A program made the translations under genes and the position numbers. DNA of 64,000 nucleotides from Stenotrophomonas aracearum (GTDB lineage Bacteria; Pseudomonadota; Gammaproteobacteria; Xanthomonadales; Xanthomonadaceae), in the NCBI RefSeq assembly GCF_031834615.1, contig NZ_CP115543.1:1747001-1811000 (forward strand), in the 5' to 3' direction. The notes under the pieces are model-generated. The model made no database searches. It was not told the origin of the DNA and saw only the letters and a program-made list of their open reading frames with translations. The number at the start of each line of letters is the position of its first letter. Within the stretch, counting starts at the first letter, position 1. Positions 1 to 64,000 of the stretch are shown piece by piece.

Positions 1-2646
1 GTCGTGCAGCAGGCCCTGCAGCAGTTCGTTGGCCGCTTCCGGCTGGTCCAGGTGCACGTAGCTGAGCACGTTGCGGATTTCATACGGCGTGTAGGCGTAC
101 AGCGCGTCGGGCTGGTTGCGCTTGCGCACGTCGTCCAGGTAGCGGGCAAAGGTGGTGCGCAGCGCCTGTTCCGGCAGCACGTCCTGCGCGCCGGTCGGGT
201 CCAGTGCGATCGACACGCCGGTTGGGTCGCCATCGCCCAGGTCTGCCGAGGAAGGAATGAAATCGATGCCCTTCCACGCCATGGTGGCGCGGATCGAGGC
301 GGCCAGCGCATCGTGCAGGGCACGGTACTGTTCGCGCGCCCATGCGGCAGTTTCATGATCGCCGAGCTGCTCAGCCAGCCACGCGCCGTCGTGCCAGCCC
401 TTCAGGCCCCAGTAGTCGTCCCAGTAGCTGTGGGTCGGCGAGGGGTAGCCCTCATGGCTGATCGACGGCGCAAGGATGCCGGCGAAGCGTTCCGGCGCGG
501 GTTGGTTGGCCATGTAGCCGGGCACCAGCGTGCGCTCGCGCAGCTCCTGCAGGAAGCGCAGTGCGGCCTTCACCTTGGGCAGGTAAGCGCGCACCGATTT
601 CGGCCCGCCGTCGAGCCGGGCGACGTCGGCCACCAGCGCCACGTACTGGCCCTGGCTGTCGTACTCGATGTCCGAACCGAAACCGGTGTTGACGCTGCCG
701 TCGTTGTTGAGGATAGGGGAGACCAGACCGTTCTCATGCACACCGTGCTCGGTGTACCAGGCCAGGTAGTCGCGCGCGATCTTCGACTCGCCCATGCGCA
801 GCAGCACCGCCGAAGTGGCCATGCCGTCGCGGATGAAGGAGCGGTTGTAGTTGCGTGGACCGGGCTGCATGGCCGGGCCGGTCTGGTTGATCAGCATGTA
901 AGCGGCTTGCGCGCGCAGCATGTCCACCAGCGAGGGGTCGGGCAGGCGCAGTCCGACCTGGCCCAGGCGTGCCTGCCAGTCGTTGGCGGCGCGGCTGGCC
1001 AGCGTGTCAAAGGTGGCATCCGCATCGGCGGTATCCAGCACGAGCGCCGGGGCTTCCGGCAACACCCCGTGCGCGTCGGCCGGCGCGGTGCCGAGCGGGA
1101 ACGCCACGACCACGGACTGGCTGGCACCCGGTGCGAGCTGGATGCGGTAGGCGAGGGCGGCTGACGCCAGGCCCTCTAAATCGTCCGCCTGCTGCGCACG
1201 GGGCAACTGACCCGCTGCGACGGCGGCGGTGATCTCGGTGCTGCCATCGGGACCGAACGCAGCCGCGCCGGCGCTTTCGACCGGGGTGAGCGAGCGCAGC
1301 AGCGTGCGCTGGTTGACCCGCACCGCGTTGTCCTCGACCGCAATGCTGCGGATCGGCGACAGCCCACCGTTCTGCCACGGCGGATTCATCTGCATCGGCC
1401 GCACCACCAGGTTGAGGGTGCCATCCACCGGCGCGCTGCCGCTGTTGTGCAGGCGATGGCGGACCAGGGTGACCGGTTGCCCGTCCAGCTCCACGGCGAA
1501 CGCTTCACTGCGCAGCTCCAACCCGGGTTGCGGTTGCCAGGTGGCAGACGGCATCGGCTTCCAGCCATCGCGCAACGCGTGCTGCACGGACTGGTTGGCG
1601 GCTGCAGCGGTGGTGCCGTCGGCACTGCGCCAGATCGGCTGCACCAGCGGCGCGCCCTTGAACGCTTCAATGTTGCCGTGCTCGTCGAAGATCGACTTCT
1701 GCAGGCCCCCATGCACGCCCACGGCGGTCCAGTAGGTCTGCTGCATGTGCAGGGAGGCCGGGAACAACGCGCGGTCCGCACCACTGGCGGCGATCTGGTA
1801 ACGCTTCATCGGGGTCATGACCGCAGCGGGGCCGAGCAGGCGCACGCGGGCGATCTTCGGCGCGTCGCCGTCGACCTGCAGGCGCAGGGCGTGCGCGGTC
1901 ACCGGCGCGGTGCCGGCCAGCCAGCTCTGTTGGCGGCTGCCGGCCTGCGGGTCGTGCGCAAGGTCGGTCCATCGCCCGTGGGCGTCCTGCGCCTGCAGGC
2001 GTGCGGCGCCGTGCGCGCCGGCCCATTCAACGGCCAGGCCGGTGGTTGCCAGCGCGTGCGGCAATGCGATGTCGAGCACATGGCTACCCGCTTTGCTGGC
2101 GGGAACGGCGATGGCGCTGCCGCCCTGCCACAGCGCCGCTGCCTGGGCTGCATCCAGTCCGGCAACGCGGAGGCCGGTGCGCGCATCCAGCGGCTCCAGT
2201 TCGAAGATGGACACACCCCAGTCGGAGGTGCGCTCGGGGCTGGCCAGGCGCAGGTAGCGGGCCTGGCGCGGGGCGAAGGACACGGTTTCGATACCGCCCA
2301 GCGAATCGCGCATGGTGTACGCGGTCTGCCACTGCGTTCCGTCCAGCGAGGTCTGCAGGCTGTAGCCCTCGGGATTGGAGACATCCCAGGTCACGCGCGC
2401 GCCGGTGAGGGTGGTGGGCTGCCCCAGGTCGATCTGGAACCAGTGCCCGGGACTGAAGGCGCCGCCGGTGACGGTCTTGGGGTCGTTATCGATCAGGTGA
2501 CCGATCGCCATGGCCGCGACCTGCTGGGAGGAACTGCTGGCTTTCCACGCCGACCGGGGCGGAAGGTCCTGGGCGAAGCCCGACGACGCCAGGAACAGGC
2601 CAAGTGTGGAAAACAACAGCGTGCGGCGAACTACATGCAAGCCCAT
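1..2646 (-). CDS. Secreted F5/8 type C (discoidin) domain glycoside hydrolase-like protein, partial at C-terminus
   Basis: The gene starts at 2646 on the minus strand and is still open at base 1, so at least 882 codons are present and the C-terminus is missing. The first 25 or so residues form a Sec signal peptide ending near SSGFAQ. Residues about 30-155 read as an F5/8 type C carbohydrate-binding domain (HLIDNDPKT, WFQIDLGQPTTLTGARVTWD, YLRLASPERTSDWGVSIFEL). The region from about residue 590 (RAQAAYMLINQTGP, NYNRSFIRDGMATSAVLLRMG, YWDDYWGLKGWHDGAW) looks like an alpha/alpha six-barrel glycosidase core. A periplasmic or outer-surface polysaccharide-degrading role is inferred; the substrate cannot be read. 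A palindromic LacI-type site lies 57-72 bases upstream, suggesting sugar-responsive control, but no regulator is next to it. Confidence 0.75.
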   Translation of the reverse strand, partial: MGLHVVRRTLLFSTLGLFLASSGFAQDLPPRSAWKASSSSQQVAAMAIGHLIDNDPKTVTGGAFSPGHWFQIDLGQPTTLTGARVTWDVSNPEGYSLQTSLDGTQWQTAYTMRDSLGGIETVSFAPRQARYLRLASPERTSDWGVSIFELEPLDARTGLRVAGLDAAQAAALWQGGSAIAVPASKAGSHVLDIALPHALATTGLAVEWAGAHGAARLQAQDAHGRWTDLAHDPQAGSRQQSWLAGTAPVTAHALRLQVDGDAPKIARVRLLGPAAVMTPMKRYQIAASGADRALFPASLHMQQTYWTAVGVHGGLQKSIFDEHGNIEAFKGAPLVQPIWRSADGTTAAAANQSVQHALRDGWKPMPSATWQPQPGLELRSEAFAVELDGQPVTLVRHRLHNSGSAPVDGTLNLVVRPMQMNPPWQNGGLSPIRSIAVEDNAVRVNQRTLLRSLTPVESAGAAAFGPDGSTEITAAVAAGQLPRAQQADDLEGLASAALAYRIQLAPGASQSVVVAFPLGTAPADAHGVLPEAPALVLDTADADATFDTLASRAANDWQARLGQVGLRLPDPSLVDMLRAQAAYMLINQTGPAMQPGPRNYNRSFIRDGMATSAVLLRMGESKIARDYLAWYTEHGVHENGLVSPILNNDGSVNTGFGSDIEYDSQGQYVALVADVARLDGGPKSVRAYLPKVKAALRFLQELRERTLVPGYMANQPAPERFAGILAPSISHEGYPSPTHSYWDDYWGLKGWHDGAWLAEQLGDHETAAWAREQYRALHDALAASIRATMAWKGIDFIPSSADLGDGDPTGVSIALDPTGAQDVLPEQALRTTFARYLDDVRKRNQPDALYAYTPYEIRNVLSYVHLDQPEAANELLQGLLHD

Positions 2647-2702
2647 CGAAAACAACCTCGTACTCGTGCCTCGCCAGTGAGGCGGGGCAACCCTAACAGG
2701 GG

Positions 2703-2718
2703 ATGTAATCGGTTACAT
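2703..2718. promoter_or_regulatory. LacI-type operator palindrome upstream of the F5/8 glycosidase gene
   Basis: ATGTAATCGGTTACAT is a 16-bp palindrome except for one central pair. Its TGTAA-N4-TTACA form with a central CG is the usual shape of LacI/GalR-family operators. It lies 57 bases before the start at 2646. The matching regulator is not in this window; the local LacI sites at 41763-42130 have a different sequence. Confidence 0.5.
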
Positions 2719-2901
2719 GACGCAGTGCAATATGTGGCCGGGTCCCCGTCGCCGGACGGCCCGGTTGACGAATCGTCAGGTGCCGCATGCCTTGACTTGA
2801 CAGGCTGCCCGTTCAGCAACGCATCGCCCCCGCCCACACTGGCAACCGAAGTCACGGCCTGCCGGCTGATGACGCAATCGGTCCATTTTTGGGGAAACCA
2901 C

Positions 2902-3426
2902 ATGATCAGCATTCCAGTTTCAGACACCTCGCACGCTCGCCTGTCCCGCGCTTCGCGCTGGTTGTGCAGCATCGGCTACGCCGTGCTGGCCGTGTTCTTC
3001 GCCTGGTCCGCGTTGAGCGGGCACCGTGAGGCGGAAGCCATCCTCAAGGATGCGGTGACCGTGCAGGCGCCGGTGCAGGTCGACCATATCGAAGAGAAGC
3101 GCCGCAAGGGCAGGGTCTCCTACCAGTACCACTTCCGTTACGACTTCGAAGCCAACGGCGTTACCCATACCGGCACCTTCTCCACCTCCGAAGACAATGC
3201 CGCGCCGTACCTGGGCGACGAACCGCAGGTCACCGTGGCGTACGCGCGGGCCGATCCGTCGCACTTCGAGCGGCTGGACCGGCTGGAAGGGCAGAAGAGC
3301 CTGGGTTCGGTGCTGGGGCGGGTGATCGTGGCGCTGGGCATGCTGGCGATCCTGGCCTTCATCGTGCACCTGCTGCTGACCCGCAAGTTGTTCGTGCGTC
3401 AGACGCCCGCCGTCCCGGCCGGCTGA
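2902..3426 (+). CDS. DUF3592-type membrane protein
   Basis: This 174-residue protein has a hydrophobic segment at about residues 22-42 (SIGYAVLAVFFAWSALSG) and another at about 143-163 (RVIVALGMLAILAFIVHLLL). Between them lies a soluble, probably periplasmic, domain with the pattern of DUF3592 proteins (RKGRVSYQYHFRYDFEANGV, a TGTFSTSEDNAAPYLGDE stretch, then VTVAYARADPSHF). The family has no assigned biochemical activity. The start at 2902 is the first in-frame ATG with the membrane segment directly following; AGGGGAAACCAC-like purine-rich sequence precedes it. The gene stands alone, divergent from the F5/8 glycosidase gene and 92 bases before the next plus-strand gene. Confidence 0.7.
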   Translation: MISIPVSDTSHARLSRASRWLCSIGYAVLAVFFAWSALSGHREAEAILKDAVTVQAPVQVDHIEEKRRKGRVSYQYHFRYDFEANGVTHTGTFSTSEDNAAPYLGDEPQVTVAYARADPSHFERLDRLEGQKSLGSVLGRVIVALGMLAILAFIVHLLLTRKLFVRQTPAVPAG

Positions 3427-3518
3427 GCCGGGAGACCGTCGTGGCCGGTTCGCATATGGTTGACAGTCCAAGCGGTCACGGTAGGGTGTGCGGCTCACTC
3501 CCTTTCTGGTCGTTTCCC

Positions 3519-4736
3519 ATGCCTGCCCTGGACTTCGCGGACCTGCTGTCCCGGCACATGCGGCGGATCCGCGCCAGCGCGGGTGGGGTGGCCTCGGAGA
3601 TCGGGATCAGCCGTGAGGCGGTCAACAACTGGCGGGCCGGCATCTCGCGGCCCAGCCGCCGCCATCGCGACCGCGTGCTGGCCTGCGCCAACTACCTGCG
3701 GCTGACCGAAATCGAGTGCAACGCGTTGCTGCAGTCGGCCGGCTTTGAACCGGAGTTTCCGGCGGAGCCGGCCGCCACGGCAGCCAATGAAGGGCAGGCG
3801 GCGCCACCGGTGCTGGTGCCGCCCACCGTCACCCGGTTGTTCGACCGGCTGCAGGCACTGCGGCCGTATCCGGTCAGTTTGTTGCTGACCCAGGCGCACT
3901 GGGGCCAGCCGCCCGAGCGCGCGGCGATCCTGGCCGAGGCGGCCATGCGCTATGGAAGGGATCGGGTGCTGCACCTGCAGCCCCCGTTCCGCGCCGGCGA
4001 GGGCGACCAGGATTACTTCGCACTGCTGGCCGCGCAATGCGGGCTGGACGGTGTGTCCTCCGATGCCAGCTTCGAAATGGCGCTGGCGCGCGTGCTGCAG
4101 CAGCCCGGCCCGTTGTTCTGCCTGGTCAGCCGCTTCGAGCAGGGCGCGCCCGAACCGCGCGACGTGCTCGCCGGAATCCTGCGCAGCCTCAGCGAAATGT
4201 ACAGCGGCAAGCTGCACCTGTTGATCTGCGGCGGCGCTGCATTGGCCGACCTCAAATACCAGGGCGGCGATCTGTCGCTGCTCAACATCGCCGCTACCGA
4301 GAGCTGGCCGGAACTGGGCGTGGATGACCTGCGCCGTGGCGCGGTCGACGCGACCGAGGCCACGCTCATGCGTGCGCTGCATCTTTCCGGTGGGCATCCC
4401 CTGCTGGCCCAGGCGGCGCTGGTGCTGCTGGCCGACGCCAGCCTGGACGATGCGGCGATCACCGAAACGCTGTCCACCCATCCGCGGCTGTGGGAAGCGC
4501 TGGTGCCGTTGCTGCGCGATCCGGCTACCCGCAGCACGGTGGAAGGCTGGCTGGCGCGCCCCTCACTGGGACCGGCGCGCCCCTACCTGGCCGATCCACT
4601 GCTGCGCCAGCTGTACTGGAGCAACCTGCTGGCGGCCCGCGCGCAGCCGCACGGCGCGTTCCTGGAATGGCGTTGCGAAGCGATCCGCCGCGCGGTGCAC
4701 CAGGTGATCGAAGGGCTGGAGGCGCAACCGGCATGA
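3519..4736 (+). CDS. XRE-family HTH protein with degenerate AAA/STAND-like domain
   Basis: The protein has 405 residues from ATG 3519. In-frame ATGs at 3441 and 3456 would add an unlikely N-terminus. Residues about 5-75 form a helix-turn-helix (GGVASEIGISREAVNNWRAG), followed by a Pro/Ala-rich linker to about 105. Residues about 110-300 align in layout with a P-loop ATPase core. However, the expected Walker A is replaced by LTQAHWGQPPERA, with no GKT/S, and the strand-4 segment reads LFCLVSRFEQG instead of a hhhhDE Walker B. Nucleotide hydrolysis is therefore unlikely. The C-terminal 100 residues are helical and uncharacterised. The stop overlaps the next start by 4 bases (ATGA), so the two are translationally coupled and probably form one system. 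Function is unknown; a DNA-bound partner or adaptor of the downstream ATPase is an inference. Confidence 0.7.
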   Translation: MPALDFADLLSRHMRRIRASAGGVASEIGISREAVNNWRAGISRPSRRHRDRVLACANYLRLTEIECNALLQSAGFEPEFPAEPAATAANEGQAAPPVLVPPTVTRLFDRLQALRPYPVSLLLTQAHWGQPPERAAILAEAAMRYGRDRVLHLQPPFRAGEGDQDYFALLAAQCGLDGVSSDASFEMALARVLQQPGPLFCLVSRFEQGAPEPRDVLAGILRSLSEMYSGKLHLLICGGAALADLKYQGGDLSLLNIAATESWPELGVDDLRRGAVDATEATLMRALHLSGGHPLLAQAALVLLADASLDDAAITETLSTHPRLWEALVPLLRDPATRSTVEGWLARPSLGPARPYLADPLLRQLYWSNLLAARAQPHGAFLEWRCEAIRRAVHQVIEGLEAQPA

Positions 4737-6925
4737 TGACCTTGCCGCGCAGGTCGCTCGGCGTGGGCGTGCCGCTGCTGCTGGTGATCGGGCTCACCTG
4801 GTTCGTCGGCAGTTACCTGTTCGTGCCGTGGCTCAATCCGGTCCAGCTGTGGCGCATGCAGCGCGACGGCGAAAGCATGATGCTGATGCAGCGGGCGAAC
4901 ATTGACATGATGTTCCTGCGCGAAGAAGCGCTGTCGTACTGGCTGCAGCATGAAACCTGGCCGAGCGAGGTCGCGGTGCCCGGCGTGCACGATCCCGCCG
5001 AGACGCTGGTGGAGGCCGAGTTGCCGCGCCCGTGGGTGCTGCGACTGCGCTTCAGCGATCGCTTCCCGGCCAACAGCGGACTGGGCGGCACGGTGATCGA
5101 ACAGACCCTGGAACCCAGCACCCAGTACTGGCGCTGTCGTCCGGGCACTCCGGCGCCGCCCGCGCGGTGGTTGCCGGCCAACTGCCGCGCGCAGGAGCCG
5201 TGGACCATCGTGCAGTGGTTGTCGCTGCTGCTGGGCGGTTCGGTGCTCGGGTTGGCCGCGCTCGGCCTGCTCTGGTACTGGGTGCGGCCGGCCGTGGCCG
5301 CGATCATCGCCGAGCCGAAGCTGCTGTTCGAGCAGCCGCTGCAGGGCCTTCCCGCCATCGACCGCCAGCTGGGCTGGCTGCGTCTGCGCGAACGCGTGTT
5401 GGCGGGCGCTGGCATTGCCACGGTGCGGTGGCGCGACGCGCTGCGCCAGCTGCACGCGTCTCCCGACACCCGCGCCCAGCAGCTCGCCGCCCGGATCGGC
5501 GCGGTCGACGCGCCCGCGACAGGTTGGTCGCTGCCCGGGCTCGTCCGCGAGTGGACCCTGCCGGACAAGCTTCCGCTGGCCCTTGAGCGGCTGTGGCTGT
5601 ACCAACCCGAGCCCGGGCTGGCGGTTGACGCCATCGTGCACGCGCTGCGCAGCATGCCCAACGGCCAGGACGTGGTGCTGGTAGTGAGTCCTTCGCTGGT
5701 AGCAGAGCCGGAACTGGTTGCCTACGCTGACGACCCAGCCAACCTGTGCGTGTGCCTGGAACAGGTCGCGCAGACGCGCTGGCTGCTGCAGCCCGGTGCG
5801 CTGGACGGTCTGGTCGACCTGCTTGCGCGCCAGCTGCGGGTGACCCGGATTTCGCCGTACCAGACCCACGGCGGCATTACCCGCCCCGGTGCGTTCTTCG
5901 GCCGCGCGTCGCTGCTGGCGCGCGTGCTCAATCGCGAGCCGGGCAACTACCTGCTGGTGGGCGGGCGCCAGCTCGGCAAGACCAGCCTGATGAAGGCCAT
6001 CGAACGGCGCTTTACCGGCCACCCGCGCGTGCACTGCGTGTACCTGTCGCTGCGCGACCACCGCCTGACCATGCGCCTGGCGATGGAGCTGGGCATGGCC
6101 GAGGACACCGGCATCGATGCGCTGGTCGCCGAGCTCTCGGCCCGTGCCGCCGGGCGCGGCCTGTTGCTGCTGATCGACGAGACCGATCTGTTCCTGCGCG
6201 CCGAAGCCGCGCAGGGCTACCCGCAGTTGCTGGCGCTGCGCGCGCTGAGCGAGGAAGGCCGCTGCCACTTCATGCTGGCCGGGTTCTGGGACCTGTACGA
6301 AGCGGTCACCCTGGACTTCGCGTCGCCGCTGCGTAATTTCGGTGACGTCATCCACGTCGGCAGCCTGGAAGAGGACGCCTGCCGGGCCCTGGCGACCGTA
6401 CCGATGGCCCGGTTGGGCGTGCACTACGCCAGTCCTGACCTCCCGAACCGACTGGTGGCCGCGTGCGGGCACCGCGCCAACCTGGTGGCCATCACCTGCC
6501 AGCAGCTGCTCAGCCAGCTCGGGCGCGGGCAACGCGTGCTGGATGCCGCGCAGGTGCATGCGGCACTGGTAAGCGAGCCGGTGATGGATGCGCTGGCGGG
6601 CTGGGCACGATTGAGTCCGGATCCGGTGGCATGCCGGATCGACCGCATCGTGGTCTACCAGGTGGCGTTGGCGCAGCTTGCGGGCAGCGGCGAGCGTGGG
6701 ATCACGTTGCTTGAGCTGCTGGCCGCGTTCGATGCGGCCGGGGTGCGGGTCGACCCTGAGCAGGTGCGGCATGCGTTGGCGCGGTTGCAATTGGCGTACG
6801 TGATCCGGCGCGAGGCCGATGGCTTGCCGTTCGTGTTCGCGGTGCCGGTGTTTGTTACGCAGTTCCAGCGCGAGGAGGTGCAGGCGCTGGTGCAGCGGGA
6901 ATTGCAGGCGATGGGCGGCAGCTAG
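4733..6925 (+). CDS. Membrane protein with pilin-like periplasmic domain and cytoplasmic AAA ATPase domain
   Basis: The 730-residue protein starts at ATG 4733, overlapping the preceding gene by 4 bases. A first membrane helix spans about residues 11-33. Residues about 50-152 resemble the globular part of a type IV pilin: EEALSYWLQHETWPSE matches the AVAEYY..WPS segment, and WRCR followed by RWLPANCR matches the pilin C-terminus WTCS..KYLPASCR, including the two cysteines (135 and 151) of the pilin disulfide loop. A second membrane helix is at about 157-183. The cytoplasmic part has a linker to about 370, SPYQTHGGITRPGAFFGR, Walker A GGRQLGKTSLM near 410-420, Walker B LLLLIDETDLF near 477-487, and a C-terminal winged-helix-like tail. 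The prepilin peptidase motif GFxLxE is absent, so the pilin-like domain should stay anchored. Signal transduction from periplasm to ATPase is inferred. Confidence 0.7.
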   Translation: MMTLPRRSLGVGVPLLLVIGLTWFVGSYLFVPWLNPVQLWRMQRDGESMMLMQRANIDMMFLREEALSYWLQHETWPSEVAVPGVHDPAETLVEAELPRPWVLRLRFSDRFPANSGLGGTVIEQTLEPSTQYWRCRPGTPAPPARWLPANCRAQEPWTIVQWLSLLLGGSVLGLAALGLLWYWVRPAVAAIIAEPKLLFEQPLQGLPAIDRQLGWLRLRERVLAGAGIATVRWRDALRQLHASPDTRAQQLAARIGAVDAPATGWSLPGLVREWTLPDKLPLALERLWLYQPEPGLAVDAIVHALRSMPNGQDVVLVVSPSLVAEPELVAYADDPANLCVCLEQVAQTRWLLQPGALDGLVDLLARQLRVTRISPYQTHGGITRPGAFFGRASLLARVLNREPGNYLLVGGRQLGKTSLMKAIERRFTGHPRVHCVYLSLRDHRLTMRLAMELGMAEDTGIDALVAELSARAAGRGLLLLIDETDLFLRAEAAQGYPQLLALRALSEEGRCHFMLAGFWDLYEAVTLDFASPLRNFGDVIHVGSLEEDACRALATVPMARLGVHYASPDLPNRLVAACGHRANLVAITCQQLLSQLGRGQRVLDAAQVHAALVSEPVMDALAGWARLSPDPVACRIDRIVVYQVALAQLAGSGERGITLLELLAAFDAAGVRVDPEQVRHALARLQLAYVIRREADGLPFVFAVPVFVTQFQREEVQALVQRELQAMGGS

Positions 6926-7849
6926 TCACTCGCCGGGTTTTGCGGCAGCGCTGGCGGCTTCGGAGGCAGCGCGGCGTACCAGTACCGCTTCGCGATGCGC
7001 GATGTAGGCGTTGGCGCCGAGGATGATGCCGGCGCCGATCACGGTCCAGCGGTCCAGGGTTTCGCCGAACAGCAGCCAGCCCAGCACCGCCACCAGCGGC
7101 AGCTGCATGAAGCTGATCGGGGTCAGCGCGGAGACTTCGCCCAGGCGCAGCGCACGCGTCCACATCAACTGGCCGAGCGTGCCGAGCAAGCCGGTGGCGA
7201 TCAGCCACATCCAGCCGGTGCTGTTCGGCCAGACCCAGACGAACAGGGCCGGCACCAGCGACATCGGCACCCAGAAGGCATACGTGTAGAACACCACCGT
7301 GTCGGCGCCATCGACGCGGGTGAGCTGTTTGATCTGGATCGCGACCAGCGAGCTCAGTACCGCCGCCAGCACCGCCACCAGCAGGCCCGGACTGAACGAG
7401 TCGGCGCCGGGGCGCACGATGATCAGCACGCCGATGAAGCCGCAGACCACCGCGGCCCAGCGGCGCAGGCGCACGGTCTCGCCCAGGAACAGGACGGCGG
7501 CGACGGTGACGAACAGCGGCGTGGAGTACGACAGCGAGATCGCCTGCGAGATCGGCAGGTGGCCGATCGCCCAGAACGCGCACAACATCGAGGCCAGCCC
7601 GATCAGGCTGCGCACGAAATAGCGCGGCAGCTGCCGGGTACGGAACGGTGAACTGCCCGGACGCAGCAGGAACGGCAGCAGTGCGAGCAGGCCGAACGCG
7701 TTGCGGAAGAACGCCACTTCCTGGGTTGGCACATGCCGCGTGGCATAGCGGATGGCAATGGCCATCAGCCCGAACGCCATCGTGCTGCCGAACATCAGCA
7801 GCGCCGCACGCATCGGCGTGGGCGCGGGCAGGGCACGCGGCGCGGTCAC
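6926..7849 (-). CDS. DMT-superfamily transporter (EamA family)
   Basis: The protein has about ten hydrophobic helices arranged as two EamA repeats ([56 protein letters not shown], and in the second half [35 protein letters not shown]). This is the drug/metabolite exporter fold; the substrate cannot be inferred. I chose GTG 7849 because it overlaps the murB stop by 4 bases (GTGA), giving 307 residues. ATG 7813 would give 295 residues and is the alternative. It is the last gene of the run pyrD-murB-DMT. The stop codon directly abuts the stop of the convergent ATPase gene (6925/6926). Confidence 0.8.
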
Positions 7850-8895
7850 CACTGTGCGCCGATCAGGCGCGGCTCCGGTTCGATCGGTACGCCGAACTTC
7901 TCCAGCACCGACGCGGAAATGCGCCGCGCCAGCGCCAGCAGCTCCGCACCGGTGGCGGTGCCATGGTTGACCAGCACCAGCGCGTGCTGCGGCGACACGC
8001 CGGCGTCGCCCTCGCGGAAGCCTTTCCAGCCGCACGCCTCGATCAGCCACGCGGCCGACAGCTTGCGACGGTTGTCCTGGTCGGCCGGGTACACCGGCAG
8101 CTCGGGGAACTGCTGCAGCAGCACGTCCACCTGTTCCAGCGGCAGCACCGGGTTCTTGAAGAAGCTGCCGGCGTTGCCCAGCACGTCCGGGTCCGGCAGC
8201 TTGCGCCGACGGATCGCGATCACCGCATTGGCCACGTCAGCCGCGACCGGCAGCTCCACGCCCATCGCCTGCATTTCCTCGGCGATGCCGGCATAACCCA
8301 GGCGCAGGTCGTGCAGCAGCGGCAGGCGCAGTTCGATGGCGGTGATCAGGTAGCGGTCGGGCGCGTGCTTGAACACGCTGTCGCGATAGCCGAACGCGCA
8401 GGCCTCGGCATCGAAGCGCACCCATTCGCCGGTCTCGCGGTCCCAGGCGTCCACCGCCTGGATGAACTCGTCGACCTGCACGCCGTAGGCACCGATGTTC
8501 TGGATCGGCGCCGCACCGCAGGTGCCGGGAATCAGCGCCAGGTTTTCCAGCCCGGACAGCCCGTTCTGCAGCGACCACATCACCAGCCCATGCCAGTTGA
8601 CCCCGGCACCGGCGCGGACCACGGTGTAGTCGGCCCGGTGCTCCAGTTCTTCGATGCTGCGGTTGGCAAACACCAGCACGGTACCGGGCACGTTGTCGGC
8701 GAGCAGCACGTTGCTGCCGCAGCCCAGCACCAGCAGCGGCTTGCCGACGACGTGCGGATGGGCCAGCACGTCGGGCAGCAGGCTCGGGTCGTGCAGTTCC
8801 AGCAGCTGTTCGGCGCTGGCGTCGACATGGAACGTGTTGAGGGCCTTCAGCGAGGCATTTTCGGTCAGCGACCAGGCAGGCATTGCAGTACTCAC
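7846..8895 (-). CDS. murB: UDP-N-acetylmuramate dehydrogenase MurB (type I)
   Basis: This cytoplasmic flavoenzyme reduces UDP-GlcNAc-enolpyruvate to UDP-MurNAc with NADPH in peptidoglycan precursor synthesis. In the 349 residues I see the FAD-binding signature [10 protein letters not shown] (about 58-67), [20 protein letters not shown] (about 122-141), the tyrosine-loop motif GYRDSVFK (about 169-176) that marks type I enzymes, NAGSFFKNP (about 241-249) with the catalytic serine, and a C-terminal EPEPRLIG supplying the second catalytic acid. Length fits the Escherichia coli type (about 342). It overlaps pyrD upstream and the DMT gene downstream by 4 bases each, so all three are coupled. Confidence 0.96.
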
Positions 8896-9947
8896 AGGGG
8901 GGCCACCGCGCCGCGGCTGGGGGCTTCGCGACGACGGCGGATGGCCTCGACGCAGTCATGCACCAGGGCGGGGCCCCGGAAGATCAGGCCGCTGTAGCAC
9001 TGCACCAGCGCCGCACCGGCGGCCATTTTGGCTACGGCGTCCGCACCGGACTGGATGCCACCGACACCGATCAACGGGGTGGATTCGGGCAGGCGCGCGC
9101 GCAGGCGGCGCAGCACCAGGGTGGACTGGCCCAGCAGCGGCGCGCCGGACAGGCCGCCGGCTTCGCTGGCCCGCGGATCGCCGGCCACCGCGCTGCGGTC
9201 GATGGTGGTGTTGGTGGCGATCACGCCGTCGACCTTCAGTTCGCCGAGCACGCGCGCGGCGGCGTCGATGTCGCGGTCGCTCAGGTCCGGGGCGACCTTG
9301 ACCAGCATCGGCACGCGCTTGCCATGTTTGGCCGCCAGCGCCTCCTGGCTTTCGCGCAGCTGCGAGACCAGCTGGCGCAGCGCGGTTTCTTCCTGCAGTT
9401 CGCGCAGGCCGGCGGTGTTGGGCGAGGAGATGTTGACGGTGATGTAGTCGGCCAGCGGATACACCTTCTGCAGGCAGTGCTGGTAATCGTCGAACGCCTG
9501 CTCGTTGGGGGTGTCCTTGTTCTTGCCGATGTTGATGCCCAGCAGGCCGTCGCGACGCTGCGCGCGTTCCACATTGCGCACCAACGCATCCACGCCCTGG
9601 TTGTTGAAGCCCATGCGGTTGATGATCGCCTGGTGTGCAGGCAGCCGGAACAGGCGCGGCTTCGGGTTGCCTTCCTGCGGACGCGGGGTGATGGTGCCGA
9701 TCTCCACGAAGCCGAAGCCGAGCGCGAACAGCGCGTCGATGTGTTCGCCGTTCTTGTCCAGGCCGGCGGCCAGGCCGACCGGATTGGGGAAGCGCAGGCC
9801 GAATGCGTTGGTCGGCAGCGGGGCAGGGCGGCGCGCCACCAGCGGCGTGGTGCCGGTGCGATAGGCGAGTTCCAGCGCACTCAGGCCCAGGCCGTGGGCG
9901 CGCTCGGCGTCCAGCGAAAACAGGAAGGGTCGGGCAAGCGAGTACAT
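8892..9947 (-). CDS. pyrD: Dihydroorotate dehydrogenase (quinone), class 2
   Basis: PyrD oxidises dihydroorotate to orotate in de novo pyrimidine synthesis and passes electrons to quinone at the inner membrane. The 351-residue protein has the class 2 N-terminal amphipathic extension ([20 protein letters not shown]), FMN-binding [13 protein letters not shown] (about 56-68), the active-site serine segment [12 protein letters not shown] (about 170-182), [11 protein letters not shown], and the C-terminal [19 protein letters not shown] phosphate-binding segment. The serine base separates class 2 from class 1 enzymes. It begins 9 bases after the methyltransferase stop and overlaps murB by 4 bases. 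Confidence 0.96.
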
Positions 9948-9956
9948 GGCGTCCAG

Positions 9957-10727
9957 TCAGTCCAGCGTGCCGACGAAGGCACGGGTTTGGTATTCAAAAG
10001 CAATTTTGCCATCCACCGCATGCGCGTCGAACAGCTGCTGCAGCGCCTCCAGCATCGGCGCGTGGCGCGGGTGTCCCGGCGGGGGCGCATACGAGGACGA
10101 CAGCAGGCGGCCACGCAGGCCATCGGCGTCCATGGTCTGCGTGTTCGGGAACTGCGCGATGCCGCGCAGGCCGTCGCCGAACCACGCACGCATGGTGTCA
10201 TCATCCTGGTAGCGCTCGGCCACCTCGGTGTAGTCGGTCCCGAACTCCAGCAGCAGCTGCTCGTAGCCGACCAGGAACGGCGAGGCGTCAAGCAGGCGCG
10301 AATTCCAGAACACCAGTGCCATCCCGCCCGGATGCAGGATGCGCGACCATTCGCGGCGCACGGCGGTGGTGTCGAACCAGTGGAAGGCCTGTGCGGCGCT
10401 GACCAGCCCGACGCTGTCGTCGGCCAGGGTGGTGGCTTCGGCGGTGCCGTCCACCAGTTTCAGGCGCAGGTACTCATGGGCCAGCAGCGCCTCGGCCGCC
10501 TCGCGCATCGGCGCGTTGGGCTCGACCGCGATCACCGGGTGGCCGCTGGCCAGGAACAGCCGGGTGGAAATGCCGGTGCCGGCACCGATGTCGGCCACCA
10601 GGGTCTCGGTCGGCACGCCGATCTCGCGATGCAGCCAGTCCAGCAGCGCCGGCGGGTAATCGGGACGGTAGCGCACGTAATCGGCTACGCGGTTGCTGAA
10701 ACGTCCGGTGGGATCCGATCCGCTCAT
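9957..10727 (-). CDS. Class I SAM-dependent methyltransferase
   Basis: From ATG 10727 the protein has 256 residues. The upstream in-frame ATG 10769 would overlap the DUF4190 gene. SAM-binding motif I is LVADIGAGTGISTRLF (about 37-52), followed by VIAVEPNAPM (motif II acid) and DGTAEATTLADDSVGLVSAAQAFHWF, the pattern of the UbiE/Methyltransf_11 type. The N-terminal SNRVADYVRYRPDYPPALLDWL is typical of this small-molecule group. The acceptor is unknown. Spacing is 7 bases from DUF4190 upstream and 9 bases to pyrD, so it is co-transcribed with housekeeping genes. Confidence 0.85.
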   Translation of the reverse strand: MSGSDPTGRFSNRVADYVRYRPDYPPALLDWLHREIGVPTETLVADIGAGTGISTRLFLASGHPVIAVEPNAPMREAAEALLAHEYLRLKLVDGTAEATTLADDSVGLVSAAQAFHWFDTTAVRREWSRILHPGGMALVFWNSRLLDASPFLVGYEQLLLEFGTDYTEVAERYQDDDTMRAWFGDGLRGIAQFPNTQTMDADGLRGRLLSSSYAPPPGHPRHAPMLEALQQLFDAHAVDGKIAFEYQTRAFVGTLD

Positions 10728-10734
10728 GGGCACC

Positions 10735-11019
10735 TCACGACTGCAGGGAAACGAACCAGGCCAGGCCACCGAAGAACATGAGGATGGCGAGCACGGCCAG
10801 CACGCTGCCGATCACCACCACCCAGCCCATGATCAGGCCGGCCAGTGCCAGGCCGTCGCCTTCCAGCTCCAGCGGGCGGCGCCGGATTTCGGCGCGGGCC
10901 ATGTGCCCGGTGATGATGGCCACCACGCTGCCAAGGAAGGGAAGGGCGGTCCAGCCGAGGATGCCGGCGATCAGGCTGATCAGGGCCATCGGGCTGGTTT
11001 GACGCGGCGGAAGGCTCAT
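10735..11019 (-). CDS. DUF4190-type small membrane protein
   Basis: This 94-residue protein has two strongly hydrophobic stretches (ALISLIAGILGWTALPFLGS and LALAGLIMGWVVVIGSVLAV) joined by GHMARAEIRRRPLELEGDG. The G-H-x-A-x-x-x-I-x-R...G-x-x-L-A-x-x-G-L-x-x-G order is the DUF4190 signature. ATG 11019 is chosen because CAGGAGCC precedes it; ATG 11046 is upstream without a clear ribosome site. The family has no known activity. It is the first gene of the closely packed DUF4190-methyltransferase-pyrD-murB-DMT run. Confidence 0.75.
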   Translation of the reverse strand: MSLPPRQTSPMALISLIAGILGWTALPFLGSVVAIITGHMARAEIRRRPLELEGDGLALAGLIMGWVVVIGSVLAVLAILMFFGGLAWFVSLQS

Positions 11020-11071
11020 GCGGCTCCTGGGGGATGGGGCGGACAAGGGAATGATAGGGCCAGAGCCGACG

Positions 11072-11833
11072 TTATCCCATCAAGACCTGCCCACCATCGA
11101 CATTCAAGGTATGGCCGGTGATCCAGCGGGCCAGTGGCGAGCACAGGAACAGGGCCGCGTCGGCGACCTCCTGTGGGTGGCCGAAGCGGCCGAACGGGAT
11201 CTTGGCCAGGGTGCCGTGGTACAGCGCCGGGTCTTCGCTGCGGCGGCGCGCCCACAACCCGTCCTCGAACTCGATCGAGCCCGGGGCGATGGCATTGACG
11301 CGGATCCGATGCGGGGCCAGCGCCAGGGCCTGCGAGGTGGTGTAGTGCATCAGCGCCGCCTTGGCAGCGCCATAAGGCGCCGCACCGGGGCGCGGTTGCT
11401 GCGCGGCGATCGAGGCCAGGTTGAGGATGCAGGCGTCGCGGGACTGCTGCAGCCAGGGCAGGGCCAGCCGCGAGGCGCGTACGGCCGACATCAGGTCCAC
11501 GCCCAGGCTGGCCTCCCAGCCGGCTTCGTCATCGGACATGCCGTAACCGGTTGCGTTGTTGATCAGGATGTCGATGCCGCCCAGCGCCTTGGCGGCGCTG
11601 GCCAGCCAGCGTTCGATGTCGTCCAGCCGGGCCAGGTCGGCCGTTTCGGTGTGCATTGGGACGCCCAGCGCGGCGGCGTCCTCGCGCAGCGCGGCCAGGC
11701 CCGGTTCGCCGCGGGCACAGACCGACACCGCTGCGCCAGCCGAGGCAAAGGCCAGCGCCATGGCGCGGCCGATGCCCTTGCTGCCGCCGGCCACCAGAAC
11801 CCGGCGGCCGCTGAAGTCGAGCGCGTGGCTCAC
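11072..11833 (-). CDS. Short-chain dehydrogenase/reductase (SDR)
   Basis: This is a classical SDR of 253 residues starting at GTG 11833, which overlaps the upstream aldehyde dehydrogenase stop by 4 bases. The cofactor motif [12 protein letters not shown] lies near residues 14-25, NNATGYG replaces the usual NNAG, the catalytic serine is in [10 protein letters not shown], and the YxxxK pair is in [12 protein letters not shown]. The C-terminus [11 protein letters not shown] is typical of FabG-like enzymes. The substrate is unknown. Coupling to an alpha-aminoadipate semialdehyde dehydrogenase suggests a role in amino-acid or aldehyde catabolism, but that is only context. Confidence 0.88.
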
Positions 11834-13362
11834 AGGTCGAACTTGATGCCCTGGGCCAGCGGCAGCGAATCGGAGTAGTTGATGGTGTTGGTCTGGCGGC
11901 GCATGTACACCTTCCACGCATCCGAACCGGACTCGCGGCCACCGCCGGTGTCCTTCTCGCCACCGAACGCACCGCCGATCTCCGCACCCGAGGTGCCGAT
12001 GTTGACGTTGGCGATGCCGCAGTCCGAACCGGCTGCCGAAAGGAAGCGTTCGGCGGTCTTGAGGTTGGTGGTGAAGATCGACGAGGACAGGCCCTGCGGC
12101 ACGCCGTTCTGCATGTCGATGGCTTCGTCCAGGGTGCTGTACTTCATCACGTACAGGATCGGCGCGAAGGTTTCGTGCTGCACCACTTCGTCGCTGTTCT
12201 TCAGCCCGGTCACGATGGCCGGCAGCACGAAGTTGCCGGCGCGGTCGATGCGCGTGCCGCCGGTTTCCACGGTGCCGCCGCTGGCCTTGGCCTTCGCGAT
12301 GGAGGCCAGGAACTGCTGCACGGCGCCGTCGCTGTTGAGCGGGCCCATCAGGTTGGCCGGGTCGGTCGGGTCGCCGATCTTGCCTTCGACCTGCTTGTAC
12401 GCCTTGATCAGCGTGGCCAGCACGTCGTCGTGGATGGATTCGTGCACGATCAGGCGGCGGGTGGTGGTGCAGCGCTGGCCGGCGGTGCCGACCGCACCGA
12501 ACACGATGCCCGGGATGGCCAGCTTCAGGTCGGCGGTTTCGTCGAGGATGATCGCGTTGTTGCCACCCAGTTCGAGCAGGCAGCGGCCCAGGCGATGGGC
12601 GACCTTCTCGGCGACCTGGCGGCCGACCTGGGTCGAACCGGTGAAGCTGATCAGCGGCACGCGCTTGTCGGCCACCATCTTCTCCGACAGCGCCGTGCCG
12701 GCGTCGTTGATCAGGAAGAAGATGTCCGGGAAGCCGGCGCCGCGCAGCGCGTCATTGCAGATCTTCATCGAGGCGATTGCGGTCAGCGGGGTCTTGTTGG
12801 ACGGCTTCCACAGGCACACATCGCCGCAGATCGCGGCCAGGAACGAGTTCCAGGCCCACACCGCGACCGGGAAGTTGAACGCGCTGATGATGCCGACCAG
12901 GCCGAGCGGCTGGTACTGCTCGTACATGCGGTGGCCGGGGCGCTCGGAATGCATCGTGTAGCCGTACAGCATGCGGCTCTGGCCGACCGCGAAGTCGGCG
13001 ATGTCGATCATCTCCTGCACTTCGCCGTCGCCTTCCGGCTTGCTCTTGCCCATTTCCAGCGCAACCAGCGAACCCAGCGCATCCTTGTTGGCGCGCAGCG
13101 CTTCGCCGCACAGGCGCACGGCTTCGCCACGGCGCGGGGCCGGGGTGGTGCGCCACACCTTGAAGGCTTCCTGGGCGCGCGCAACGATGGTTTCGTAGTC
13201 GGCGTCGGTGGTGGCATGCACCTGGGCGATGGCTTCACCGGTGGTCGGATTGACCGGGGTGATCACGCCGGCGTCGGTGGCGGTGGACCACTCGCCGTTG
13301 CCGAGGTAGGTGCCAGCGTTGGTCGCGTCGAGGCCGAGCGCCTTGAGCAGGTCAGAGGACAT
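11830..13362 (-). CDS. Aldehyde dehydrogenase, ALDH7/aminoadipate-semialdehyde dehydrogenase type
   Basis: NAD-dependent ALDH of 510 residues. Start ATG 13362 has CAACAGGAG seven bases upstream; the farther ATG 13422 lacks one. Features include [29 protein letters not shown], the coenzyme loop [19 protein letters not shown], the general base Glu in LELGGNNAI, and the catalytic Cys in [13 protein letters not shown]. The C-terminal [20 protein letters not shown] is characteristic of the ALDH7 (antiquitin) group, which oxidises alpha-aminoadipate semialdehyde in lysine catabolism. The exact substrate is inferred from family. It is followed by a coupled SDR and is divergent from kdsA. Confidence 0.88.
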
Positions 13363-13493
13363 GCAAACTCCTGTTGCGGATCGAAAAGGGCGCAGCCGCT
13401 GGCAGGGTGGGGGATGCGGCATGCAGACCCGTCATTCTATCAGGACGCCCGCCGGGGCATTGCCGCAACGCCACACGACCGGGCCGGGGCCGC

Positions 13494-13499
13494 TACAAT
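13494..13499 (+). promoter_or_regulatory. Probable -10 element of kdsA
   Basis: TACAAT sits 31 bases before the kdsA ATG, at the right distance for a sigma-70 -10 hexamer. No good TTGACA partner is visible at 16-18 bases upstream, so the -35 is weak or absent. Confidence 0.45.
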
Positions 13500-13530
13500 T
13501 GCGGTCATTGTTCGCCCCCCAGGAATCTGA

Positions 13531-14376
<846 letters not shown>

Positions 14377-14499
14377 GGCGGAACGCCCTGCACGGCGGGA
14401 TCGGCCTTGGTCCCGTCGCTGAATGTGGGTATCCTTCACACCTGCCTGCATGCAACGTGCGGGCAGCAGTGGACGGGCAACGCGCCCGCACCGCGCATT

Positions 14500-14576
14500 G
14501 GCCCCGTAGCTCAGCTGGATAGAGCGTCCCCCTCCTAAGGGGAAGGTCGCCCGTTCGAATCGGGCCGGGGTCACCA
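14500..14576 (+). tRNA. tRNA-Arg (anticodon CCT)
   Basis: A full cloverleaf can be folded: acceptor GGCCCCG pairs with CGGGGTC, D-arm GCTC/GAGC, anticodon stem TCCCC/GGGGA with loop CTCCTAA (anticodon CCT), and T-arm GCCCG-TTCGAAT-CGGGC. The CCA end is encoded at 14574-14576. It reads the rare AGG codon. tRNA-Arg(CCT) genes are common integration sites for islands, but no integrase lies next to this copy. Confidence 0.97.
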
Positions 14577-14658
14577 ACATGCCGTGCACGCAATCGTCGC
14601 CGAAGATTGACGGCCATCCTGTCAGCGTGGTCATAACGCCGTTGTGCAGGACCCCCGC

Positions 14659-14874
14659 ATGTCTCTCGTCGCTACTCGACTTGAATTCCCCTGGCAGCCC
14701 ACTTCGCAGGTGCCTGCACCCGGACCGGGGCCTGCTGCACCGGAGCCGCCGGTGGAAGCGCCGCCGCCGGGCGAGCCGCCGGTGACGGAGCCACCGAGCG
14801 AAGTTCCTCCCGAGCGGGATCCGTCGCCGGACCGTCCTCCACTGGAGGCGCCGGAACCTGAAAATCCACGTTGA
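14659..14874 (+). CDS. Small proline/glutamate-rich hypothetical protein
   Basis: The 71-residue reading frame begins MSLVATRLEFPWQPTSQ and then consists almost wholly of Pro-Glu-Pro repeats (PAAPEPPVEAPPPGEPP, VTEPPSEVPPERDPSPD), ending EPENPR. No signal peptide or domain is visible. A hairpin terminator 18 bases after the stop supports a real transcript ending here. Another ATG at 14644 would add five residues. The composition could also come from simple-sequence expansion in the high-GC intergenic stretch after tRNA-Arg, so expression is uncertain. Confidence 0.45.
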   Translation: MSLVATRLEFPWQPTSQVPAPGPGPAAPEPPVEAPPPGEPPVTEPPSEVPPERDPSPDRPPLEAPEPENPR

Positions 14875-14891
14875 AGTTGATTGGAAACATC

Positions 14892-14921
14892 ACGCCGCAC
14901 TCGTTGCGGCGTTTGTTTTTT
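14892..14921 (+). terminator. Rho-independent terminator
   Basis: ACGCCGCA (14892-14899) pairs with TGCGGCGT (14905-14912) across a 5-base loop and is followed by TTGTTTTTT. It ends the transcript of tRNA-Arg and/or the Pro-rich gene. Confidence 0.8.
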
Positions 14922-15111
14922 GCAGCGCTCAAAACAACGTGCGTGAGGGTGTCGTTGCAGCGCGGACACACTCCGAAAACAAGCTTTTTTCGCTGCGCAG
15001 ACATCGCTTAACGCTGCGATTTCGAGGTCACGCCGACTTCATTCCGGATGCGGAAAAGTGGTTCCACCCCGACACGGGTCATCCAGAATTTTTTACCAGG
15101 AGTAGAAATCA

Positions 15112-15561
15112 GTGAGCACCGAATCCAAGACCGCGCACACCCTCAATGACCTGATCGAAATCGCACGTGACGGCAAGGACTTCTACACCGAAGCCGCCGG
15201 CAAGGTGAAAGACGCCGAGCTGTCCTCGCTGTTTACCCGCATCGCCGGCGTCAAGGCCGAGATCGTCAATGCGCTGAGCAGCACCGTGCTCGCCACGGGT
15301 GGCAAGCCGGCCGAGCACGGCACCATGGTCGGCTCCATGCAGCAATTCTACGGGAAGGTCCGCGCCACCTTGGGCGACACCCAGTACGGGTACGTGGCCG
15401 AGCTGGAGGAGTCCGAAGACCGACTGCTGAAGGCGTTCAAGGACACCCTGAACGACAACGACACCCCGCCGGCCGCGCGCCAGGAAGTCACCCGCCTGCT
15501 GCCGTCGGTGCAGGAAACGCATGAAGTCATGCGCGCCCGCAAGCACGCCATGAAGCATTGA
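15112..15561 (+). CDS. PA2169-family four-helix-bundle protein (DUF2383)
   Basis: The 149-residue protein is made of amphipathic helices typical of the DUF2383/PA2169 family (LNDLIEIARDGKDFYTEAAG, SSLFTRIAGVKAEIV, EESEDRLLKAFKDTL, VQETHEVMRARKHAMKH). The fold is ferritin-like, but the family has no established activity and is often linked to stress. The start is GTG 15112, with AGGAG eight bases upstream. It has its own upstream space of about 190 bases and a terminator hairpin 40 bases after the stop, so it is probably monocistronic. Confidence 0.8.
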   Translation: MSTESKTAHTLNDLIEIARDGKDFYTEAAGKVKDAELSSLFTRIAGVKAEIVNALSSTVLATGGKPAEHGTMVGSMQQFYGKVRATLGDTQYGYVAELEESEDRLLKAFKDTLNDNDTPPAARQEVTRLLPSVQETHEVMRARKHAMKH

Positions 15562-15600
15562 TCGAGAGGCGGGCGGCCCCACGCCGCCCCGCCTGTCGGG

Positions 15601-15621
15601 CGCCCCGGTTCAGCCGGGGCG
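15601..15621 (+). terminator. Probable terminator hairpin after the DUF2383 gene
   Basis: CGCCCCGG (15601-15608) pairs with CCGGGGCG (15614-15621) around loop TTCAG, followed by TCTGCGTTT. The U-tract is poor, so efficiency is uncertain. Confidence 0.55.
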
Positions 15622-15715
15622 TCTGCGTTTCCGGCCCGCTCCGCGTTCCAGACCCCGGCGTACGGCACCTGCGGATATGGTGCATACTCGATTTTCGATA
15701 TCGCTGGGAATGCAC

Positions 15716-16003
15716 ATGGAACACATGCGTTGGCTCACGCTTCGTCTTGGCAACAACCAGTCCATCGGACCGCAGGTGCTGTTGAATTTGTGGTCCAACG
15801 CGTGCGAGACGAACCAGTCGTCCGTCACCCGCGACAAACCGGTAGGCCGCTCCACCGCGTATGCGCTGCATGCGCCCACCTCGCTGGCGTATCCCAAGCG
15901 CGCAGAGCTGCGCATGCGCAAGCTGCTCGAAGAGGCCGGTTACACCTTCACCATGGGCTCGCTGGCCGACCGCCCGGCGCCACAGCCGGTGCGATTCCGC
16001 TGA
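15716..16003 (+). CDS. Hypothetical protein of about 95 residues
   Basis: I do not recognise this protein. From ATG 15716 it reads MEHMRWLTLRLGNN and then SIGPQVLLNLWSNACETNQS, PVGRSTAYALHAPTSLAYPK and RAELRMRKLLEEAGYTF. There is no signal peptide or membrane segment; it looks small, soluble and basic. GGGA seven bases upstream favours 15716; ATG 15710 or 15677 are alternatives. Codon usage matches its neighbours and the reading frame is open with strong third-position GC. It converges with the GNAT gene, 6 bases apart. Confidence 0.55.
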   Translation: MEHMRWLTLRLGNNQSIGPQVLLNLWSNACETNQSSVTRDKPVGRSTAYALHAPTSLAYPKRAELRMRKLLEEAGYTFTMGSLADRPAPQPVRFR

Positions 16004-16009
16004 AGCGGT

Positions 16010-16486
16010 TCAGCCCGCCACCGGCAGTACCCGGCGCATGATCCGGACCGGCACGCCGGTGCGATGCGTCTGCCGCTCGAGCGGTTCCCAACCCAACCGC
16101 CTGTACAGTCCACCATCATCGTGCTCGGTCTGCAGGAACACTTCTCGCACACCGTAGCCGCGCGCTTTCTGCATCAACGTTTCGATCATCTCGCTGGCCA
16201 GGTCATGGCCGCGGTGTTCCGGCGTGACGAACACGCCGCCCAGCCAGTGCAGCCGCTGCGGGTGCTCGGTGCGTTCGTGGAATTTCAGCTGCGCGGCGGC
16301 AATGGGCGTGTCGTCCTGCATGGCCATGAGCAGCATCGGCAGCTCGTTGTCGTGCAGGAACACCTCCAGCCGCTGCTGCTCGTCATCGAAGGTGTGCCCG
16401 GGCACGCGGGCGCCCCAGGTATCGAAGTACCAGTGCGCGACCGTGGGCATCAACTGCGGGGCCTGGCTCAGGGTCAGGAACTTCAT
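16010..16486 (-). CDS. GNAT-family N-acetyltransferase
   Basis: The 158-residue protein has the acetyl-CoA-binding GNAT core: beta-strand LLMAMQDDTPIAAAQLKFHE, then WLGGVFVTPEHRGHDLASEM with the P-loop-like RGHDLA (Q/RxxGxG/A variant), then ARGYGVREVFLQTEHD and GLYRRLGWEPLERQ. The acceptor is unknown. The RGHDLA variant, with His-Asp where many have GxG, is slightly unusual. It is transcribed toward the small hypothetical gene and divergent from the AraC regulator. Confidence 0.85.
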   Translation of the reverse strand: MKFLTLSQAPQLMPTVAHWYFDTWGARVPGHTFDDEQQRLEVFLHDNELPMLLMAMQDDTPIAAAQLKFHERTEHPQRLHWLGGVFVTPEHRGHDLASEMIETLMQKARGYGVREVFLQTEHDDGGLYRRLGWEPLERQTHRTGVPVRIMRRVLPVAG

Positions 16487-16607
16487 TGAGTACTCCCTGT
16501 ACAGAACGTCGGGTGTTCCGGCGCGACAGGCCCGTTATACCACCCACCCCTTGGGCCTCTACCGTGACGCGTTGCAGGTTTCTGCAACCGCGCGCAGACT
16601 GCGCTGC

Positions 16608-17336
16608 ATGTCTTCACCTGCTTTCAACCTTCGCCAGTACGGCCGCGCGTCCAGCGTGGACCGCCACGCCTTCGCGCAGTGGGTGGTGCCGGTGCGCGGT
16701 GAACTGGCGTTCGAGCTGGAAGGGCGGGGCGCGCGGCTGGATCTGCTGCAGGGCGCGTTTGTCGCGCCGATGGCCGGGCACGCACAGACCGCCTCGGACG
16801 ACGACCGTTTCCTGATCGTCGACTGCCCGGCCGAAATGTTCGATGACGACACCTTGGAGTGCCTGCAGCGACAGCCGGTGTTGGCGCTTCCGGCTCGGGT
16901 GCGCAGCATGGCGCAGCGCCTGGGTACCGTGGTGGGCGAACAGGTGGAGGCGACGTTCGTGCAGGCGGAGCTGCCCGGGTTGCTGCAGGCGTTTTCGCTG
17001 GCAGGCAGCGCCACCCGGTTGCAGGCGGTGTGCGCGCGCATCGAAGCGAATCCGGGCCAGGCCTGGCCCGTGGAGCGCATCGCAGGCGAAGTGGGGGTGA
17101 GCGGCAGCCGCCTGCATGCCCTGTTCCGGCAGGCGTTCGGGCTCAGTCCGCAGGCCTGGTTGAGCGGCAGCCGGTTGCGCTGGGCCCGGGGTCGGCTGGC
17201 GGACAGCGATGTCCCGATCGCCGCCATCGCCCAGCACGCCGGGTATTCCGAACAGAGCGCGCTGACCCGCGCCCTGCGCCGGGAATGGGGCATGACCCCG
17301 GCCGACTACCGCCGCCGCTTTCGCCACCCGCAGTAG
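16608..17336 (+). CDS. AraC-family transcriptional regulator
   Basis: The 242-residue protein has an N-terminal cupin-like sensor (VPVRGELAFELEGRGARLDL, FVAPMAGHAQTASDDDRFLI) and a C-terminal double helix-turn-helix. The first HTH is VERIAGEVGVSGSRLHALFR and the second is VPIAAIAQHAGYSEQSALTR, ending in WGMTPADYRRRF, the classical AraC signature. ATG 16608 is the first start compatible with the cupin domain. It sits 73 bases before the DMT exporter gene on the same strand, so it may control that exporter. Confidence 0.88.
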   Translation: MSSPAFNLRQYGRASSVDRHAFAQWVVPVRGELAFELEGRGARLDLLQGAFVAPMAGHAQTASDDDRFLIVDCPAEMFDDDTLECLQRQPVLALPARVRSMAQRLGTVVGEQVEATFVQAELPGLLQAFSLAGSATRLQAVCARIEANPGQAWPVERIAGEVGVSGSRLHALFRQAFGLSPQAWLSGSRLRWARGRLADSDVPIAAIAQHAGYSEQSALTRALRREWGMTPADYRRRFRHPQ

Positions 17337-17409
17337 CCTGGGTCAAGAACGCCAGCGTGCCGATCCCTACACTGGGGCGGACTTTCTGCTGCCGGGCGCG
17401 TGACCCCTG

Positions 17410-18357
17410 ATGAATCGTTCGATGGGCGTGGGTATCGCCAACGGTATTGCCGCCGGTGCGTTGTGGGGCGTGGTGTTCCTGGCGCCGGCGGTGCTGAGCC
17501 ACTTCAGCGCGGTGCAGCTGTCGGCCGGGCGCTACCTGGTCTACGGCCTGATCGCCGTGGTGCTGCTCGCACCCCGCTGGCGCGAGCTGCGCCAGCGCAT
17601 CGGCATGGCCGAATGGCGCGGGCTGCTGTGGCTGAGCCTGGCCGGCAACCTGGTGTATTTCGTGCTGCTGGCCAAGGCTGTGCAGTGGGCGGGCGGGGCG
17701 GCCGCGTCGCTGATCGTGGGCCTGATCCCGGTAGTGGTGACCGTGGCGGGAGTGCGCGAACAGGGCGCAGTACCGCTGCGCCAACTGGCGCCGGCCCTGC
17801 TGCTGTGCCTGGTCGGGGTCGCGCTGGTCGGGTATGAGGCGATGCAGTCCGAACACGCGCAGGGCACGGCCAACCAGCGGCTGTTGGGCCTGTTGTGCGC
17901 GATCGGGGCGTTGTTCTCGTGGGCGGTGTATTCGATCGGCAACAGCCGCTGGCTGGCCCGACGGCCGGACTTGTCCGGGCACGACTGGTCGCTGCTGACC
18001 GGGGTCACCACCGGCGCGCTGGCGTTGCTGCTGGTGCCCAGCGCGTTCTTCGTGCGCGGGCCGGCACATGCACCGGTCGACTGGCTGTGGTTCTGGGTGA
18101 TCAGTGCCGGCGTGGCGGTGGTGGCGTCCGTAGTGGGCAACGCCTGCTGGAACCGGGCCAGCCGCAACCTGCCGTTGACCCTGACCGGCCAGATGATCGT
18201 GTTCGAAACGTTGTTCGCGCTGCTGTACGGCTTCGCCTGGCAGCAGCGCTGGCCTACGCAGATGGAAAGCCTGGCCATCGTCTGCCTGATCTCCGGCGTG
18301 CTGCTGTGTGCCCACGCGCACCGGCCGCCACGCGCGGTGGCCGAACACGCTGGCTGA
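17410..18357 (+). CDS. DMT-superfamily transporter (EamA family)
   Basis: The 315-residue protein has ten predicted membrane helices in two EamA repeats, for example GIANGIAAGALWGVVFLAPAV, WLSLAGNLVYFVLLAKAVQW, GGAAASLIVGLIPVVVTVAG, and in the second half ISAGVAVVASVVGNACWNRA and LTGQMIVFETLFALLYGF. The second repeat N-RASR-N-L-P-L-T-L-T-GQ motif is typical. The cargo is unknown. ATG 17410 is used; ATG 17422 (MGVGIANG) is possible. The AraC gene just upstream on the same strand is a candidate regulator. Confidence 0.85.
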   Translation: MNRSMGVGIANGIAAGALWGVVFLAPAVLSHFSAVQLSAGRYLVYGLIAVVLLAPRWRELRQRIGMAEWRGLLWLSLAGNLVYFVLLAKAVQWAGGAAASLIVGLIPVVVTVAGVREQGAVPLRQLAPALLLCLVGVALVGYEAMQSEHAQGTANQRLLGLLCAIGALFSWAVYSIGNSRWLARRPDLSGHDWSLLTGVTTGALALLLVPSAFFVRGPAHAPVDWLWFWVISAGVAVVASVVGNACWNRASRNLPLTLTGQMIVFETLFALLYGFAWQQRWPTQMESLAIVCLISGVLLCAHAHRPPRAVAEHAG

Positions 18358-18447
18358 GTCCGTTGCGCGGCCTGGATGGTCACATTCGCAACTTTTTGCC
18401 GGACGATATCCGCTGATCGACGCATTCGGCTTTTTGCAGTGCAGCAC

Positions 18448-18474
18448 TTGACAAGCGGTGCGTCGGCGTAGTTT
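18448..18474 (+). promoter_or_regulatory. Candidate promoter of the thr operon
   Basis: A perfect TTGACA (18448-18453) is followed 15 bases later by TAGTTT (18469-18474). The spacing is short. Transcription would begin near 18481, almost at the leader ATG, implying a leaderless message. Confidence 0.45.
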
Positions 18475-18483
18475 TCTTGGCCC

Positions 18484-18621
18484 ATGGTCCTTGCCGCCGC
18501 CGCCGCCGAACTGCTTGCCACTGCCGCCCACGGCAGCGGTCGCAGCGCTGCGCCGGCCACCGGCACCACCACGATTACCACCGTCACCACTCGCCTGGTG
18601 CGGCCCGTCGTCTTCGCGTAA
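18484..18621 (+). CDS. thrL: Threonine-operon leader peptide
   Basis: This 45-codon frame runs from ATG 18484 to TAA 18621. Between residues 26 and 36 eight of eleven residues are threonine and one is isoleucine (TGTTTITTVTT). That is the composition of the Escherichia coli thrL control segment. It sits 87 bases upstream of thrA and overlaps the RNA segments that can form competing stems. No ribosome site precedes the ATG, which fits a leaderless message from the TTGACA promoter. The alanine-rich start (VLAAAAAELL) is unlike thrL of enterics. Ribosome stalling at the Thr codons when charged tRNA-Thr is scarce would favour the antiterminator; this is inferred from the sequence. Confidence 0.7.
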   Translation: MVLAAAAAELLATAAHGSGRSAAPATGTTTITTVTTRLVRPVVFA

Positions 18622-18662
18622 TTTCCGAACACAACGGCCCCGCACCAGACCAGGTTGCGGGG
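18563..18662 (+). promoter_or_regulatory. Transcription attenuator of thrABC
   Basis: Four segments can pair alternately. Segment 1 GCACCA (18563-18568, inside the Thr codons) pairs with segment 2 TGGTGC (18596-18601). Segment 2 CTGGTGCGG (18595-18603) also pairs with segment 3 CCGCACCAG (18640-18648). Segment 3 CCCCGCA (18638-18644) pairs with segment 4 TGCGGGG (18656-18662) to give the terminator-like stem. A ribosome finishing the leader at 18621 would cover segment 2 and release 3:4; a stalled one would allow 2:3. The tract after 3:4 is CU-rich rather than U-only, so termination may be partial. Confidence 0.65.
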
Positions 18663-18708
18663 ACTCTCCTTCAGCCTGAATGACGCGGGGCCTCGAATCG
18701 AGGTCAGC

Positions 18709-21231
18709 ATGTCCATCGTCGCCGCTTCACCCGATGCCGCTGCATCGCCAGCACCGTCCTCTCCGCTGCAGGCCGCCACCGCCACCGTGGTGCACAAGTT
18801 CGGCGGCACTTCCGTGGCCGACGCCGACCGTTACCGCCACGTGGCGCAGTTGCTGCTTGCGCGCGATGAAGCGATGCAGGTCACCGTCGTTTCTGCGATG
18901 AAAGGCGTCACCGACGCGCTGATCGCACTGGCCGGCGCGGCTGCGGACAATGCACCGCAGTGGCGCGACGACTGGCACGACCTGCGTGCACGCCACCGGG
19001 GCGCGGCGGTGGCGCTGCTCGGCGAACATGCCGGCGAGACCGTGGAATGGCTGGATGCGCGTTTCGATCACCTGGCCGAAGTGCTCGGTGCGCTGGCGGT
19101 GATCGGTGAGCTGCCGGCCGAAGTGCTCGACCGCGTGCAGGGCCTGGGCGAGGTCTATTCCGCGCATCTGCTGGGCCACTACCTGCGCAGCATCGGCGAG
19201 GACTGCGCGGTGCTGGACGCGCGCGAAGTGCTGGTGGTAGACCGTGGCGAACTCGGCGTGGACGTGGACTGGGTGCAGAGCGCGCAGCGGCTGGCGCGCT
19301 GGCGCGAGGCCAACAGCGCAGCGCGCGTGGTGGCGACCGGCTTCGTGGCGCGCGACCGTCGCGACCGCGTGACCACGCTGGGGCGCAACGGCAGCGACTA
19401 CTCCGGCGCGATCTTCGCCGCCCTGTTCAATGCCGACGAACTGCATATCTGGACCGACGTGGACGGCGTGCTCTCGGCCGATCCGCGCGTGGTGCCCGAA
19501 GCGGTGCAGCTGGAAGCGCTGAGCTACGACGAAGCCTGCGAGCTGGCCTACTTCGGCGCCAAGGTGGTGCACCCGCAGACCATGTCGCCGGCGATCGAGC
19601 GCGGACTGCCCATCATCATCCGCAACACCTTCCACCCCGACAATCCCGGCACCCGCATCACCGCCGAACGCACCGCCTCGGGCCCGATCAAGGGGCTGAC
19701 CCTCAGCGCCGACCTGGCCCTGCTCAACCTGGAAGGCACCGGTCTGATCGGCGTGCCGGGCACGGCCGAACGCGTGTTCGCGGCGCTGCGCAACGCGCAT
19801 GTGTCGGTGGTGATGATCTCGCAGGGCTCATCGGAGCATTCGATCTGCTGCGTGGTGCGCCAGGCCGAAGCGCAGCGGGCGCGCGATGCATTGCTGCACG
19901 CCTTCGCGCATGAACTGAGCCTGGGCCAGGTGCAGCGCGTGCAGCTCACCGACAACGTCAGCGTGCTGGCCGCGGTGGGCGACGGCATGGCCGGGCAGCC
20001 CGGCGTGGCCGCGCGCCTGTTCGAGTCGCTGGGGCGCGCGCAGGTGAACATCCTCGCGATCGCGCAGGGTTCGTCCGAACGCAACATTTCGGTGGCGGTG
20101 GACAGCCGCCATGCGACCAAGGCGCTGCGTGCCGCGCACGCTGGATTCTGGCTCTCGCCGCAGACGTTCTCGGTGGGCGTGATCGGTCCTGGCAATGTAG
20201 GCGCAGCGCTGCTGGACCAGTTGCTGGCCGCGCAACCCACGCTGCTGACCCGTGCCAACGTCGACCTGCGGCTGCGTGCAGTGGCCTCGCGCAGCCGCAT
20301 GCGGCTGGATGCGCGCGGCGTGTCCGGCGACTGGCGCGCTGCGCTGGCCGGCGAGGCGCAGGCGACCGATCTCGACGAGTTCACCGACCATCTGCTGTCG
20401 GCGCACCTGCCGCACGCGTTGATCATCGACTGCAGCGGCAGCGCTGATGTGGCCGACCGCTATGCCGGCTGGCTGCAGGCGGGCATCCATGTGGTGACGC
20501 CGAACAAACAGGCCGGCGCCGGTCCGCTGCCTCGCTACCACGCCATCCGCGACGCGGCGGCGGCCAGCGGTGCACGCTTCCGCTATGAGGCGACGGTGGG
20601 CGCCGGCTTGCCGGTGATCACCACGCTGCGCGACCTGGTCGACACCGGCGATGAGCTACTCGCCATCGATGGCATCTTCTCCGGCACGCTGGCCTGGCTG
20701 TTCAACAAGTACGACGGCCAGGTCCCGTTCTCCGAACTGGTCGCGCAGGCGCGCGGCATGGGCTACACCGAGCCGGATCCGCGCGATGACCTGTCCGGCG
20801 TGGACGTTGCGCGCAAGCTGGTGATCCTGGCGCGTGAAGCGGGGCGCGAGCTGAGCCTGGAACAGGTCACCGTGGAAAGCCTGGTGCCCGAAGCGCTGCG
20901 CGCGGGCAGCGTGGACGATTTCATGGCGGGGCTGGATTCGGTGGATGCGGTGTTTGCCGAGCGTCTTTCCGGGGCGCGTGCGCGCGGTGCGGTGCTGCGT
21001 TACGTGGCACGCCTGTCAGCCGATGCCGCGCAGGTGGGGCTGGTGGAGCTGCCGGCCGACCACGCCTTCGCCAACCTGCGCCTGACCGACAACGTGGTGC
21101 AATTCACCACGCGCCGTTACTGCGAGAACCCGCTGGTGGTGCAGGGTCCGGGCGCCGGTCCGGAGGTGACTGCCGCCGGCGTGTTTGCCGACGTGCTGCG
21201 GGTGGCGGCCGGTGAAGGAGCGCGCCTGTGA
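18709..21231 (+). CDS. thrA: Bifunctional aspartate kinase / homoserine dehydrogenase
   Basis: ThrA catalyses the first and third steps from aspartate to threonine. The 840-residue protein has an N-terminal aspartokinase domain ([15 protein letters not shown] near residue 28; [24 protein letters not shown]), a central ACT-type regulatory region (about 330-470, with [15 protein letters not shown] and [16 protein letters not shown]), and a homoserine dehydrogenase domain from about 487 ([60 protein letters not shown]). ATG 18709 is chosen because GAGGTCAGC precedes it. The ACT region predicts threonine feedback inhibition. It overlaps thrB by 4 bases and lies behind the leader peptide. Confidence 0.96.
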
Positions 21232-22160
21232 GCGATGCAGTGCAAGGGCAGGCGCGTGCGTTCTCGCCGGCCTCGGTGGGCAACGTCGCGGTGGGCTTCG
21301 ACATCCTCGGCCATGTCATCGCTGGGGTGGGCGATACGGTGACGGTGCGCCGCACGCAGGCACCGGGCGCACGCATCCTCGCGATCCGTGGCACCACCGT
21401 GGACCTGCCGTTGGAAGCGGCCGACAACACGGCGGGTGCGGCGCTGTTGGCACTGTGCGATGCGCTTGCGCTGCCCTTCGGCTTCGAGCTTGAAATCGAC
21501 AAGGGCATCGCACTGGGTTCGGGCATGGGCGGATCGGCGGCGTCGTGCGTGGCCGCGCTGGTGGCGGCCAATGCGCTGTTGGACGCGCCGCTTTCGCGTG
21601 AGGCGCTGTACCCGTTCGCGTTGACCGGCGAAGCGGTGGCCAGCGGCGGCCGGCACGGCGACAACCTGGGGCCGATGCTGCTGGGCGGGCTGGTGCTGAG
21701 TACGGCCGACCGGCTCGTGCCGATTCCGGTGCCCGCGCACTGGCACAGCCTGCTGGTGCATCCGGACGCGGTACTGGAAACCCGCCGTGCGCGCGCCGCG
21801 CTGCAGGGCAGTTATGCGCTGCCGGAATTCGTGGCGCAGAGCGCGAACCTCGCGCTGGTGCTCAGCGGGTGCTTCCGGGGCGACGCGGACCTGCTCCGCG
21901 CCGGCCTGCGCGACGTGCTGGTGGAACCGCGCCGCGCCGGGTTGATCGTGGGCTTCGCGGCCGCCCGCGACGCGGCGCTGGCCGCCGGTGCGCTGGGCGC
22001 CAGCATCTCCGGTGCCGGGCCGAGCGTGTTTGCCTGGTTCGACAGCGAAGCGGCGGCACGGGCGGCGCAGGCGGCGGTGCAGGGCGCATTTGCCGACGCG
22101 GGGTTCGCCAGCCAGGCGTGGGTTTCTCCGTTGAACGCGCCCGGCGCCTGCCTGCTGTGA
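21228..22160 (+). CDS. thrB: Homoserine kinase (GHMP family)
   Basis: ThrB phosphorylates homoserine in the fourth committed step to threonine. The 310-residue protein starts at GTG 21228, overlapping the thrA stop by 4 bases. It has the GHMP N-terminal strand [19 protein letters not shown], the ATP-binding loop [18 protein letters not shown] near residues 88-105, and the C-terminal motif [16 protein letters not shown]. Length and motif order fit ThrB of gammaproteobacteria. It is followed 32 bases later by thrC. Confidence 0.95.
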
Positions 22161-22192
22161 GCGCGGCTTCCTTACTCTTTTCAGGACCTTCC

Positions 22193-23485
22193 ATGCATTT
22201 CGTTTCCACCCGACACGCGGCACCGGCCGCTTCCCTCAGTGCGGCGATTGCGTCCGGTCTGGCGCCCGACGGTGGGCTGTACGTGCCCGAGCAGCGTCCG
22301 CAGCCGCAGCGTTGGCACGGGCAGGGCAGCCTGGCGCATGATGCCGAGGCCGTGCTGGCGCCGTTCTTTGCCGGCGACGCGCTGGCGCCTCGGCTGGGCG
22401 CCTTGTGCGACGACGCATTCAATTTCCCGGCGCCGCTGCGGGCGTTGTCCACCCCGGGCGACCATGTGCTGGAGCTCTTCCACGGGCCCACGGCGGCGTT
22501 CAAGGATTTCGGTGCGCGCTTCCTCGCCGCCAGCCTGGCGCAGCTGCAACGCGACCGGGCGCAGGAACTGACCATCGTGGTCGCGACCTCGGGCGACACC
22601 GGCGCCGCGGTGGCCGCCGCGTTCCACCAGCAGCCCGGCATCCGGGTGGTGGTGCTGTACCCGGATGGGCGGGTCTCGCCCCGCCAGGCGCACCAGCTGG
22701 GCTGCTTCGGCGACAACATCCACGCACTGCGCGTGGCCGGGTCGTTCGACGACTGCCAGGCGATGGTGAAGCAGGCATTGAGCGACCGCGAACTGCAGGC
22801 GCAGGTACCGTTGAGTTCGGCCAACAGCATCAGCCTGGGGCGCTGGCTGCCGCAGATGAGTTACTACGCGCATGCGGCGCTGGTCCATCACGCCGCCACC
22901 GGTGAGGTCCTGAACCTGGTGGTGCCGACCGGCAACCTGGGCAATGCGATGGCGGCGGTGCTGGCGCGATCCATGGGCCTGCCGCTGGGGCAGATCGCGT
23001 TGGCGACCAATGCCAATGACGTGCTGCCCCGGTTCTTCGAGGGTCAGGCGTATCGTCCGCAGGACAGTGTGGCCACGTTGGCCAATGCGATGGACGTGGG
23101 TGCGCCGAGTAATTTCGAGCGGCTGCGTTGGTTGCATGAGGGCGACGACGATGCGCTGCGCGCCGGGTTCCGTACCGCATCGGTGAATGATGCGGAGATC
23201 CGCGAGGTGATCGCGCGCCGTTACGCATCGGCAGGCGAGGTGTTCTGCCCGCACACGGCGACGGCGGTGAAGCTGCTCGAACAGCTGCGTGCGGAAGGCG
23301 TGCAGGGTGATTGGGCGGTGGCGGCCACCGCGCATCCAGCCAAGTTCGAGTCGGTGGTGGAGCCGCTGATTGGTCGCAGCATCGAGGCGCCGCCTGCGTT
23401 GGCGGATCTGCTGAAGCGTCCTGCGCATGCGGAACCGTGCGCGCCGCATTACGCGGCATTGCGCGAGCGGCTCCGGAACGTCTAA
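22193..23485 (+). CDS. thrC: Threonine synthase
   Basis: ThrC converts O-phosphohomoserine to threonine with PLP. The 430-residue protein starts at ATG 22193 behind AGGACC. It shows the N-terminal SLSAAIASGLAPDGGLYVPE typical of the group, the PLP lysine in HGPTAAFKDFGARF (about residues 94-107), the phosphate loop ATSGDTGAAVAAAF, and VPTGNLGNAMAAVLARSMGLP. It is the last gene of thrABC; a REP-type hairpin lies 68 bases after its stop. Confidence 0.95.
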   Translation: MHFVSTRHAAPAASLSAAIASGLAPDGGLYVPEQRPQPQRWHGQGSLAHDAEAVLAPFFAGDALAPRLGALCDDAFNFPAPLRALSTPGDHVLELFHGPTAAFKDFGARFLAASLAQLQRDRAQELTIVVATSGDTGAAVAAAFHQQPGIRVVVLYPDGRVSPRQAHQLGCFGDNIHALRVAGSFDDCQAMVKQALSDRELQAQVPLSSANSISLGRWLPQMSYYAHAALVHHAATGEVLNLVVPTGNLGNAMAAVLARSMGLPLGQIALATNANDVLPRFFEGQAYRPQDSVATLANAMDVGAPSNFERLRWLHEGDDDALRAGFRTASVNDAEIREVIARRYASAGEVFCPHTATAVKLLEQLRAEGVQGDWAVAATAHPAKFESVVEPLIGRSIEAPPALADLLKRPAHAEPCAPHYAALRERLRNV

Positions 23486-23552
23486 ACGCCGGAGAGTTGA
23501 ATGTGAGCGATGCAAGTGCGGTTTCGGACGCTCGAGCCGCGCTGCGCGCGGT

Positions 23553-23575
23553 GTCCGGCCAGCGGCCGGACCTAC
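23553..23575 (-). repeat. GTAG-headed REP palindrome
   Basis: Read on the minus strand it is GTAG followed by GTCCGGCC-N3-GGCCGGAC, the shape of Stenotrophomonas SMAG/REP elements. It lies between the convergent thrC and FNR-like genes and may serve as a bidirectional transcript end. Confidence 0.7.
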
Positions 23576-23641
23576 GAATTGTTACGTAACGACCGTATGC
23601 CCGGATACGTCAGCAATGGGTTTCACAGCGCCCGGCGGGTG

Positions 23642-24391
23642 CTATGCGCCGCAAAGATCGCGCAAGCCTGCTTCGTCCAGGATCTCGACGGTGTTGAGGT
23701 GGGGCAGGGCGATCAGGCCCTGCTGGCGCAGCTTGGTGAAGGTGCGGCTGACGGTTTCCATGGTCAGGCCGAGGTGGTCGGCGATGTCGCTGCGGCCCAT
23801 CGGCAGGGTCACGCGCAGGCCGGGGTCGCCCAGGCGGGCTTCGCGGGCAGCCAGGCGCAGCAGGAAGTCGGCGAGCTTTTCGGCCGGTTGCAGGCGCGCC
23901 AGGGCCAGCGCGGCATCGGCTGCATCGTCCAATGCCTGGCAGGCGCGTTGCAGCAGCTTGCGCTCCAGGTGCGGGTAACGTGCACGCAGGTCCTTCATCT
24001 GCGGCAGGGCGACGCGGCAGACCCGGCTGTCGGCAATGGCTTCGATGTCATGCCGGTGGTGGTCGCTGCCGGTCAGGCCCAGGTAGTCGCCGGGCAGCAC
24101 GAAACCGCTGATCTGGCGGCGGCCATCGGCGAGGGTGCGGACCAGGCGCAGGGCGCCGCCGGTCAAGGTATAGACATGTTGGCGCGGTTCGCCGGCGCGG
24201 GCCAGGGTGGCGCCCAGCGGCAGTGCCTGCGAGACGGTGACCCGTTCCAGCGCCTGGACTTCGTCCGGCGACAAGGCTGAACACACGGCCAGATGGCGCA
24301 CCGAGCAGTGCAGGCAGTCGCGCAGGGCGGAGCAGCCCGGGGCGGGGTCGTCTACGGTGGCAACGGCGGTTCCGGAGTGGGGCCGGGTCAT
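23642..24391 (-). CDS. Crp/Fnr-family regulator with FNR-type cysteines
   Basis: The 249-residue protein has a cyclic-nucleotide-type beta-barrel ([34 protein letters not shown]) and a C-terminal winged helix with [25 protein letters not shown] matches the E-x-x-S-R that reads the TTGAT half-site in FNR. Cysteines at 20, 26, 29 and 37, plus Cys125 in SRVCRVAL, match the placement of FNR cluster ligands, so oxygen sensing through a 4Fe-4S cluster is likely. A TATCAT hexamer (24418-24423, minus) lies 26 bases before the start and may be its -10. It is divergent from hisS. Confidence 0.85.
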
Positions 24392-24452
24392 GTCGAACCT
24401 GGAAGCGGGGCCTGTCCATGATACGTCATGCGGCGCCCGGCCCGGCTGCGGC

Positions 24453-24458
24453 TAGAAT
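24453..24458 (+). promoter_or_regulatory. Probable -10 element of hisS
   Basis: TAGAAT lies 40 bases before the GTG start of hisS. No clear -35 hexamer is seen at the usual spacing. Confidence 0.4.
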
Positions 24459-24498
24459 ATGCAGCTCGAACATCCCCACGTTCCGCAGGAGTCCGCAA

Positions 24499-25896
24499 GT
24501 GATCAAGCCCCGTACGCCGCCCGGCATCATGGAATTGCTGCCGCGCGAGCAGATCGCGTTCCAGCGCATGCTGGACGTCATCCGCCGCAATTACGAGCGG
24601 TTCGGGTTCCTGCCGGTGGAAACGCCGGTGTTCGAGCTGTCGGACGTGCTGCTTACCAAGTCCGGCGGCGAAACCGAGCGCCAGGTGTATTTCGTGCAGT
24701 CCACCGGGGCGCTGGCCAATGCGGCCGAGGCGGGCGACAAGAGCCTGCCGGAACTTGCGCTGCGCTTCGACCTGACGGTGCCGCTGGCGCGCTACGTGGC
24801 CGAGCACGAGCACGACCTGACCTTCCCGTTCCGCCGTTACCAGATGCAGCGGGTGTACCGTGGCGAGCGCGCGCAGCGCGGCCGTTTCCGCGAGTTCTAC
24901 CAGTGCGACATCGACGTGATCGGCAAGGACGGCCTGAGCACGCGCTATGACGCGGAAGTGCTGGCGGTGATCCACGCGGTGTTCTCGGAACTGCGCATCG
25001 GTGATTTCTCGGTGCAGCTGAACAACCGCAAGTTGATGCGCGGGTTCTTCGAGAGCCTGGGCGTGGCCGACGGCGAGCGCCAGATGGCGGTGCTGCGCGA
25101 GGTCGACAAGCTGGACAAGCGCGGCCCGGACTACGTGCGCGAAACGCTGACCGGTGAAGGCTTTGCGATTCCTGCCGAACAGGTGGACCGCATCCTGGCG
25201 TTCGTGGCGGTGCGTTCGAGCAGCCACGCCGATGCGCTGGCGCAGCTGGACGCGCTGGTGGCCGACGGTAACGCGAGCGAAACGCTGCAGCTGGGTGTGG
25301 CCGAGCTGCGCGAGGTGCTGCAGCTGGTGAAGGCGCTGGGCGTACCGGAAACGGCGTACTGCCTGAACTTCTCGATTGCCCGCGGCCTGGATTACTACAC
25401 CGGCACGGTGTACGAAACCACGCTGACCGACCACCCGCAGATCGGTTCGATCTGTTCGGGCGGCCGTTACGAGGACCTGGCCAGCCACTACAGCAAGTCG
25501 AAGCTGCCGGGCGTGGGCATTTCGATCGGGCTGACCCGTCTGTTCTGGCAGCTGCGCGAGGCAGGCCTGATTGCCGGCATCGAAGACAGCAGCGTGCATG
25601 CGCTGGTGGCGCTGATGGACGACAACGGCCTGTCTGATTCGCTGGACATCGCACGCCGCCTGCGCGCGGGCGGAATCAACGCGGAAGTGCAGATGGAGCC
25701 GAAGAAGATCGGCAAGCAGTTCCAGTACGCGGCCAAGGCGGGCATCCGTTTCGTGGTGCTGGCCGGCGAAGACGAGCTGGCACGCGGCGTGGTGGCGGTG
25801 AAGGATCTTCTGCGCGAGCAGCAGTTCGAAGTCGCCCGCGATGAGCTCGCCAGTGCCTTGCAGGTGGAGTTGGAGCAGACCCGCGCTATGGCGTGA
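24499..25896 (+). CDS. hisS: Histidyl-tRNA synthetase
   Basis: HisS charges tRNA-His in the cytoplasm. The 465-residue class II synthetase starts at GTG 24499 with GCAGGAG upstream. It has the HisRS N-terminus [16 protein letters not shown], class II motif 1 region [17 protein letters not shown], motif 2 [20 protein letters not shown] (about 114-133), the histidine-A loop [13 protein letters not shown], and motif 3 [18 protein letters not shown]-terminal anticodon-binding domain follows. It is about 40 residues longer than the Escherichia coli enzyme, as in other xanthomonads. A strong terminator follows. Confidence 0.96.
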
Positions 25897-25924
25897 TGGG
25901 TTCTTGCGTTCATGTTCGATCGAT

Positions 25925-25955
25925 AACGGCACCTTCGGGTGCCGTTGTTGTTTTC
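25925..25955 (+). terminator. Rho-independent terminator of hisS
   Basis: AACGGCACC (25925-25933) and GGTGCCGTT (25938-25946) form a 9-bp stem closed by a TTCG tetraloop, followed by GTTGTTTT. It is a textbook terminator 28 bases after the hisS stop. Confidence 0.9.
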
Positions 25956-25989
25956 AGAGTTAAAAGCAGCGTTTCATTTGTTCCGTGCT

Positions 25990-26104
25990 GGGGCGGCCGC
26001 CGGGCAGCCCCGCTCCGGGACACGCCGTGAACCCATCCATGGGGGCTGCTAGAAAACATCCATGTTTTCTAGCGTCCCTCCGGGGGCTACCCGGCGGCCG
26101 CCCC
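25990..26104. repeat. Nested inverted repeat, copy 1
   Basis: Outer arms of 22 bases (25990-26011 and 26083-26104) are complementary except at one position. Inside lies a perfect 12-bp hairpin GCTAGAAAACAT-CC-ATGTTTTCTAGC (26048-26073). The core 26024-26047, beginning GCCGTGAACCCATCC, recurs in reverse orientation at 54216-54239 inside a second nested repeat whose outer arms have a different sequence. No protein-coding gene is supported here. It lies in the 645-base gene-free stretch between hisS and the his regulator. Confidence 0.75.
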
Positions 26105-26133
26105 CATACATGGTCGTGTGCGGTGAGGAAGAG

Positions 26134-26157
26134 CAGCCGGGCAAGGCCCGGCTCTAC
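26134..26157 (-). repeat. SMAG/REP palindrome
   Basis: On the minus strand it reads GTAGAGCCGGGC-CTT-GCCCGGCTG, the GTAG-headed hairpin typical of Stenotrophomonas intergenic repeats. Confidence 0.8.
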
Positions 26158-26204
26158 CGCCTTCGGGTGACTCACCTGCCAACTATCGGAGGGTCGGCGG
26201 GGGT

Positions 26205-26359
26205 GGGTTTGAGGGGGCACGAGCCGCATGGGTCGGGCGCATGCGCCCGACGGGTTGGGCAGGAGCCCAACCCAGGTCTTGCCGTGTGCGCAGGACAGCG
26301 CACACGTGCAAGCGGCGATGAGCTTACATGGACGTACTTGCAGCGTCCCCCACAAACCC
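26205..26359. other. Structured intergenic segment with tandem hairpins inside a long inverted repeat
   Basis: Outer arms 26205-26217 and 26347-26359 pair over 12 of 13 positions, with one internal mismatch. Between them stand GTCGGGCGCATGCGCCCGAC (26232-26251), GGGTTGGGC-AGGA-GCCCAACCC (26252-26273), GTGTGCGC-AGGACA-GCGCACAC (26284-26305) and TGCAAG..CTTGCA (26307-26342) enclosing ATGGAC. Two hairpin loops expose GGA, the CsrA/RsmA recognition core. Whether it is transcribed is unknown; it may equally be a composite repeat. The short frames here look like shadows without start signals. Confidence 0.45.
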
Positions 26360-26421
26360 GCACCCGACGGCCCTGACCAGGGAGGCCCCGCAGCCCAAGG
26401 ATGTTCGCCTGAATCCAACAG

Positions 26422-26466
26422 CAGCCGGGCAGAGCCCGGCTCTACCGGGCTGGATCCAGGCTCTAC
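26422..26466 (-). repeat. SMAG/REP palindrome with a degenerate second copy
   Basis: 26422-26445 is CAGCCGGGC-AGA-GCCCGGCTCTAC, a perfect GTAG-headed element on the minus strand. 26445-26466 (CGGGCTGGATCCAGGCTCTAC) is a decayed second copy with the same CTCTAC end. Confidence 0.75.
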
Positions 26467-26511
26467 CTGAACTGTCGAATCCAGGATTTGGCTTCCGGTC
26501 GAATTTGCGCT

Positions 26512-26535
26512 AATGTAATAGCACGCTATTACATT
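26512..26535. promoter_or_regulatory. Palindromic operator in front of the TrpR-family gene
   Basis: AATGTAATAG (26512-26521) and CTATTACATT (26526-26535) are perfect inverted arms separated by CACG. The site ends 6 bases before the start codon at 26542. TrpR-family repressors bind such AT-rich dyads, so autoregulation and control of the his operon by the adjacent gene is likely. Confidence 0.65.
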
Positions 26536-26541
26536 GATACG

Positions 26542-26868
26542 ATGAAAATCCGCCCCGTCCCCCGTGAAAAAGACCCTCAGGCCGATCTGGCCTGCCTTGC
26601 TGCGGCGTTTGCCGGCCTGGACAGCGAGGCGCAGGTGACTGCCTTCCTGCGCGACCTGTGCACTCCCGCCGAGCTGGAGGCCCTGTCTGATCGGTGGAAG
26701 GTGGTGCCGCTGCTCCGGCAGGGCGTGCCGTATCGCGAAATCCATGAATTGACCGGTGTCAGCGTGACCACCACCGGGCGCGTGGCGCGCTCGCTGGACC
26801 ATGGCCACGGCGGCTATGCCGCCGCCATTGCCGCGACCGCCACGCCCGCGTCCCCCGAATCCGAGTAG
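26542..26868 (+). CDS. TrpR/YerC-family regulator of the his operon
   Basis: The 108-residue protein belongs to the YerC/YecD branch of the TrpR superfamily. It is helical ([40 protein letters not shown]) with a helix-turn-helix [20 protein letters not shown] near residues 64-83, then [14 protein letters not shown] 26542 directly follows a 24-base dyad. The hisG start is 11 bases after its stop, so it forms the first gene of the histidine operon. A histidine-responsive repressor role is inferred from this position and from similar gene order in other bacteria. Confidence 0.82.
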
Positions 26869-26879
26869 AGACCTCCCCC

Positions 26880-27791
26880 ATGAGTGCAACCCAGACCGCC
26901 CCGGCACGCGACCGGCTGCGTATCGCCATCCAGAAGAGCGGGCGGCTCGCCGAACCCGCGCGCAGCCTGCTCACCGCCTGCGGCCTGAGCTGGCGGCAGA
27001 GCCGCGACAAGCTCTTCTGCTACGGCGAATCGCTGCCCGTCGACCTCCTGCTCGTGCGCGACGACGACATTCCCGGCCTGATCGCCGACGGCGTCTGCGA
27101 CTTCGGCATCGTCGGCCGCAACGAACTGGACGAACAGGGCGCCGCCCGCCGCCGGATCGGCCTGCCCGACGCCTACCAGGCGCTGCGCGGCCTCAACTTC
27201 GGCCAGTGCCGCCTGATGCTCGCCGTGCCCGACGAATGGGACTGGCAGGGCGTGCAGCAGCTCGCCGGCAAGCGCATCGCCACCAGCTACCCCGCCATCC
27301 TGGCCGACTGGCTGGCCGAGCGCGGCGTCGACGCCCAGGTCGTCGAACTGTCCGGCTCCGTGGAAATCGCCCCGCGCCTCGGCACCGCCGACCTCATCTG
27401 CGACCTCGTCTCCAGCGGCGCCACCCTGGCCGCCAACCAGCTCAAGCCGGTCGAAACCCTGCTCGAAAGCGAAGCCGTACTCGCCGGACCAGTCAAAACC
27501 CCCGACGACGCCCGCGCCGGCCTCATGGCCATGCTGCTGCGCCGCCTCGACGGCGTAGTGAACGTGCAGGACAGCAAGCTGCTGATGTTCCGCGCCGATC
27601 AGGACCGCGTCTCCGACCTGGCCCGCCTGCTGCCCGACGCCGACCCGCTCGTGCAGCTGCCCGACGAGGGCGGCCGCCTGCGCCTGCAGACCATGTGCCA
27701 CGGCGCCCTGACCTGGCAGCGGCTCGAAGAGCTGGAGCGCGCCGGCGCCCAGGGGTTGATGGTGTTGAGCGTGGAGCGGTCGCTGGCATGA
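26880..27791 (+). CDS. hisG: ATP phosphoribosyltransferase HisG (long form)
   Basis: HisG joins ATP and PRPP in the first, feedback-controlled step of histidine synthesis. The 303-residue protein begins [16 protein letters not shown] near residue 13. It has [11 protein letters not shown], the PRPP-site signature [20 protein letters not shown] near residues 163-182, and a C-terminal domain of about 75 residues that binds histidine in long-form enzymes. Its length fits the long form, which needs no HisZ. It overlaps hisD by 4 bases. Confidence 0.96.
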
Positions 27792-29083
27792 ATCGTCTGC
27801 ACTGGTCCCAGCTGGATGCCACCGAACAGGCCCAGGCGCTGCAGCGCCCCGTACAGGCCGTGGCCGCGCGTACCCGTGAATCGGTCGCCGCCCTGATCTC
27901 CTCCGTACGCGAAGACGGCGACGCCGCCCTGCGCGAAATCAGCCTGCGCTTCGACGGCGTCGCGCCCGCCTCGTTCGAAGTCAATGACGAAGAATTCGCC
28001 GCCGCCGAACGCGCCGTGCCGGCCGAACTGCGACAGGCCATGATCGACGCCGCCGAGCGCATCCGCCTGTTCCACAAGGCTGGCATGAGCCAGGGCTACG
28101 CGGTCGAAACCGCCCCCGGCGTGCGCTGCGAACGCATGGTCCGGCCGATCGGCCGGGTCGGCCTGTATGTGCCCGCCGGCAGCGCGCCGCTGCCGTCCAC
28201 CGCGCTGATGCTCGGCGTTCCCGCACAGCTGGCCGGATGCCGCGAAGTCGTGCTGTGCACCCCGCCGCGTCGCGACGGAAGTGCCGATCCCGCTGTACTC
28301 GTGGCCGCGCGCCTCACCGGCGTGCACCGCGTGTTCAAGCTCGGCGGCGCCCAGGCCATTGCCGCCATGGCTTACGGCACCGCCAGCGTGCCTGCCTGCG
28401 ACAAGCTGTACGGTCCCGGCAACAGCTACGTGACCGAAGCCAAGCAGCAGGTCGCACAGGACGGCGCCGCCGCCATCGACATGCCCGCCGGTCCTTCCGA
28501 AGTGCTGGTGATTGCCGATGCCGGCGCCAACCCCGCGTTCGTGGCCGCCGACCTGCTCTCCCAGGCCGAACACGGCCCGGACTCGCAGGTACTGCTGCTC
28601 ACCGATGATGCCGCCATGCTGGAGCGCGTCGAAGCACAGGTACAGGCGCAGCTGGCGAAGCTGTCGCGCGCCGACATCGCCGCCCAGGCACTGCAGTCCT
28701 CGCGCCTGATCCTGGTCGACTCCCTCGTCCAGGCCTTCCAGATCAGCAACCGCTACGCGCCCGAACACCTCATCCTGGCCCTGCGCGAACCGCGCGACTG
28801 GCTGGCCCAGGTCGAGGCCGCAGGCTCGGTGTTCCTTGGCGACTACACGCCCGAAGCACTCGGCGACTACTGCAGCGGCACCAACCACGTGCTGCCCACC
28901 GCCGGCGCCGCGCGCGCCTACAGCGGGGTCAGCGTTGCCAGTTTCCAGAACATGATCAGCGTGCAGTCCGCCACTGCGCAGGGCATTGCCGCCATCGGAA
29001 ACTGCGCGCGCGTGCTGGCCCGTGCCGAAGGCCTGGATGCGCACGAAAACGCCGTAGCCCTGCGCATGGAGAGCGTCGCATGA
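27788..29083 (+). CDS. hisD: Histidinol dehydrogenase
   Basis: HisD performs the last two NAD-linked oxidations from histidinol to histidine. The 431-residue protein starts at ATG 27788, overlapping hisG by 4 bases. Visible motifs are [30 protein letters not shown] [49 protein letters not shown] with zinc-ligand Gln and His, and the C-terminal [19 protein letters not shown]. Length and order match the family. Confidence 0.96.
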
Positions 29084-30168
29084 GCGCCGACACCGTGCTT
29101 TCGCTGGTGCGCGACGACCTGCGCGCATTCGCCGGTTATTCCTCTGCGCGCAGCAGCGCGCTGGTCGGCGATGTCTGGCTCAATGCCAACGAATCGGCCT
29201 GGTCCAACCCGGCCGACGCGCAGGGCATCGCACGGCGCTATCCCGAACCCCAGCCGCAGGCCCTGCGCACGCAGCTCGCCGCGCTGTATGGCTGCAGCGC
29301 AGACCAGCTGCTGATCGGGCGCGGCAGTGACGAAGCCATCGACCTGCTGGTGCGCGCCCTGTGCCAGCCCGGCCGCGACGCGGTACTGGTCACCCCACCG
29401 GTGTTCGGCATGTACGCGGTCTGCGCACGCCTGCAGAACGCGCCGCTGCTGGAGGTCCCGCTGCGCGACAGCGGCGACGCACTGGTCGCCGACATCGACG
29501 CCATCATTGCGGCCGCGTTGTCAGGCAACGCCAAGCTGGTATTCCTGTGCACGCCCTCGAATCCGGCCGGCAGCAGCATTGCATTGAACGACATCGAGCG
29601 CGTCGCCCAGGCGCTGGAGGGCAGGGCACTGGTGGTGGTTGACGAGGCCTACGGCGAGTACGCCGACCAGGCGTCTGCGGCCACCCTGCTGTCCCGCTAC
29701 AACAACGTGGCGGTGCTGCGCACCCTGTCCAAGGCGCATGCGTTGGCCGCCGCCCGTATCGGCACCCTGATCGCGGCGCCGACCCTGATCCAGGTGCTGC
29801 GCCGTTGCCAGGCGCCGTACCCGGTGCCCGCGCCGTGCACCGCGCTGGCGCTGGCCGCGCTCGACTCCGATGCGCTGGCCGTGACCGACGCGCGCGTGGC
29901 GCAGGTCAAGGCCGAGCGTGACCGTCTGTACCAGGCCCTGCAGCAGGCCCCCGGCGTGCTGCGCGCCTATCCCTCGCACGGCAACTACCTGCTGGTCCGT
30001 TTCGACGACGCACAGGCCGCCTTCGACGCGCTGCTGGCGGCCGGCGTGGTGGTCCGCGACCAGCGCGCCGCCCCGCAACTGCACGACGCACTGCGCATCA
30101 CCATTGGCAGCCCGGAACAGAACGACCGCGTGCTCCAGGTACTTACCGCCCGGAGGGCCGCCGCATGA
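29080..30168 (+). CDS. hisC: Histidinol-phosphate aminotransferase
   Basis: PLP-dependent class II aminotransferase of 362 residues converting imidazole acetol phosphate to histidinol phosphate. It shows [30 protein letters not shown] near residues 79-96, [24 protein letters not shown], and the PLP lysine in [19 protein letters not shown]. It overlaps hisD and hisB by 4 bases each, consistent with strict translational coupling along the operon. Confidence 0.95.
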
Positions 30169-31238
30169 CCCCGATCCTGTTCGTCGACCGCGACGGCACC
30201 CTCATCGAAGAGCCCGCCGACTTCCAGATCGACGCCTACGAGAAGATCCGCTTCGTGCGCGATGTGATCCCGGCGATGCTCAGGCTGCGCGATGCCGGCT
30301 ACCAGTTCGTCATCGTCAGCAACCAGGACGGGCTCGGCAGCGAAGGCTATCCGCAGGCGTCCTTCGATGGTCCCAACGACCTGATGCTGCAGATCTTCGC
30401 CAGCCAGGGCATCGTGTTCCGTGACGTGCTCATCGACGGCACCTGGCCGCACGACAACGCGCCTACCCGCAAACCCGGCATCGGCATGATGCTGCCGTAC
30501 CTGCAGGACCGCAGCATCGACTGGGCGCGCTCGGCCATGGTCGGCGACCGTCCCACCGACATCCAGTTCGCGCAGAACATGAACATCCGCGGTTTCCAGT
30601 TGCGTACCGAGCAGTTCGGTGGTGACTGGGACTGGAACGGCATCGCCCACGAGCTGGCCGATGCGCCGCGCCGCGCCACCGTGCAGCGCAATACGAAAGA
30701 AACCCGCATCCGCGTGGATGTGGACCTCGACCGTACCGCCGAACCGCAGACCCACACCGGCCTGCCGTTCTTCGACCACATGCTGGAGCAGATCGGCAAG
30801 CACGGCGGCTTCTCGCTGAGCGTGCAGGCCGAGGGCGACCTGCATATCGACGAACACCACACCATCGAAGACACCGGCCTGGCGCTGGGCCAGGCGCTGC
30901 GTGAAGCACTGGGCGACAAGCGCGGTATCGGCCGCTACGGCTTCACCCTGCCGATGGACGAGACCCTGGCCAGCGCCGCGCTGGACTTCAGCGGCCGTCC
31001 GTACTTTGTGTTCGAAGGCGAGTTCAAGCGCGAGCGCGTCGGCGACATGCCGACCGAGCTGGTGCCGCATTTCTTCCGTTCGCTGTGCGATGCCTCGGGG
31101 TTGAACCTGCACCTGAGCGTGCGCGGCGACAACGACCACCACAAGGTCGAAGCCTGCTTCAAGGCGCTGGCCCGGGCCCTGCGCCAGGCCCTGCCGCGCC
31201 AGGGCACCGCCCTGCCCAGTACCAAGGGGGCGCTGTGA
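30165..31238 (+). CDS. hisB: Bifunctional histidinol-phosphatase / imidazoleglycerol-phosphate dehydratase
   Basis: A fusion of 357 residues. The N-terminal HAD phosphatase ([12 protein letters not shown] at about 5-16, [30 protein letters not shown]) removes phosphate from histidinol phosphate. The C-terminal dehydratase (from about 180: [68 protein letters not shown]) forms imidazole acetol phosphate. The fused form is typical of gammaproteobacteria. The start overlaps hisC by 4 bases. Confidence 0.96.
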
Positions 31239-31837
31239 CCGACGTTGCCCTGATCGATGCCGGCGGTGCCAACCTGGGTTCGGTCCGCTACGCGCTGGAG
31301 CGGCTGGGCGCGAACGTGCAGCTGGTGCGCGACGCGGATGGCCTGCGCGACGCACGCCGGGTGATCCTGCCGGGCGTGGGTGCGGCGAAGCCGGCGATGC
31401 AGCGCCTGCACGCACAAGGGCTGGTCGAACCGCTGCGGCGCCTGCAGGTGCCGCTGATGGGCATCTGTTTGGGCATGCAGCTGCTGTTCGAGCATTCCGA
31501 GGAAGCCGGGGTGGAAACGCTCGGCCTGATCCCCGGCACGGTGCGCAAACTGGTGCCGGCCATTGGCATCCGCGTGCCACACATGGGCTGGAACCGGCTG
31601 CTGCCGTTGAAGCCGTCGGTGCTGCTGCGCGACATCCCCGCGCGTGCCAGCGCCTACTTCGTGCACAGCTATGCCGCGCCGCTCAACGCCCACACCGTGG
31701 CCGCCTGCGACCACGGCGGTCTGTTCACCGCGATGGTGGAGCAGGGCCGGTACTTCGGTGCCCAGTTCCACCCCGAGCGTTCCGGCGACACCGGCGCGCT
31801 GATGTTGCGCAATTTCCTTGAGGACACCGCTGTATGA
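31235..31837 (+). CDS. hisH: Imidazole glycerol phosphate synthase, glutaminase subunit HisH
   Basis: HisH is a class I glutamine amidotransferase that feeds ammonia to HisF. The 200-residue protein starts at GTG 31235, overlapping hisB by 4 bases. It has [21 protein letters not shown], the nucleophile cysteine in [13 protein letters not shown] (about residue 77), HMGWNRL, and the His-Glu pair in [12 protein letters not shown]. The missing Asn in the usual IDYGMGN-type start (here IDAGGANLG) is a common variant. Confidence 0.95.
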
Positions 31838-32568
31838 GTTTCATCGTCTACCCCGCGCTGGATATCCGTGGCGGCCGCGTGGTGCGGCTGCGCCAGGGCG
31901 ACTACGCGCAGGAAACCCACTACGGCGACGACCCGCTGCCGCGTGCCCGGGCCTTTGAGGCGCAGGGCGCACGCTGGATGCACCTGGTCGACCTCGACGC
32001 CGCACGCGCCGGCGGGTACACGCTGGCACCGCTGCTGGCAGCGATCCGCGCCAACACCGGCCTGCAGGTGCAGACCGGTGGCGGCGTCCGTGGCCGCGAC
32101 GATGTGGCGCGCATCCTCGATGCCGGCGCCAGCCGCGTGGTGGTCGGCTCGCTGGCGGTGCGCGAACCGGAGCAGGTGATCGGTTGGCTGGCAGCGTTCG
32201 GCGCCGAGCGCATCACCATCGCGCTGGATGCGCGCCAGGACGCCGACGGCGAATGGCAGCTGCCGGTACACGGCTGGACCGAAAACGCCGGGGTGACCCT
32301 GGACGCACTCGCCGAGCGCTACGCGCAGGCCGGCCTACGCCACCTGCTGTGCACCGACATCGCCCGCGACGGCATGCTGGCCGGGCCGAACCTGGAGCTG
32401 TACCGGCACCTCACCGCGCGCCTGCCGGGCGTGGCGGTCCAGGCCTCCGGTGGCGTGCGCGACGTGGCCGACGTGGCTGCCGCGCGCGCTGCGGGCTGTG
32501 CCGGTGCGGTGCTGGGCAAGGCCCTGCTCGAACAGCGCATGGACCTGGGCGAGGCGCTGGCATGTTGA
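31834..32568 (+). CDS. hisA: Phosphoribosylformimino-5-aminoimidazole carboxamide ribotide isomerase
   Basis: HisA is a TIM-barrel isomerase catalysing the ProFAR to PRFAR step. The 244-residue protein has [18 protein letters not shown] at the N-terminus with the catalytic Asp, [30 protein letters not shown], a phosphate motif [11 protein letters not shown], and a second half with [19 protein letters not shown] and [12 protein letters not shown]. It overlaps hisH by 4 bases and hisF by 7. Confidence 0.95.
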
Positions 32569-33338
32569 GCCGCCGCATCATTCCCTGCCTGGACGTGCGC
32601 GATGGCCGCGTGGTCAAGGGCGTGCGCTTCCGCGACCACGTGGACATGGGCGACATCGTCGAGCTGTCGCAGCGTTACCGCGACCAGGGTGCCGACGAAC
32701 TGGTGTTCTACGACATCGGCGCCAGTCCGGAGGCGCGTTCGGTGGATGTGGCCTGGATCGAGCGCATCGCGCGCCTGATCGACATTCCGTTCTGCGTGGC
32801 CGGTGGCATCGACAGCGTCGAGACCGCACGCCGCGTGCTGTTTGCCGGTGCCGACAAGATCTCGATCAACTCCCCGGCGCTGGGTCGGCCGGAGCTGATC
32901 ACCGAGTTGGCCGACGAGTTCGGCGTGCAATGCGTGGTGGTCGGCATCGACTCGGTGCGCGAAGCCGACGGGCAGTGGCGGGTGCGCCGTTTCAGCGGCG
33001 ACCCGGACAAGACCCAGGCCGTCGCGGTGCGCACGCTGGACTGGGTGCGCGAAGTGCAGCGCCGGGGTGCCGGCGAGATCGTGCTGAACTGCATGGACAG
33101 TGACGGCGTGCGCCGTGGCTACGACGTCGAGCAGCTGCGCCAGGCGCGCGACGCCTGCCACGTGCCCCTGATCGCCTCCGGCGGCGCCGGCGAGATGCAG
33201 CACTTCGCCGATGTGTTCGACCAGGCCGATGTCGACGGCGCGCTCGCCGCCAGCGTCTTCCACAGCGGCGCCATCGCCATTCCCGCGCTGAAACAGTTCC
33301 TGCGCACGCAGCAGATCGAGGTTCGAGATGTCTATTGA
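32562..33338 (+). CDS. hisF: Imidazole glycerol phosphate synthase, cyclase subunit HisF
   Basis: HisF uses ammonia from HisH to convert PRFAR to IGP and AICAR. The 258-residue TIM barrel starts at ATG 32562, within the end of hisA. It has [18 protein letters not shown] with the catalytic Asp, [43 protein letters not shown] with the second catalytic Asp, and [18 protein letters not shown]. It overlaps hisI by 11 bases. Confidence 0.96.
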
Positions 33339-33951
33339 AGTGTTGCCCTCCCGCGAGGCCCTGGACACCCTGGACTGGGCCAAGGGCGACGGCCTGTTGC
33401 CGGTGGTGGTGCAGGACGCCGACAGCCTGGCAGTACTGATGCTGGGCTACGCCACTGCCGAGTCGCTGGCGTTGACCCTGGAAACCGGGCACATGACCTT
33501 CTACAGCCGCAGCAAACAGCGGCTGTGGACCAAGGGCGAGTCGTCCGGCAACGTGCTGGCGGTGGTGGCGGTGCGCGTGGACTGCGACCGCGACACCCTG
33601 CTGGTCACTGCGCGTCCGGCCGGGCCGACCTGCCACACCGGCAGCGAAAGCTGCTTCGCACAGGCGCCGGGCAACTTCCTGGGGCAACTGGACGCACTGG
33701 TGCGCGAGCGCGAACAACAGCGCCCGGCCAACAGCTACACCACCTCGCTGTTCGAGCAGGGCATCCGCCGGATCGCGCAGAAGGTGGGCGAGGAAGGCGT
33801 GGAAACCGCGCTGGCCGGCGTGGTCCAGGACGATGCCGCGTTGCTGGGGGAGTCGGCCGACCTGCTGTTCCACCTGACCGTGCTGCTGCGCGCCCGTGGC
33901 CTGTCGCTGCAGGACGCGGTCGAGGTGCTGGTGGCCCGCCACGCGAAATGA
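33328..33951 (+). CDS. hisI: Bifunctional phosphoribosyl-AMP cyclohydrolase / phosphoribosyl-ATP pyrophosphatase
   Basis: The last gene of the operon encodes a 207-residue fusion. The N-terminal cyclohydrolase has [40 protein letters not shown] and CFAQ with metal-binding residues. The C-terminal pyrophosphatase has QEGIRRIAQ-type [20 protein letters not shown] and [19 protein letters not shown]. Together they perform steps two and three of the pathway. It overlaps hisF. An 89-base gap with a short GC palindrome separates it from the phosphoesterase gene. Confidence 0.95.
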
Positions 33952-34040
33952 GTGCGGCGGCCGCCATTTAACGCGGCTGAAACGGACCACCAGCGATGAT
34001 GTGCGGCTTTACACTTGCCAACCTCCTACGGAACGCCTCG

Positions 34041-35639
34041 ATGACCCGCACTGCTGCCTGGCTGGCCTGCCTGCTGTTGATGTCCGCACCTGCCTGGGCC
34101 AGCGAGGCCACCGTGACCGGCAAGGTCTACCAGGAGCGCGACGGCAAGCCCGGCCGTGGTCCCACCGACCCGGCGCTGGCGGGGGTGCAGGTCTCCAACG
34201 GCGAGGCGATCGTGCGCACCGCCGCCGACGGCAGCTACAGCCTGCCGATCCGCGACGGCCAGACCGTGTTCGTGATCAAGCCCGACGAGTTCCAGTTCCC
34301 GGTCGCGGCCAATGGCATGCCCAGCTACTGGCGGCACTACGCGCCGCAGGGCTCGCCGCGACTGAAGTACGACGGCATCGCCGCCACCGGCGGCAACGTG
34401 CGCAACTGGGACTTCGCGCTGGAGCCGGCCAAGGACGCCGACGCCGCGCGTTCCGGCTTTGAAATGCTGGTGTTCACCGACTCCCAGACCGCCAGCCGCC
34501 AGGACGTGGGCTACTACCACCGTGCCATCGTCGAGCCGATCATCGGCAAGCACCCGGCGCGCCTGGGCACCACGCTGGGCGACATCGTCAACGACGACCT
34601 CTCCCTGTATCCGGAGATCAACAAGGCCACCGCGCAGCTGCAGGTGCCGTGGTTCCATGTGCCGGGCAACCACGACCTGGACATGGATGCCGGCGACGAC
34701 CGCCATTCGCTGGACAGCTGGCGTGCGGTGTATGGCCCGGACACCTACGCGGTGGAGGAGGGCGGCGCCAGTTTCGTGTTCCTCGATGACGTGGTCTATG
34801 ACCCGACCGCCAAGCCGAAGTATGTAGGCGGCCTGCGCCCGGACCAGTTCACCTTCCTGGCCAACTACCTCAAGGGCCTGCCGCGCGACCGCCTGCTGGT
34901 GCTGGGCATGCACATCCCGCTGTTCGATGCCGCACCCGGCCGCGAAACCTTCCGACACGCCGACCGCACGCGCCTGTTCGCGCTGCTCAAGGATTTCCCG
35001 CACGTGCTGGTGCTCAGCGGCCACAGCCATACCCAGCAGCATTACTACCACGGCGAAGCCGAAGGCTGGAACGGCAGCCGGCCGCTGCACGAGTACAACG
35101 TGGGAGCGGCCTGTGGCGCGTTCTGGTCGGGTGTAAAGGACAGTGCCGGCATTCCCGATGCCACCATGAGCGACGGCACCCCGAACGGCTATGCGGTGCT
35201 CTCGGTGCAGCCGGGCGGCGAGTACGGCCTGCGCTACTACGTCGCCCGCGCGCCGGACGACTACCAGATCGCGCTGCATGCGCCGAAAGTGCTGCGCAAG
35301 GGCGCCTACCCGGCCTGGGGTGTGTTCGCCAATGTGTTCATGGGCCAGGCCGACACGGTGGTGGAGTTCCGCGTGGATGACGGCACGTGGCAGCCGATGA
35401 AGCGGGTGGAGCAGCCGGATCCGCGCGTGCTGCTCGAGAACGTTGCCGACGACACCGCAGAGCGCCTGCGCGGTTTCGACCGTTCGCCCGAAGCCACTCC
35501 GTCAACCCACCTGTGGCGCGGCGCGCTGCCGACCGACCTGGCCATCGGCGACCACAAGGTGGACGTGCGTGCCGTCCACGCCGACGGCCCCACCGCAAAC
35601 GCCAGCACCACCTACCGCCTGCAGACCGCCAAACCCTGA
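34041..35639 (+). CDS. Secreted calcineurin-like metallophosphoesterase
   Basis: The 532-residue protein has a Sec signal peptide (TAAWLACLLLMSAPAWASEA). Next comes an Ig/carboxypeptidase-regulatory-like N-terminal domain (about 22-125), then a phosphoesterase core and a C-terminal beta-rich domain from about 390. The core shows FTDSQTASRQ (a D-x-Q variant of the first metal motif), LGDIVNDD, FHVPGNHDLDMDAG, VLGMHIPLF, and LSGHSHTQQHYY, the usual two-metal set. The substrate is unknown. ATG 34041 is used because the signal peptide follows directly. It lies alone after the his operon on the same strand. Confidence 0.85.
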   Translation: MTRTAAWLACLLLMSAPAWASEATVTGKVYQERDGKPGRGPTDPALAGVQVSNGEAIVRTAADGSYSLPIRDGQTVFVIKPDEFQFPVAANGMPSYWRHYAPQGSPRLKYDGIAATGGNVRNWDFALEPAKDADAARSGFEMLVFTDSQTASRQDVGYYHRAIVEPIIGKHPARLGTTLGDIVNDDLSLYPEINKATAQLQVPWFHVPGNHDLDMDAGDDRHSLDSWRAVYGPDTYAVEEGGASFVFLDDVVYDPTAKPKYVGGLRPDQFTFLANYLKGLPRDRLLVLGMHIPLFDAAPGRETFRHADRTRLFALLKDFPHVLVLSGHSHTQQHYYHGEAEGWNGSRPLHEYNVGAACGAFWSGVKDSAGIPDATMSDGTPNGYAVLSVQPGGEYGLRYYVARAPDDYQIALHAPKVLRKGAYPAWGVFANVFMGQADTVVEFRVDDGTWQPMKRVEQPDPRVLLENVADDTAERLRGFDRSPEATPSTHLWRGALPTDLAIGDHKVDVRAVHADGPTANASTTYRLQTAKP

Positions 35640-35732
35640 TGCCGCACGCCCGGGTACGGCAAAACAGCTTTGCAAACCCCAGCCGATCACCGAAAATCCG
35701 CCCATGCGATCGAATCAGCCCAAGGCCAGCGA

Positions 35733-36764
35733 GTGAGTGTTGCAACACCGTTTCCGGATAGTCATCCGGCTCAACCGCCACGCCCGGGTTCCCAAGGCGA
35801 CACCCTGATCGTCGCCGACGTCGGCGGCACCTACGCGCGGCTGGCTGTGGCTGAAACGGTGGCCGGCCACGCACCGCGCATCCGCAACCTGCGTCGCTAC
35901 GCCTGTGCGGAATTCGCCAGCCTGGCGAGCATCCTTGCTGCGTTCCGTGCTTCACAGGACAGTGCCCCGGCGACCGCCGTCGTCGCCATCGCCGGCCTGC
36001 TCGAAGGCGACCACCTGGTCAACACCAACCTGCCGTGGCCGGTATCCGTAGCCGCGACGCGCCGCGACGCCGGGCTCGCCTCGCTCGACCTGATCAACGA
36101 TTTCGAAGCCGTGGCCTACGCGATTCCGCACGTCGCCGCCGACACGCTGGTGGCGTTGAACGGCGAATCCGATGCAGGCAGACGTTGGCCGGCACTGGTG
36201 CTGGGCCCGGGCACCGGGCTGGGCGCGGCGCTGCGTTTCGAAGCCGGCGCAGGCGCGGTGCTGGCCAGCGAAGCCGGGCACGCCGCACTCGGTGCGGTCA
36301 CCGCACTCGAACTGCAGGTGCTCCAGCAGATGCTGCAACGCTGGGAACACGTGGACAACGAACGCATCCTGTCCGGCAGCGGGTTGATGAACCTGTATCC
36401 CAGCCTGTGTGCGATCCGTGGCGTGGCACCGCAGTGGACCACCACCGAGGCATTGATCGGCGCCGCACTGGCGGGCGACGACGCGTTGGCCGTGGAAACA
36501 CTGGAGGTGTTCTGCGGCTGGCTGGGCAGCCTGGCCGGCGACCTGGCGGCGACCTTCGGGGCGCGCTCGGTGTACCTGGCCGGTGGCATTTCTGGCCACG
36601 TTGCACGGTTCATCGATGACGGTCACTTCCGCACCCGGTTCCTGGCCAAGGGCGTGATGCGCCGGGTGTTGGAGCAGGTGCCGGTGTGGCGGGTCGAACA
36701 TGGCGAGCTGGGCGTGGTCGGTGCGGCGGTGTGGCACGCCGAGAACCGCCGCGCGGCCGCATAG
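35733..36764 (+). CDS. glk: Glucokinase (Glk family)
   Basis: This ATP-dependent hexokinase of the bacterial Glk family supplies glucose-6-phosphate in the cytoplasm. In 343 residues it shows the phosphate-1 loop LIVADVGGTYARLAVAE, LINDFEAVAYAIP with the catalytic Asp, VLGPGTGLGAALRF, SEAGHAALGAV, LSGSGLMNLYP and AGGISGHVARF. I use GTG 35733, as the family starts about 25 residues before the first strand; an upstream in-frame ATG exists at 35670. It begins the row glk, glycosylasparaginase, cutC, which lies beside the mannoside locus. Confidence 0.9.
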   Translation: MSVATPFPDSHPAQPPRPGSQGDTLIVADVGGTYARLAVAETVAGHAPRIRNLRRYACAEFASLASILAAFRASQDSAPATAVVAIAGLLEGDHLVNTNLPWPVSVAATRRDAGLASLDLINDFEAVAYAIPHVAADTLVALNGESDAGRRWPALVLGPGTGLGAALRFEAGAGAVLASEAGHAALGAVTALELQVLQQMLQRWEHVDNERILSGSGLMNLYPSLCAIRGVAPQWTTTEALIGAALAGDDALAVETLEVFCGWLGSLAGDLAATFGARSVYLAGGISGHVARFIDDGHFRTRFLAKGVMRRVLEQVPVWRVEHGELGVVGAAVWHAENRRAAA

Positions 36765-36788
36765 CATTCCATTCCGGGGGAGCAGCAC

Positions 36789-37787
36789 GTGACAGATCGT
36801 AGGCAGTTTCTCCAGGCCGGTGCATTGGCCGCAGGCGTGATGGCGTTTCCGAAAGTGCAGGCCAGCAGCAACGGTCGTGCCCGGGTAGTCTCCACCTGGG
36901 ACTTCGGTGTGGGTGCCAACCAGGCCGCGTGGAAGGTGCTGTCGGCCGGTGGCAGCGCGCTGGACGCAGTGGAAACCGGTGCACGCTGGGCTGAAAGCGA
37001 GTTGTGCAATCCGACGGTGGGCCGCTGCGGCAATCCAGACCGCGACGGTGTGCTCAGCCTGGATGCCAGCATCATGGCCGGCGACGGTCGCTGTGGCTCG
37101 GTGGCAGCGCTGACCGACATCCTGCATCCGGTCTCGGTCGCCCGCAAAGTGATGGAACAGACCCCGCATGTGATGCTGGTAGGCGAAGGCGCGCAGCAGT
37201 TCGCCGTGCAGCAGGGTTTCCCGCGCGAGAAACTGCTGACCCCCGCCGCGGAAAAGGCGTGGCGCGAATGGTTGAAGACGGCGCAGTACACGCCGGAGAT
37301 CAATGCCGAGCGGCGCACGCGCCCGGGTGACAGCAGCAACCACGACACGCTGGGCATGCTGGCCATCGACGCGCACGGCCAGCTGGCCGGTGCCTGCACC
37401 ACCAGCGGCATGGCCTGGAAGCTGCACGGGCGGGTCGGCGACAGCCCGATCATCGGCGCAGGCCTGTACGTAGACAACGAAGTAGGTGCGGCCACCGCGT
37501 CGGGCGTCGGCGAGGAAATGATCCGCAACGCGGCCTCGTTCCTGGTGGTGGAACTGATGCGCCAGGGCCGTTCCCCGGCCGAGGCCTGCCGCGAGGCCAT
37601 CGCGCGCGTGGTGCGCAAGCGCCCCGAGGCGAGCAAGACGCTGCAGGTGTGTTTCCTGGCGCTGGACCGCAACGGCGAAGTCGGCGCGTACGCGCTCCAT
37701 CGCGGTTTCGTCTACGCGGTCTGCGACAAGGACCGCCAGGACGACCTGCGCGACTCGGCGTCGGTCTATACCACCGGGCAGACCTGA
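36789..37787 (+). CDS. N4-(beta-N-acetylglucosaminyl)-L-asparaginase
   Basis: This Ntn-hydrolase splits GlcNAc-Asn, the last linkage of N-glycoproteins, into aspartate and 1-amino-GlcNAc. The 332-residue protein starts at GTG 36789 and opens with DRRQFLQAGALAAGVMAF, a Tat-type twin-arginine signal. The autocleavage and nucleophile threonine is about residue 187 in SSNHDTLGMLAID. CTTSGMAWKLHGRVGDSPI and GAGLYVDNEVGAATASGVGE are diagnostic of glycosylasparaginases as opposed to isoaspartyl peptidases. It follows glk by 24 bases and overlaps cutC by 1 base. With GH92 and GH2 mannosidases nearby it suggests N-glycan breakdown. Confidence 0.9.
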   Translation: MTDRRQFLQAGALAAGVMAFPKVQASSNGRARVVSTWDFGVGANQAAWKVLSAGGSALDAVETGARWAESELCNPTVGRCGNPDRDGVLSLDASIMAGDGRCGSVAALTDILHPVSVARKVMEQTPHVMLVGEGAQQFAVQQGFPREKLLTPAAEKAWREWLKTAQYTPEINAERRTRPGDSSNHDTLGMLAIDAHGQLAGACTTSGMAWKLHGRVGDSPIIGAGLYVDNEVGAATASGVGEEMIRNAASFLVVELMRQGRSPAEACREAIARVVRKRPEASKTLQVCFLALDRNGEVGAYALHRGFVYAVCDKDRQDDLRDSASVYTTGQT

Positions 37788-38527
37788 TGGCCGCCCGCCA
37801 CGTGCTGGAGATCGCCTCGAACTCGGTGGCCTCGGCACTGGCCGCGCAGGCCGGCGGCGCGGATCGGGTCGAGCTGTTCGACAACCTGGGTGAGGGCGGC
37901 ACCACACCGTCTTACGCGAGCATCGCCATCGCGCGTGAGCGTCTGCGCATTCCATTGTTCGTGTTGATCCGGCCGCGACCGGGCGATTTTCACTACGACG
38001 CGCTGGAAACAGAGCTCATGCTCCGCGATATCGCGAATTGCCGGCAGCTGGGCTGCGACGGCGTCGTGATCGGGGCGTTGGACGCGGACGGCACCGTGGA
38101 CATGCCGCTGTGCCGCGAACTGGTGGCCGCAGCCGGTCCACTGGGCATCACGTTTCACCGTGCCTTCGATGCCGCGCGTGACCTGCCCGAAGCGTTGGAG
38201 CAGGTAGTCGAGCTGGGGTGTCAGCGCGTATTGAGCTCTGGTGGGAAGGCCAGCGCAGGGCAGGGCGGCGAAATGCTGGCCCGGCTAGTTGCGCGGGCCG
38301 GTAATCGATTGTCGGTGATGGCCGGTGCGGGCATCACGCCGGACAACATCGCCGCGATTGCGTCTGCCACGGGTTGCCGGGAGCTGCATGCGTCTGCGAA
38401 GGCGGAGCGCGTTTCGGGCATGCGGTTCCGCAATGCCGATCTTCGCGGGTTGGACAACGATTGGGTGCAGACCGACGCCGCGACGGTGGCGACATTGCGT
38501 TTCGCCCTGGATCTGGCGGTGCGGTGA
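37787..38527 (+). CDS. cutC: CutC family protein
   Basis: The 246-residue TIM-barrel protein matches CutC: VLEIASNSVASALAAQAGGA, DRVELFDNLGEGGTTPSY, VLIRPRPGDFHYD, GCDGVVIGALDADGTVDMP, ITFHRAFDAARDLPEAL, RVLSSGGKASA, VMAGAGITPDNI and ELHASAKA. CutC is named for copper homeostasis, but its biochemical activity is not established. The start overlaps the glycosylasparaginase stop by 1 base, so translation is coupled to a glycan-processing enzyme rather than to any copper gene. It converges with the TonB receptor gene. Confidence 0.9.
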   Translation: MAARHVLEIASNSVASALAAQAGGADRVELFDNLGEGGTTPSYASIAIARERLRIPLFVLIRPRPGDFHYDALETELMLRDIANCRQLGCDGVVIGALDADGTVDMPLCRELVAAAGPLGITFHRAFDAARDLPEALEQVVELGCQRVLSSGGKASAGQGGEMLARLVARAGNRLSVMAGAGITPDNIAAIASATGCRELHASAKAERVSGMRFRNADLRGLDNDWVQTDAATVATLRFALDLAVR

Positions 38528-38560
38528 GTTGGCGCTGACACGCATGGGGTGTCACGACGC

Positions 38561-38599
38561 AAAAAAAACGACAGCCATCTGTACCAGCCTGACTGTCGT
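38561..38599 (-). terminator. Rho-independent terminator of the TonB-dependent receptor gene
   Basis: On the minus strand ACGACAG (38593-38599) pairs with CTGTCGT (38568-38574) and is followed by eight T residues (38568-38561). A second hairpin GCCCTCGCC/GGCGAGGGC (38611-38633) lies between it and the receptor stop. Confidence 0.8.
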
Positions 38600-38642
38600 G
38601 GAGGAACGTTGCCCTCGCCGGTAAGGCGAGGGCAGGTAGTGC

Positions 38643-41600
38643 TTAGAACTTGTAGGTCGCGCCGAAGTACAGCTGGCGGCCGGAGTAGAGGCTGGAGATC
38701 AGGCGGGCATCGGTGTCGTTGCCGAGGTGGATGCGCTGCTCTTCCTTGGTGGCGTTCAGGACCGAAGCGGTGAAGGTCAGCGCGTCGGTGAAGTTGTAGG
38801 CCACATTGAGGTCGAGCTGTGCGTACGGCTCGGTGTACTCGGTCATGCCGCCATTCAAGCCACCGACCACTTCGCCACGGCGGTTGTACGAGGCGCGCGC
38901 CAGGAACGAGTCGTTCTCGTAGAACACGGTGAAGTTGGCCTGGTTCTTGGCGCTGCCGACCAGCGGCGATGCGCCGATGTTCTCGCCGTCGAGCACGATC
39001 GAAGCCAGGTTGGTGTCGTTGTAGGTGTAGTTGGCCTGCACGCCCAGACCGAAGTCGAAGGTGTACTGGCCATACAGTTCCACGCCCTGCGACACGCCGT
39101 CACGGCCGTTGGCCTGGGTCTCGTAGTCCTGCACGGTGACCGACTCGCCGCCGATCACCATCTGCACGTCACGCACGACCGGCACGGTGAAGTTGTCCAC
39201 GTTCTTGCGGAACAGGCCGATACCCGCCACGGCACCCGGCTGGAAGTACCACTCCAGGCCGACGTCGAACTGGGTTGCCTCGAACGGTTCCAGGTCCTTG
39301 TTGCTGCCGTGGCCCTGCCAGCCTTCCTGCGGCGCGCCACCGGCGACGCGGCGGTCGTTGACATACTCAGCGCTGAAGTAGCTGAGTGCGCCCGGCGCGG
39401 CGATGCTGGTGTAGCTCGGACGTGCGATCACCTTGGACGCGGCGCCACGCAGCACCAGGTTGTCGGTGATGTCCCAGGCGATGTTGAAGCTCGGCAGGAA
39501 GTCCGTGTAGGTCTTGTCGGAGCCGATCAGCTCGAACGTCTTCTCACGGGCCAGGCTGTCGGGCAGGCGCACGAAGCCGCTTTCGCAACCGTAGTTCGGG
39601 AATGCCGCCGCGGCCGGGTCGTTGCACGACATCGGCGCGCCCGAGGCGTTGTCCAGGAAGTAGTCGTTGAAGCGTTCGATCGAGTCGCTGGACTGGGCGA
39701 ACTGCTCGGTGCGGACCATGCGGACGCCGACGTTGCCGCGCAGGCGGTCGGTACGGAAGTTGGCCTGGAAGTAGCCGGCGTAGACCTTCTCGTTGACGTT
39801 GTAGACGAAGTCTTCTTCGGTCCGGTTGTGCGAACCGCCGTAGCGGTCGTTGAGGTAGTTGATGTAGGCCGGATAGTCGATGCCCGGGAACACGTTGGCG
39901 TCGAAACCGCCGCGGATGCCGGTGATCGGGTTGGACAGGAAGAAGCCCGGCTGGGCGATGCCCGCGGTGTTGTCGCAGCCCGCCTGGTAGCGGTTGTTGT
40001 CGTAGTCGGCCGGATCGGTGCCCGGGCAGACCCAGTAGGTGTTGCCGGTGTTGCGGTGGACCTTGCCGTCGCTGTACTTGGCGCCGAACTGGAACGAGTC
40101 CAGCCAGCCGGCTTCGAACAGCTTGGTGAAGTCGGCCTGGAAGTGGTTCTGCTTGACCTCGGTCTGCATCCAGGACGAATCGGTGGAGCCGGTGTCCACT
40201 TCAGCGATGCCGTTCATCAGCTGCTGCTGCAGGTCAGGCGAGAACGTGGCCGACGGGGTGCCGGTCAGGTCCCATGCGGAGTAGCGGTTGCCCGATTCCC
40301 ACACGCCATCGACGCGACGGCGCGGCTTGGCCGACATGCGGAAGTTCATGGTCGGCCCACCCTCGGACCAGGTGCGGCCGCCGCTGAAGGACGCCTTCCA
40401 GAGCGGGCTGATGTCCCAGTCGATGCTCAGGTCGGCGGTCTGCGACAGCGCCTTTTCGCGGCTGTAGCCACCGGTCAGCTGCGGGGTGGGGATGGTGCAG
40501 TCGTCCGGACCCCAGCCACCCGGCGGCAGGCCGGCGGCAGCGGCTTCGTCTTCGCTGCAGTAGTAGGTCTTGCCGGCCAGCTTCTCGAACTGGGCGCCGG
40601 TGACGATGCTGCCGCTGGGATCCATCGTCAGTCCGTTGAGCAGGCGACCGCCGGCCCAGTTGCCGTCCTGGTTGTAGCGCGCCATGTTCCATTCCGGAAT
40701 CTTGAGCATGTTCTGGGTGTAGTCACCCTGCAGCTCGAAGCGGAAGTAGTTGGCGGTCAGCGTGACGTTGTCGGTCGGCTTGAACTGGAAGGTGAACTGG
40801 CCACCGGTGCGCTCACGTTCTTCTTCCTTGACCGCGAAGTTCACCGAGGTGGGCATGAAGAAGTCGGTGTAGTTGTTGCCGTTCTGGTCGTTGAAGCCGG
40901 AGTTGCCCCACCAGTAGTTGACGCCGCCCTGGGTCAGCGCGTTGCCGTTGACATCGCGCGCGTCGGTGTCGGTGCCGTACCACTGGTAGTTCTCGGTGGT
41001 GGCTTCCATGGTGCGGCTGGTGCGCTTCTGGTTGGTCACGCCAACCAGCACGCCGAAGCGTTCGTCTTCGCTGTGCCAGGAGTACAGCGCGGACGCCTGC
41101 GGGTCGACGTCGGGGCTGGTGTCCGAGGAGGTGCCTTCCAGGGTCATGTAGCCGGAATTGGATTCCATCTCGAGCGGACGACGGGTATGCAGGATCACCG
41201 TGCCGCCGATGCCACCTTCGTCGATGCGCGCTTCGGGCGACTTGAACAGCTCGGCGCTGGACAGCATGTTCGACGGCAGCAGGGTGTAGTTGAACGAACG
41301 GCTGGCCTCGTCGTTGGTTTCCGAGGTGGCGATGTAGTTGCCGTTCAACTGGGTCAGGGTCAGGTCCGGATCCAGGCCGCGCACGCTGACGCTCTTGCCT
41401 TCGCCGCCGTCGCGGGTAATGACCACGCCCGGCACGCGCTGCAGCGAGTCGGCCACGTTCTTGTCGGGGAACTTGCCCACGTCTTCGGCGGTGATCACTT
41501 CGACCACGGCGTTGGCGTCGCGCTTCTGCTGCAGGCTCTTTTCGATGGCGTAGCGGTAGCCGGTGACCTGCACGCTGTCGAGCGTGGTCGCCGAGGGCGC

Positions 41601-41723
41601 TTCGGACGGGGTCGCGGCCTGCTGGGCGAACACGGTCGCCGGCACGAAGGCCGCGGCGGCCAGGGCAAAGGTGATCGCGGCGGACAATGCGTCGCGGCCG
41701 TGCATGCGGGACATCTGCTTCAT
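38643..41723 (-). CDS. TonB-dependent outer-membrane receptor
   Basis: The 1026-residue protein has a signal peptide ending near TVFAQ, a possible TonB box TLDSVQVTGYR near residue 46, a plug domain (EVITAEDVGKFPDKNVADSL, RVPGVVITRDGGEGKSVSVRG, NMLSSAELFKSPEA, GGTVILHTRRPLEM) and a long beta-barrel ending in LYFGATYKF with the terminal Phe of outer-membrane proteins. It belongs to the large FecA/CUT-type receptors that take up oligosaccharides. GAGAGAG-like purine sequence precedes ATG 41723. Two operator-like sites lie 40 and 115 bases upstream. Divergence from GH92 suggests import of mannose-rich glycans; substrate is inferred. Confidence 0.92.
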   Translation of the reverse strand: MKQMSRMHGRDALSAAITFALAAAAFVPATVFAQQAATPSEAPSATTLDSVQVTGYRYAIEKSLQQKRDANAVVEVITAEDVGKFPDKNVADSLQRVPGVVITRDGGEGKSVSVRGLDPDLTLTQLNGNYIATSETNDEASRSFNYTLLPSNMLSSAELFKSPEARIDEGGIGGTVILHTRRPLEMESNSGYMTLEGTSSDTSPDVDPQASALYSWHSEDERFGVLVGVTNQKRTSRTMEATTENYQWYGTDTDARDVNGNALTQGGVNYWWGNSGFNDQNGNNYTDFFMPTSVNFAVKEEERERTGGQFTFQFKPTDNVTLTANYFRFELQGDYTQNMLKIPEWNMARYNQDGNWAGGRLLNGLTMDPSGSIVTGAQFEKLAGKTYYCSEDEAAAAGLPPGGWGPDDCTIPTPQLTGGYSREKALSQTADLSIDWDISPLWKASFSGGRTWSEGGPTMNFRMSAKPRRRVDGVWESGNRYSAWDLTGTPSATFSPDLQQQLMNGIAEVDTGSTDSSWMQTEVKQNHFQADFTKLFEAGWLDSFQFGAKYSDGKVHRNTGNTYWVCPGTDPADYDNNRYQAGCDNTAGIAQPGFFLSNPITGIRGGFDANVFPGIDYPAYINYLNDRYGGSHNRTEEDFVYNVNEKVYAGYFQANFRTDRLRGNVGVRMVRTEQFAQSSDSIERFNDYFLDNASGAPMSCNDPAAAAFPNYGCESGFVRLPDSLAREKTFELIGSDKTYTDFLPSFNIAWDITDNLVLRGAASKVIARPSYTSIAAPGALSYFSAEYVNDRRVAGGAPQEGWQGHGSNKDLEPFEATQFDVGLEWYFQPGAVAGIGLFRKNVDNFTVPVVRDVQMVIGGESVTVQDYETQANGRDGVSQGVELYGQYTFDFGLGVQANYTYNDTNLASIVLDGENIGASPLVGSAKNQANFTVFYENDSFLARASYNRRGEVVGGLNGGMTEYTEPYAQLDLNVAYNFTDALTFTASVLNATKEEQRIHLGNDTDARLISSLYSGRQLYFGATYKF

Positions 41724-41762
41724 TCCACTCTCTCCGTTGGATTGAATCGGTGCTGAGATTTC

Positions 41763-41778
41763 GTTGAATCGATCTAAA
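41763..41778. promoter_or_regulatory. LacI-type operator site 1
   Basis: GTTGAATCGATCTAAA: the right half GATCTAAA is identical to sites 2 and 3, the left half is partly symmetric. It lies 40 bases upstream of the receptor ATG at 41723. Confidence 0.6.
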
Positions 41779-41837
41779 ATTGGCAGCGGACCTGGCGAGC
41801 CCCCCAGCTCGCCGTGCCACGCATATGACGGTTCGGA

Positions 41838-41853
41838 GTTGGATCGATCTAAA
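41838..41853. promoter_or_regulatory. LacI-type operator site 2
   Basis: GTTGGATCGATCTAAA differs from site 1 by one base. It is 75 bases from site 1, center to center, close to seven helical turns, which would suit looping or cooperative binding. It lies 115 bases before the receptor start. Confidence 0.6.
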
Positions 41854-42082
41854 CCGCTGGCGGCGAATTTTTAACACGGTGGCGCCAGGGAAGCATGCTG
41901 CTCCGCAATATGGACGGCGGGGCCGGGAATGTGCCAAGGGCGCAGACGCCACAAGGGACAAGGGGTGGGCGGGGCTGTGAACGCTTCAGTTGCGCAGCGG
42001 GCGGGGCGCGGTGGGGCTGGCGGGATCGGGGCTGCGCTCATGTTGCGCCGCAGAATGCATCGGCGGATTGCCCCGTGGTTTA

Positions 42083-42098
42083 CTTAAATCGATCTAAA
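42083..42098. promoter_or_regulatory. LacI-type operator site 3
   Basis: CTTAAATCGATCTAAA shares ATCGATCTAAA with sites 1 and 2. It lies 75 bases upstream of the GH92 start and probably controls the plus-strand operon. The 229 bases between sites 2 and 3 hold no gene I can support. Confidence 0.6.
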
Positions 42099-42114
42099 TT
42101 CACGCCGCCGTGAC

Positions 42115-42130
42115 TTTGGAGCGATCCAAA
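42115..42130. promoter_or_regulatory. LacI-type operator site 4
   Basis: TTTGGAGCGATCCAAA is a near-perfect palindrome with the same central CG and half-site spacing as sites 1-3, 43 bases before the GH92 ATG. It carries G:C in place of A:T at position 5 of each half, so it may bind more weakly. Confidence 0.5.
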
Positions 42131-42172
42131 ACGCACCTCGCCTCACCGTCATCGACCCACAGGAACCACTGC

Positions 42173-44608
42173 ATGCGCCGATTGCCGTCCCGCCTCGCCC
42201 TGACGACCTGCCTGGCCGTCGTGGCCTTCACCCCCATGCTGCAGGCCGCCCCGGCCGCGCTGGAGCGTGAGGTCAACACCTTCATCGGCAGCAAGGATGA
42301 CGGCAACACCTTCCCGGGCGCCTCGGCCCCGTTCGGCCTGATCCAGGTCAGCCCGATCGGCGAGCACTACGCTGGCTGGCGCTATGACGACCCGAAGATC
42401 CGTGGCTTCGGCCATTCCTTCCTGTCCGGCGCGGGTTGCTGGGAGCAGGGCGGCCAGGTCTCGGTCCTGCCGGTGACCGGCAGCATCGGTCCGGGCGGCG
42501 ACTTCGACACCGACAGCGCCAAGAGCTTCGACCAGAAGGCTTACGCCTCTGGCTACACCCATGAGGGCGAGGTCGGCCAGGCCGGCTACTACAAGGTGCG
42601 GCTGACCAGCTACGGCGGCATCGACGCCGAGGCCACCGCGCGCACCCGCGCCGCCGCCGAGCGCTATACCTTCCCGGCCGACGCCACTACCGGCCATGTG
42701 CTGGTCAACGTGGGCCAGGCCAACGAACGCCATTCGGTGATCGGCAGCGTGATCGACGTGGTCGGCGACCGCGTGGTCGAAGGCAAGCTCGTTACCAAGA
42801 GCTTCTGCGGCGGCCACCAGTACACCACCTGGTTCCGCATCGAGTTCGACCGCCCGTTCAAGGCGTTCGGTACGTGGGGCGAGGGGGGTGGCCTGCCCGG
42901 CGCGCGCCACGGCATGGAAGGCGAGCTCAAGCCCAGCGGGGCGTGGCTGAGTTTCGATACATCCAAGGGCCGCGCGGTGACGGCAGTCAGCGCCATTTCC
43001 CACGTCGACGCCGAAGGCGCGCGCGCCAACCTGCGCAGCGACGGCATGCAGGACGGCCGCCTGCTCGGCTTCGAGCGCATGCGCAGCCTCTCCCAGCAGC
43101 AGTGGCGCAAGGAGCTGTCCACCGTGCGCGTGGACAGCAAGCACGCCGATGACCGCACCGTGCTGTACACCGCGCTGTACCACGCGCTGCTGCAGCCGCT
43201 GACCGGCAGCGATGCCGACGGCCGTTACCGGGGCTATGACGACAACATCCACCGTGCCGACGGCTGGACCTACTACGAGTACTTCTCGCTGTGGGACACC
43301 TACCGGGCGCAGAACCAGTGGCTGGCGCTGACCCGTCCGCAGGTCACCCGCGACATCGGCCGCAGCCTGCTGGCGATCAACGAGCAGGGCGGTTGGCTGC
43401 CGCGCTGGGGCTACGCGAACTTCGAGACCAACATCATGACCGGCGACCCGGTCACCCCCTTCATGGTCGACCTGTGGCGCTTCGGCGCGCTGGCCGGGCG
43501 CGAAGGCGAGGCGTACACCGCGCTGCGCCGCAATGCGTTCGAGCTGCCGCCGATGAACTCGCGCCATGCCGGCCGCTCGGGCAACCCGGGTTATGTCGAG
43601 AACGGCTACGTCGCCTACGATCGCGCGTTCCCGTCCAAGGGCATGGACGTCGACCCGCACCACGGCGGCTCGGCGACGCTGGAATACGCGCTGGCCGACT
43701 GCGCGCTGGCGCAGATGGCCGACGGCCTGGGCCATGCCGACGACGCCGGCGTGCTGCGCCAGCGTGGCCGCAACTGGCAGAAGGTGTGGGACCCGAGCGT
43801 GCGCGACGAGGAAACCGGCATGAGCGGCTTCCCGCGTCCGCGCATGGACGATGGCAAGTGGTACCTGCCGGCCGACGGCCACTACAGCCCGCGTTCGCAC
43901 CATGGCTTCCATGAAGGCACCGCGTGGCAGTACCAGTGGCTGGCCCAGCAGGACATTCCCGGCCTGGTCCAGGCCATGCACGGCCGCGAACAGGCCGGCA
44001 AACGCCTGGATGCCTTCTTCGCCTACGACGCCCTGCTGCAGTCGCCGCTGCAGGCCGCGCGCAAGGAGTGGGTGGTCGGTCCGTACAGCTACTACAACCA
44101 GTACCGCTACAACCCGAACAACGAGCCGGACCTGCACGCGCCGTGGATGTACACGCTGATCGGCCAGCCGTGGAAGACCGCCACGGTGGTGCGCGCCGCG
44201 CAGCAGCTGTTCACCAACGCGCCCAATGGCGTCACCGGCAACGATGACCTGGGCACGATGTCGGCCTGGTACCTGTTCAGTGCGCTGGGCCTCTACCCGG
44301 CGGTGCCGGGCAGCGGCCAGTTCCTGCTGCACGCACCGCGCTTTGCCAAGGTCGAAGTGGACCTGGGCCAGGGCCGCACGCTGCGCCTGCAGGCGCCGGG
44401 CGCCGACGGCCGCAAGCTCCAGTACGTGCAGGGCGTGCAGGTCGACGGCCAGGCGCACGCACCGGTGTGGATGGACTGGAACCGCCTGCAGCAGGGCGGC
44501 ACCCTTTCCTACGCACTCGGCGACACCGCCCCGGAAGCCGGTTGGGGGACCCGGGTGGCCGACCTGCCGGTGTCCTACTGCGCCACGCCGGGGGCCGTGC
44601 TGGAATGA
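42173..44608 (+). CDS. GH92-family exo-alpha-mannosidase
   Basis: The 811-residue secreted protein has a signal peptide (RLALTTCLAVVAFTPMLQAA) and is colinear with calcium-dependent GH92 alpha-mannosidases. The N-terminal beta-sandwich begins REVNTFIGSKDDGNTFPGAS; the catalytic domain carries WDTYRAQNQWLALTRP, HGGSATLEYALADCALAQM, FHEGTAWQYQW (Glu near 581, the likely acid by family analogy) and GNDDLGTMSAWYLFSALGLY with the NDD metal-site pattern. It removes terminal alpha-linked mannose from N-glycans or mannan. ATG 42173 has AGGAACC upstream. It heads a plus-strand operon with a 70-base gap to the LacI gene. Confidence 0.92.
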   Translation: MRRLPSRLALTTCLAVVAFTPMLQAAPAALEREVNTFIGSKDDGNTFPGASAPFGLIQVSPIGEHYAGWRYDDPKIRGFGHSFLSGAGCWEQGGQVSVLPVTGSIGPGGDFDTDSAKSFDQKAYASGYTHEGEVGQAGYYKVRLTSYGGIDAEATARTRAAAERYTFPADATTGHVLVNVGQANERHSVIGSVIDVVGDRVVEGKLVTKSFCGGHQYTTWFRIEFDRPFKAFGTWGEGGGLPGARHGMEGELKPSGAWLSFDTSKGRAVTAVSAISHVDAEGARANLRSDGMQDGRLLGFERMRSLSQQQWRKELSTVRVDSKHADDRTVLYTALYHALLQPLTGSDADGRYRGYDDNIHRADGWTYYEYFSLWDTYRAQNQWLALTRPQVTRDIGRSLLAINEQGGWLPRWGYANFETNIMTGDPVTPFMVDLWRFGALAGREGEAYTALRRNAFELPPMNSRHAGRSGNPGYVENGYVAYDRAFPSKGMDVDPHHGGSATLEYALADCALAQMADGLGHADDAGVLRQRGRNWQKVWDPSVRDEETGMSGFPRPRMDDGKWYLPADGHYSPRSHHGFHEGTAWQYQWLAQQDIPGLVQAMHGREQAGKRLDAFFAYDALLQSPLQAARKEWVVGPYSYYNQYRYNPNNEPDLHAPWMYTLIGQPWKTATVVRAAQQLFTNAPNGVTGNDDLGTMSAWYLFSALGLYPAVPGSGQFLLHAPRFAKVEVDLGQGRTLRLQAPGADGRKLQYVQGVQVDGQAHAPVWMDWNRLQQGGTLSYALGDTAPEAGWGTRVADLPVSYCATPGAVLE

Positions 44609-44678
44609 GCCGCCGCCCCGGTCCGCTGGCCGATGCGATCGTTTAGGCTTGCAGCACCATGACCCGACCGACGCCCCG

Positions 44679-45749
44679 ATGAAAAAGGACACTTCCGCTG
44701 CCAAGGGAACCCGCGCCAGCACGCCCCGTGCCGGCGCCGCACGTGCGGTCACCGTGACCGACATCGCCGATGCCATCGGCGTGTCGCGCGCCACGGTGTC
44801 GCTGGTGCTGCGGGGCAGCCCGCTGGTCAATGTCGACACCCGTGCGCGGGTGGAGGCCGAACTGCGCCGGCAGCGCTATGTGTACAACCGCGGCGCGGCC
44901 AACCTGCGCCGCCGCACCTCGACCAGCGTGGCGCTGGTGATCAACGATCTGTCCAACCCGTTCTTCGCCGAATTCGCCTCCGGCGTCGACGAAGCGCTGG
45001 GCGCGAAGGGCTACGTGACCCTGCTCGGCAGCACCGGCGAGTCGCCCGAGCGGCAGCAGGCGGTGCTGACCACCCTGATGGAACACACCCCGGCCGGGCT
45101 GATCCTGTCGCCGGCCGAAGGCAGCGACGCCACCGAGGTACGCCAGGCACTGGGCTTCAATGCCAACGTGCTGCTGTTCAACCGCGAACTCAACGGCGGC
45201 GACTGGGATTTCCTTACCCTGGACAACCAGCAGGGCGCCTACCTCGCGACCCGCCACCTGATCGAGCGCGGCCACCAGCGCATCGCGTTCTTCGGTGGTC
45301 ATGCCGATTCCAGTTCCTGCCACCAGCGCCGCACCGGCTATGCGCAGGCGCTGGCCGAGGCAGGGCTGAAGGTGCAGCCGGACTGGCTGATCGAATCAGC
45401 GCCCAACCGTCTTGAAGCCGCCGCGCGTTCGGGCGAGCTGTTCGCCGGCGAAGTGCCCACCGCTGCAGTCTGCTACAACGACACCGTGGCGCTGGGCCTG
45501 ATGCTGGGCCTGGCCTCGCGCGGCGTGCAACCGGGCCGCGATTTCGCGGTGACCGGTTTCGATGACATTTCCGAAGCAGCGGTGGCGATGCCGCCGCTGA
45601 CCACGCTCACCGTGAACCCCCGCGAGCGCGGCCGCCAAGCGGCCGAACTGCTGCTGCAACGCCTGGACGATCCCACCGCCGCACCGCGCCGCACCGTGGC
45701 GCCGGTACAGCTCCGTATCCGTGACAGCAGCGGCCCCGCCGTAGGCTGA
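44679..45749 (+). CDS. LacI-family transcriptional repressor
   Basis: The 356-residue protein has a basic N-terminal tail and the LacI headpiece VTVTDIADAIGVSRATVSLV (about residues 24-43). The hinge region follows at VYNRGAANLRRRTSTSVALV. The periplasmic-binding-like core has NDLSNPFFAEFASGVDEAL, GLILSPAEGS, HLIERGHQRIAFFGG and VTGFDDISEAAVAMPPLTTL. ATG 44679 is chosen; upstream frame contains no signal. It sits inside the mannoside operon, 70 bases after GH92 and 44 before the transporter, and is the best candidate to bind the four palindromes at 41763-42130. The inducer is probably mannose or a mannoside, inferred only. Confidence 0.9.
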   Translation: MKKDTSAAKGTRASTPRAGAARAVTVTDIADAIGVSRATVSLVLRGSPLVNVDTRARVEAELRRQRYVYNRGAANLRRRTSTSVALVINDLSNPFFAEFASGVDEALGAKGYVTLLGSTGESPERQQAVLTTLMEHTPAGLILSPAEGSDATEVRQALGFNANVLLFNRELNGGDWDFLTLDNQQGAYLATRHLIERGHQRIAFFGGHADSSSCHQRRTGYAQALAEAGLKVQPDWLIESAPNRLEAAARSGELFAGEVPTAAVCYNDTVALGLMLGLASRGVQPGRDFAVTGFDDISEAAVAMPPLTTLTVNPRERGRQAAELLLQRLDDPTAAPRRTVAPVQLRIRDSSGPAVG

Positions 45750-45793
45750 TTTCGACTCCCTTTCACCCGCCCGCGCAATGAGGCGCGTACCGC

Positions 45794-47104
45794 ATGCCCA
45801 TTTCTCCAACGCCACGCCTGCCCACCTCGTCTTCCACCGCACCCGTGGTCAACACGCGCATGGCGTTGGCGGTCGCCACCACGATCTTCTTCATGTGGGG
45901 CTTCCTGACCTGCCTCAACGACATCCTGATTCCGCACCTGAAGGCGGTGTTCGAACTGAACTACGCCAAGGCGATGCTGGTCCAGTTCACCTTCTTCGGC
46001 GCGTACTTCCTGATGTCGCTGCCGGCCGGCCGGCTGGTCGCGCACCTGGGCTACAAGAAGGGCATCGTGGCCGGCCTGGCCATTGCCGCGGTCGGTGCGC
46101 TGGGCTTCTGGCCGGCCGCCGAACTGCGAGTGTATGAAGCCTTCCTCGGTGCGCTGTTCGTACTGGCCACCGGCATCACCGTGCTGCAGGTGGCGGCCAA
46201 CCCGTACGTGGCATTGCTGGGCCCGGAACAGACCGCCTCGAGCCGGCTGACCCTGGCGCAGGCACTGAACTCGCTCGGCACGGCGATCGCGCCGATCTTC
46301 GGTGGGCTGCTGATCCTGGGCAACACGGTCAAGAGCGCCGACGAACTGGCCGCGCTGGGCGCCGCCGAACAGCTGGCCTACCGCACCCAGGAAGCACAGG
46401 CGGTGCAGGGCCCGTACGTGGGCCTGGCGATCGCGCTGGCGCTGCTGGCGGTGTTCGTCTACCTGTTCCGCCTGCCGGCACTGAACGAGACCACCGAGCA
46501 GGCCGACACCGGCAGCCACACGCTGATGGATGCGCTGCGCCATCGCCACGTGCTGTTCGGCGTGCTCGGCATCTTTTTCTACGTGGGTGCGGAAGTGTCG
46601 ATCGGCAGCTTCCTGGTCAACTACCTGTCCATGCCGAACATCGGCGGCCTCACCGAACAGCAGGCGACCGGTTACGTGTCGGCGTACTGGACCATGGCGA
46701 TGGTCGGCCGCTTCGCCGGCTCGGCGATCATGACCCGGTTCTCGCCGCGCATCCTGCTCACCCTGTTCGCCGGGGCCAATGCGTTGCTGCTGGCACTCAC
46801 CATGGCGACCGAAGGCCACGTGGCGATGTACTCGGTGGTGGCGATCGGCCTGTTCAATTCGATCATGTTCCCGACCATCTTCGCGCTCAGCATCGAGCGC
46901 CTGGGTCCGCTGACCAACAAGGCCTCGAGCCTGCTGATCATGGCCATCGTCGGTGGCGCGATCATTCCGTTCCTGCAGGGCCTGCTGGCCGACCGCATCG
47001 GCCTGCACCTGTCTTTCATCCTGCCGTTGCTGTGCTACGGCTACATCCTCTTCTATGGCATGTGGGGCTCGCGCCCGCGTGCCGGTTTCAGCCAGGGGGG
47101 CTGA
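45794..47104 (+). CDS. MFS sugar transporter, FucP/GluP type
   Basis: The 436-residue inner-membrane protein has twelve hydrophobic segments and motifs of the fucose/glucose:H+ symporter group: ATTIFFMWGFLTCLNDILIP at the first helix, FFGAYFLMSLPAGRLVAHLG, VLQVAANPYVALLGPEQTAS, and ALNSLGTAIAPIFGGLLIL. The second half has FFYVGAEVSIGSFLVNYLS, GRFAGSAIMTRF and SIMFPTIFALSIERLG. Its place between the repressor and the kinase suggests uptake of mannose or another mannoside-derived hexose. It is 7 bases before the kinase gene. Confidence 0.9.
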   Translation: MPISPTPRLPTSSSTAPVVNTRMALAVATTIFFMWGFLTCLNDILIPHLKAVFELNYAKAMLVQFTFFGAYFLMSLPAGRLVAHLGYKKGIVAGLAIAAVGALGFWPAAELRVYEAFLGALFVLATGITVLQVAANPYVALLGPEQTASSRLTLAQALNSLGTAIAPIFGGLLILGNTVKSADELAALGAAEQLAYRTQEAQAVQGPYVGLAIALALLAVFVYLFRLPALNETTEQADTGSHTLMDALRHRHVLFGVLGIFFYVGAEVSIGSFLVNYLSMPNIGGLTEQQATGYVSAYWTMAMVGRFAGSAIMTRFSPRILLTLFAGANALLLALTMATEGHVAMYSVVAIGLFNSIMFPTIFALSIERLGPLTNKASSLLIMAIVGGAIIPFLQGLLADRIGLHLSFILPLLCYGYILFYGMWGSRPRAGFSQGG

Positions 47105-47111
47105 GCGCGTC

Positions 47112-48110
47112 ATGACCAAGATTGTTTGTTTCGGCGAAATTTTGATCGATCTACTTGCACAGCCGCCGGCCACCCCGGACACCCCGCGTGCATTCCTGCA
47201 GTACGCCGGCGGCGCGCCGGCCAACGTTGCGGTGGCCGCAGCGCGCCTCGGCGCCGACACCCATTTCGCCGGCATGCTCGGCCAGGACATGTTCGGCGAC
47301 TTCCTCGCCGACAGCCTTGCCAGCGCCGGGGTCGCCACCGACTGCATCGTGCGCACCGACGCGGCCAAGACCGCGCTGGCGTTCGTGGCGCTGGACGCAC
47401 ACGGCGAGCGCAGTTTCAGCTTCTACCGGCCGCCGGCGGCGGACCTGCTGTTCCGCGCCGAGCATTTCAGCCCGGCCTGTTTCGAGGGCACCCGCAGCTT
47501 CCACGTGTGCTCCAACAGCCTGACCGAGGGCGCCATCGCCCAGGCCACGCTGGACGGCATGCAGCGTGCACGCGCCGCCGGTGCGATGGTCAGCATCGAC
47601 CTCAACCTGCGCCCGGCGTTGTGGCCGGCCGAGGTCGATCCGACCGACACGCTGTGGCAGGCGCTGGTGCTGGCCGACCTGGTCAAGCTCTCGCGCGAGG
47701 AACTGGATTTCCTGGCCGCGCCGCTGGGCGCCGACGGCGGCAGCGTGGTCATCCAGCGCCTGCTGGCCGCCCACGCGCACGCCGTGGTGGTCACCGACGG
47801 TGCCGCGCCGATGCGCTGGCACACCCGGCATGGCAATGGCGTGGTCACCGGCTTCCAGGTGCCTACCGTGGACACCACTGCAGCCGGTGATGCGTTCGTG
47901 GGTGGGCTGCTGTTCGCCCTTGGCGAGCGCGGCGCCGACGGTCCGGCCTTCGCCGGTTTCTGTGCCGATCCGGCCGCCCTGAAGGATGCCATTCGTTTTG
48001 GTGCCGCGGTCGGCGCGCTGGCGGTGACCCGCAAGGGCGCGTTCGCCGCGATGCCGAGCCTGGCCGATGTCCAGCAACTGCTGCAGCAACAACAGGAAAT
48101 TCCCGCATGA
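47112..48110 (+). CDS. PfkB-family sugar kinase, probable fructokinase
   Basis: The 332-residue protein has PfkB signature 1 region GGAPANVAVAAARLGADTHF near residues 33-52, and signature 2 DTTAAGDAFVGGLLFA with the catalytic Asp near residue 260. SFSFYRPPAADLLF and DLNLRPALW are typical of bacterial fructokinases. Phosphorylation of fructose to fructose-6-phosphate is inferred from the downstream AGE-family isomerase. It starts 7 bases after the transporter stop and overlaps the next gene by 4 bases. A palindrome like the operon operators lies within codons 10-15. Confidence 0.88.
   Translation: MTKIVCFGEILIDLLAQPPATPDTPRAFLQYAGGAPANVAVAAARLGADTHFAGMLGQDMFGDFLADSLASAGVATDCIVRTDAAKTALAFVALDAHGERSFSFYRPPAADLLFRAEHFSPACFEGTRSFHVCSNSLTEGAIAQATLDGMQRARAAGAMVSIDLNLRPALWPAEVDPTDTLWQALVLADLVKLSREELDFLAAPLGADGGSVVIQRLLAAHAHAVVVTDGAAPMRWHTRHGNGVVTGFQVPTVDTTAAGDAFVGGLLFALGERGADGPAFAGFCADPAALKDAIRFGAAVGALAVTRKGAFAAMPSLADVQQLLQQQQEIPA
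47140..47155. promoter_or_regulatory. Operator-like site inside the kinase gene
   Basis: TTTTGATCGATCTACT shares TGATCGATCTA with the operator set at 41763-42098 but lies 28 bases inside the kinase coding region. It could be a downstream auxiliary operator or chance. Confidence 0.3.
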
Positions 48111-49300
48111 CCACCGCCGTTCCCGCCCAGCCTGATTTCCGTTCGCCCGACTTCCTGCGCGCGCATATCGCGCAGAGCATGGCGTTCTACCAACCGAACG
48201 AGATCGACCCGAACGGCGGCTTCTTCCACTACTACCGTGACGATGGCAGCGTGTACGACAGCAGCCACCGCCACCTGGTGAGCAGTACCCGTTTCGTGTT
48301 CAACCATGCGATGGCTTATCGCGAGTTCGGCAAGCCAGAAGACCTTGAAGCAGTGAAGCACGGGATCCGTTTCCTGCGCGACGTACACCGCAATCCAGTC
48401 ACGGGCGGCTATGCCTGGACGCTGCGCGACGGCGTGGTCGAAGATGCCACCAACCACTGCTACGGCGTAGCGTTCGTGCTGCTGGCCTACAGCTGTGCGC
48501 TGAAGGCGGGCATCGAAGCCGCGCGCGGCTGGATGGACGAGACCTGGAACCTGCTGGAAACCCGCTTCTGGGAGCCGGAATTCGGCCTGTACAAGGACGA
48601 GGCCGACGCCGACTGGAACTTCAGCGACTACCGGGGCCAGAACGCCAACATGCACATGTGCGAGGCGATGCTGGCTGCGTTCGAGGCCAGCGGCGAAGCG
48701 CGCTACCGTGACCGCGCCCTGCTGCTTGCCGACCACATGACCCGTCGCCAGGCGGCGCAGGGCGAGGGGCTGGTCTGGGAACACTACGACCGCAACTGGC
48801 AGATCGACTGGAACTACAACCTCGACAATCCCAAGCACCTGTTCCGTCCGTGGGGCTTCCAGCCGGGGCACCAGACCGAATGGGCCAAGCTGCTGCTGAT
48901 CCTGGATCGCCACGTGCAGGCCGACTGGCTGGTACCGACCGCGCGTTCGCTGTTCGACACGGCCGTTGCAAACAGTTGGGATGACGTGAACGGTGGGCTG
49001 GTCTATGGGTTCGCGCCCGATGGCACCGTGTGCGACAACGACAAATACTTCTGGGTGCAGGCCGAGTCGCTGGCGACTGCTGCGTTGCTGGCCGCACGTA
49101 CTGGCGAGGCCATGTACTGGGAATGGTACGACCGCCTGTGGGCGTACTCGTGGGCGCACATGATCGACCATCAGTACGGTGCCTGGTACCGCATCCTGGA
49201 CGTGCAGAACCGCAAGTACAGCGACGAGAAGAGCCCGGCGGGCAAGACCGATTACCACACCATGGGCGCGTGTTACGAAGTGCTCAACGTGGTGCGCTGA
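48107..49300 (+). CDS. AGE-family epimerase/isomerase (probable mannose isomerase)
   Basis: The 397-residue protein is an N-acylglucosamine 2-epimerase family enzyme with an alpha/alpha barrel. Family motifs are HRHLVSSTRFVFNHAMAYRE near the N-terminus, NANMHMCEAMLAAFEASGE, WGFQPGHQTEWAKLLLILD with a catalytic His near residue 255, and KTDYHTMGACYEVLNVV with the second His near residue 385. Members include aldose-ketose isomerases and mannose isomerases. A mannose-to-fructose role is inferred from the coupled fructokinase and the mannosidases; epimerase activity on other sugars is possible. It overlaps the kinase by 4 bases and ends 33 bases before the GH2 gene. Confidence 0.85.
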   Translation: MTTAVPAQPDFRSPDFLRAHIAQSMAFYQPNEIDPNGGFFHYYRDDGSVYDSSHRHLVSSTRFVFNHAMAYREFGKPEDLEAVKHGIRFLRDVHRNPVTGGYAWTLRDGVVEDATNHCYGVAFVLLAYSCALKAGIEAARGWMDETWNLLETRFWEPEFGLYKDEADADWNFSDYRGQNANMHMCEAMLAAFEASGEARYRDRALLLADHMTRRQAAQGEGLVWEHYDRNWQIDWNYNLDNPKHLFRPWGFQPGHQTEWAKLLLILDRHVQADWLVPTARSLFDTAVANSWDDVNGGLVYGFAPDGTVCDNDKYFWVQAESLATAALLAARTGEAMYWEWYDRLWAYSWAHMIDHQYGAWYRILDVQNRKYSDEKSPAGKTDYHTMGACYEVLNVVR

Positions 49301-49333
49301 GTTCGATTCGAGTGGCAACAACGGGGTGAGTGC

Positions 49334-51958
49334 ATGAAGCAGTGGGCGTGGGTGTCGGGTCTTGTTCTGCTGCTTGCGCTTCATGCGCTCCCCACTGCCG
49401 CCGCGCCGTTGCAGGCGCAGTGGTCGTTCCGGCTGCTGCCGGGCAATGCGCAGGTGAAGGCGCATCCGGAGGCGGCCGACTGGCGAGCCGCCTCCGTGCC
49501 CGGCTCGGTGCATACCGACCTGCTGGCCGCGAAGCTCATTCCCGACCCGTACGCCGGTGCGCCGGAAGCCGCCCTGCAGTGGATCGGGCTGGCAGACTGG
49601 GAGTACCAGGCCCGGTTCGATGTGGATGCCGCCACCCTGGCGCGCGCGCATGCCGAACTGGTGTTCGAAGGGTTGGACACCTTTGCTGATGTCAGTCTCA
49701 ACGGCCGGCCGCTGTTGCGTGCCGACAACAGCCACCGTACTTGGCGGGCGCCTGTTGCAGGCCAGCTGCGTGCCCGCGGCAACGAACTGCGCGTGGTGAT
49801 CCGCTCGCCGATCACCACGCTGCTGCCGGGCGTGCAGGCGATGCCGCACAAGATTGCAGGCAACTACCCGTCGCCGTACGGCGATGAACCGCGCGATGCG
49901 ATGGTCGGCAATTTCGTACGCAAGCCCGGTTACCACTTCGGTTGGGACTGGGGCCCGCGCTATGTCACCGCCGGCATCTGGCGGCCGGTGCGGCTTGAGA
50001 GCTGGAACGTGCAGCGGATCACCGATGTAGCGGTGCAGGCCACGGCACTCGACGCACAGCGCGCTGCGCTGCAGGTCCAGGTGGAGGTGGAAGCCGCTGC
50101 GGCACGGCAGGCGACGGTGCAGGTGGAGATGCTGGATCCGGAAGGCCGCGTTGCGGCTACGGCGACGCAGCCGGCGGCACTGCGGGCCGGTGTACAGGTC
50201 GTGTCGGTGCCGGTTGCGCTGGCCAAGCCTCGCCGCTGGTGGCCGGTCGGGCAGGGCGAGCAGGCGCGTTACACCGTGCGCGCGCGCGTGGATGGCGGTA
50301 CGCCCGACGCGGCGGAGCGCAGCATCCGTACCGGCCTGCGCACGGTCGAGCTGCGTCGCGAGGAGGACGCCAAGGGTGGGCAGGGTTTCACCTTCGTCAT
50401 CAACGGCGTGCCGATCTTCGCCAAGGGTGCCAACGTCATTCCGTTCGACATGTTCCCGGCCCGGGTCGATCCGGCACGCATACGGCGCGAACTCACCGCC
50501 GCGCGCGACGCCAACATGAACATGCTGCGCAACTGGGGCGGCGGTTACTACGAAGACGACGCGTTCTTCAACATCGCCGACGAACTGGGGCTGCTGGTCT
50601 GGCAGGACTTCATGTTCGGCGGCGGCATGCAGCCGGGCTACGATCCGGCGTTCCGCGCCAACGTGGTGGCCGAGGCGCGCGACAACGTGCGCCGCCTGCG
50701 TCGCCATCCGAGCGTGGTGCTGTGGTGTGGCAACAATGAAGAAGAAACCGCGTGGAAGGACTGGGGCCACGGCAAGGACCTCAAGGCGGCCGATCCGGTG
50801 TTCGCAGCCAAGGTGTGGCAGGGGTACGTGGACCTGTTCGGCAACGACCTGCGCCAGGTGGTAGGCGAGGAAGGTCTGGGCGTGCCGTACTGGTCGAGCT
50901 CGCCGAGCAACGACCTGGATACCGTGGCCAACGATTCGACCCGGGGCGACAAGCACTACTGGCAGGTCTGGGGCAATCCGGCGTTACCGGTGCAGGCCTA
51001 CCTGCGCGAGACCCCGCGTTTCATGTCCGAGTACGGGCTGCAGGCGTGGCCGGTGCTGCGGACGCTGGATGGCATCATTCCGGAAAGCGAGCGACAGGTG
51101 GACAGCACCACCGTGCGTGCGCACCAGAAGTTCATGGCGGGCGAGGGCAACCAGCGCCTGCTGCAGTACATCGAACGCGAGTTCGGCACGCCGCGCGACT
51201 TCGCCGATTTCGTCTACCTGAGCCAGGTGATGCAGGCCGAGGGTATCGAACTGGCGGCGCTGCATCATCGTGCGTCGCGCCCGTACACGATGGGGTCGCT
51301 GTACTGGCAGCTCAATGATGTGTGGCCCGGCGCGTCATGGTCGAGCATCGATCATGCCGGGCGTTGGAAAGCGCTGCATTTCCATGCGAAGCGGTTCTTC
51401 GCCGACCATGCGGTGGCCGCGTTGCGCGACGAGGGTGTGACCCGGGTAAGCCTGCTCAACGACCTGCAGCAGCCGTTGAAGGCGCAGTGGCGGGTGCGGG
51501 TGATGGATGTGGAGGGTCGGCAGATTTCGAAACAGCAGCACGCGGTAGTGGTGCCGGCGCTGTCGGCGCTGGAAGTGGGGCGATTCGCCGATGCGCAACT
51601 GCTGGGCAATGCCGATCCGGCACGGACGGTGGCCGTGGTGGAGCTGCTGAAGGGTACGAAGGTGCTGTCGCGGCAGGTGGTCTATTTCGCGGCGGCGAAA
51701 GACATGCGGTTGCCGAAGGCGAAGATCGAGACGCGGTGGCTGCAGGACGGTGATGACAGCGCGCTGGAGCTGCGCTCGGCACAGTTGGCTCGCGGCGTGT
51801 GGGTGGCGTTCGAGGGGTTCGATGCCACCCTGGACGACAATGCGTTCGACCTGGTGCCGGGTGAGGCGGTACGCGTGCGGGTCAGCGCGGATGCGGATAT
51901 GCACGCGTTGAAGGACGCGTTGCAGCTTCGATCCGTAGTGGACGCGGTCGGAAGGTAA
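49334..51958 (+). CDS. GH2-family beta-mannosidase
   Basis: The 874-residue protein carries a signal peptide (SGLVLLLALHALPTAAAPLQ) and the GH2 architecture: jelly-roll N-terminal domain, Ig-like middle domain (about 220-330), and TIM barrel from about 340. The acid/base Glu is in VLWCGNNEEETAW near residue 466, with WDWGPRYVTAGIWRP and KGANVIPFDMFPARV before it. The nucleophile is in MSEYGLQAWP near residue 565. LYWQLNDVWPGASWSSIDH is a typical beta-mannosidase stretch. It would remove the beta-mannose of the N-glycan core or of mannans. It is the last gene of the mannoside operon, followed by a REP pair. Confidence 0.93.
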   Translation: MKQWAWVSGLVLLLALHALPTAAAPLQAQWSFRLLPGNAQVKAHPEAADWRAASVPGSVHTDLLAAKLIPDPYAGAPEAALQWIGLADWEYQARFDVDAATLARAHAELVFEGLDTFADVSLNGRPLLRADNSHRTWRAPVAGQLRARGNELRVVIRSPITTLLPGVQAMPHKIAGNYPSPYGDEPRDAMVGNFVRKPGYHFGWDWGPRYVTAGIWRPVRLESWNVQRITDVAVQATALDAQRAALQVQVEVEAAAARQATVQVEMLDPEGRVAATATQPAALRAGVQVVSVPVALAKPRRWWPVGQGEQARYTVRARVDGGTPDAAERSIRTGLRTVELRREEDAKGGQGFTFVINGVPIFAKGANVIPFDMFPARVDPARIRRELTAARDANMNMLRNWGGGYYEDDAFFNIADELGLLVWQDFMFGGGMQPGYDPAFRANVVAEARDNVRRLRRHPSVVLWCGNNEEETAWKDWGHGKDLKAADPVFAAKVWQGYVDLFGNDLRQVVGEEGLGVPYWSSSPSNDLDTVANDSTRGDKHYWQVWGNPALPVQAYLRETPRFMSEYGLQAWPVLRTLDGIIPESERQVDSTTVRAHQKFMAGEGNQRLLQYIEREFGTPRDFADFVYLSQVMQAEGIELAALHHRASRPYTMGSLYWQLNDVWPGASWSSIDHAGRWKALHFHAKRFFADHAVAALRDEGVTRVSLLNDLQQPLKAQWRVRVMDVEGRQISKQQHAVVVPALSALEVGRFADAQLLGNADPARTVAVVELLKGTKVLSRQVVYFAAAKDMRLPKAKIETRWLQDGDDSALELRSAQLARGVWVAFEGFDATLDDNAFDLVPGEAVRVRVSADADMHALKDALQLRSVVDAVGR

Positions 51959-51981
51959 TCGCCTGCGCCGGCTACCGCGAG

Positions 51982-52050
51982 GACGCGCATGGCGTGTCCC
52001 TACGCGATCTTGCATCGAGCGCTGATGCGTAGCGACACGCCATGCGTGTC
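51982..52050. repeat. Inverted REP pair (GTAG-CGACACGCCATGCGTGTC type)
   Basis: A minus-oriented copy (51982-52003, ending CCCTAC) and a plus-oriented copy (52029-52050, GTAGCGACACGCCATGCGTGTC) face each other across a 25-base spacer. They fill the gap between the convergent beta-mannosidase and mtnC genes. Confidence 0.75.
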
Positions 52051-52065
52051 CCACGCAATGGCCGG

Positions 52066-52764
52066 TTACACCGTGATCTGCTGGAAATTCTCGACCCGGT
52101 CATGCCCGTGCGTCGCGTCCCCGGTACGCGGCATCGGGTAATCATCCAGGCGGTCCAGCAGGCGCGTCTGCAGCCCGGCTTCGCGCGCGGCGTCCAGTTC
52201 TTCGACGACGTCGGACAGGAACACGATCTGCCCGGCGGGCACGCCAATCGCCTTGACGATGTTGCGGTAGCTCTCCGCGTCGCGCTTGCCGCCGATCTCG
52301 GTGTCGAACCAGCCGGACACCAGGTGGGTCAGGTTGCCGGCTTCGCTGAAGCCGAAGAACTGCTTCTGGGCGGGCACGGAGCCGGAGGAGTACACGTACA
52401 GGGGCTTGCCTTCGGCGTGCCAGCCTTCGAGCACGGCGGCGACCTCGGGGTAGAAATGCGCCTTGTAGTCGCCGTTGCGGTAACCGGCTTCCCAGATCAT
52501 GCCCTGCAGCGCCTTCAGCGCGGTGTGCTTGCGGTCCTGGTCGATCCAGCCCTGCAGGGTTTCCACGATCAGGGCGTCCTGGCAGGCACCGCCGATCTCC
52601 ACGGCGACCGCATCCAGCCAGCGACGCACTTCCGGCTCCTGGCCGTGCGCGGCGACGTAGGCCGGCAGGGCCTTGCGCGCATACGGGAACAGCACGTTCT
52701 TGACGAAGGAGATGCTGCTGGTGGTGCCTTCGATGTCGGTGAGGATGACGGTGGGGTGGGGCAT
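52066..52764 (-). CDS. mtnC: Enolase-phosphatase E1 (MtnC)
   Basis: MtnC is the HAD enzyme of methionine salvage that enolises and dephosphorylates 2,3-diketo-5-methylthiopentyl-1-phosphate to acireductone. The 232-residue protein begins with [20 protein letters not shown], in which D-x-E-G-T is the E1 variant of the HAD motif. It has [17 protein letters not shown] (motif 2) and [18 protein letters not shown] (motif 4). It begins 3 bases after the mtnD stop and is the last of mtnB-mtnD-mtnC. Confidence 0.94.
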
Positions 52765-52767
52765 GGA

Positions 52768-53325
52768 TCAGGACGCCTTGGTCGGAACGTAACGGGGGAA
52801 TTTCTGTGCGATGTCGGTGCCGGTGAAGTGGCCGACCCAGCCGTCCGGTTCGGTGAAAAAGCGGATCGCGACGAAGCTGGGCTCATCGCCCATGTCGAAC
52901 CAGTGGGTGGTGCCGTCGGGCACGGCGATCAGATCGTCCTTCACGCACTCGATTTCGTAGACCTTGTCGTCGACGTGCAGGGTGAACAGGCCGGAGCCGG
53001 CGACGAAGAAGCGGACTTCGTCTTCCTTGTGGAAGTGCTCGTCGAGGAACTTCCTGCGGAGTTCGGCGCGGTTGGGGTTGTCCGGGGCGATCGAGGCGAC
53101 GTCGACGCTCTTGAAGCCGTGCTCGGCGACCAGGCGGTCGATGTCGCTGCGGTAGGCGGCGAACACCTCGTCCTGGCTGGCGCCGGGAGCGACTTCATGG
53201 GCGGCCTGCCAGCGCTCGAAGGTGACGCCGATCTTCTTCAGTTCGGCAGCGATGAGCGCGCCGTCCTGGGTGTCCAGCAGCGGGGCGTCTGGGGCGTGGT
53301 CGTCGTAAATGCGCAGTCGGCTCAT
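52768..53325 (-). CDS. mtnD: Acireductone dioxygenase (ARD)
   Basis: MtnD is a cupin dioxygenase that splits acireductone to the keto acid precursor of methionine and formate. The 185-residue protein starts at ATG 53325. The metal ligands are in [16 protein letters not shown] (H-x-H-x4-E, near residue 97-103) and in GTTHWFDMG (His near 140), as in other bacterial ARDs. Fe or Ni loading decides between on-pathway and off-pathway products; the sequence cannot tell. A 98-base gap with a REP hairpin separates it from mtnB. Confidence 0.94.
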
Positions 53326-53360
53326 GGCGGCAGCTTGAACTGGTGGGGGAAACAGAGTGT

Positions 53361-53403
53361 GTAGTGCCGGGCTCTGCCCGGCAAGCTTCCGGCCGCTGGC
53401 CGG
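53361..53403 (+). repeat. SMAG/REP element between mtnB and mtnD
   Basis: GTAGTGCCGGGC-TCT-GCCCGGCA (53361 on) is followed by a second hairpin CCGGCC-GCT-GGCCGG (53389-53403). The repeat lies inside the operon gap, so it may act as mRNA stabiliser or partial terminator between the two genes. Confidence 0.75.
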
Positions 53404-53423
53404 CAACCTTACGGCTGGAACGC

Positions 53424-54062
53424 TCAGGGCCCGCGCAGCTTGCGCAGCTCGAGCTCGCAATGCAGGAGGAATTCGATGGCTTCCAGGTGGCGACGGGCTT
53501 CGGCCATGTCGCGGCCCCAGGCGTACAGGCCATGGCCGTCGATCAGGTAGCCCCACATGCAGCCTTCGTCGAGCCTGGCTTCGACCTTGGCGGCGAGTTC
53601 GTCCATGTCCTGGGTGTTGGGGAACACCGGGATCTCGACGGCGGTTTCATGGGTGGTGTTGCCGTGGAAGGCCTTCAACAGTTCGTAGCCTTCGATCCGG
53701 ATGTGGCCGTTGGCGGCATACAGGCGCGAGGCGATGGTCTGCACGGGCGAGTGGGTGTGCAGGACGCAGCCGATTTCGGGGAAGCGGCGGTACAGCTGGG
53801 TATGCAGCAGGGTTTCGGCGGAGGGACGCAGCGGGCGGCCGACGGCCTTGCCGTCGAAGTCGACGACCATGATGTCGTCTTCGATCAGGCGACCCTTGTC
53901 CTTGCCGGACACGGTGATCGCGGCGTGCTGGTCGTCCAGCCGGTGCGAAAAGTTGCTGCTGGTCGCGGGGGTCCACCCGGCCTGGGCCAGTTCGCGGATG
54001 TTGTCGATCAGCACCTGGGCCAGCTCGCTCAGCCGGGTCGTGTCGTAGGGGGTGTTGTTCAT
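53424..54062 (-). CDS. mtnB: Methylthioribulose-1-phosphate dehydratase (MtnB)
   Basis: MtnB dehydrates methylthioribulose-1-phosphate in methionine salvage. The 212-residue class II aldolase-type protein shows [57 protein letters not shown], the zinc motif [11 protein letters not shown] and [10 protein letters not shown]. It is the first gene of the mtnBDC run. mtnA, the isomerase producing its substrate, is not in this window. Confidence 0.93.
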
Positions 54063-54160
54063 TGGGACATTTTACCTGCGAATGCATGGAAGGGCAGGTA
54101 AAGGGATGAGCAAACACCAGGCCAGGCGGGCTGTTCCCATGGCCACCGACCCAGTGTCGA

Positions 54161-54269
54161 GGGCCGGCGGGGGTGGGGGTACGGGGGGCTTTACGAAACA
54201 TGGATGTTTCGTAAGAGCCTCCAAGGATGGATTCACGGCGCCCCCCCGTACCCCCGCCCCCGCCGGCCC
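54161..54269. repeat. Nested inverted repeat, copy 2
   Basis: Outer arms 54161-54188 and 54242-54269 are complementary over 28 positions with one G:T pair. Inside is a perfect 11-bp hairpin TTACGAAACAT-GG-ATGTTTCGTAA (54191-54214). The core 54216-54239, read in reverse, matches the copy 1 core at 26024-26047, although the outer arms differ in sequence. It occupies most of the 286-base gap between mtnB and the amino-acid permease. Confidence 0.75.
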
Positions 54270-54316
54270 AGCCAGGGGATGCATCAGACGAGGGCGGTTC
54301 GCCTGGATGCGTGAAG

Positions 54317-54340
54317 CAGCCGGGCAGAGCCCGGCTCTAC
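54317..54340 (-). repeat. SMAG/REP palindrome
   Basis: CAGCCGGGC-AGA-GCCCGGCTCTAC is identical to 26422-26445 and 63779-63802. It lies 9 bases after the stop of the permease gene on the minus strand, where it could end transcription. Confidence 0.8.
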
Positions 54341-54348
54341 GGGAGCCG

Positions 54349-55776
54349 TCAGCGGTTGCGCAGGCGGCTGTGGCGGTAGCTGTAGCCGAAGTAGATCGCG
54401 AAGCCCACGACGGTCCAGACGCCCATCAGCATCCAGTTGTGCATCGTCATGGCCGAGAGCAGGGCCAGGCAGCTGAGCACGCCCAGGCTGCAGACCAGCC
54501 AGGCGGCCGGGATGCGGAAGGGGCGGGGCAGGTCCGGCTGGGTGCGGCGCAGGACCAGGACGCCGGCGCAGACGGCGGCGAAGGCGATCAGGGTGCCCAT
54601 CGAGGTCAGTTCGCCGAGGATGTCCAGCGGGAACAGGGCCGCCAGCAGGGCGATGCCGATGCCGGTGATGACGGTGTTGATGTGCGGGGTGCGGTACTTC
54701 GGGTGGATCTTGGTGAACACCGGCGGCAGCAGGCCGTCGCGGCCCATGATCATGAAGATGCGCGGCTGGCCGATGATCATCACCAGCACCACCGAGCTCA
54801 GGCCGATCAGTGCGCCGATTTCGACCACCACCCGCAACCAGCCCAGCTGGGGATGCGCGGCCACGGCGGTGACCACCGGCTCGTCGGTGCCCAGCAGCGT
54901 GTAGGGCACCAGGCCGGTCATCACCGCGGCCATGGCGATGTAGAGCACGGTGCAGATCACCAGCGACAGCAGCATGCCGATCGGCATGTCGCGCTGCGGG
55001 CGGTGCGATTCCTGAGCGGCGACCGAAACCGCCTCGAAGCCGATGTAGGCGAAGAACACCATCGCCGCGCCGCGCAGCACGCCTTCCATGCCGTACTTGC
55101 CCGGGCCCTGGTTTTCCGGAATGAACGGGGACCAGTTGGCCGGGTCGACGTACTTCCAGCCGACCACGATGACCAGCACGATCAGGCCGGTCTTCAGGAT
55201 GACCATGGCCATGTTCATCGCCGAGGACTTGCTGATGCCGACGTAGCACAGCCAGGTCAGCAGCAGGACCAGGATGGCGGCCGGAATGTTGGCGATCGCG
55301 CCGGTCGGGCGCAGCTGGGCGTCCAGCGGGGCGCTGACCAGCGCCGTTGGCAGGTAGATGTCGAAATGACTGAGCAGGCTGAGGAAGTAGCCGGTCCAGC
55401 TGACCGCCACCGCCGAGGCCGAGACGCCATATTCCAGCACCAGCATCCAGCCGATGAACCAGGCGGCCAGTTCGCCGAAGGTGGCGTAGGTGTAGGTGTA
55501 GGCACTGCCGGAGACGGGCACCATCGAGGCGAACTCGGCGTAGGCCATGGCGCAGAACGCGCAGCAGATCGCGGCCAGCACGAACGACAGCATGATCGCC
55601 GGGCCGGCGTGGTTGGCGGCGGCCTGGCCGGTGATGACGAAGATGCCGCCGCCGATCACCGCGCCGATGCCCAGCGCGGTCAGGCCCCACGGGCCCAGAT
55701 GGCGCTTCAGGCTCAGGCCGTTGGCGTCTTCATGCGCCGCATGCGGGTGCTTGGTCGCCCACAGTTGTTTGAACAT
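54349..55776 (-). CDS. APC-family amino-acid permease
   Basis: The 475-residue inner-membrane protein has twelve or more hydrophobic helices. It starts with the APC signature LTALGIGAVIGGGIFVITGQ (helix 1 with the unwound GxG region), and continues with MAYAEFASMVPVSGSAYTYT, FFAYIGFEAVSVAAQESHRP and RDMPIGMLLSLVICTVLYIA. This is the YfnA/CAT-like branch. The substrate is probably a neutral or cationic amino acid, unproven. It is a tandem paralogue of the next gene, sharing most helix motifs. Confidence 0.9.
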   Translation of the reverse strand: MFKQLWATKHPHAAHEDANGLSLKRHLGPWGLTALGIGAVIGGGIFVITGQAAANHAGPAIMLSFVLAAICCAFCAMAYAEFASMVPVSGSAYTYTYATFGELAAWFIGWMLVLEYGVSASAVAVSWTGYFLSLLSHFDIYLPTALVSAPLDAQLRPTGAIANIPAAILVLLLTWLCYVGISKSSAMNMAMVILKTGLIVLVIVVGWKYVDPANWSPFIPENQGPGKYGMEGVLRGAAMVFFAYIGFEAVSVAAQESHRPQRDMPIGMLLSLVICTVLYIAMAAVMTGLVPYTLLGTDEPVVTAVAAHPQLGWLRVVVEIGALIGLSSVVLVMIIGQPRIFMIMGRDGLLPPVFTKIHPKYRTPHINTVITGIGIALLAALFPLDILGELTSMGTLIAFAAVCAGVLVLRRTQPDLPRPFRIPAAWLVCSLGVLSCLALLSAMTMHNWMLMGVWTVVGFAIYFGYSYRHSRLRNR

Positions 55777-55799
55777 CGATCAATTTCCGTCAAAGAACA

Positions 55800-55820
55800 G
55801 GGCCGGCGATGCGCCGGCCC
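55800..55820 (-). terminator. Possible terminator between the two permease genes
   Basis: GGGCCGGCG and CGCCGGCCC form a 9-bp stem around ATG. On the minus strand it follows the stop at 55831 and precedes TGTTCTTTGA, a weak U-tract. It could reduce read-through into the second permease. Confidence 0.45.
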
Positions 55821-55830
55821 GGGAATGGAA

Positions 55831-57306
55831 TCAGGAAGCCTTGTTGAGCTTGCTGTGGCGGATGCCGTAGCCGAAGTAGATCAGCAGGCCCAGCACGGTC
55901 CAGCCGACGAACAGGTGCCAATGCACCACGAACGCCTGCCAGAACAGGAACAGGCACGCCAGCGCGCCCAGCGGGCAGATCAGCCACACCGCCGGCACGC
56001 GGAACGGACGGGTCAGTTCCGGGCGGGTGTAACGCAGCACCAGGACGCCGACGCAGACCGTGGCGAAGGCGAGGAGGGTGCCCATCGAGACCAGTTCGCC
56101 CAGCACGTTCAGCGGCATCAGGCCGGCCAGTGCGGCGGCCAGCACGCCGACCACGATGGTGGCCCAGTACGGGGTGCGGAAGCGGGCGTGGACCTTGCCG
56201 AAGATCTTCGGGATGAGGCCGTCGCGCGAGATCGTGTAGGCGATGCGGGTCTGGCCCATCATCATCACCAGCACCACCGAGGACAGGCCGGCGATCGCGC
56301 CGATTTCCACTGCGGTCTTGAGCCAGGACAGGCTGGCATACGGTTCCAGCGCGGTGGCCACCGGCTTGTCGGTGCCCAGCAGGTGGTACGGCATCATGCC
56401 GGTCAGCACCGCGCAGACGATGATGTAGACGATGGTGCACACCGCCAGCGAGCCGAGCAGGCCGATCGGCATGTTGCGCTGTGGGTCCTTGGTTTCGCCG
56501 GCGGCGGTGGAAACCGCGTCGAAGCCGATGTAGGCGAAGAACACGATGGTGGCCGCACGGAATACGCCGCTCCAGCCGAACTCGCCGGACACGCCGGTGT
56601 TTTCCGGGATGAAGGGCGTCCAGTTGGCGGCGTCGATATGCTGCGCGCCGAAGCCGATGAACAGGCAGATCACGGTGACCTTGATCGCCACGATGATCGC
56701 GTTGACGAAGGCCGACTGGGTCACGCCGACGTACAGCAGGCCCGAGACTGCCGCTACGATCAGCACCGCCGGCAGGTTGAACAGCTTGCCCGAGGAAATG
56801 AACTCCTGGCCGGTCCAGGCGATCGGCGCCGCGCTCAGTGCGTCCGGGAACGGCATGTGCAGGGTGGTGGTGATGAAACTGATCAGGTACGCCGACCAGC
56901 CCACCGCGACCGAGGCCGAGGCGAACAGGTATTCCAGTACCAGGCACCAGCCGATGAACCAGGCCATGCCTTCGCCCAGGGTGGCGTAGGAATAGGAATA
57001 CGCACTGCCGGAGACCGGCATCATCGCCGCGAACTCGGCATAGCACAGGCCGGCCAGTGCGCAGGCAAAGCCGGCGATCACGAACGACAGCATGACCGCC
57101 GGGCCGGCATGGTTGGCCGCAGCCTGGCCGGTCAGCACGAAGATACCCGCGCCGATCACGGCGCCGATGCCCAGCATGATGAGGTGTTTCGCCGTGAGGG
57201 TCCTTTTCAGTGAGGCTTCGCCATCCAGGCTGCCTTCGATCGGCTCGCCGGCATCGACGTGCCCGGCCGGTTCGACCGGTTTGACCCTCAACAGAGACTT
57301 CAGCAT
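55831..57306 (-). CDS. APC-family amino-acid permease (paralogue)
   Basis: The 491-residue permease has the same layout as its neighbour: KHLIMLGIGAVIGAGIFVLT, LCYAEFAAMMPVSGSAYSYS, FFAYIGFDAVSTAAGETKDP, NMPIGLLGSLAVCTIVYIIV and MGQTRIAYTISRDGLIPKIF. A longer cytoplasmic N-terminus of about 30 residues precedes helix 1. The pair most likely arose by tandem duplication. A 154-base region separates its start from the divergent NUDIX gene. Confidence 0.9.
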   Translation of the reverse strand: MLKSLLRVKPVEPAGHVDAGEPIEGSLDGEASLKRTLTAKHLIMLGIGAVIGAGIFVLTGQAAANHAGPAVMLSFVIAGFACALAGLCYAEFAAMMPVSGSAYSYSYATLGEGMAWFIGWCLVLEYLFASASVAVGWSAYLISFITTTLHMPFPDALSAAPIAWTGQEFISSGKLFNLPAVLIVAAVSGLLYVGVTQSAFVNAIIVAIKVTVICLFIGFGAQHIDAANWTPFIPENTGVSGEFGWSGVFRAATIVFFAYIGFDAVSTAAGETKDPQRNMPIGLLGSLAVCTIVYIIVCAVLTGMMPYHLLGTDKPVATALEPYASLSWLKTAVEIGAIAGLSSVVLVMMMGQTRIAYTISRDGLIPKIFGKVHARFRTPYWATIVVGVLAAALAGLMPLNVLGELVSMGTLLAFATVCVGVLVLRYTRPELTRPFRVPAVWLICPLGALACLFLFWQAFVVHWHLFVGWTVLGLLIYFGYGIRHSKLNKAS

Positions 57307-57460
57307 GCAGTGCTTCCCAAAAGTGGTGGTTACAACGGGGAGGTGCGATACATGGCCGCACCGGCCCGCTGTACCTTAGCCAAAGCTGAAGGCTGCTTAC
57401 AAGCGCAAATGCAGCATGCCGGGCGATAATCTGCCAAATCCGTCTTCCAGCGCCGCTGCC

Positions 57461-58042
57461 ATGCCCCAAATCCCCGAATCCGTTGTAGGACTTGATCCCG
57501 TGCTGCGCGCGCAATTGGCTGATTACGCCCGTCGCCACCCCGAACACGCCGACCTGGCTGACGAATTCAGCACATTGCTGGATGACCCGGAGAACCCGTT
57601 CCTGCGCAGCCGCCTGACCGGGCATTTCACCGGCAGCGCGTGGCTGGTCAGTGCCGATGGCGACAGGGTGCTGCTCACCCATCACCGCAAGCTGGACCGC
57701 TGGCTGCAGCTGGGCGGGCACGCCGATGGCGAGCGGGATCTGGCCAAAATGGCGCTGACCGAGGCGGTGGAGGAATCCGGGCTCACCGGGCTGGTGCTGG
57801 AGGATGGCGAGCTGTTCGACATCGACAGGCACTGGATTCCGGAACGGAAGGACGTGCCCGGGCACTGGCATTACGACGCCCGCTACGTGGTGCGGGCGCT
57901 GGGCAGCGAGGCGTTCGTGGTCAGCGAGGAGTCGCTGGCGCTGGCGTGGCGGGAGGTGGCCGACGTGGCCAACGCGGCGATTGAAACCCCGGATGGGGAT
58001 GATTCGTTGCCACGCATGGCGAAGCGCTGGCTGGCGCGGTGA
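57461..58042 (+). CDS. NUDIX hydrolase
   Basis: The 193-residue protein contains a NUDIX box: GGHADGERDLAKMALTEAVE followed by ESGL near residues 93-115. The usual REVxEExG is partly altered, with Thr-Glu-Ala in place of Arg-Glu. A helical N-terminus of about 50 residues and GHWHYDARYVVRALG after the box follow the pattern of cytoplasmic Nudix hydrolases acting on nucleotide diphosphates. The substrate is unknown. ATG 57461 is chosen; ATG 57416 is possible. Its stop abuts the stop of convergent serA. Confidence 0.82.
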   Translation: MPQIPESVVGLDPVLRAQLADYARRHPEHADLADEFSTLLDDPENPFLRSRLTGHFTGSAWLVSADGDRVLLTHHRKLDRWLQLGGHADGERDLAKMALTEAVEESGLTGLVLEDGELFDIDRHWIPERKDVPGHWHYDARYVVRALGSEAFVVSEESLALAWREVADVANAAIETPDGDDSLPRMAKRWLAR

Positions 58043-59284
58043 TCAATACAGAACGCGGGTGCGCAACGTGCCTGGAATGGCGGCCAGCTCGTCGCGCACC
58101 GCCGCCGCCTGTTCTTCGCTGGCGGTGATGTCGATCACCACGTAGCCGACCTTCGGGTCGGTGCGCAGGAACTGGCCGTCGATGTTGACGTTGTGGCGCG
58201 AGAAGATCTCGTTGACCTTGGACAGCACGCCCGGCACGTTCTGGTGGATGTGCAGCAGGCGCAGGCTGTCGGCGTGCTCGGGCAGGGTCACTTCCGGGAA
58301 GTTGACCGCCGACAGGGTGCTGCCGTTGTCGCTGTAGCGCACCAGCTTGGCTGCCACTTCCACGCCGATGTTGTCCTGCGCTTCCAGCGTGCTGCCGCCC
58401 ACGTGCGGGGTGAGGATGACGTTGTCGTGCGCGGTCAGCGGCGACACGAACGCATCGCCATTGCCCTTGGGCTCGACCGGGAACACGTCCAGCGCCGCAC
58501 CGCCGATGTGGCCCGAATGCAGCGCCGCGTCCAGCGCGTCGATGTCGACCACGGTGCCGCGTGCGGCGTTGATCAGGTGCGCGCCGGGGCGCATCTTCGC
58601 CAGCTGCGCCGCACCGATCATCCATTGCGTGGCCGCCGTTTCCGGCACGTGCACGGTGACGATGTCGGCGCGGGCCAGCAGGTCGTCCAGGTCGAGGGCG
58701 GCGCGCGCATTGCCCAGCGACAGCTTGGTTTCGATGTCGTGGAAGATCACCTGCATGCCCATCGCTTCGGCCATCACGCCGACCTGGGTGCCGATATGGC
58801 CATAGCCGATGATGCCCAGGGTCTTGCCGCGCACTTCATGGCTGCCGGCGGCCGACTTCGACCAGCCGCCGCGGTGGCATTCGGCGTTCTTCTGCGGAAT
58901 GCCGCGGGTCAGCATGATCGCTTCGGCGATGACCAGCTCGGCCACGCTGCGGGTGTTGGAATACGGCGCGTTGAATACCGGGATGCCGGCCAGCTCGGCC
59001 GCTTCCAGGTCGACCTGGTTGGTGCCGATGCAGAAACAGCCCACCGCCATCAGGCGCTTGGCGTGGGCCAGCACCTCGGCGCTGAGCTGGGTGCGCGAGC
59101 GGATGCCGACGATGTGCGCTTCGGCGATGCGCGCCTTCAGCTCGTCTTCGGGCAGCGCCTTGTTGTGCAGCTCGATCTGCGAATAGCCGGCGGCGCTGAA
59201 CACGTCGATCGCGGTCTGGCTGACCCCCTCCAGCAACAGCACGCGGATATCCTGCTTGGGGAACGAGGTCTTCTTCGGCGACAT
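58043..59284 (-). CDS. serA: D-3-phosphoglycerate dehydrogenase
   Basis: SerA oxidises 3-phosphoglycerate in serine synthesis and can also reduce 2-oxoglutarate to D-2-hydroxyglutarate. The 413-residue protein has the NAD motif TLGIIGYGHIGTQVGVMAEA near residues 157-176, the catalytic Arg in INAARGTVVD, the Glu/His region VILTPHVGGSTLEAQ, and a C-terminal ACT domain (LLHIHQNVPGVLSKVNEIFS, YVVIDITASEEQAA) that predicts serine feedback. Start ATG 59284 fits the Escherichia coli length. It is divergent from a D-2-hydroxyglutarate dehydrogenase-like gene. Confidence 0.95.
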   Translation of the reverse strand: MSPKKTSFPKQDIRVLLLEGVSQTAIDVFSAAGYSQIELHNKALPEDELKARIAEAHIVGIRSRTQLSAEVLAHAKRLMAVGCFCIGTNQVDLEAAELAGIPVFNAPYSNTRSVAELVIAEAIMLTRGIPQKNAECHRGGWSKSAAGSHEVRGKTLGIIGYGHIGTQVGVMAEAMGMQVIFHDIETKLSLGNARAALDLDDLLARADIVTVHVPETAATQWMIGAAQLAKMRPGAHLINAARGTVVDIDALDAALHSGHIGGAALDVFPVEPKGNGDAFVSPLTAHDNVILTPHVGGSTLEAQDNIGVEVAAKLVRYSDNGSTLSAVNFPEVTLPEHADSLRLLHIHQNVPGVLSKVNEIFSRHNVNIDGQFLRTDPKVGYVVIDITASEEQAAAVRDELAAIPGTLRTRVLY

Positions 59285-59452
59285 GGGCGAGCGGCAGCAT
59301 GTTGGACGGGAGCTGCCCACTATGCCAGATCGGGAGGGGCATGGTGCGGTGCGCCAAAGGGTGGAAATGGTTTCAAACGCGACCATGGCTGAGGTCGCAC
59401 GGCCAACGGTCGTGCGCTACCCTTTGGGGTTCTCCGCCCTGCGTTCGATTCC

Positions 59453-60841
59453 ATGACCGACCCGCGCCTTGATTCGCTGTTGCAGGACTGCCCCGGGCTG
59501 CGGCTCAAGACCGATCCGGCCGATCTCGAACACTACGGGCGCGACTGGACCCGCCGCTGGACCCCGGCGCCGCTGGCGATCGCGTTGCCGGGCAGTGTCG
59601 AGGAGGTCCAGGCCATCCTGCGCTGGGCCAGCGCCCAGCGCGTGGCGGTGGTGCCCTCGGGCGGGCGCACCGGCCTGAGTGGCGGTGCCGTGGCAGCCCA
59701 CGGCGAGCTGGTGCTCAGCCTGGAACGGATGAACAAGCCGCTGGCCTTCGATGCGGTCGACCGCACCCTGACCGTGCAGGCCGGCATGGCGCTGGAAGCG
59801 GTGCACAACGCCGCGCGCGAGCACGGCCTGATCTACCCGGTCGACTTCGCCGCGCGCGGCTCCTGTTCGATCGGCGGCAACATCGCGACCAATGCCGGTG
59901 GCATCCGGGTGATCCGTTACGGCAACACGCGCGAGTGGATCGCCGGGCTCAAGGTAGTGACCGCCAGCGGCGAGCTGCTCGAGCTGAACAAGGGGCTGAT
60001 CAAGAACTCCAGCGGCTACGACTTCCGCCAGCTGCTGATCGCCTCTGAAGGCACGCTAGGGGTGATCGTCGAGGCCACCCTGAAGCTCACCGACCCGCCG
60101 CCGGCCAGCAACGTGATGCTGCTGGCGCTGCCGTCGTTCGAGGTGCTGATGCAGGTGTTTGCCGCGTTCCGTGAGCGCATGCAGCTGCAGGCCTTCGAAT
60201 TCTTCACCGACCGCGCGCTGGAACACGTGCTGGCGCATGGCGCGCAGGCGCCGTTCGAAGAGGTGCATCCGTTCTACGTGGTCACCGAGTTCGCCGCCGG
60301 CGACGAGGCCCAGGAAGCGGCCGCGATGGCGGCGTTCGAGGCCTGCATGGAGCAGGGCTGGGTCAGCGACGGCGTGGTCAGCCAGAGCGAGGCGCAGGCC
60401 GCGCAGCTGTGGCGCCTGCGCGAGGGCATCACCGAAGCGGTCGCGCGCTACAAGCCGTACAAGAACGATGTGTCGGTGCGGATCTCGGCAATGCCGGCGT
60501 TCATGGCCCAGACCCAGGCCTTGATCGGCGAGGCCTATCCGCACTTCGACGTGGTCTGGTTCGGGCATATCGGCGATGGCAATCTGCACATCAACGTGCT
60601 CAAGCCTGACGGCACCGATGACGCCGAATTCCTGCAGCAGTGCGAGCACGTGACCAAGCTGCTGGCCAAGGTGCTGAAGGACTTCGATGGCAGCATTTCC
60701 GCCGAACATGGCATCGGGCTGGTCAAGAAGGGCTACCTGGACAGCACCCGGGGCCCCGCCGAAATCGCGCTGATGAAAGCGGTCAAACATGCGTTTGATC
60801 CCCAAGGGCTGCTGAATCCCGGCAAGGTATTCGACCTCTGA
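59453..60841 (+). CDS. FAD-binding oxidoreductase, D-2-hydroxyglutarate dehydrogenase-like
   Basis: The 462-residue flavoprotein has an FAD_binding_4 domain (VVPSGGRTGLSGGAVAAHGE near residues 65-84, CSIGGNIATNAGGIRVIRYG) and an FAD-oxidase C domain with WFGHIGDGNLHINVLKPD and ISAEHGIGLVKKGYL. The second domain binds a metal and the hydroxyacid. Family members oxidise D-2-hydroxyglutarate or D-lactate. Divergence from serA, whose side reaction makes D-2-hydroxyglutarate, supports the first substrate; D-lactate remains possible. ATG 59453 lies 168 bases from the serA start. Confidence 0.85.
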   Translation: MTDPRLDSLLQDCPGLRLKTDPADLEHYGRDWTRRWTPAPLAIALPGSVEEVQAILRWASAQRVAVVPSGGRTGLSGGAVAAHGELVLSLERMNKPLAFDAVDRTLTVQAGMALEAVHNAAREHGLIYPVDFAARGSCSIGGNIATNAGGIRVIRYGNTREWIAGLKVVTASGELLELNKGLIKNSSGYDFRQLLIASEGTLGVIVEATLKLTDPPPASNVMLLALPSFEVLMQVFAAFRERMQLQAFEFFTDRALEHVLAHGAQAPFEEVHPFYVVTEFAAGDEAQEAAAMAAFEACMEQGWVSDGVVSQSEAQAAQLWRLREGITEAVARYKPYKNDVSVRISAMPAFMAQTQALIGEAYPHFDVVWFGHIGDGNLHINVLKPDGTDDAEFLQQCEHVTKLLAKVLKDFDGSISAEHGIGLVKKGYLDSTRGPAEIALMKAVKHAFDPQGLLNPGKVFDL

Positions 60842-60903
60842 CAGGCGACAGGCTTTCACATAGCCGATACGCTTTGCCTATTCCTGTCCTGAACGAATCC
60901 AAG

Positions 60904-61200
60904 ATGACGCGATCGATCCTGCTGTTTGCCGTGCTCGCCCTGCCGCTTTCGGCCTTCGCTTCCAGCTTCGCCGGCTCGTCGGCCGGTTCGGCCTCGGGCG
61001 CTTCTTCGGCCGGCTCGTCCAGCTCGGACGATGACAAGGTGGTGGTGGATGCGCGCGAAGACGCGGCGGCCTTCGTCGCCAGCGACGGTGCGATCCGTGG
61101 CGCCCGCCTGGAAGCGGCCCTGTTGCACCTGCGCGAAACCGGCGCCGCCGCACGCGAGGCCAGCGACCTGCAGCTCGCGCGGTCGCTGCTGGCCCGCTGA
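60904..61200 (+). CDS. DUF2388-type exported protein
   Basis: The 98-residue protein has a Sec signal peptide (RSILLFAVLALPLSAFASSF) and a Ser/Gly/Ala-rich segment. It ends in the conserved DDDKVVVDAREDAAAFVASD and GAIRGARLEAALLHLRE typical of DUF2388 proteins. Function is unknown. The stop overlaps the next start by 1 base. In pseudomonads DUF2388 proteins are often found beside DUF4105 proteins, as here, which suggests a joint periplasmic role. Confidence 0.75.
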   Translation: MTRSILLFAVLALPLSAFASSFAGSSAGSASGASSAGSSSSDDDKVVVDAREDAAAFVASDGAIRGARLEAALLHLRETGAAAREASDLQLARSLLAR

Positions 61201-62990
61201 TGTTCCTGCGCCGCCGGGCCCTGCGCCGATGCGCGGCGGTCCTGGCGGTGCTGTTGTCCGTCCCGACCGCCCACGCCGCACTGCAACTGCAGCTGCAGGC
61301 CGACGGTCTCACCGCCGTGCAGGCGGCCAGCGCCGCCCAGGTACTGCGCGACGCGCCGGCCCTCCTGCCGGCGTCGTGGCAGGCACGCTTCGTCGCGCCG
61401 GTCACCGTGGCTTGGTCGGATCGCCTGCCCGACAACGTACACGGCCGCACCCGCCAGGGCGCGATCACGCTGCGTCGTGACCTGCTCGATGCCGTGCGCC
61501 CCGGCGAGCCGCTGCCCCGCGCAGTGCAGGCCGCACTCATCCACGAACTGACCCATGTGCTGGACCGCGCTGCCGACGGTGGCTGGTCATCCAGCGCGCG
61601 CTGGCGCGACCTGGCCGGCTGGCAACAACGCCCGTGGCGGCTGGGCCGCGGCGCCAACGCCTTCACCGAACGCAGCCCGGACCCCTACGAGCGCCACAGC
61701 CCGGCCGAGTATTTGGCGGTCAACGCCGAGCACTACCTGCTCGACGCCGATTTCGCCTGCCGTCGTCCGGCCCTGGCGGCGTGGTATGCCGCCGGGATCG
61801 GCGCCGGTCCACAGGCCGGTTGCGCGGGCACGGTGCCATTGGTGCAGGCAGGCGATACCACCGGCGAAGCCTCGCTGCTGGAGCTGGATCCGCGACGGGT
61901 GTACGCGGTGGACTACCTGCTGGCAGAAGGCAACGACCAGCTGATGAGCCGCTGGGGCCACAGCATGCTGCGCCTGGTGATCTGCGCGCCCGGGCGCCCG
62001 CGCGGCCCGGCCTGCCGGCTGGACCTGGCCGAGCACCGCGTGCTGTCGTTCCGCGCCTTCGTCGGCGACGTGCAGATTTCCAGCTGGAGCGGCCTGACCG
62101 GGGCGTACCCGTCGCGCCTGTTCGTGCTGCCGCTCAACCAGGTCATCAACGAGTACACCCAGCTGGAACTGCGCGGACTTCAGTCGGTGCCGCTGGCGCT
62201 GGAGCAGGACGACATCGCCAGCCTCCTCGAACGCGTCGGCCAGGTGCACTGGAGCTACGACGGGCGGTACCGCTTCATCAGCAACAACTGCGCGGTGGAA
62301 ACCGGCAAGTTGCTGCAGGAAGGCGTGCCGCGCTGGGCCGACCCCGGCCTGAACCGGCTCAGCCCCGGCGGCCTGCTGCGCCGACTGGAACGCGAAGGGC
62401 GCGCCGACGCCACGGTGCTGGACGATCGCCGCGAGGCGATGCGCCTGGGCTATTACTTCCCCTCGGCGCAGGTGCACTACCAGCAGCTGTTCGATGTGGC
62501 GCGCGCGGAACTAAACCTGCCCACCCGCAACGTCAGCAGCTGGTTGCAGCTGCCGGCCGAGCAGCGCGCCGCATGGGCCGAGCGCGGCGGACTGCGCGCA
62601 ACCTCGGCATTGCTGTTGCTGGAACAGGCCGCGCGTTACCGCGAGGAGCTGCGCGCGCGCGACGGACTCAAGCGCGCGCTGGGCGCGGCGGGCGAGGGCG
62701 GCGACAGCGCGCTGGCCGCGCTGCTGGCACTGCTGGACGATGCCGGGCAGCTGGTCAATCCCGCGGGTCTGGTCGGGGGCGAAGGCTACGGCCTGCCCGT
62801 CGGTGAGGAGCGTACAGCCGCGGCCGCCGCGACCCAACGCATCAGCGCGCGTGGCGTGCCAGCCTGGACGCAGCTGCAGGCGCAGATGCGGGCGAGATTG
62901 CCGGTGGCGCAGCAGCGCGAGCTGCTGACGATTGACGACACGCTGGCAACGCTGGGCGACCGGATGCGCCGGTTGGCGCGCGAGGGCTGA
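61200..62990 (+). CDS. DUF4105 periplasmic protein with HExxH motif
   Basis: The 596-residue protein has a signal peptide ending near TAHAA. Its N-terminal half carries a zinc-peptidase-like IHELTHVLDRAADG near residue 116. The later DUF4105/Lnb-type domain shows SRWGHSMLRLVICAPGR near residue 251 and FISNNCAVETGKLLQEG near residue 362. The His of RWGHS and the Cys of NNCA match the proposed catalytic pair of Lnb-like lipoprotein transacylases. Whether both activities exist is unknown. It is coupled to the DUF2388 gene by a 1-base overlap and followed by a REP pair. Confidence 0.75.
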   Translation: MFLRRRALRRCAAVLAVLLSVPTAHAALQLQLQADGLTAVQAASAAQVLRDAPALLPASWQARFVAPVTVAWSDRLPDNVHGRTRQGAITLRRDLLDAVRPGEPLPRAVQAALIHELTHVLDRAADGGWSSSARWRDLAGWQQRPWRLGRGANAFTERSPDPYERHSPAEYLAVNAEHYLLDADFACRRPALAAWYAAGIGAGPQAGCAGTVPLVQAGDTTGEASLLELDPRRVYAVDYLLAEGNDQLMSRWGHSMLRLVICAPGRPRGPACRLDLAEHRVLSFRAFVGDVQISSWSGLTGAYPSRLFVLPLNQVINEYTQLELRGLQSVPLALEQDDIASLLERVGQVHWSYDGRYRFISNNCAVETGKLLQEGVPRWADPGLNRLSPGGLLRRLEREGRADATVLDDRREAMRLGYYFPSAQVHYQQLFDVARAELNLPTRNVSSWLQLPAEQRAAWAERGGLRATSALLLLEQAARYREELRARDGLKRALGAAGEGGDSALAALLALLDDAGQLVNPAGLVGGEGYGLPVGEERTAAAAATQRISARGVPAWTQLQAQMRARLPVAQQRELLTIDDTLATLGDRMRRLAREG

Positions 62991-63013
62991 CGCCTACAGT
63001 GATACCAACATCG

Positions 63014-63101
63014 GTAGAGCCAGGCCCTGCCTGGCTGAATGTCGGAACGAGGCGTTGTTCGTGCCATTCAGGCGATGCAGCCAGGCAGGGCCTGGCTCTA
63101 C
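63014..63101. repeat. Paired SMAG/REP elements in inverted orientation
   Basis: GTAGAGCCAGGC-CCT-GCCTGGCTG (63014-63037) and its reverse complement (63078-63101) flank a 40-base spacer, so the whole unit can form one long stem or two hairpins. It lies between DUF4105 and the lipoprotein gene. Confidence 0.8.
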
Positions 63102-63181
63102 CCCCTGTCTCGTCCCGTCAGGTTCACGATGGTTGCGTTACCGTTCCCTGCTGATCCAGAACATCGGCAAAGGAGTCGAAC

Positions 63182-63685
63182 ATGCGCATTTCTCCCCTTA
63201 TCCTGAGCGCGGCGGTGGCCCTTGGGTTGGCGGCCTGCCAGCCTGCGCAGCAGGCGGACTCGGCCCCGGCTGACCCGGCGGGTGGGACGTCAGCGCCGGC
63301 TGAGGTCCCGGCGGCGGATGCAGGTGGGTCACTGGCGCCTGCAACGGCTGCCGCCGGAACCGAAGCGCCGCCGGCTTTCCGTGCCACCGGCAACGAGCCG
63401 GGTTGGCTGGCGCAGGTGAGCGAGGGGCCCAACCCGGTTTTGCGGGTGGAAACTGGCTACGGTGAGCAGAAGTACGAGATCGCCTCGCCCACACAGGGTG
63501 CGGACGGCTGGTCGGGCAAGGCGGCCGACGGAACCGAGATCAAGCTCAGTTACCAGCGAACGCTCTGCCATGACGATATGAGTGGGCAGGGCTTCGGGGC
63601 CACGGTGATGCTTACCGTGGGCGCCCGTCAGTACCACGGCTGCGGCGAATTCGCCGGCGCGCCCGCCCGCGCGACACGCCCCTGA
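63182..63685 (+). CDS. COG3650-type lipoprotein
   Basis: The 167-residue protein has a lipoprotein signal with lipobox LAAC (Cys19). A Pro/Ala/Ser-rich linker of about 45 residues follows. The globular domain shows FRATGNEPGWLAQVSEGPN near residue 60, and the paired-cysteine segments YQRTLCHDDMSGQGFGATV and QYHGCGEFAG. The GNEPGW plus C-x2-DxMSG pattern is that of COG3650 membrane-anchored proteins of unknown function. GGAG seven bases upstream supports ATG 63182. It stands between two clusters of REP repeats. Confidence 0.78.
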   Translation: MRISPLILSAAVALGLAACQPAQQADSAPADPAGGTSAPAEVPAADAGGSLAPATAAAGTEAPPAFRATGNEPGWLAQVSEGPNPVLRVETGYGEQKYEIASPTQGADGWSGKAADGTEIKLSYQRTLCHDDMSGQGFGATVMLTVGARQYHGCGEFAGAPARATRP

Positions 63686-63697
63686 CGAATCCCTGGC

Positions 63698-63802
63698 GAC
63701 ACGCCATGCGTGTCCCACGCGGTCCCAGCCCGGTAGAGCCACGCCCTGCGTGGCTGCCCCGTGGTGTCCAGCGAAAAGCAGCCGGGCAGAGCCCGGCTCT
63801 AC
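63698..63802. repeat. Cluster of three REP-type palindromes
   Basis: GACACGCCATGCGTGTC (63698-63714), GTAGAGCCACGC-CCT-GCGTGGCTG (63733-63756) and CAGCCGGGC-AGA-GCCCGGCTCTAC (63779-63802) follow each other within 105 bases. They separate the convergent lipoprotein and EF-P-like genes. Confidence 0.8.
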
Positions 63803-63827
63803 GGAATTTGCACCATCAGTGCATTGA

Positions 63828-64000
63828 TCAGTCCGCGCGACCTGCGAACTCGCCGGTCGCGGTGTTCACCAGCACGCGCTCGCCGTTGGTGATGTACTCC
63901 GGCACCATGATCTCGATGCCGGTGCTCAGCTTGGCCGGCTTCGGACGCTTGGTGGCGGTGCCGCCCTTCATTTCCGGCGGGGTCTCGACCACTTCCAGCA
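63828..64000 (-). CDS. Elongation factor P-like protein (EfpL/YeiP), partial at N-terminus
   Basis: Only the last 57 codons are present. Read on the minus strand they give [20 protein letters not shown], then [19 protein letters not shown] and [16 protein letters not shown] before the stop. This is the third OB domain of EF-P proteins, and the GRAD end is typical of the YeiP/EfpL branch rather than EF-P itself. The factor helps ribosomes through proline-rich stretches. The gene continues beyond 64000. Confidence 0.85.

Follow-up and report, generated by a model that had tools for sequence, protein, structure and literature searches.

The closest described counterparts of the locus reported here are systems built on STAND-type proteins. 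A mobile two-gene STAND operon pairs an active with an eroded STAND protein and carries GT4 or HEPN effectors (Kaur et al. 2021, PMC8195603), and a MoxR-vWA pair forms the basis of ternary systems that combine an inactive STAND protein (iSTAND) with beta-propellers (Kaur et al. 2020, PMC7159879). The two genes analysed here, P0002 and P0001, lie in a window of 64,000 nucleotides from Stenotrophomonas aracearum and, as far as the 2021 operon is described, resemble it in placing two STAND-type proteins together, one with eroded nucleotide motifs, and in that the inactive member bears exchangeable effectors: among 61 partner N-termini here, 7 match TIR_2 and 40 match HTH_3 (HTH_3 at E<=0.1, best 2.2e-7). 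By the same description, they differ in that their active protein is anchored in the membrane and has alternative sensors outside the cytoplasm, and their inactive protein bears an XRE helix-turn-helix (HTH) or TIR; neither GT4 nor HEPN was among the best 25 of the 49 families listed for the partner N-termini. With the ternary systems, in the outline available of them, the family shares an inactive STAND, propellers, membrane segments and variable effectors including HTH.

No description of the present system was found in the one open-access library searched, and the PADLOC 2023 models gave 0 matches to P0001 or P0002 at E<=1. The pair appears to represent one form of an as yet undescribed, modular surveillance system of bacteria, because in relatives the corresponding positions are taken by propeller sensors or TIR domains. 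We put at about 0.6 the probability that it forms a trans-envelope receptor, presumed signalling included, in which a pilin-headed membrane ATPase works with a dead-core XRE partner.

Layout of the locus

The coordinates, motifs and ATGA overlap reported in a preliminary description of this locus were all recovered unchanged (Table 1). The overlap of the two reading frames suggests that P0002 and P0001 are translationally coupled. A mechanical promoter scan reported no site before P0002; TTGACA was found instead by alignment, in which it is invariant across 11 of 11 upstream regions, and it was also seen by eye before the partner gene in L019, L020 and L022.

Table 1. Features of the two-gene locus and its upstream region, in window coordinates
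Feature	Position	Strand	Remarks
DUF3592-like small membrane protein gene	2902..3426	+	linked, upstream of the pair
Promoter-like site TTGACA-N16-TAGGGT	3460..3487	+	5' of partner gene P0002
Partner gene P0002	3519..4736	+	405 aa; XRE HTH and predicted catalytically dead STAND-like core
Putative XRE-type helix-turn-helix, residues 1-78, output slot	3519..3752	+	weak Pfam matches
LFCLVSRFEQ at Walker B position, acidic pair lost	4113..4142	+	profile alignment to ATPase
Membrane receptor ATPase gene P0001 (putative)	4733..6925	+	730 aa
Membrane helix 1, residues 12-34 (hydropathy about 7-34)	4766..4834	+	hydropathy; AlphaFold helix 12-34
Predicted extracytoplasmic pilin-fold sensor, residues 36-155	4838..5197	+	two conserved cysteines; profile and model
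Membrane helix 2, residues about 158-184	5204..5284	+	hydropathy; AlphaFold helix 159-184
Cytoplasmic helical and alpha/beta linker domain, residues 185-370	5285..5842	+	AlphaFold secondary structure
Walker A GGRQLGKTS, residues 410-418	5960..5986	+	aligned ATPase rows
Walker B LLLLIDETD, residues 477-485	6161..6187	+	aligned ATPase rows

The small membrane protein encoded upstream matched Pfam DUF3592 at 1e-4 (23.3 bits, under the cut-off of 25.3), and its L157 counterpart at 6e-6, above the cut-off. Of 24 loci, 14 have the gene upstream of the pair, and L156-L158 have a relative downstream; none of 13 Stenotrophomonas stretches that lack the module contains it. Its product is a possible third component in this lineage. 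Separately, pilin-domain proteins are encoded near the module in L156, L158 and L031 and a canonical pseudopilin in L021, an observation that is suggestive only.

The head of the membrane ATPase

The P0001 head, described earlier as pilin-like, bears that description out both in its predicted model, which has the pilin helix and a four-stranded sheet, and in profile comparisons. Its motifs are WPS (residues 76-78), WRCR (133-136) and RWLPANCR (145-152); W76, P77, W133, C135 and C151 are invariant in 13 of 13 aligned rows, and the P, W, C and C are kept in all 21 rows of a more diverse set. When the 13-row head profile was compared by hhalign with 38 distinct Xanthomonadales pilins, filtered by a GFTLIE-like cleavage motif, the match had a probability of 94.3%, P of 1e-7 and a score of 45.3, while the top score of 200 column shuffles, a control covering this comparison only, was 22.2. 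The reversed head profile scored 7.3, and windows of the P0001 alignment (A1) outside the head, with all five windows of the P0002 alignment (A2), scored 7.3-11.0 against pilins. Profile comparison of 21 diverse sensor domains with pilins gave 97.4% (P 1.3e-11). The pilin likeness of the head exceeds chance. Pfam Pilin (PF00114) matched 5 of the 21 head members, the best at 1.4e-4, and not the window's own head. Together, profiles and model support assignment of the head as a pilin fold, predicted to lie outside the cytoplasm.

With type IV pilins the head shares the helix, the four-stranded sheet and the C-terminal W-C ... LP-C loop; in contrast to them, its C-terminus is not free outside. 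The GFTLIE-like motif marks the cleavage site of the prepilin leader, and no leader with such a site was found in P0001 residues 1-40. The possibility that P0001 is an ordinary pilus subunit was rejected, since this motif is missing and the head is followed by another membrane helix and a fused ATPase. When P0001 is divided into four parts, the head shows the lowest conservation in 10 of 12 homologues, with identities of 23-70% against 68-90% in the AAA part.

An active-looking ATPase and its dead-core partner

The preliminary claim of an intact membrane ATPase agrees with the two membrane segments and with conserved Walker motifs: among 55 aligned ATPase rows (>=180 bits and >=80% of the model, one row a repeat record), the Walker A GK[ST]S and the Walker B Asp are kept in all 55, and the residue after this Asp is E in 50, Q in 4 and D in 1. 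Residues 191-370 form a block with AlphaFold pLDDT of 71-92. Foldseek matched the full P0001 model, in which the AAA part is of low confidence, best to 2qen, Cdc6/ORC and RuvB, and the L135 ATPase matched nSTAND1 at 1.3e-5, under the cut-off. NCBIfam gave no match for P0001, and sequence searches of solved structures with P0001 and P0002 returned nothing convincing. From sequence and model, the cytoplasmic part is probably an active-looking STAND/ORC-like ATPase.

P0002 resembles XRE-family regulators in its N-terminal HTH, which matched HTH_31 (0.0029; 18.3 bits against a cut-off of 27) and HTH_3 (0.016), both under the Pfam cut-off, and differs from them in the dead STAND-like core that follows. 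The Walker B acid pair is replaced in 47 of 47 partner rows (one a repeat record) and Walker A is missing in 17 of 17 aligned partner cores, as expected from the earlier account of an ATPase-like core devoid of both. The partner core aligns in register with the neighbouring ATPase (probability 72%, P 3.3e-5), a signal obtained only with diverse members, the narrow alignments A1 and A2 being uninformative (P 0.057). One partner core matched AAA_35 at 7e-5, under the cut-off, and NCBIfam gave P0002 two weak matches (0.043 and 0.18). These comparisons support P0002 as a putative dead homologue of the P0001 ATPase carrying an XRE DNA-binding domain.

A family with alternative ends

The two genes are linked in 30 of 30 pilin-type loci; outside this class they often do not occur together, and in the WD40 version L027 the partner homologue is 2.5 kb away. 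A scan of 22 long non-pilin heads detected WD40 in 17, and L135 has an NHL sensor. Left out of the 61 partner N-termini were the repeats L029 and L270, L154 and L155, which lack an N-terminus, and L151, which scored 56.9 bits. On fuller partner proteins TIR_2 scored 1.7e-26 to 7e-5, and some TIR partners match PADLOC defence TIR models (L254 at 1e-15, L128 at 1.5e-7). Judged by sequence, the pilin head and the HTH each represent one option at their end of the proteins of a larger family, in which several modules alternate. The earlier suggestion that the head senses pili, envelope damage or phage and relays this to DNA fits the pair, and is incomplete as a reading because the end modules vary across the family and the two genes are often not paired outside the pilin class. 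The TIR domains on the adaptors of relatives suggest that the family serves in surveillance or immunity.

The module occurs in 5 of 37 Stenotrophomonas genomes, the window's own included, and in 18 of 250 from the order Xanthomonadales, one of them weak; in non-carriers its slot holds other cargo. A plasmid search yielded three partial matches only, and a search of phage records found no module.

Proposed mechanism and alternatives

We propose that a ligand at the pilin-like head, whether a subunit of a pilus, a phage that binds pili or some other intruder at the envelope, would shift the P0001 ATPase between nucleotide states. The active and dead STAND cores would assemble into a hetero-oligomer in which the dead subunit serves as adaptor and its N-terminal domain as output; for P0002 this would be DNA binding, so that the response would be transcriptional, perhaps acting on the operon and on the gene for the small membrane protein upstream of it. 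More tentatively, at clearly less than even odds, the family may be an undescribed class of trans-envelope immune receptors in which interchangeable sensors (pilin fold, WD40, NHL) sit on a membrane STAND ATPase that signals through a dead STAND adaptor to interchangeable outputs (XRE, TIR and possibly a membrane segment of two helices). Its pilin version would then guard the periplasmic side against intruders, chiefly filamentous phages, that exploit or imitate pili.

Dif sites are a general integration hotspot. In three IMG/VR loci (L271-L273), the module is followed by filamentous-phage genes, whose Rep matches phrog_2969 at 4e-27 and is 32-34% identical to those of Xanthomonas phages phiLf, phiXv2, XacF1 and Cf1c; the pilin head is present in L271 and L272 and deleted in L273. 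Homology to L153, which has the module without the phage, ends at one base within a half-site resembling dif, 97 bp downstream of the ATPase gene, and a predicted filamentous phage has inserted beside these three module copies. The classical dif pattern matched 0 loci; the L153 half-site pattern did match loci. These junctions favour a narrower account, in which the module acts in anti-phage defence or superinfection exclusion against filamentous pilus-using phages, or is phage-carried, with the head as receptor-like bait. We nevertheless consider it doubtful: L271-L273 are a single related lineage, their shared site is of the hotspot type, L153 is phage-free, the window has no such half-site, and a bait derived from resident pilins is unsupported. 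Recent capture of a resident pilin as a decoy likewise found no support, the heads not being nearest to resident pilins.

That same distance tells against a housekeeping regulator, in which the head would report the type IV pilus subunit pool or assembly and the pair would tune transcription of pilus or surface genes, with no immunity. The predicted pilin fold, the XRE output of the window's partner, pilins in 22 of the 22 module genomes given and the conserved promoter-like site are all consistent with it, yet the module is patchy (the 5 in 37 above) although 29 of 31 relatives have pilins, and related cores carry propeller heads and TIR outputs; we rank it next and regard it as unlikely. A sensor of DNA uptake or envelope DNA is very improbable, for although the minor pilins ComP and FimT, of this fold, bind DNA, the window's head is acidic (pI 5.4; 12 K+R versus 15 D+E) and ComP is absent among the five families matched by the 21 heads.

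Significance

Bacterial STAND (NLR-like) sensors have mostly been described as cytoplasmic. If the trans-envelope receptor reading holds, we would learn from a STAND switch whose outer head can be exchanged how bacteria detect threats at the envelope or inside it, and the pilin fold would gain a role as a receptor. Because the ends are modular, with pilin, WD40 or NHL on the outside and HTH or TIR on the inside, the wiring of such a receptor would be directly testable.

The pair and its two cores

The pair lies in a single-contig genome of 4.33 Mb (window C1:1747001-1811000) and encodes P0002, the partner protein with an XRE-type helix-turn-helix (HTH) and a dead STAND-like core, and P0001, the membrane receptor ATPase with a pilin-fold head. 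The GC content of the pair is 0.70 vs 0.68 for the window, and among named relatives Stenotrophomonas sp. VV52 comes closest (99% identity in P0001). No promoter was listed in the window by a mechanical scan, despite the promoter-like element ahead of the pair.

Features of the pair and its upstream region (window positions)
Feature	Position	Strand	Remark
Glycosidase-like gene	1-2712	-	named by inspection
Small membrane protein gene, DUF3592 type, ahead of pair	2902-3426	+	Pfam 1e-4, below cut-off
Promoter-like TTGACA-N16-TAGGGT	3460-3487	+	TTGACA invariant in 11/11 aligned upstream regions
P0002 gene	3519-4736	+	405 aa
P0001 gene	4733-6925	+	730 aa

The preliminary description had claimed an ATGA overlap of the two genes, intact ATPase motifs and a partner lacking Walker A and B, and all of these held. 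The genes share ATGA; GK[ST]S and the Walker B aspartate are retained across 55 aligned homologue rows (rows scoring below 180 bits or covering less than 80% of the model left out; the L029 row repeats L021); Walker A is missing in 17/17 partner cores, and SRFE-like letters replace the Walker B acids in all 47 partner rows. Foldseek with the full P0001 model ranked 2qen, Cdc6/ORC and RuvB highly; because the ATPase part of that model is weak (pTM 0.37), the term STAND/ORC-like rests also on an nSTAND1 match in the relative L135 (1.3e-5, below cut-off). Profile alignment set the partner core and the ATPase in register, at a probability of 72% and P 3.3e-5 (63% and 6.8e-5 with a different match-state setting; both run without a shuffle control), and one partner core matched AAA_35 (7e-5, below cut-off). 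The reading that best suits these sequences is that the partner descends from the same stock as the ATPase and has degenerated.

Variation at the ends

A second order belonging to the same class (family f43) has both cores joined to different ends; there the ATPase profile matched in 37/42, many being merely generic AAA matches, and the partner profile in 24/42. Among the 22 long non-pilin heads scanned, 17 were WD40 (L137 at 2.1e-124); the head of L135 consists of NHL repeats (6.8e-29), NHL-like heads were named by eye in L136, L147, L150 and L268, and the ATPases of L129, L132, L140 and L142 are almost headless. The pilin-type head itself was the least conserved of the four P0001 parts in 10/12 homologues, the exceptions being L011 and L012, where this was the linker.

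The partner N-termini vary likewise. HTH_3 was matched in 40 of the 61 scanned (E up to 0.1, best 2.2e-7) and TIR_2 in seven (best 2.7e-14), the latter giving on fuller proteins 1.7e-26 (L254), 2.1e-16 (L259), 2.7e-15 (L128), 3.2e-15 (L131), 4.4e-14 (L266), 1.4e-9 (L134) and 7.2e-5 (L261, below cut-off). PADLOC TIR models matched L254 (best 1e-15) and L128 (1.5e-7), with no match for L134. The glutamate at the position that we take to be catalytic is kept in five of the seven TIR domains and missing in L131 and L134. TIR partners L128, L131 and L134 accompany WD40 ATPases; the ATPase is absent from the stretches of the other four. The L146 partner begins with hydrophobic stretches (by eye). 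All 30 pilin-type partners have N-termini 50–97% identical to the window HTH region, and thus no TIR was seen alongside a pilin head.

Linkage, distribution and genomic slot

The ATPase was present in 9/61 genomes surveyed and, within the genus, in 5/37 (the window's own counted in both), within the order in 18/250 (one weak), within the class in 5/369 (two weak) and within the phylum in 8/398 at E 1e-20. The preliminary description had asked whether the two genes always co-occur and whether they lie in variable islands. Co-occurrence held for the pilin class, in which the partner adjoins the ATPase in 30/30 fetched loci (L029 left out as the same record as L021; G961 and a contig-edge copy in G510 lie outside the count), but not for the long non-pilin heads, where the partner was within the same fetched stretch in 13/22 (for L144 the count uses L270, which covers more of its contig) and absent from nine, some at contig edges; moreover, the ATPase was not found in 14 partner stretches (L154, L155, L254-L263, L265, L266). 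Tight linkage is therefore a trait of the pilin class and not of the whole family. The partner lies several kb from the ATPase in L269 and L270, and another gene separates the two in L027 and L146. A 748-aa repeat-containing protein is encoded on the opposite strand between the module genes of the WD40 version (L027:7027-9273, minus). Short additional P0001-like stretches at L017:12152-12382 (P0001 residues 619–694) and L180:74-331 are possible second-copy remnants.

The Stenotrophomonas slot (window 2712-6926) is variable. The slot is flanked by the glycosidase-like gene and EamA-MurB-PyrD (by eye), and of 15 stretches around EamA one contained the unit (L204); the genome of L203 (G026) carries it about 10 kb away, and the remaining 13 (L198-L202, L205-L212) had neither the unit nor the DUF3592 gene. 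Genome-wide searches of 11 of those 13 genomes (all except G1062 and G1060) gave no ATPase match. Inspection by eye of three slots showed differing cargo, with genes that resemble HipA kinase, Ugd and phosphotransferase.

The DUF3592 gene is 5' of the pair in 14/24 loci, and a relative is 3' of it in L156-L158. Eight other loci (L019-L022, L031, L160-L162) have a different upstream gene of about 240 aa with a hydrophobic C-terminus, and L152 and L153 a third kind of small protein, also with a hydrophobic C-terminus. The system may include a small membrane protein that varies between loci.

Close to the module, at distances of a few kb, were also proteins with a pilin domain that differ from ordinary pilus subunits (L156:4672-5448, L158:5271-6017, L031:14624-15118), with forms including a hydrophobic start, coiled coil and pilin domain, and one lipoprotein-like; a canonical pseudopilin lies at L021:9700-10254. 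The Stenotrophomonas protein L037 (G000:C1:3744009-3744326) combines a pilin domain with a membrane helix and, at its N-terminus, a stretch that looks GYF-like by eye; similar-length open frames with PF00114 matches recur in relatives.

A filamentous phage beside the module

Scanning of IMG/VR viral contigs found the ATPase in three loci, L271, L272 and L273, each with phage genes directly downstream of the module. The pilin-type head is present in L271 and L272, and an internal deletion removes it in L273; the partner and upstream gene are present in L271 and L273, the L272 contig beginning at the ATPase. The replication protein behind the module matched phrog_2969 (4e-27 for L271) and showed 32–34% identity to the Xanthomonas filamentous phages phiLf, phiXv2, XacF1 and Cf1c, and a glycine-rich protein resembles an adsorption protein of filamentous phages (by eye). 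Homology between all three and the phage-free relative L153 stops at a single shared point (L153:11340), 97 bp past the ATPase stop, where a dif-like half-site, ATTTAACATAATATACA (L153:11324-11340), ends; we take this to represent the centre of dif together with one of its arms. Given this shared breakpoint, the phage seems to have entered next to the module at a dif-type site. Filamentous phages of this kind use pili, and the adjacency places them next to a pilin-headed receptor; it concerns one lineage, and a hotspot effect alone may account for it.

Described systems and proposed function

Among described systems, the closest is a mobile operon of two genes in which an active STAND is paired with an eroded one and the effectors, GT4 or HEPN, can be exchanged (Kaur et al. 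2021, PMC8195603); the ternary systems of iSTAND and propeller (PMC7159879) have parts in common with the module. The word 'pilin' is absent from both main texts, and among the open-access matches listed, titles and abstract openings gave no description of a STAND ATPase bearing a pilin-fold sensor. The pair may therefore be a variation on the active/eroded STAND theme; a categorically new receptor class would be the bold case.

The fold, predicted topology, motifs, gene overlap and alternative ends are supported by sequence or model. On these we infer a chain in which a ligand outside the cytoplasm would act on the head, the ATPase would be the switch, the dead partner would be the adaptor in a putative oligomer with the ATPase, and the output domain would end the chain, presumably signalling in that direction to a candidate regulon. 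We give this receptor reading as a whole a probability of about 0.6. A bolder version, in which the pilin head would serve to detect phages that use pili, or further intruders in the envelope, we consider less likely than not. Since the output predicted for the window's lineage is DNA binding, the response there is probably transcriptional. The relatives with TIR speak for a place of the family in surveillance or immunity.
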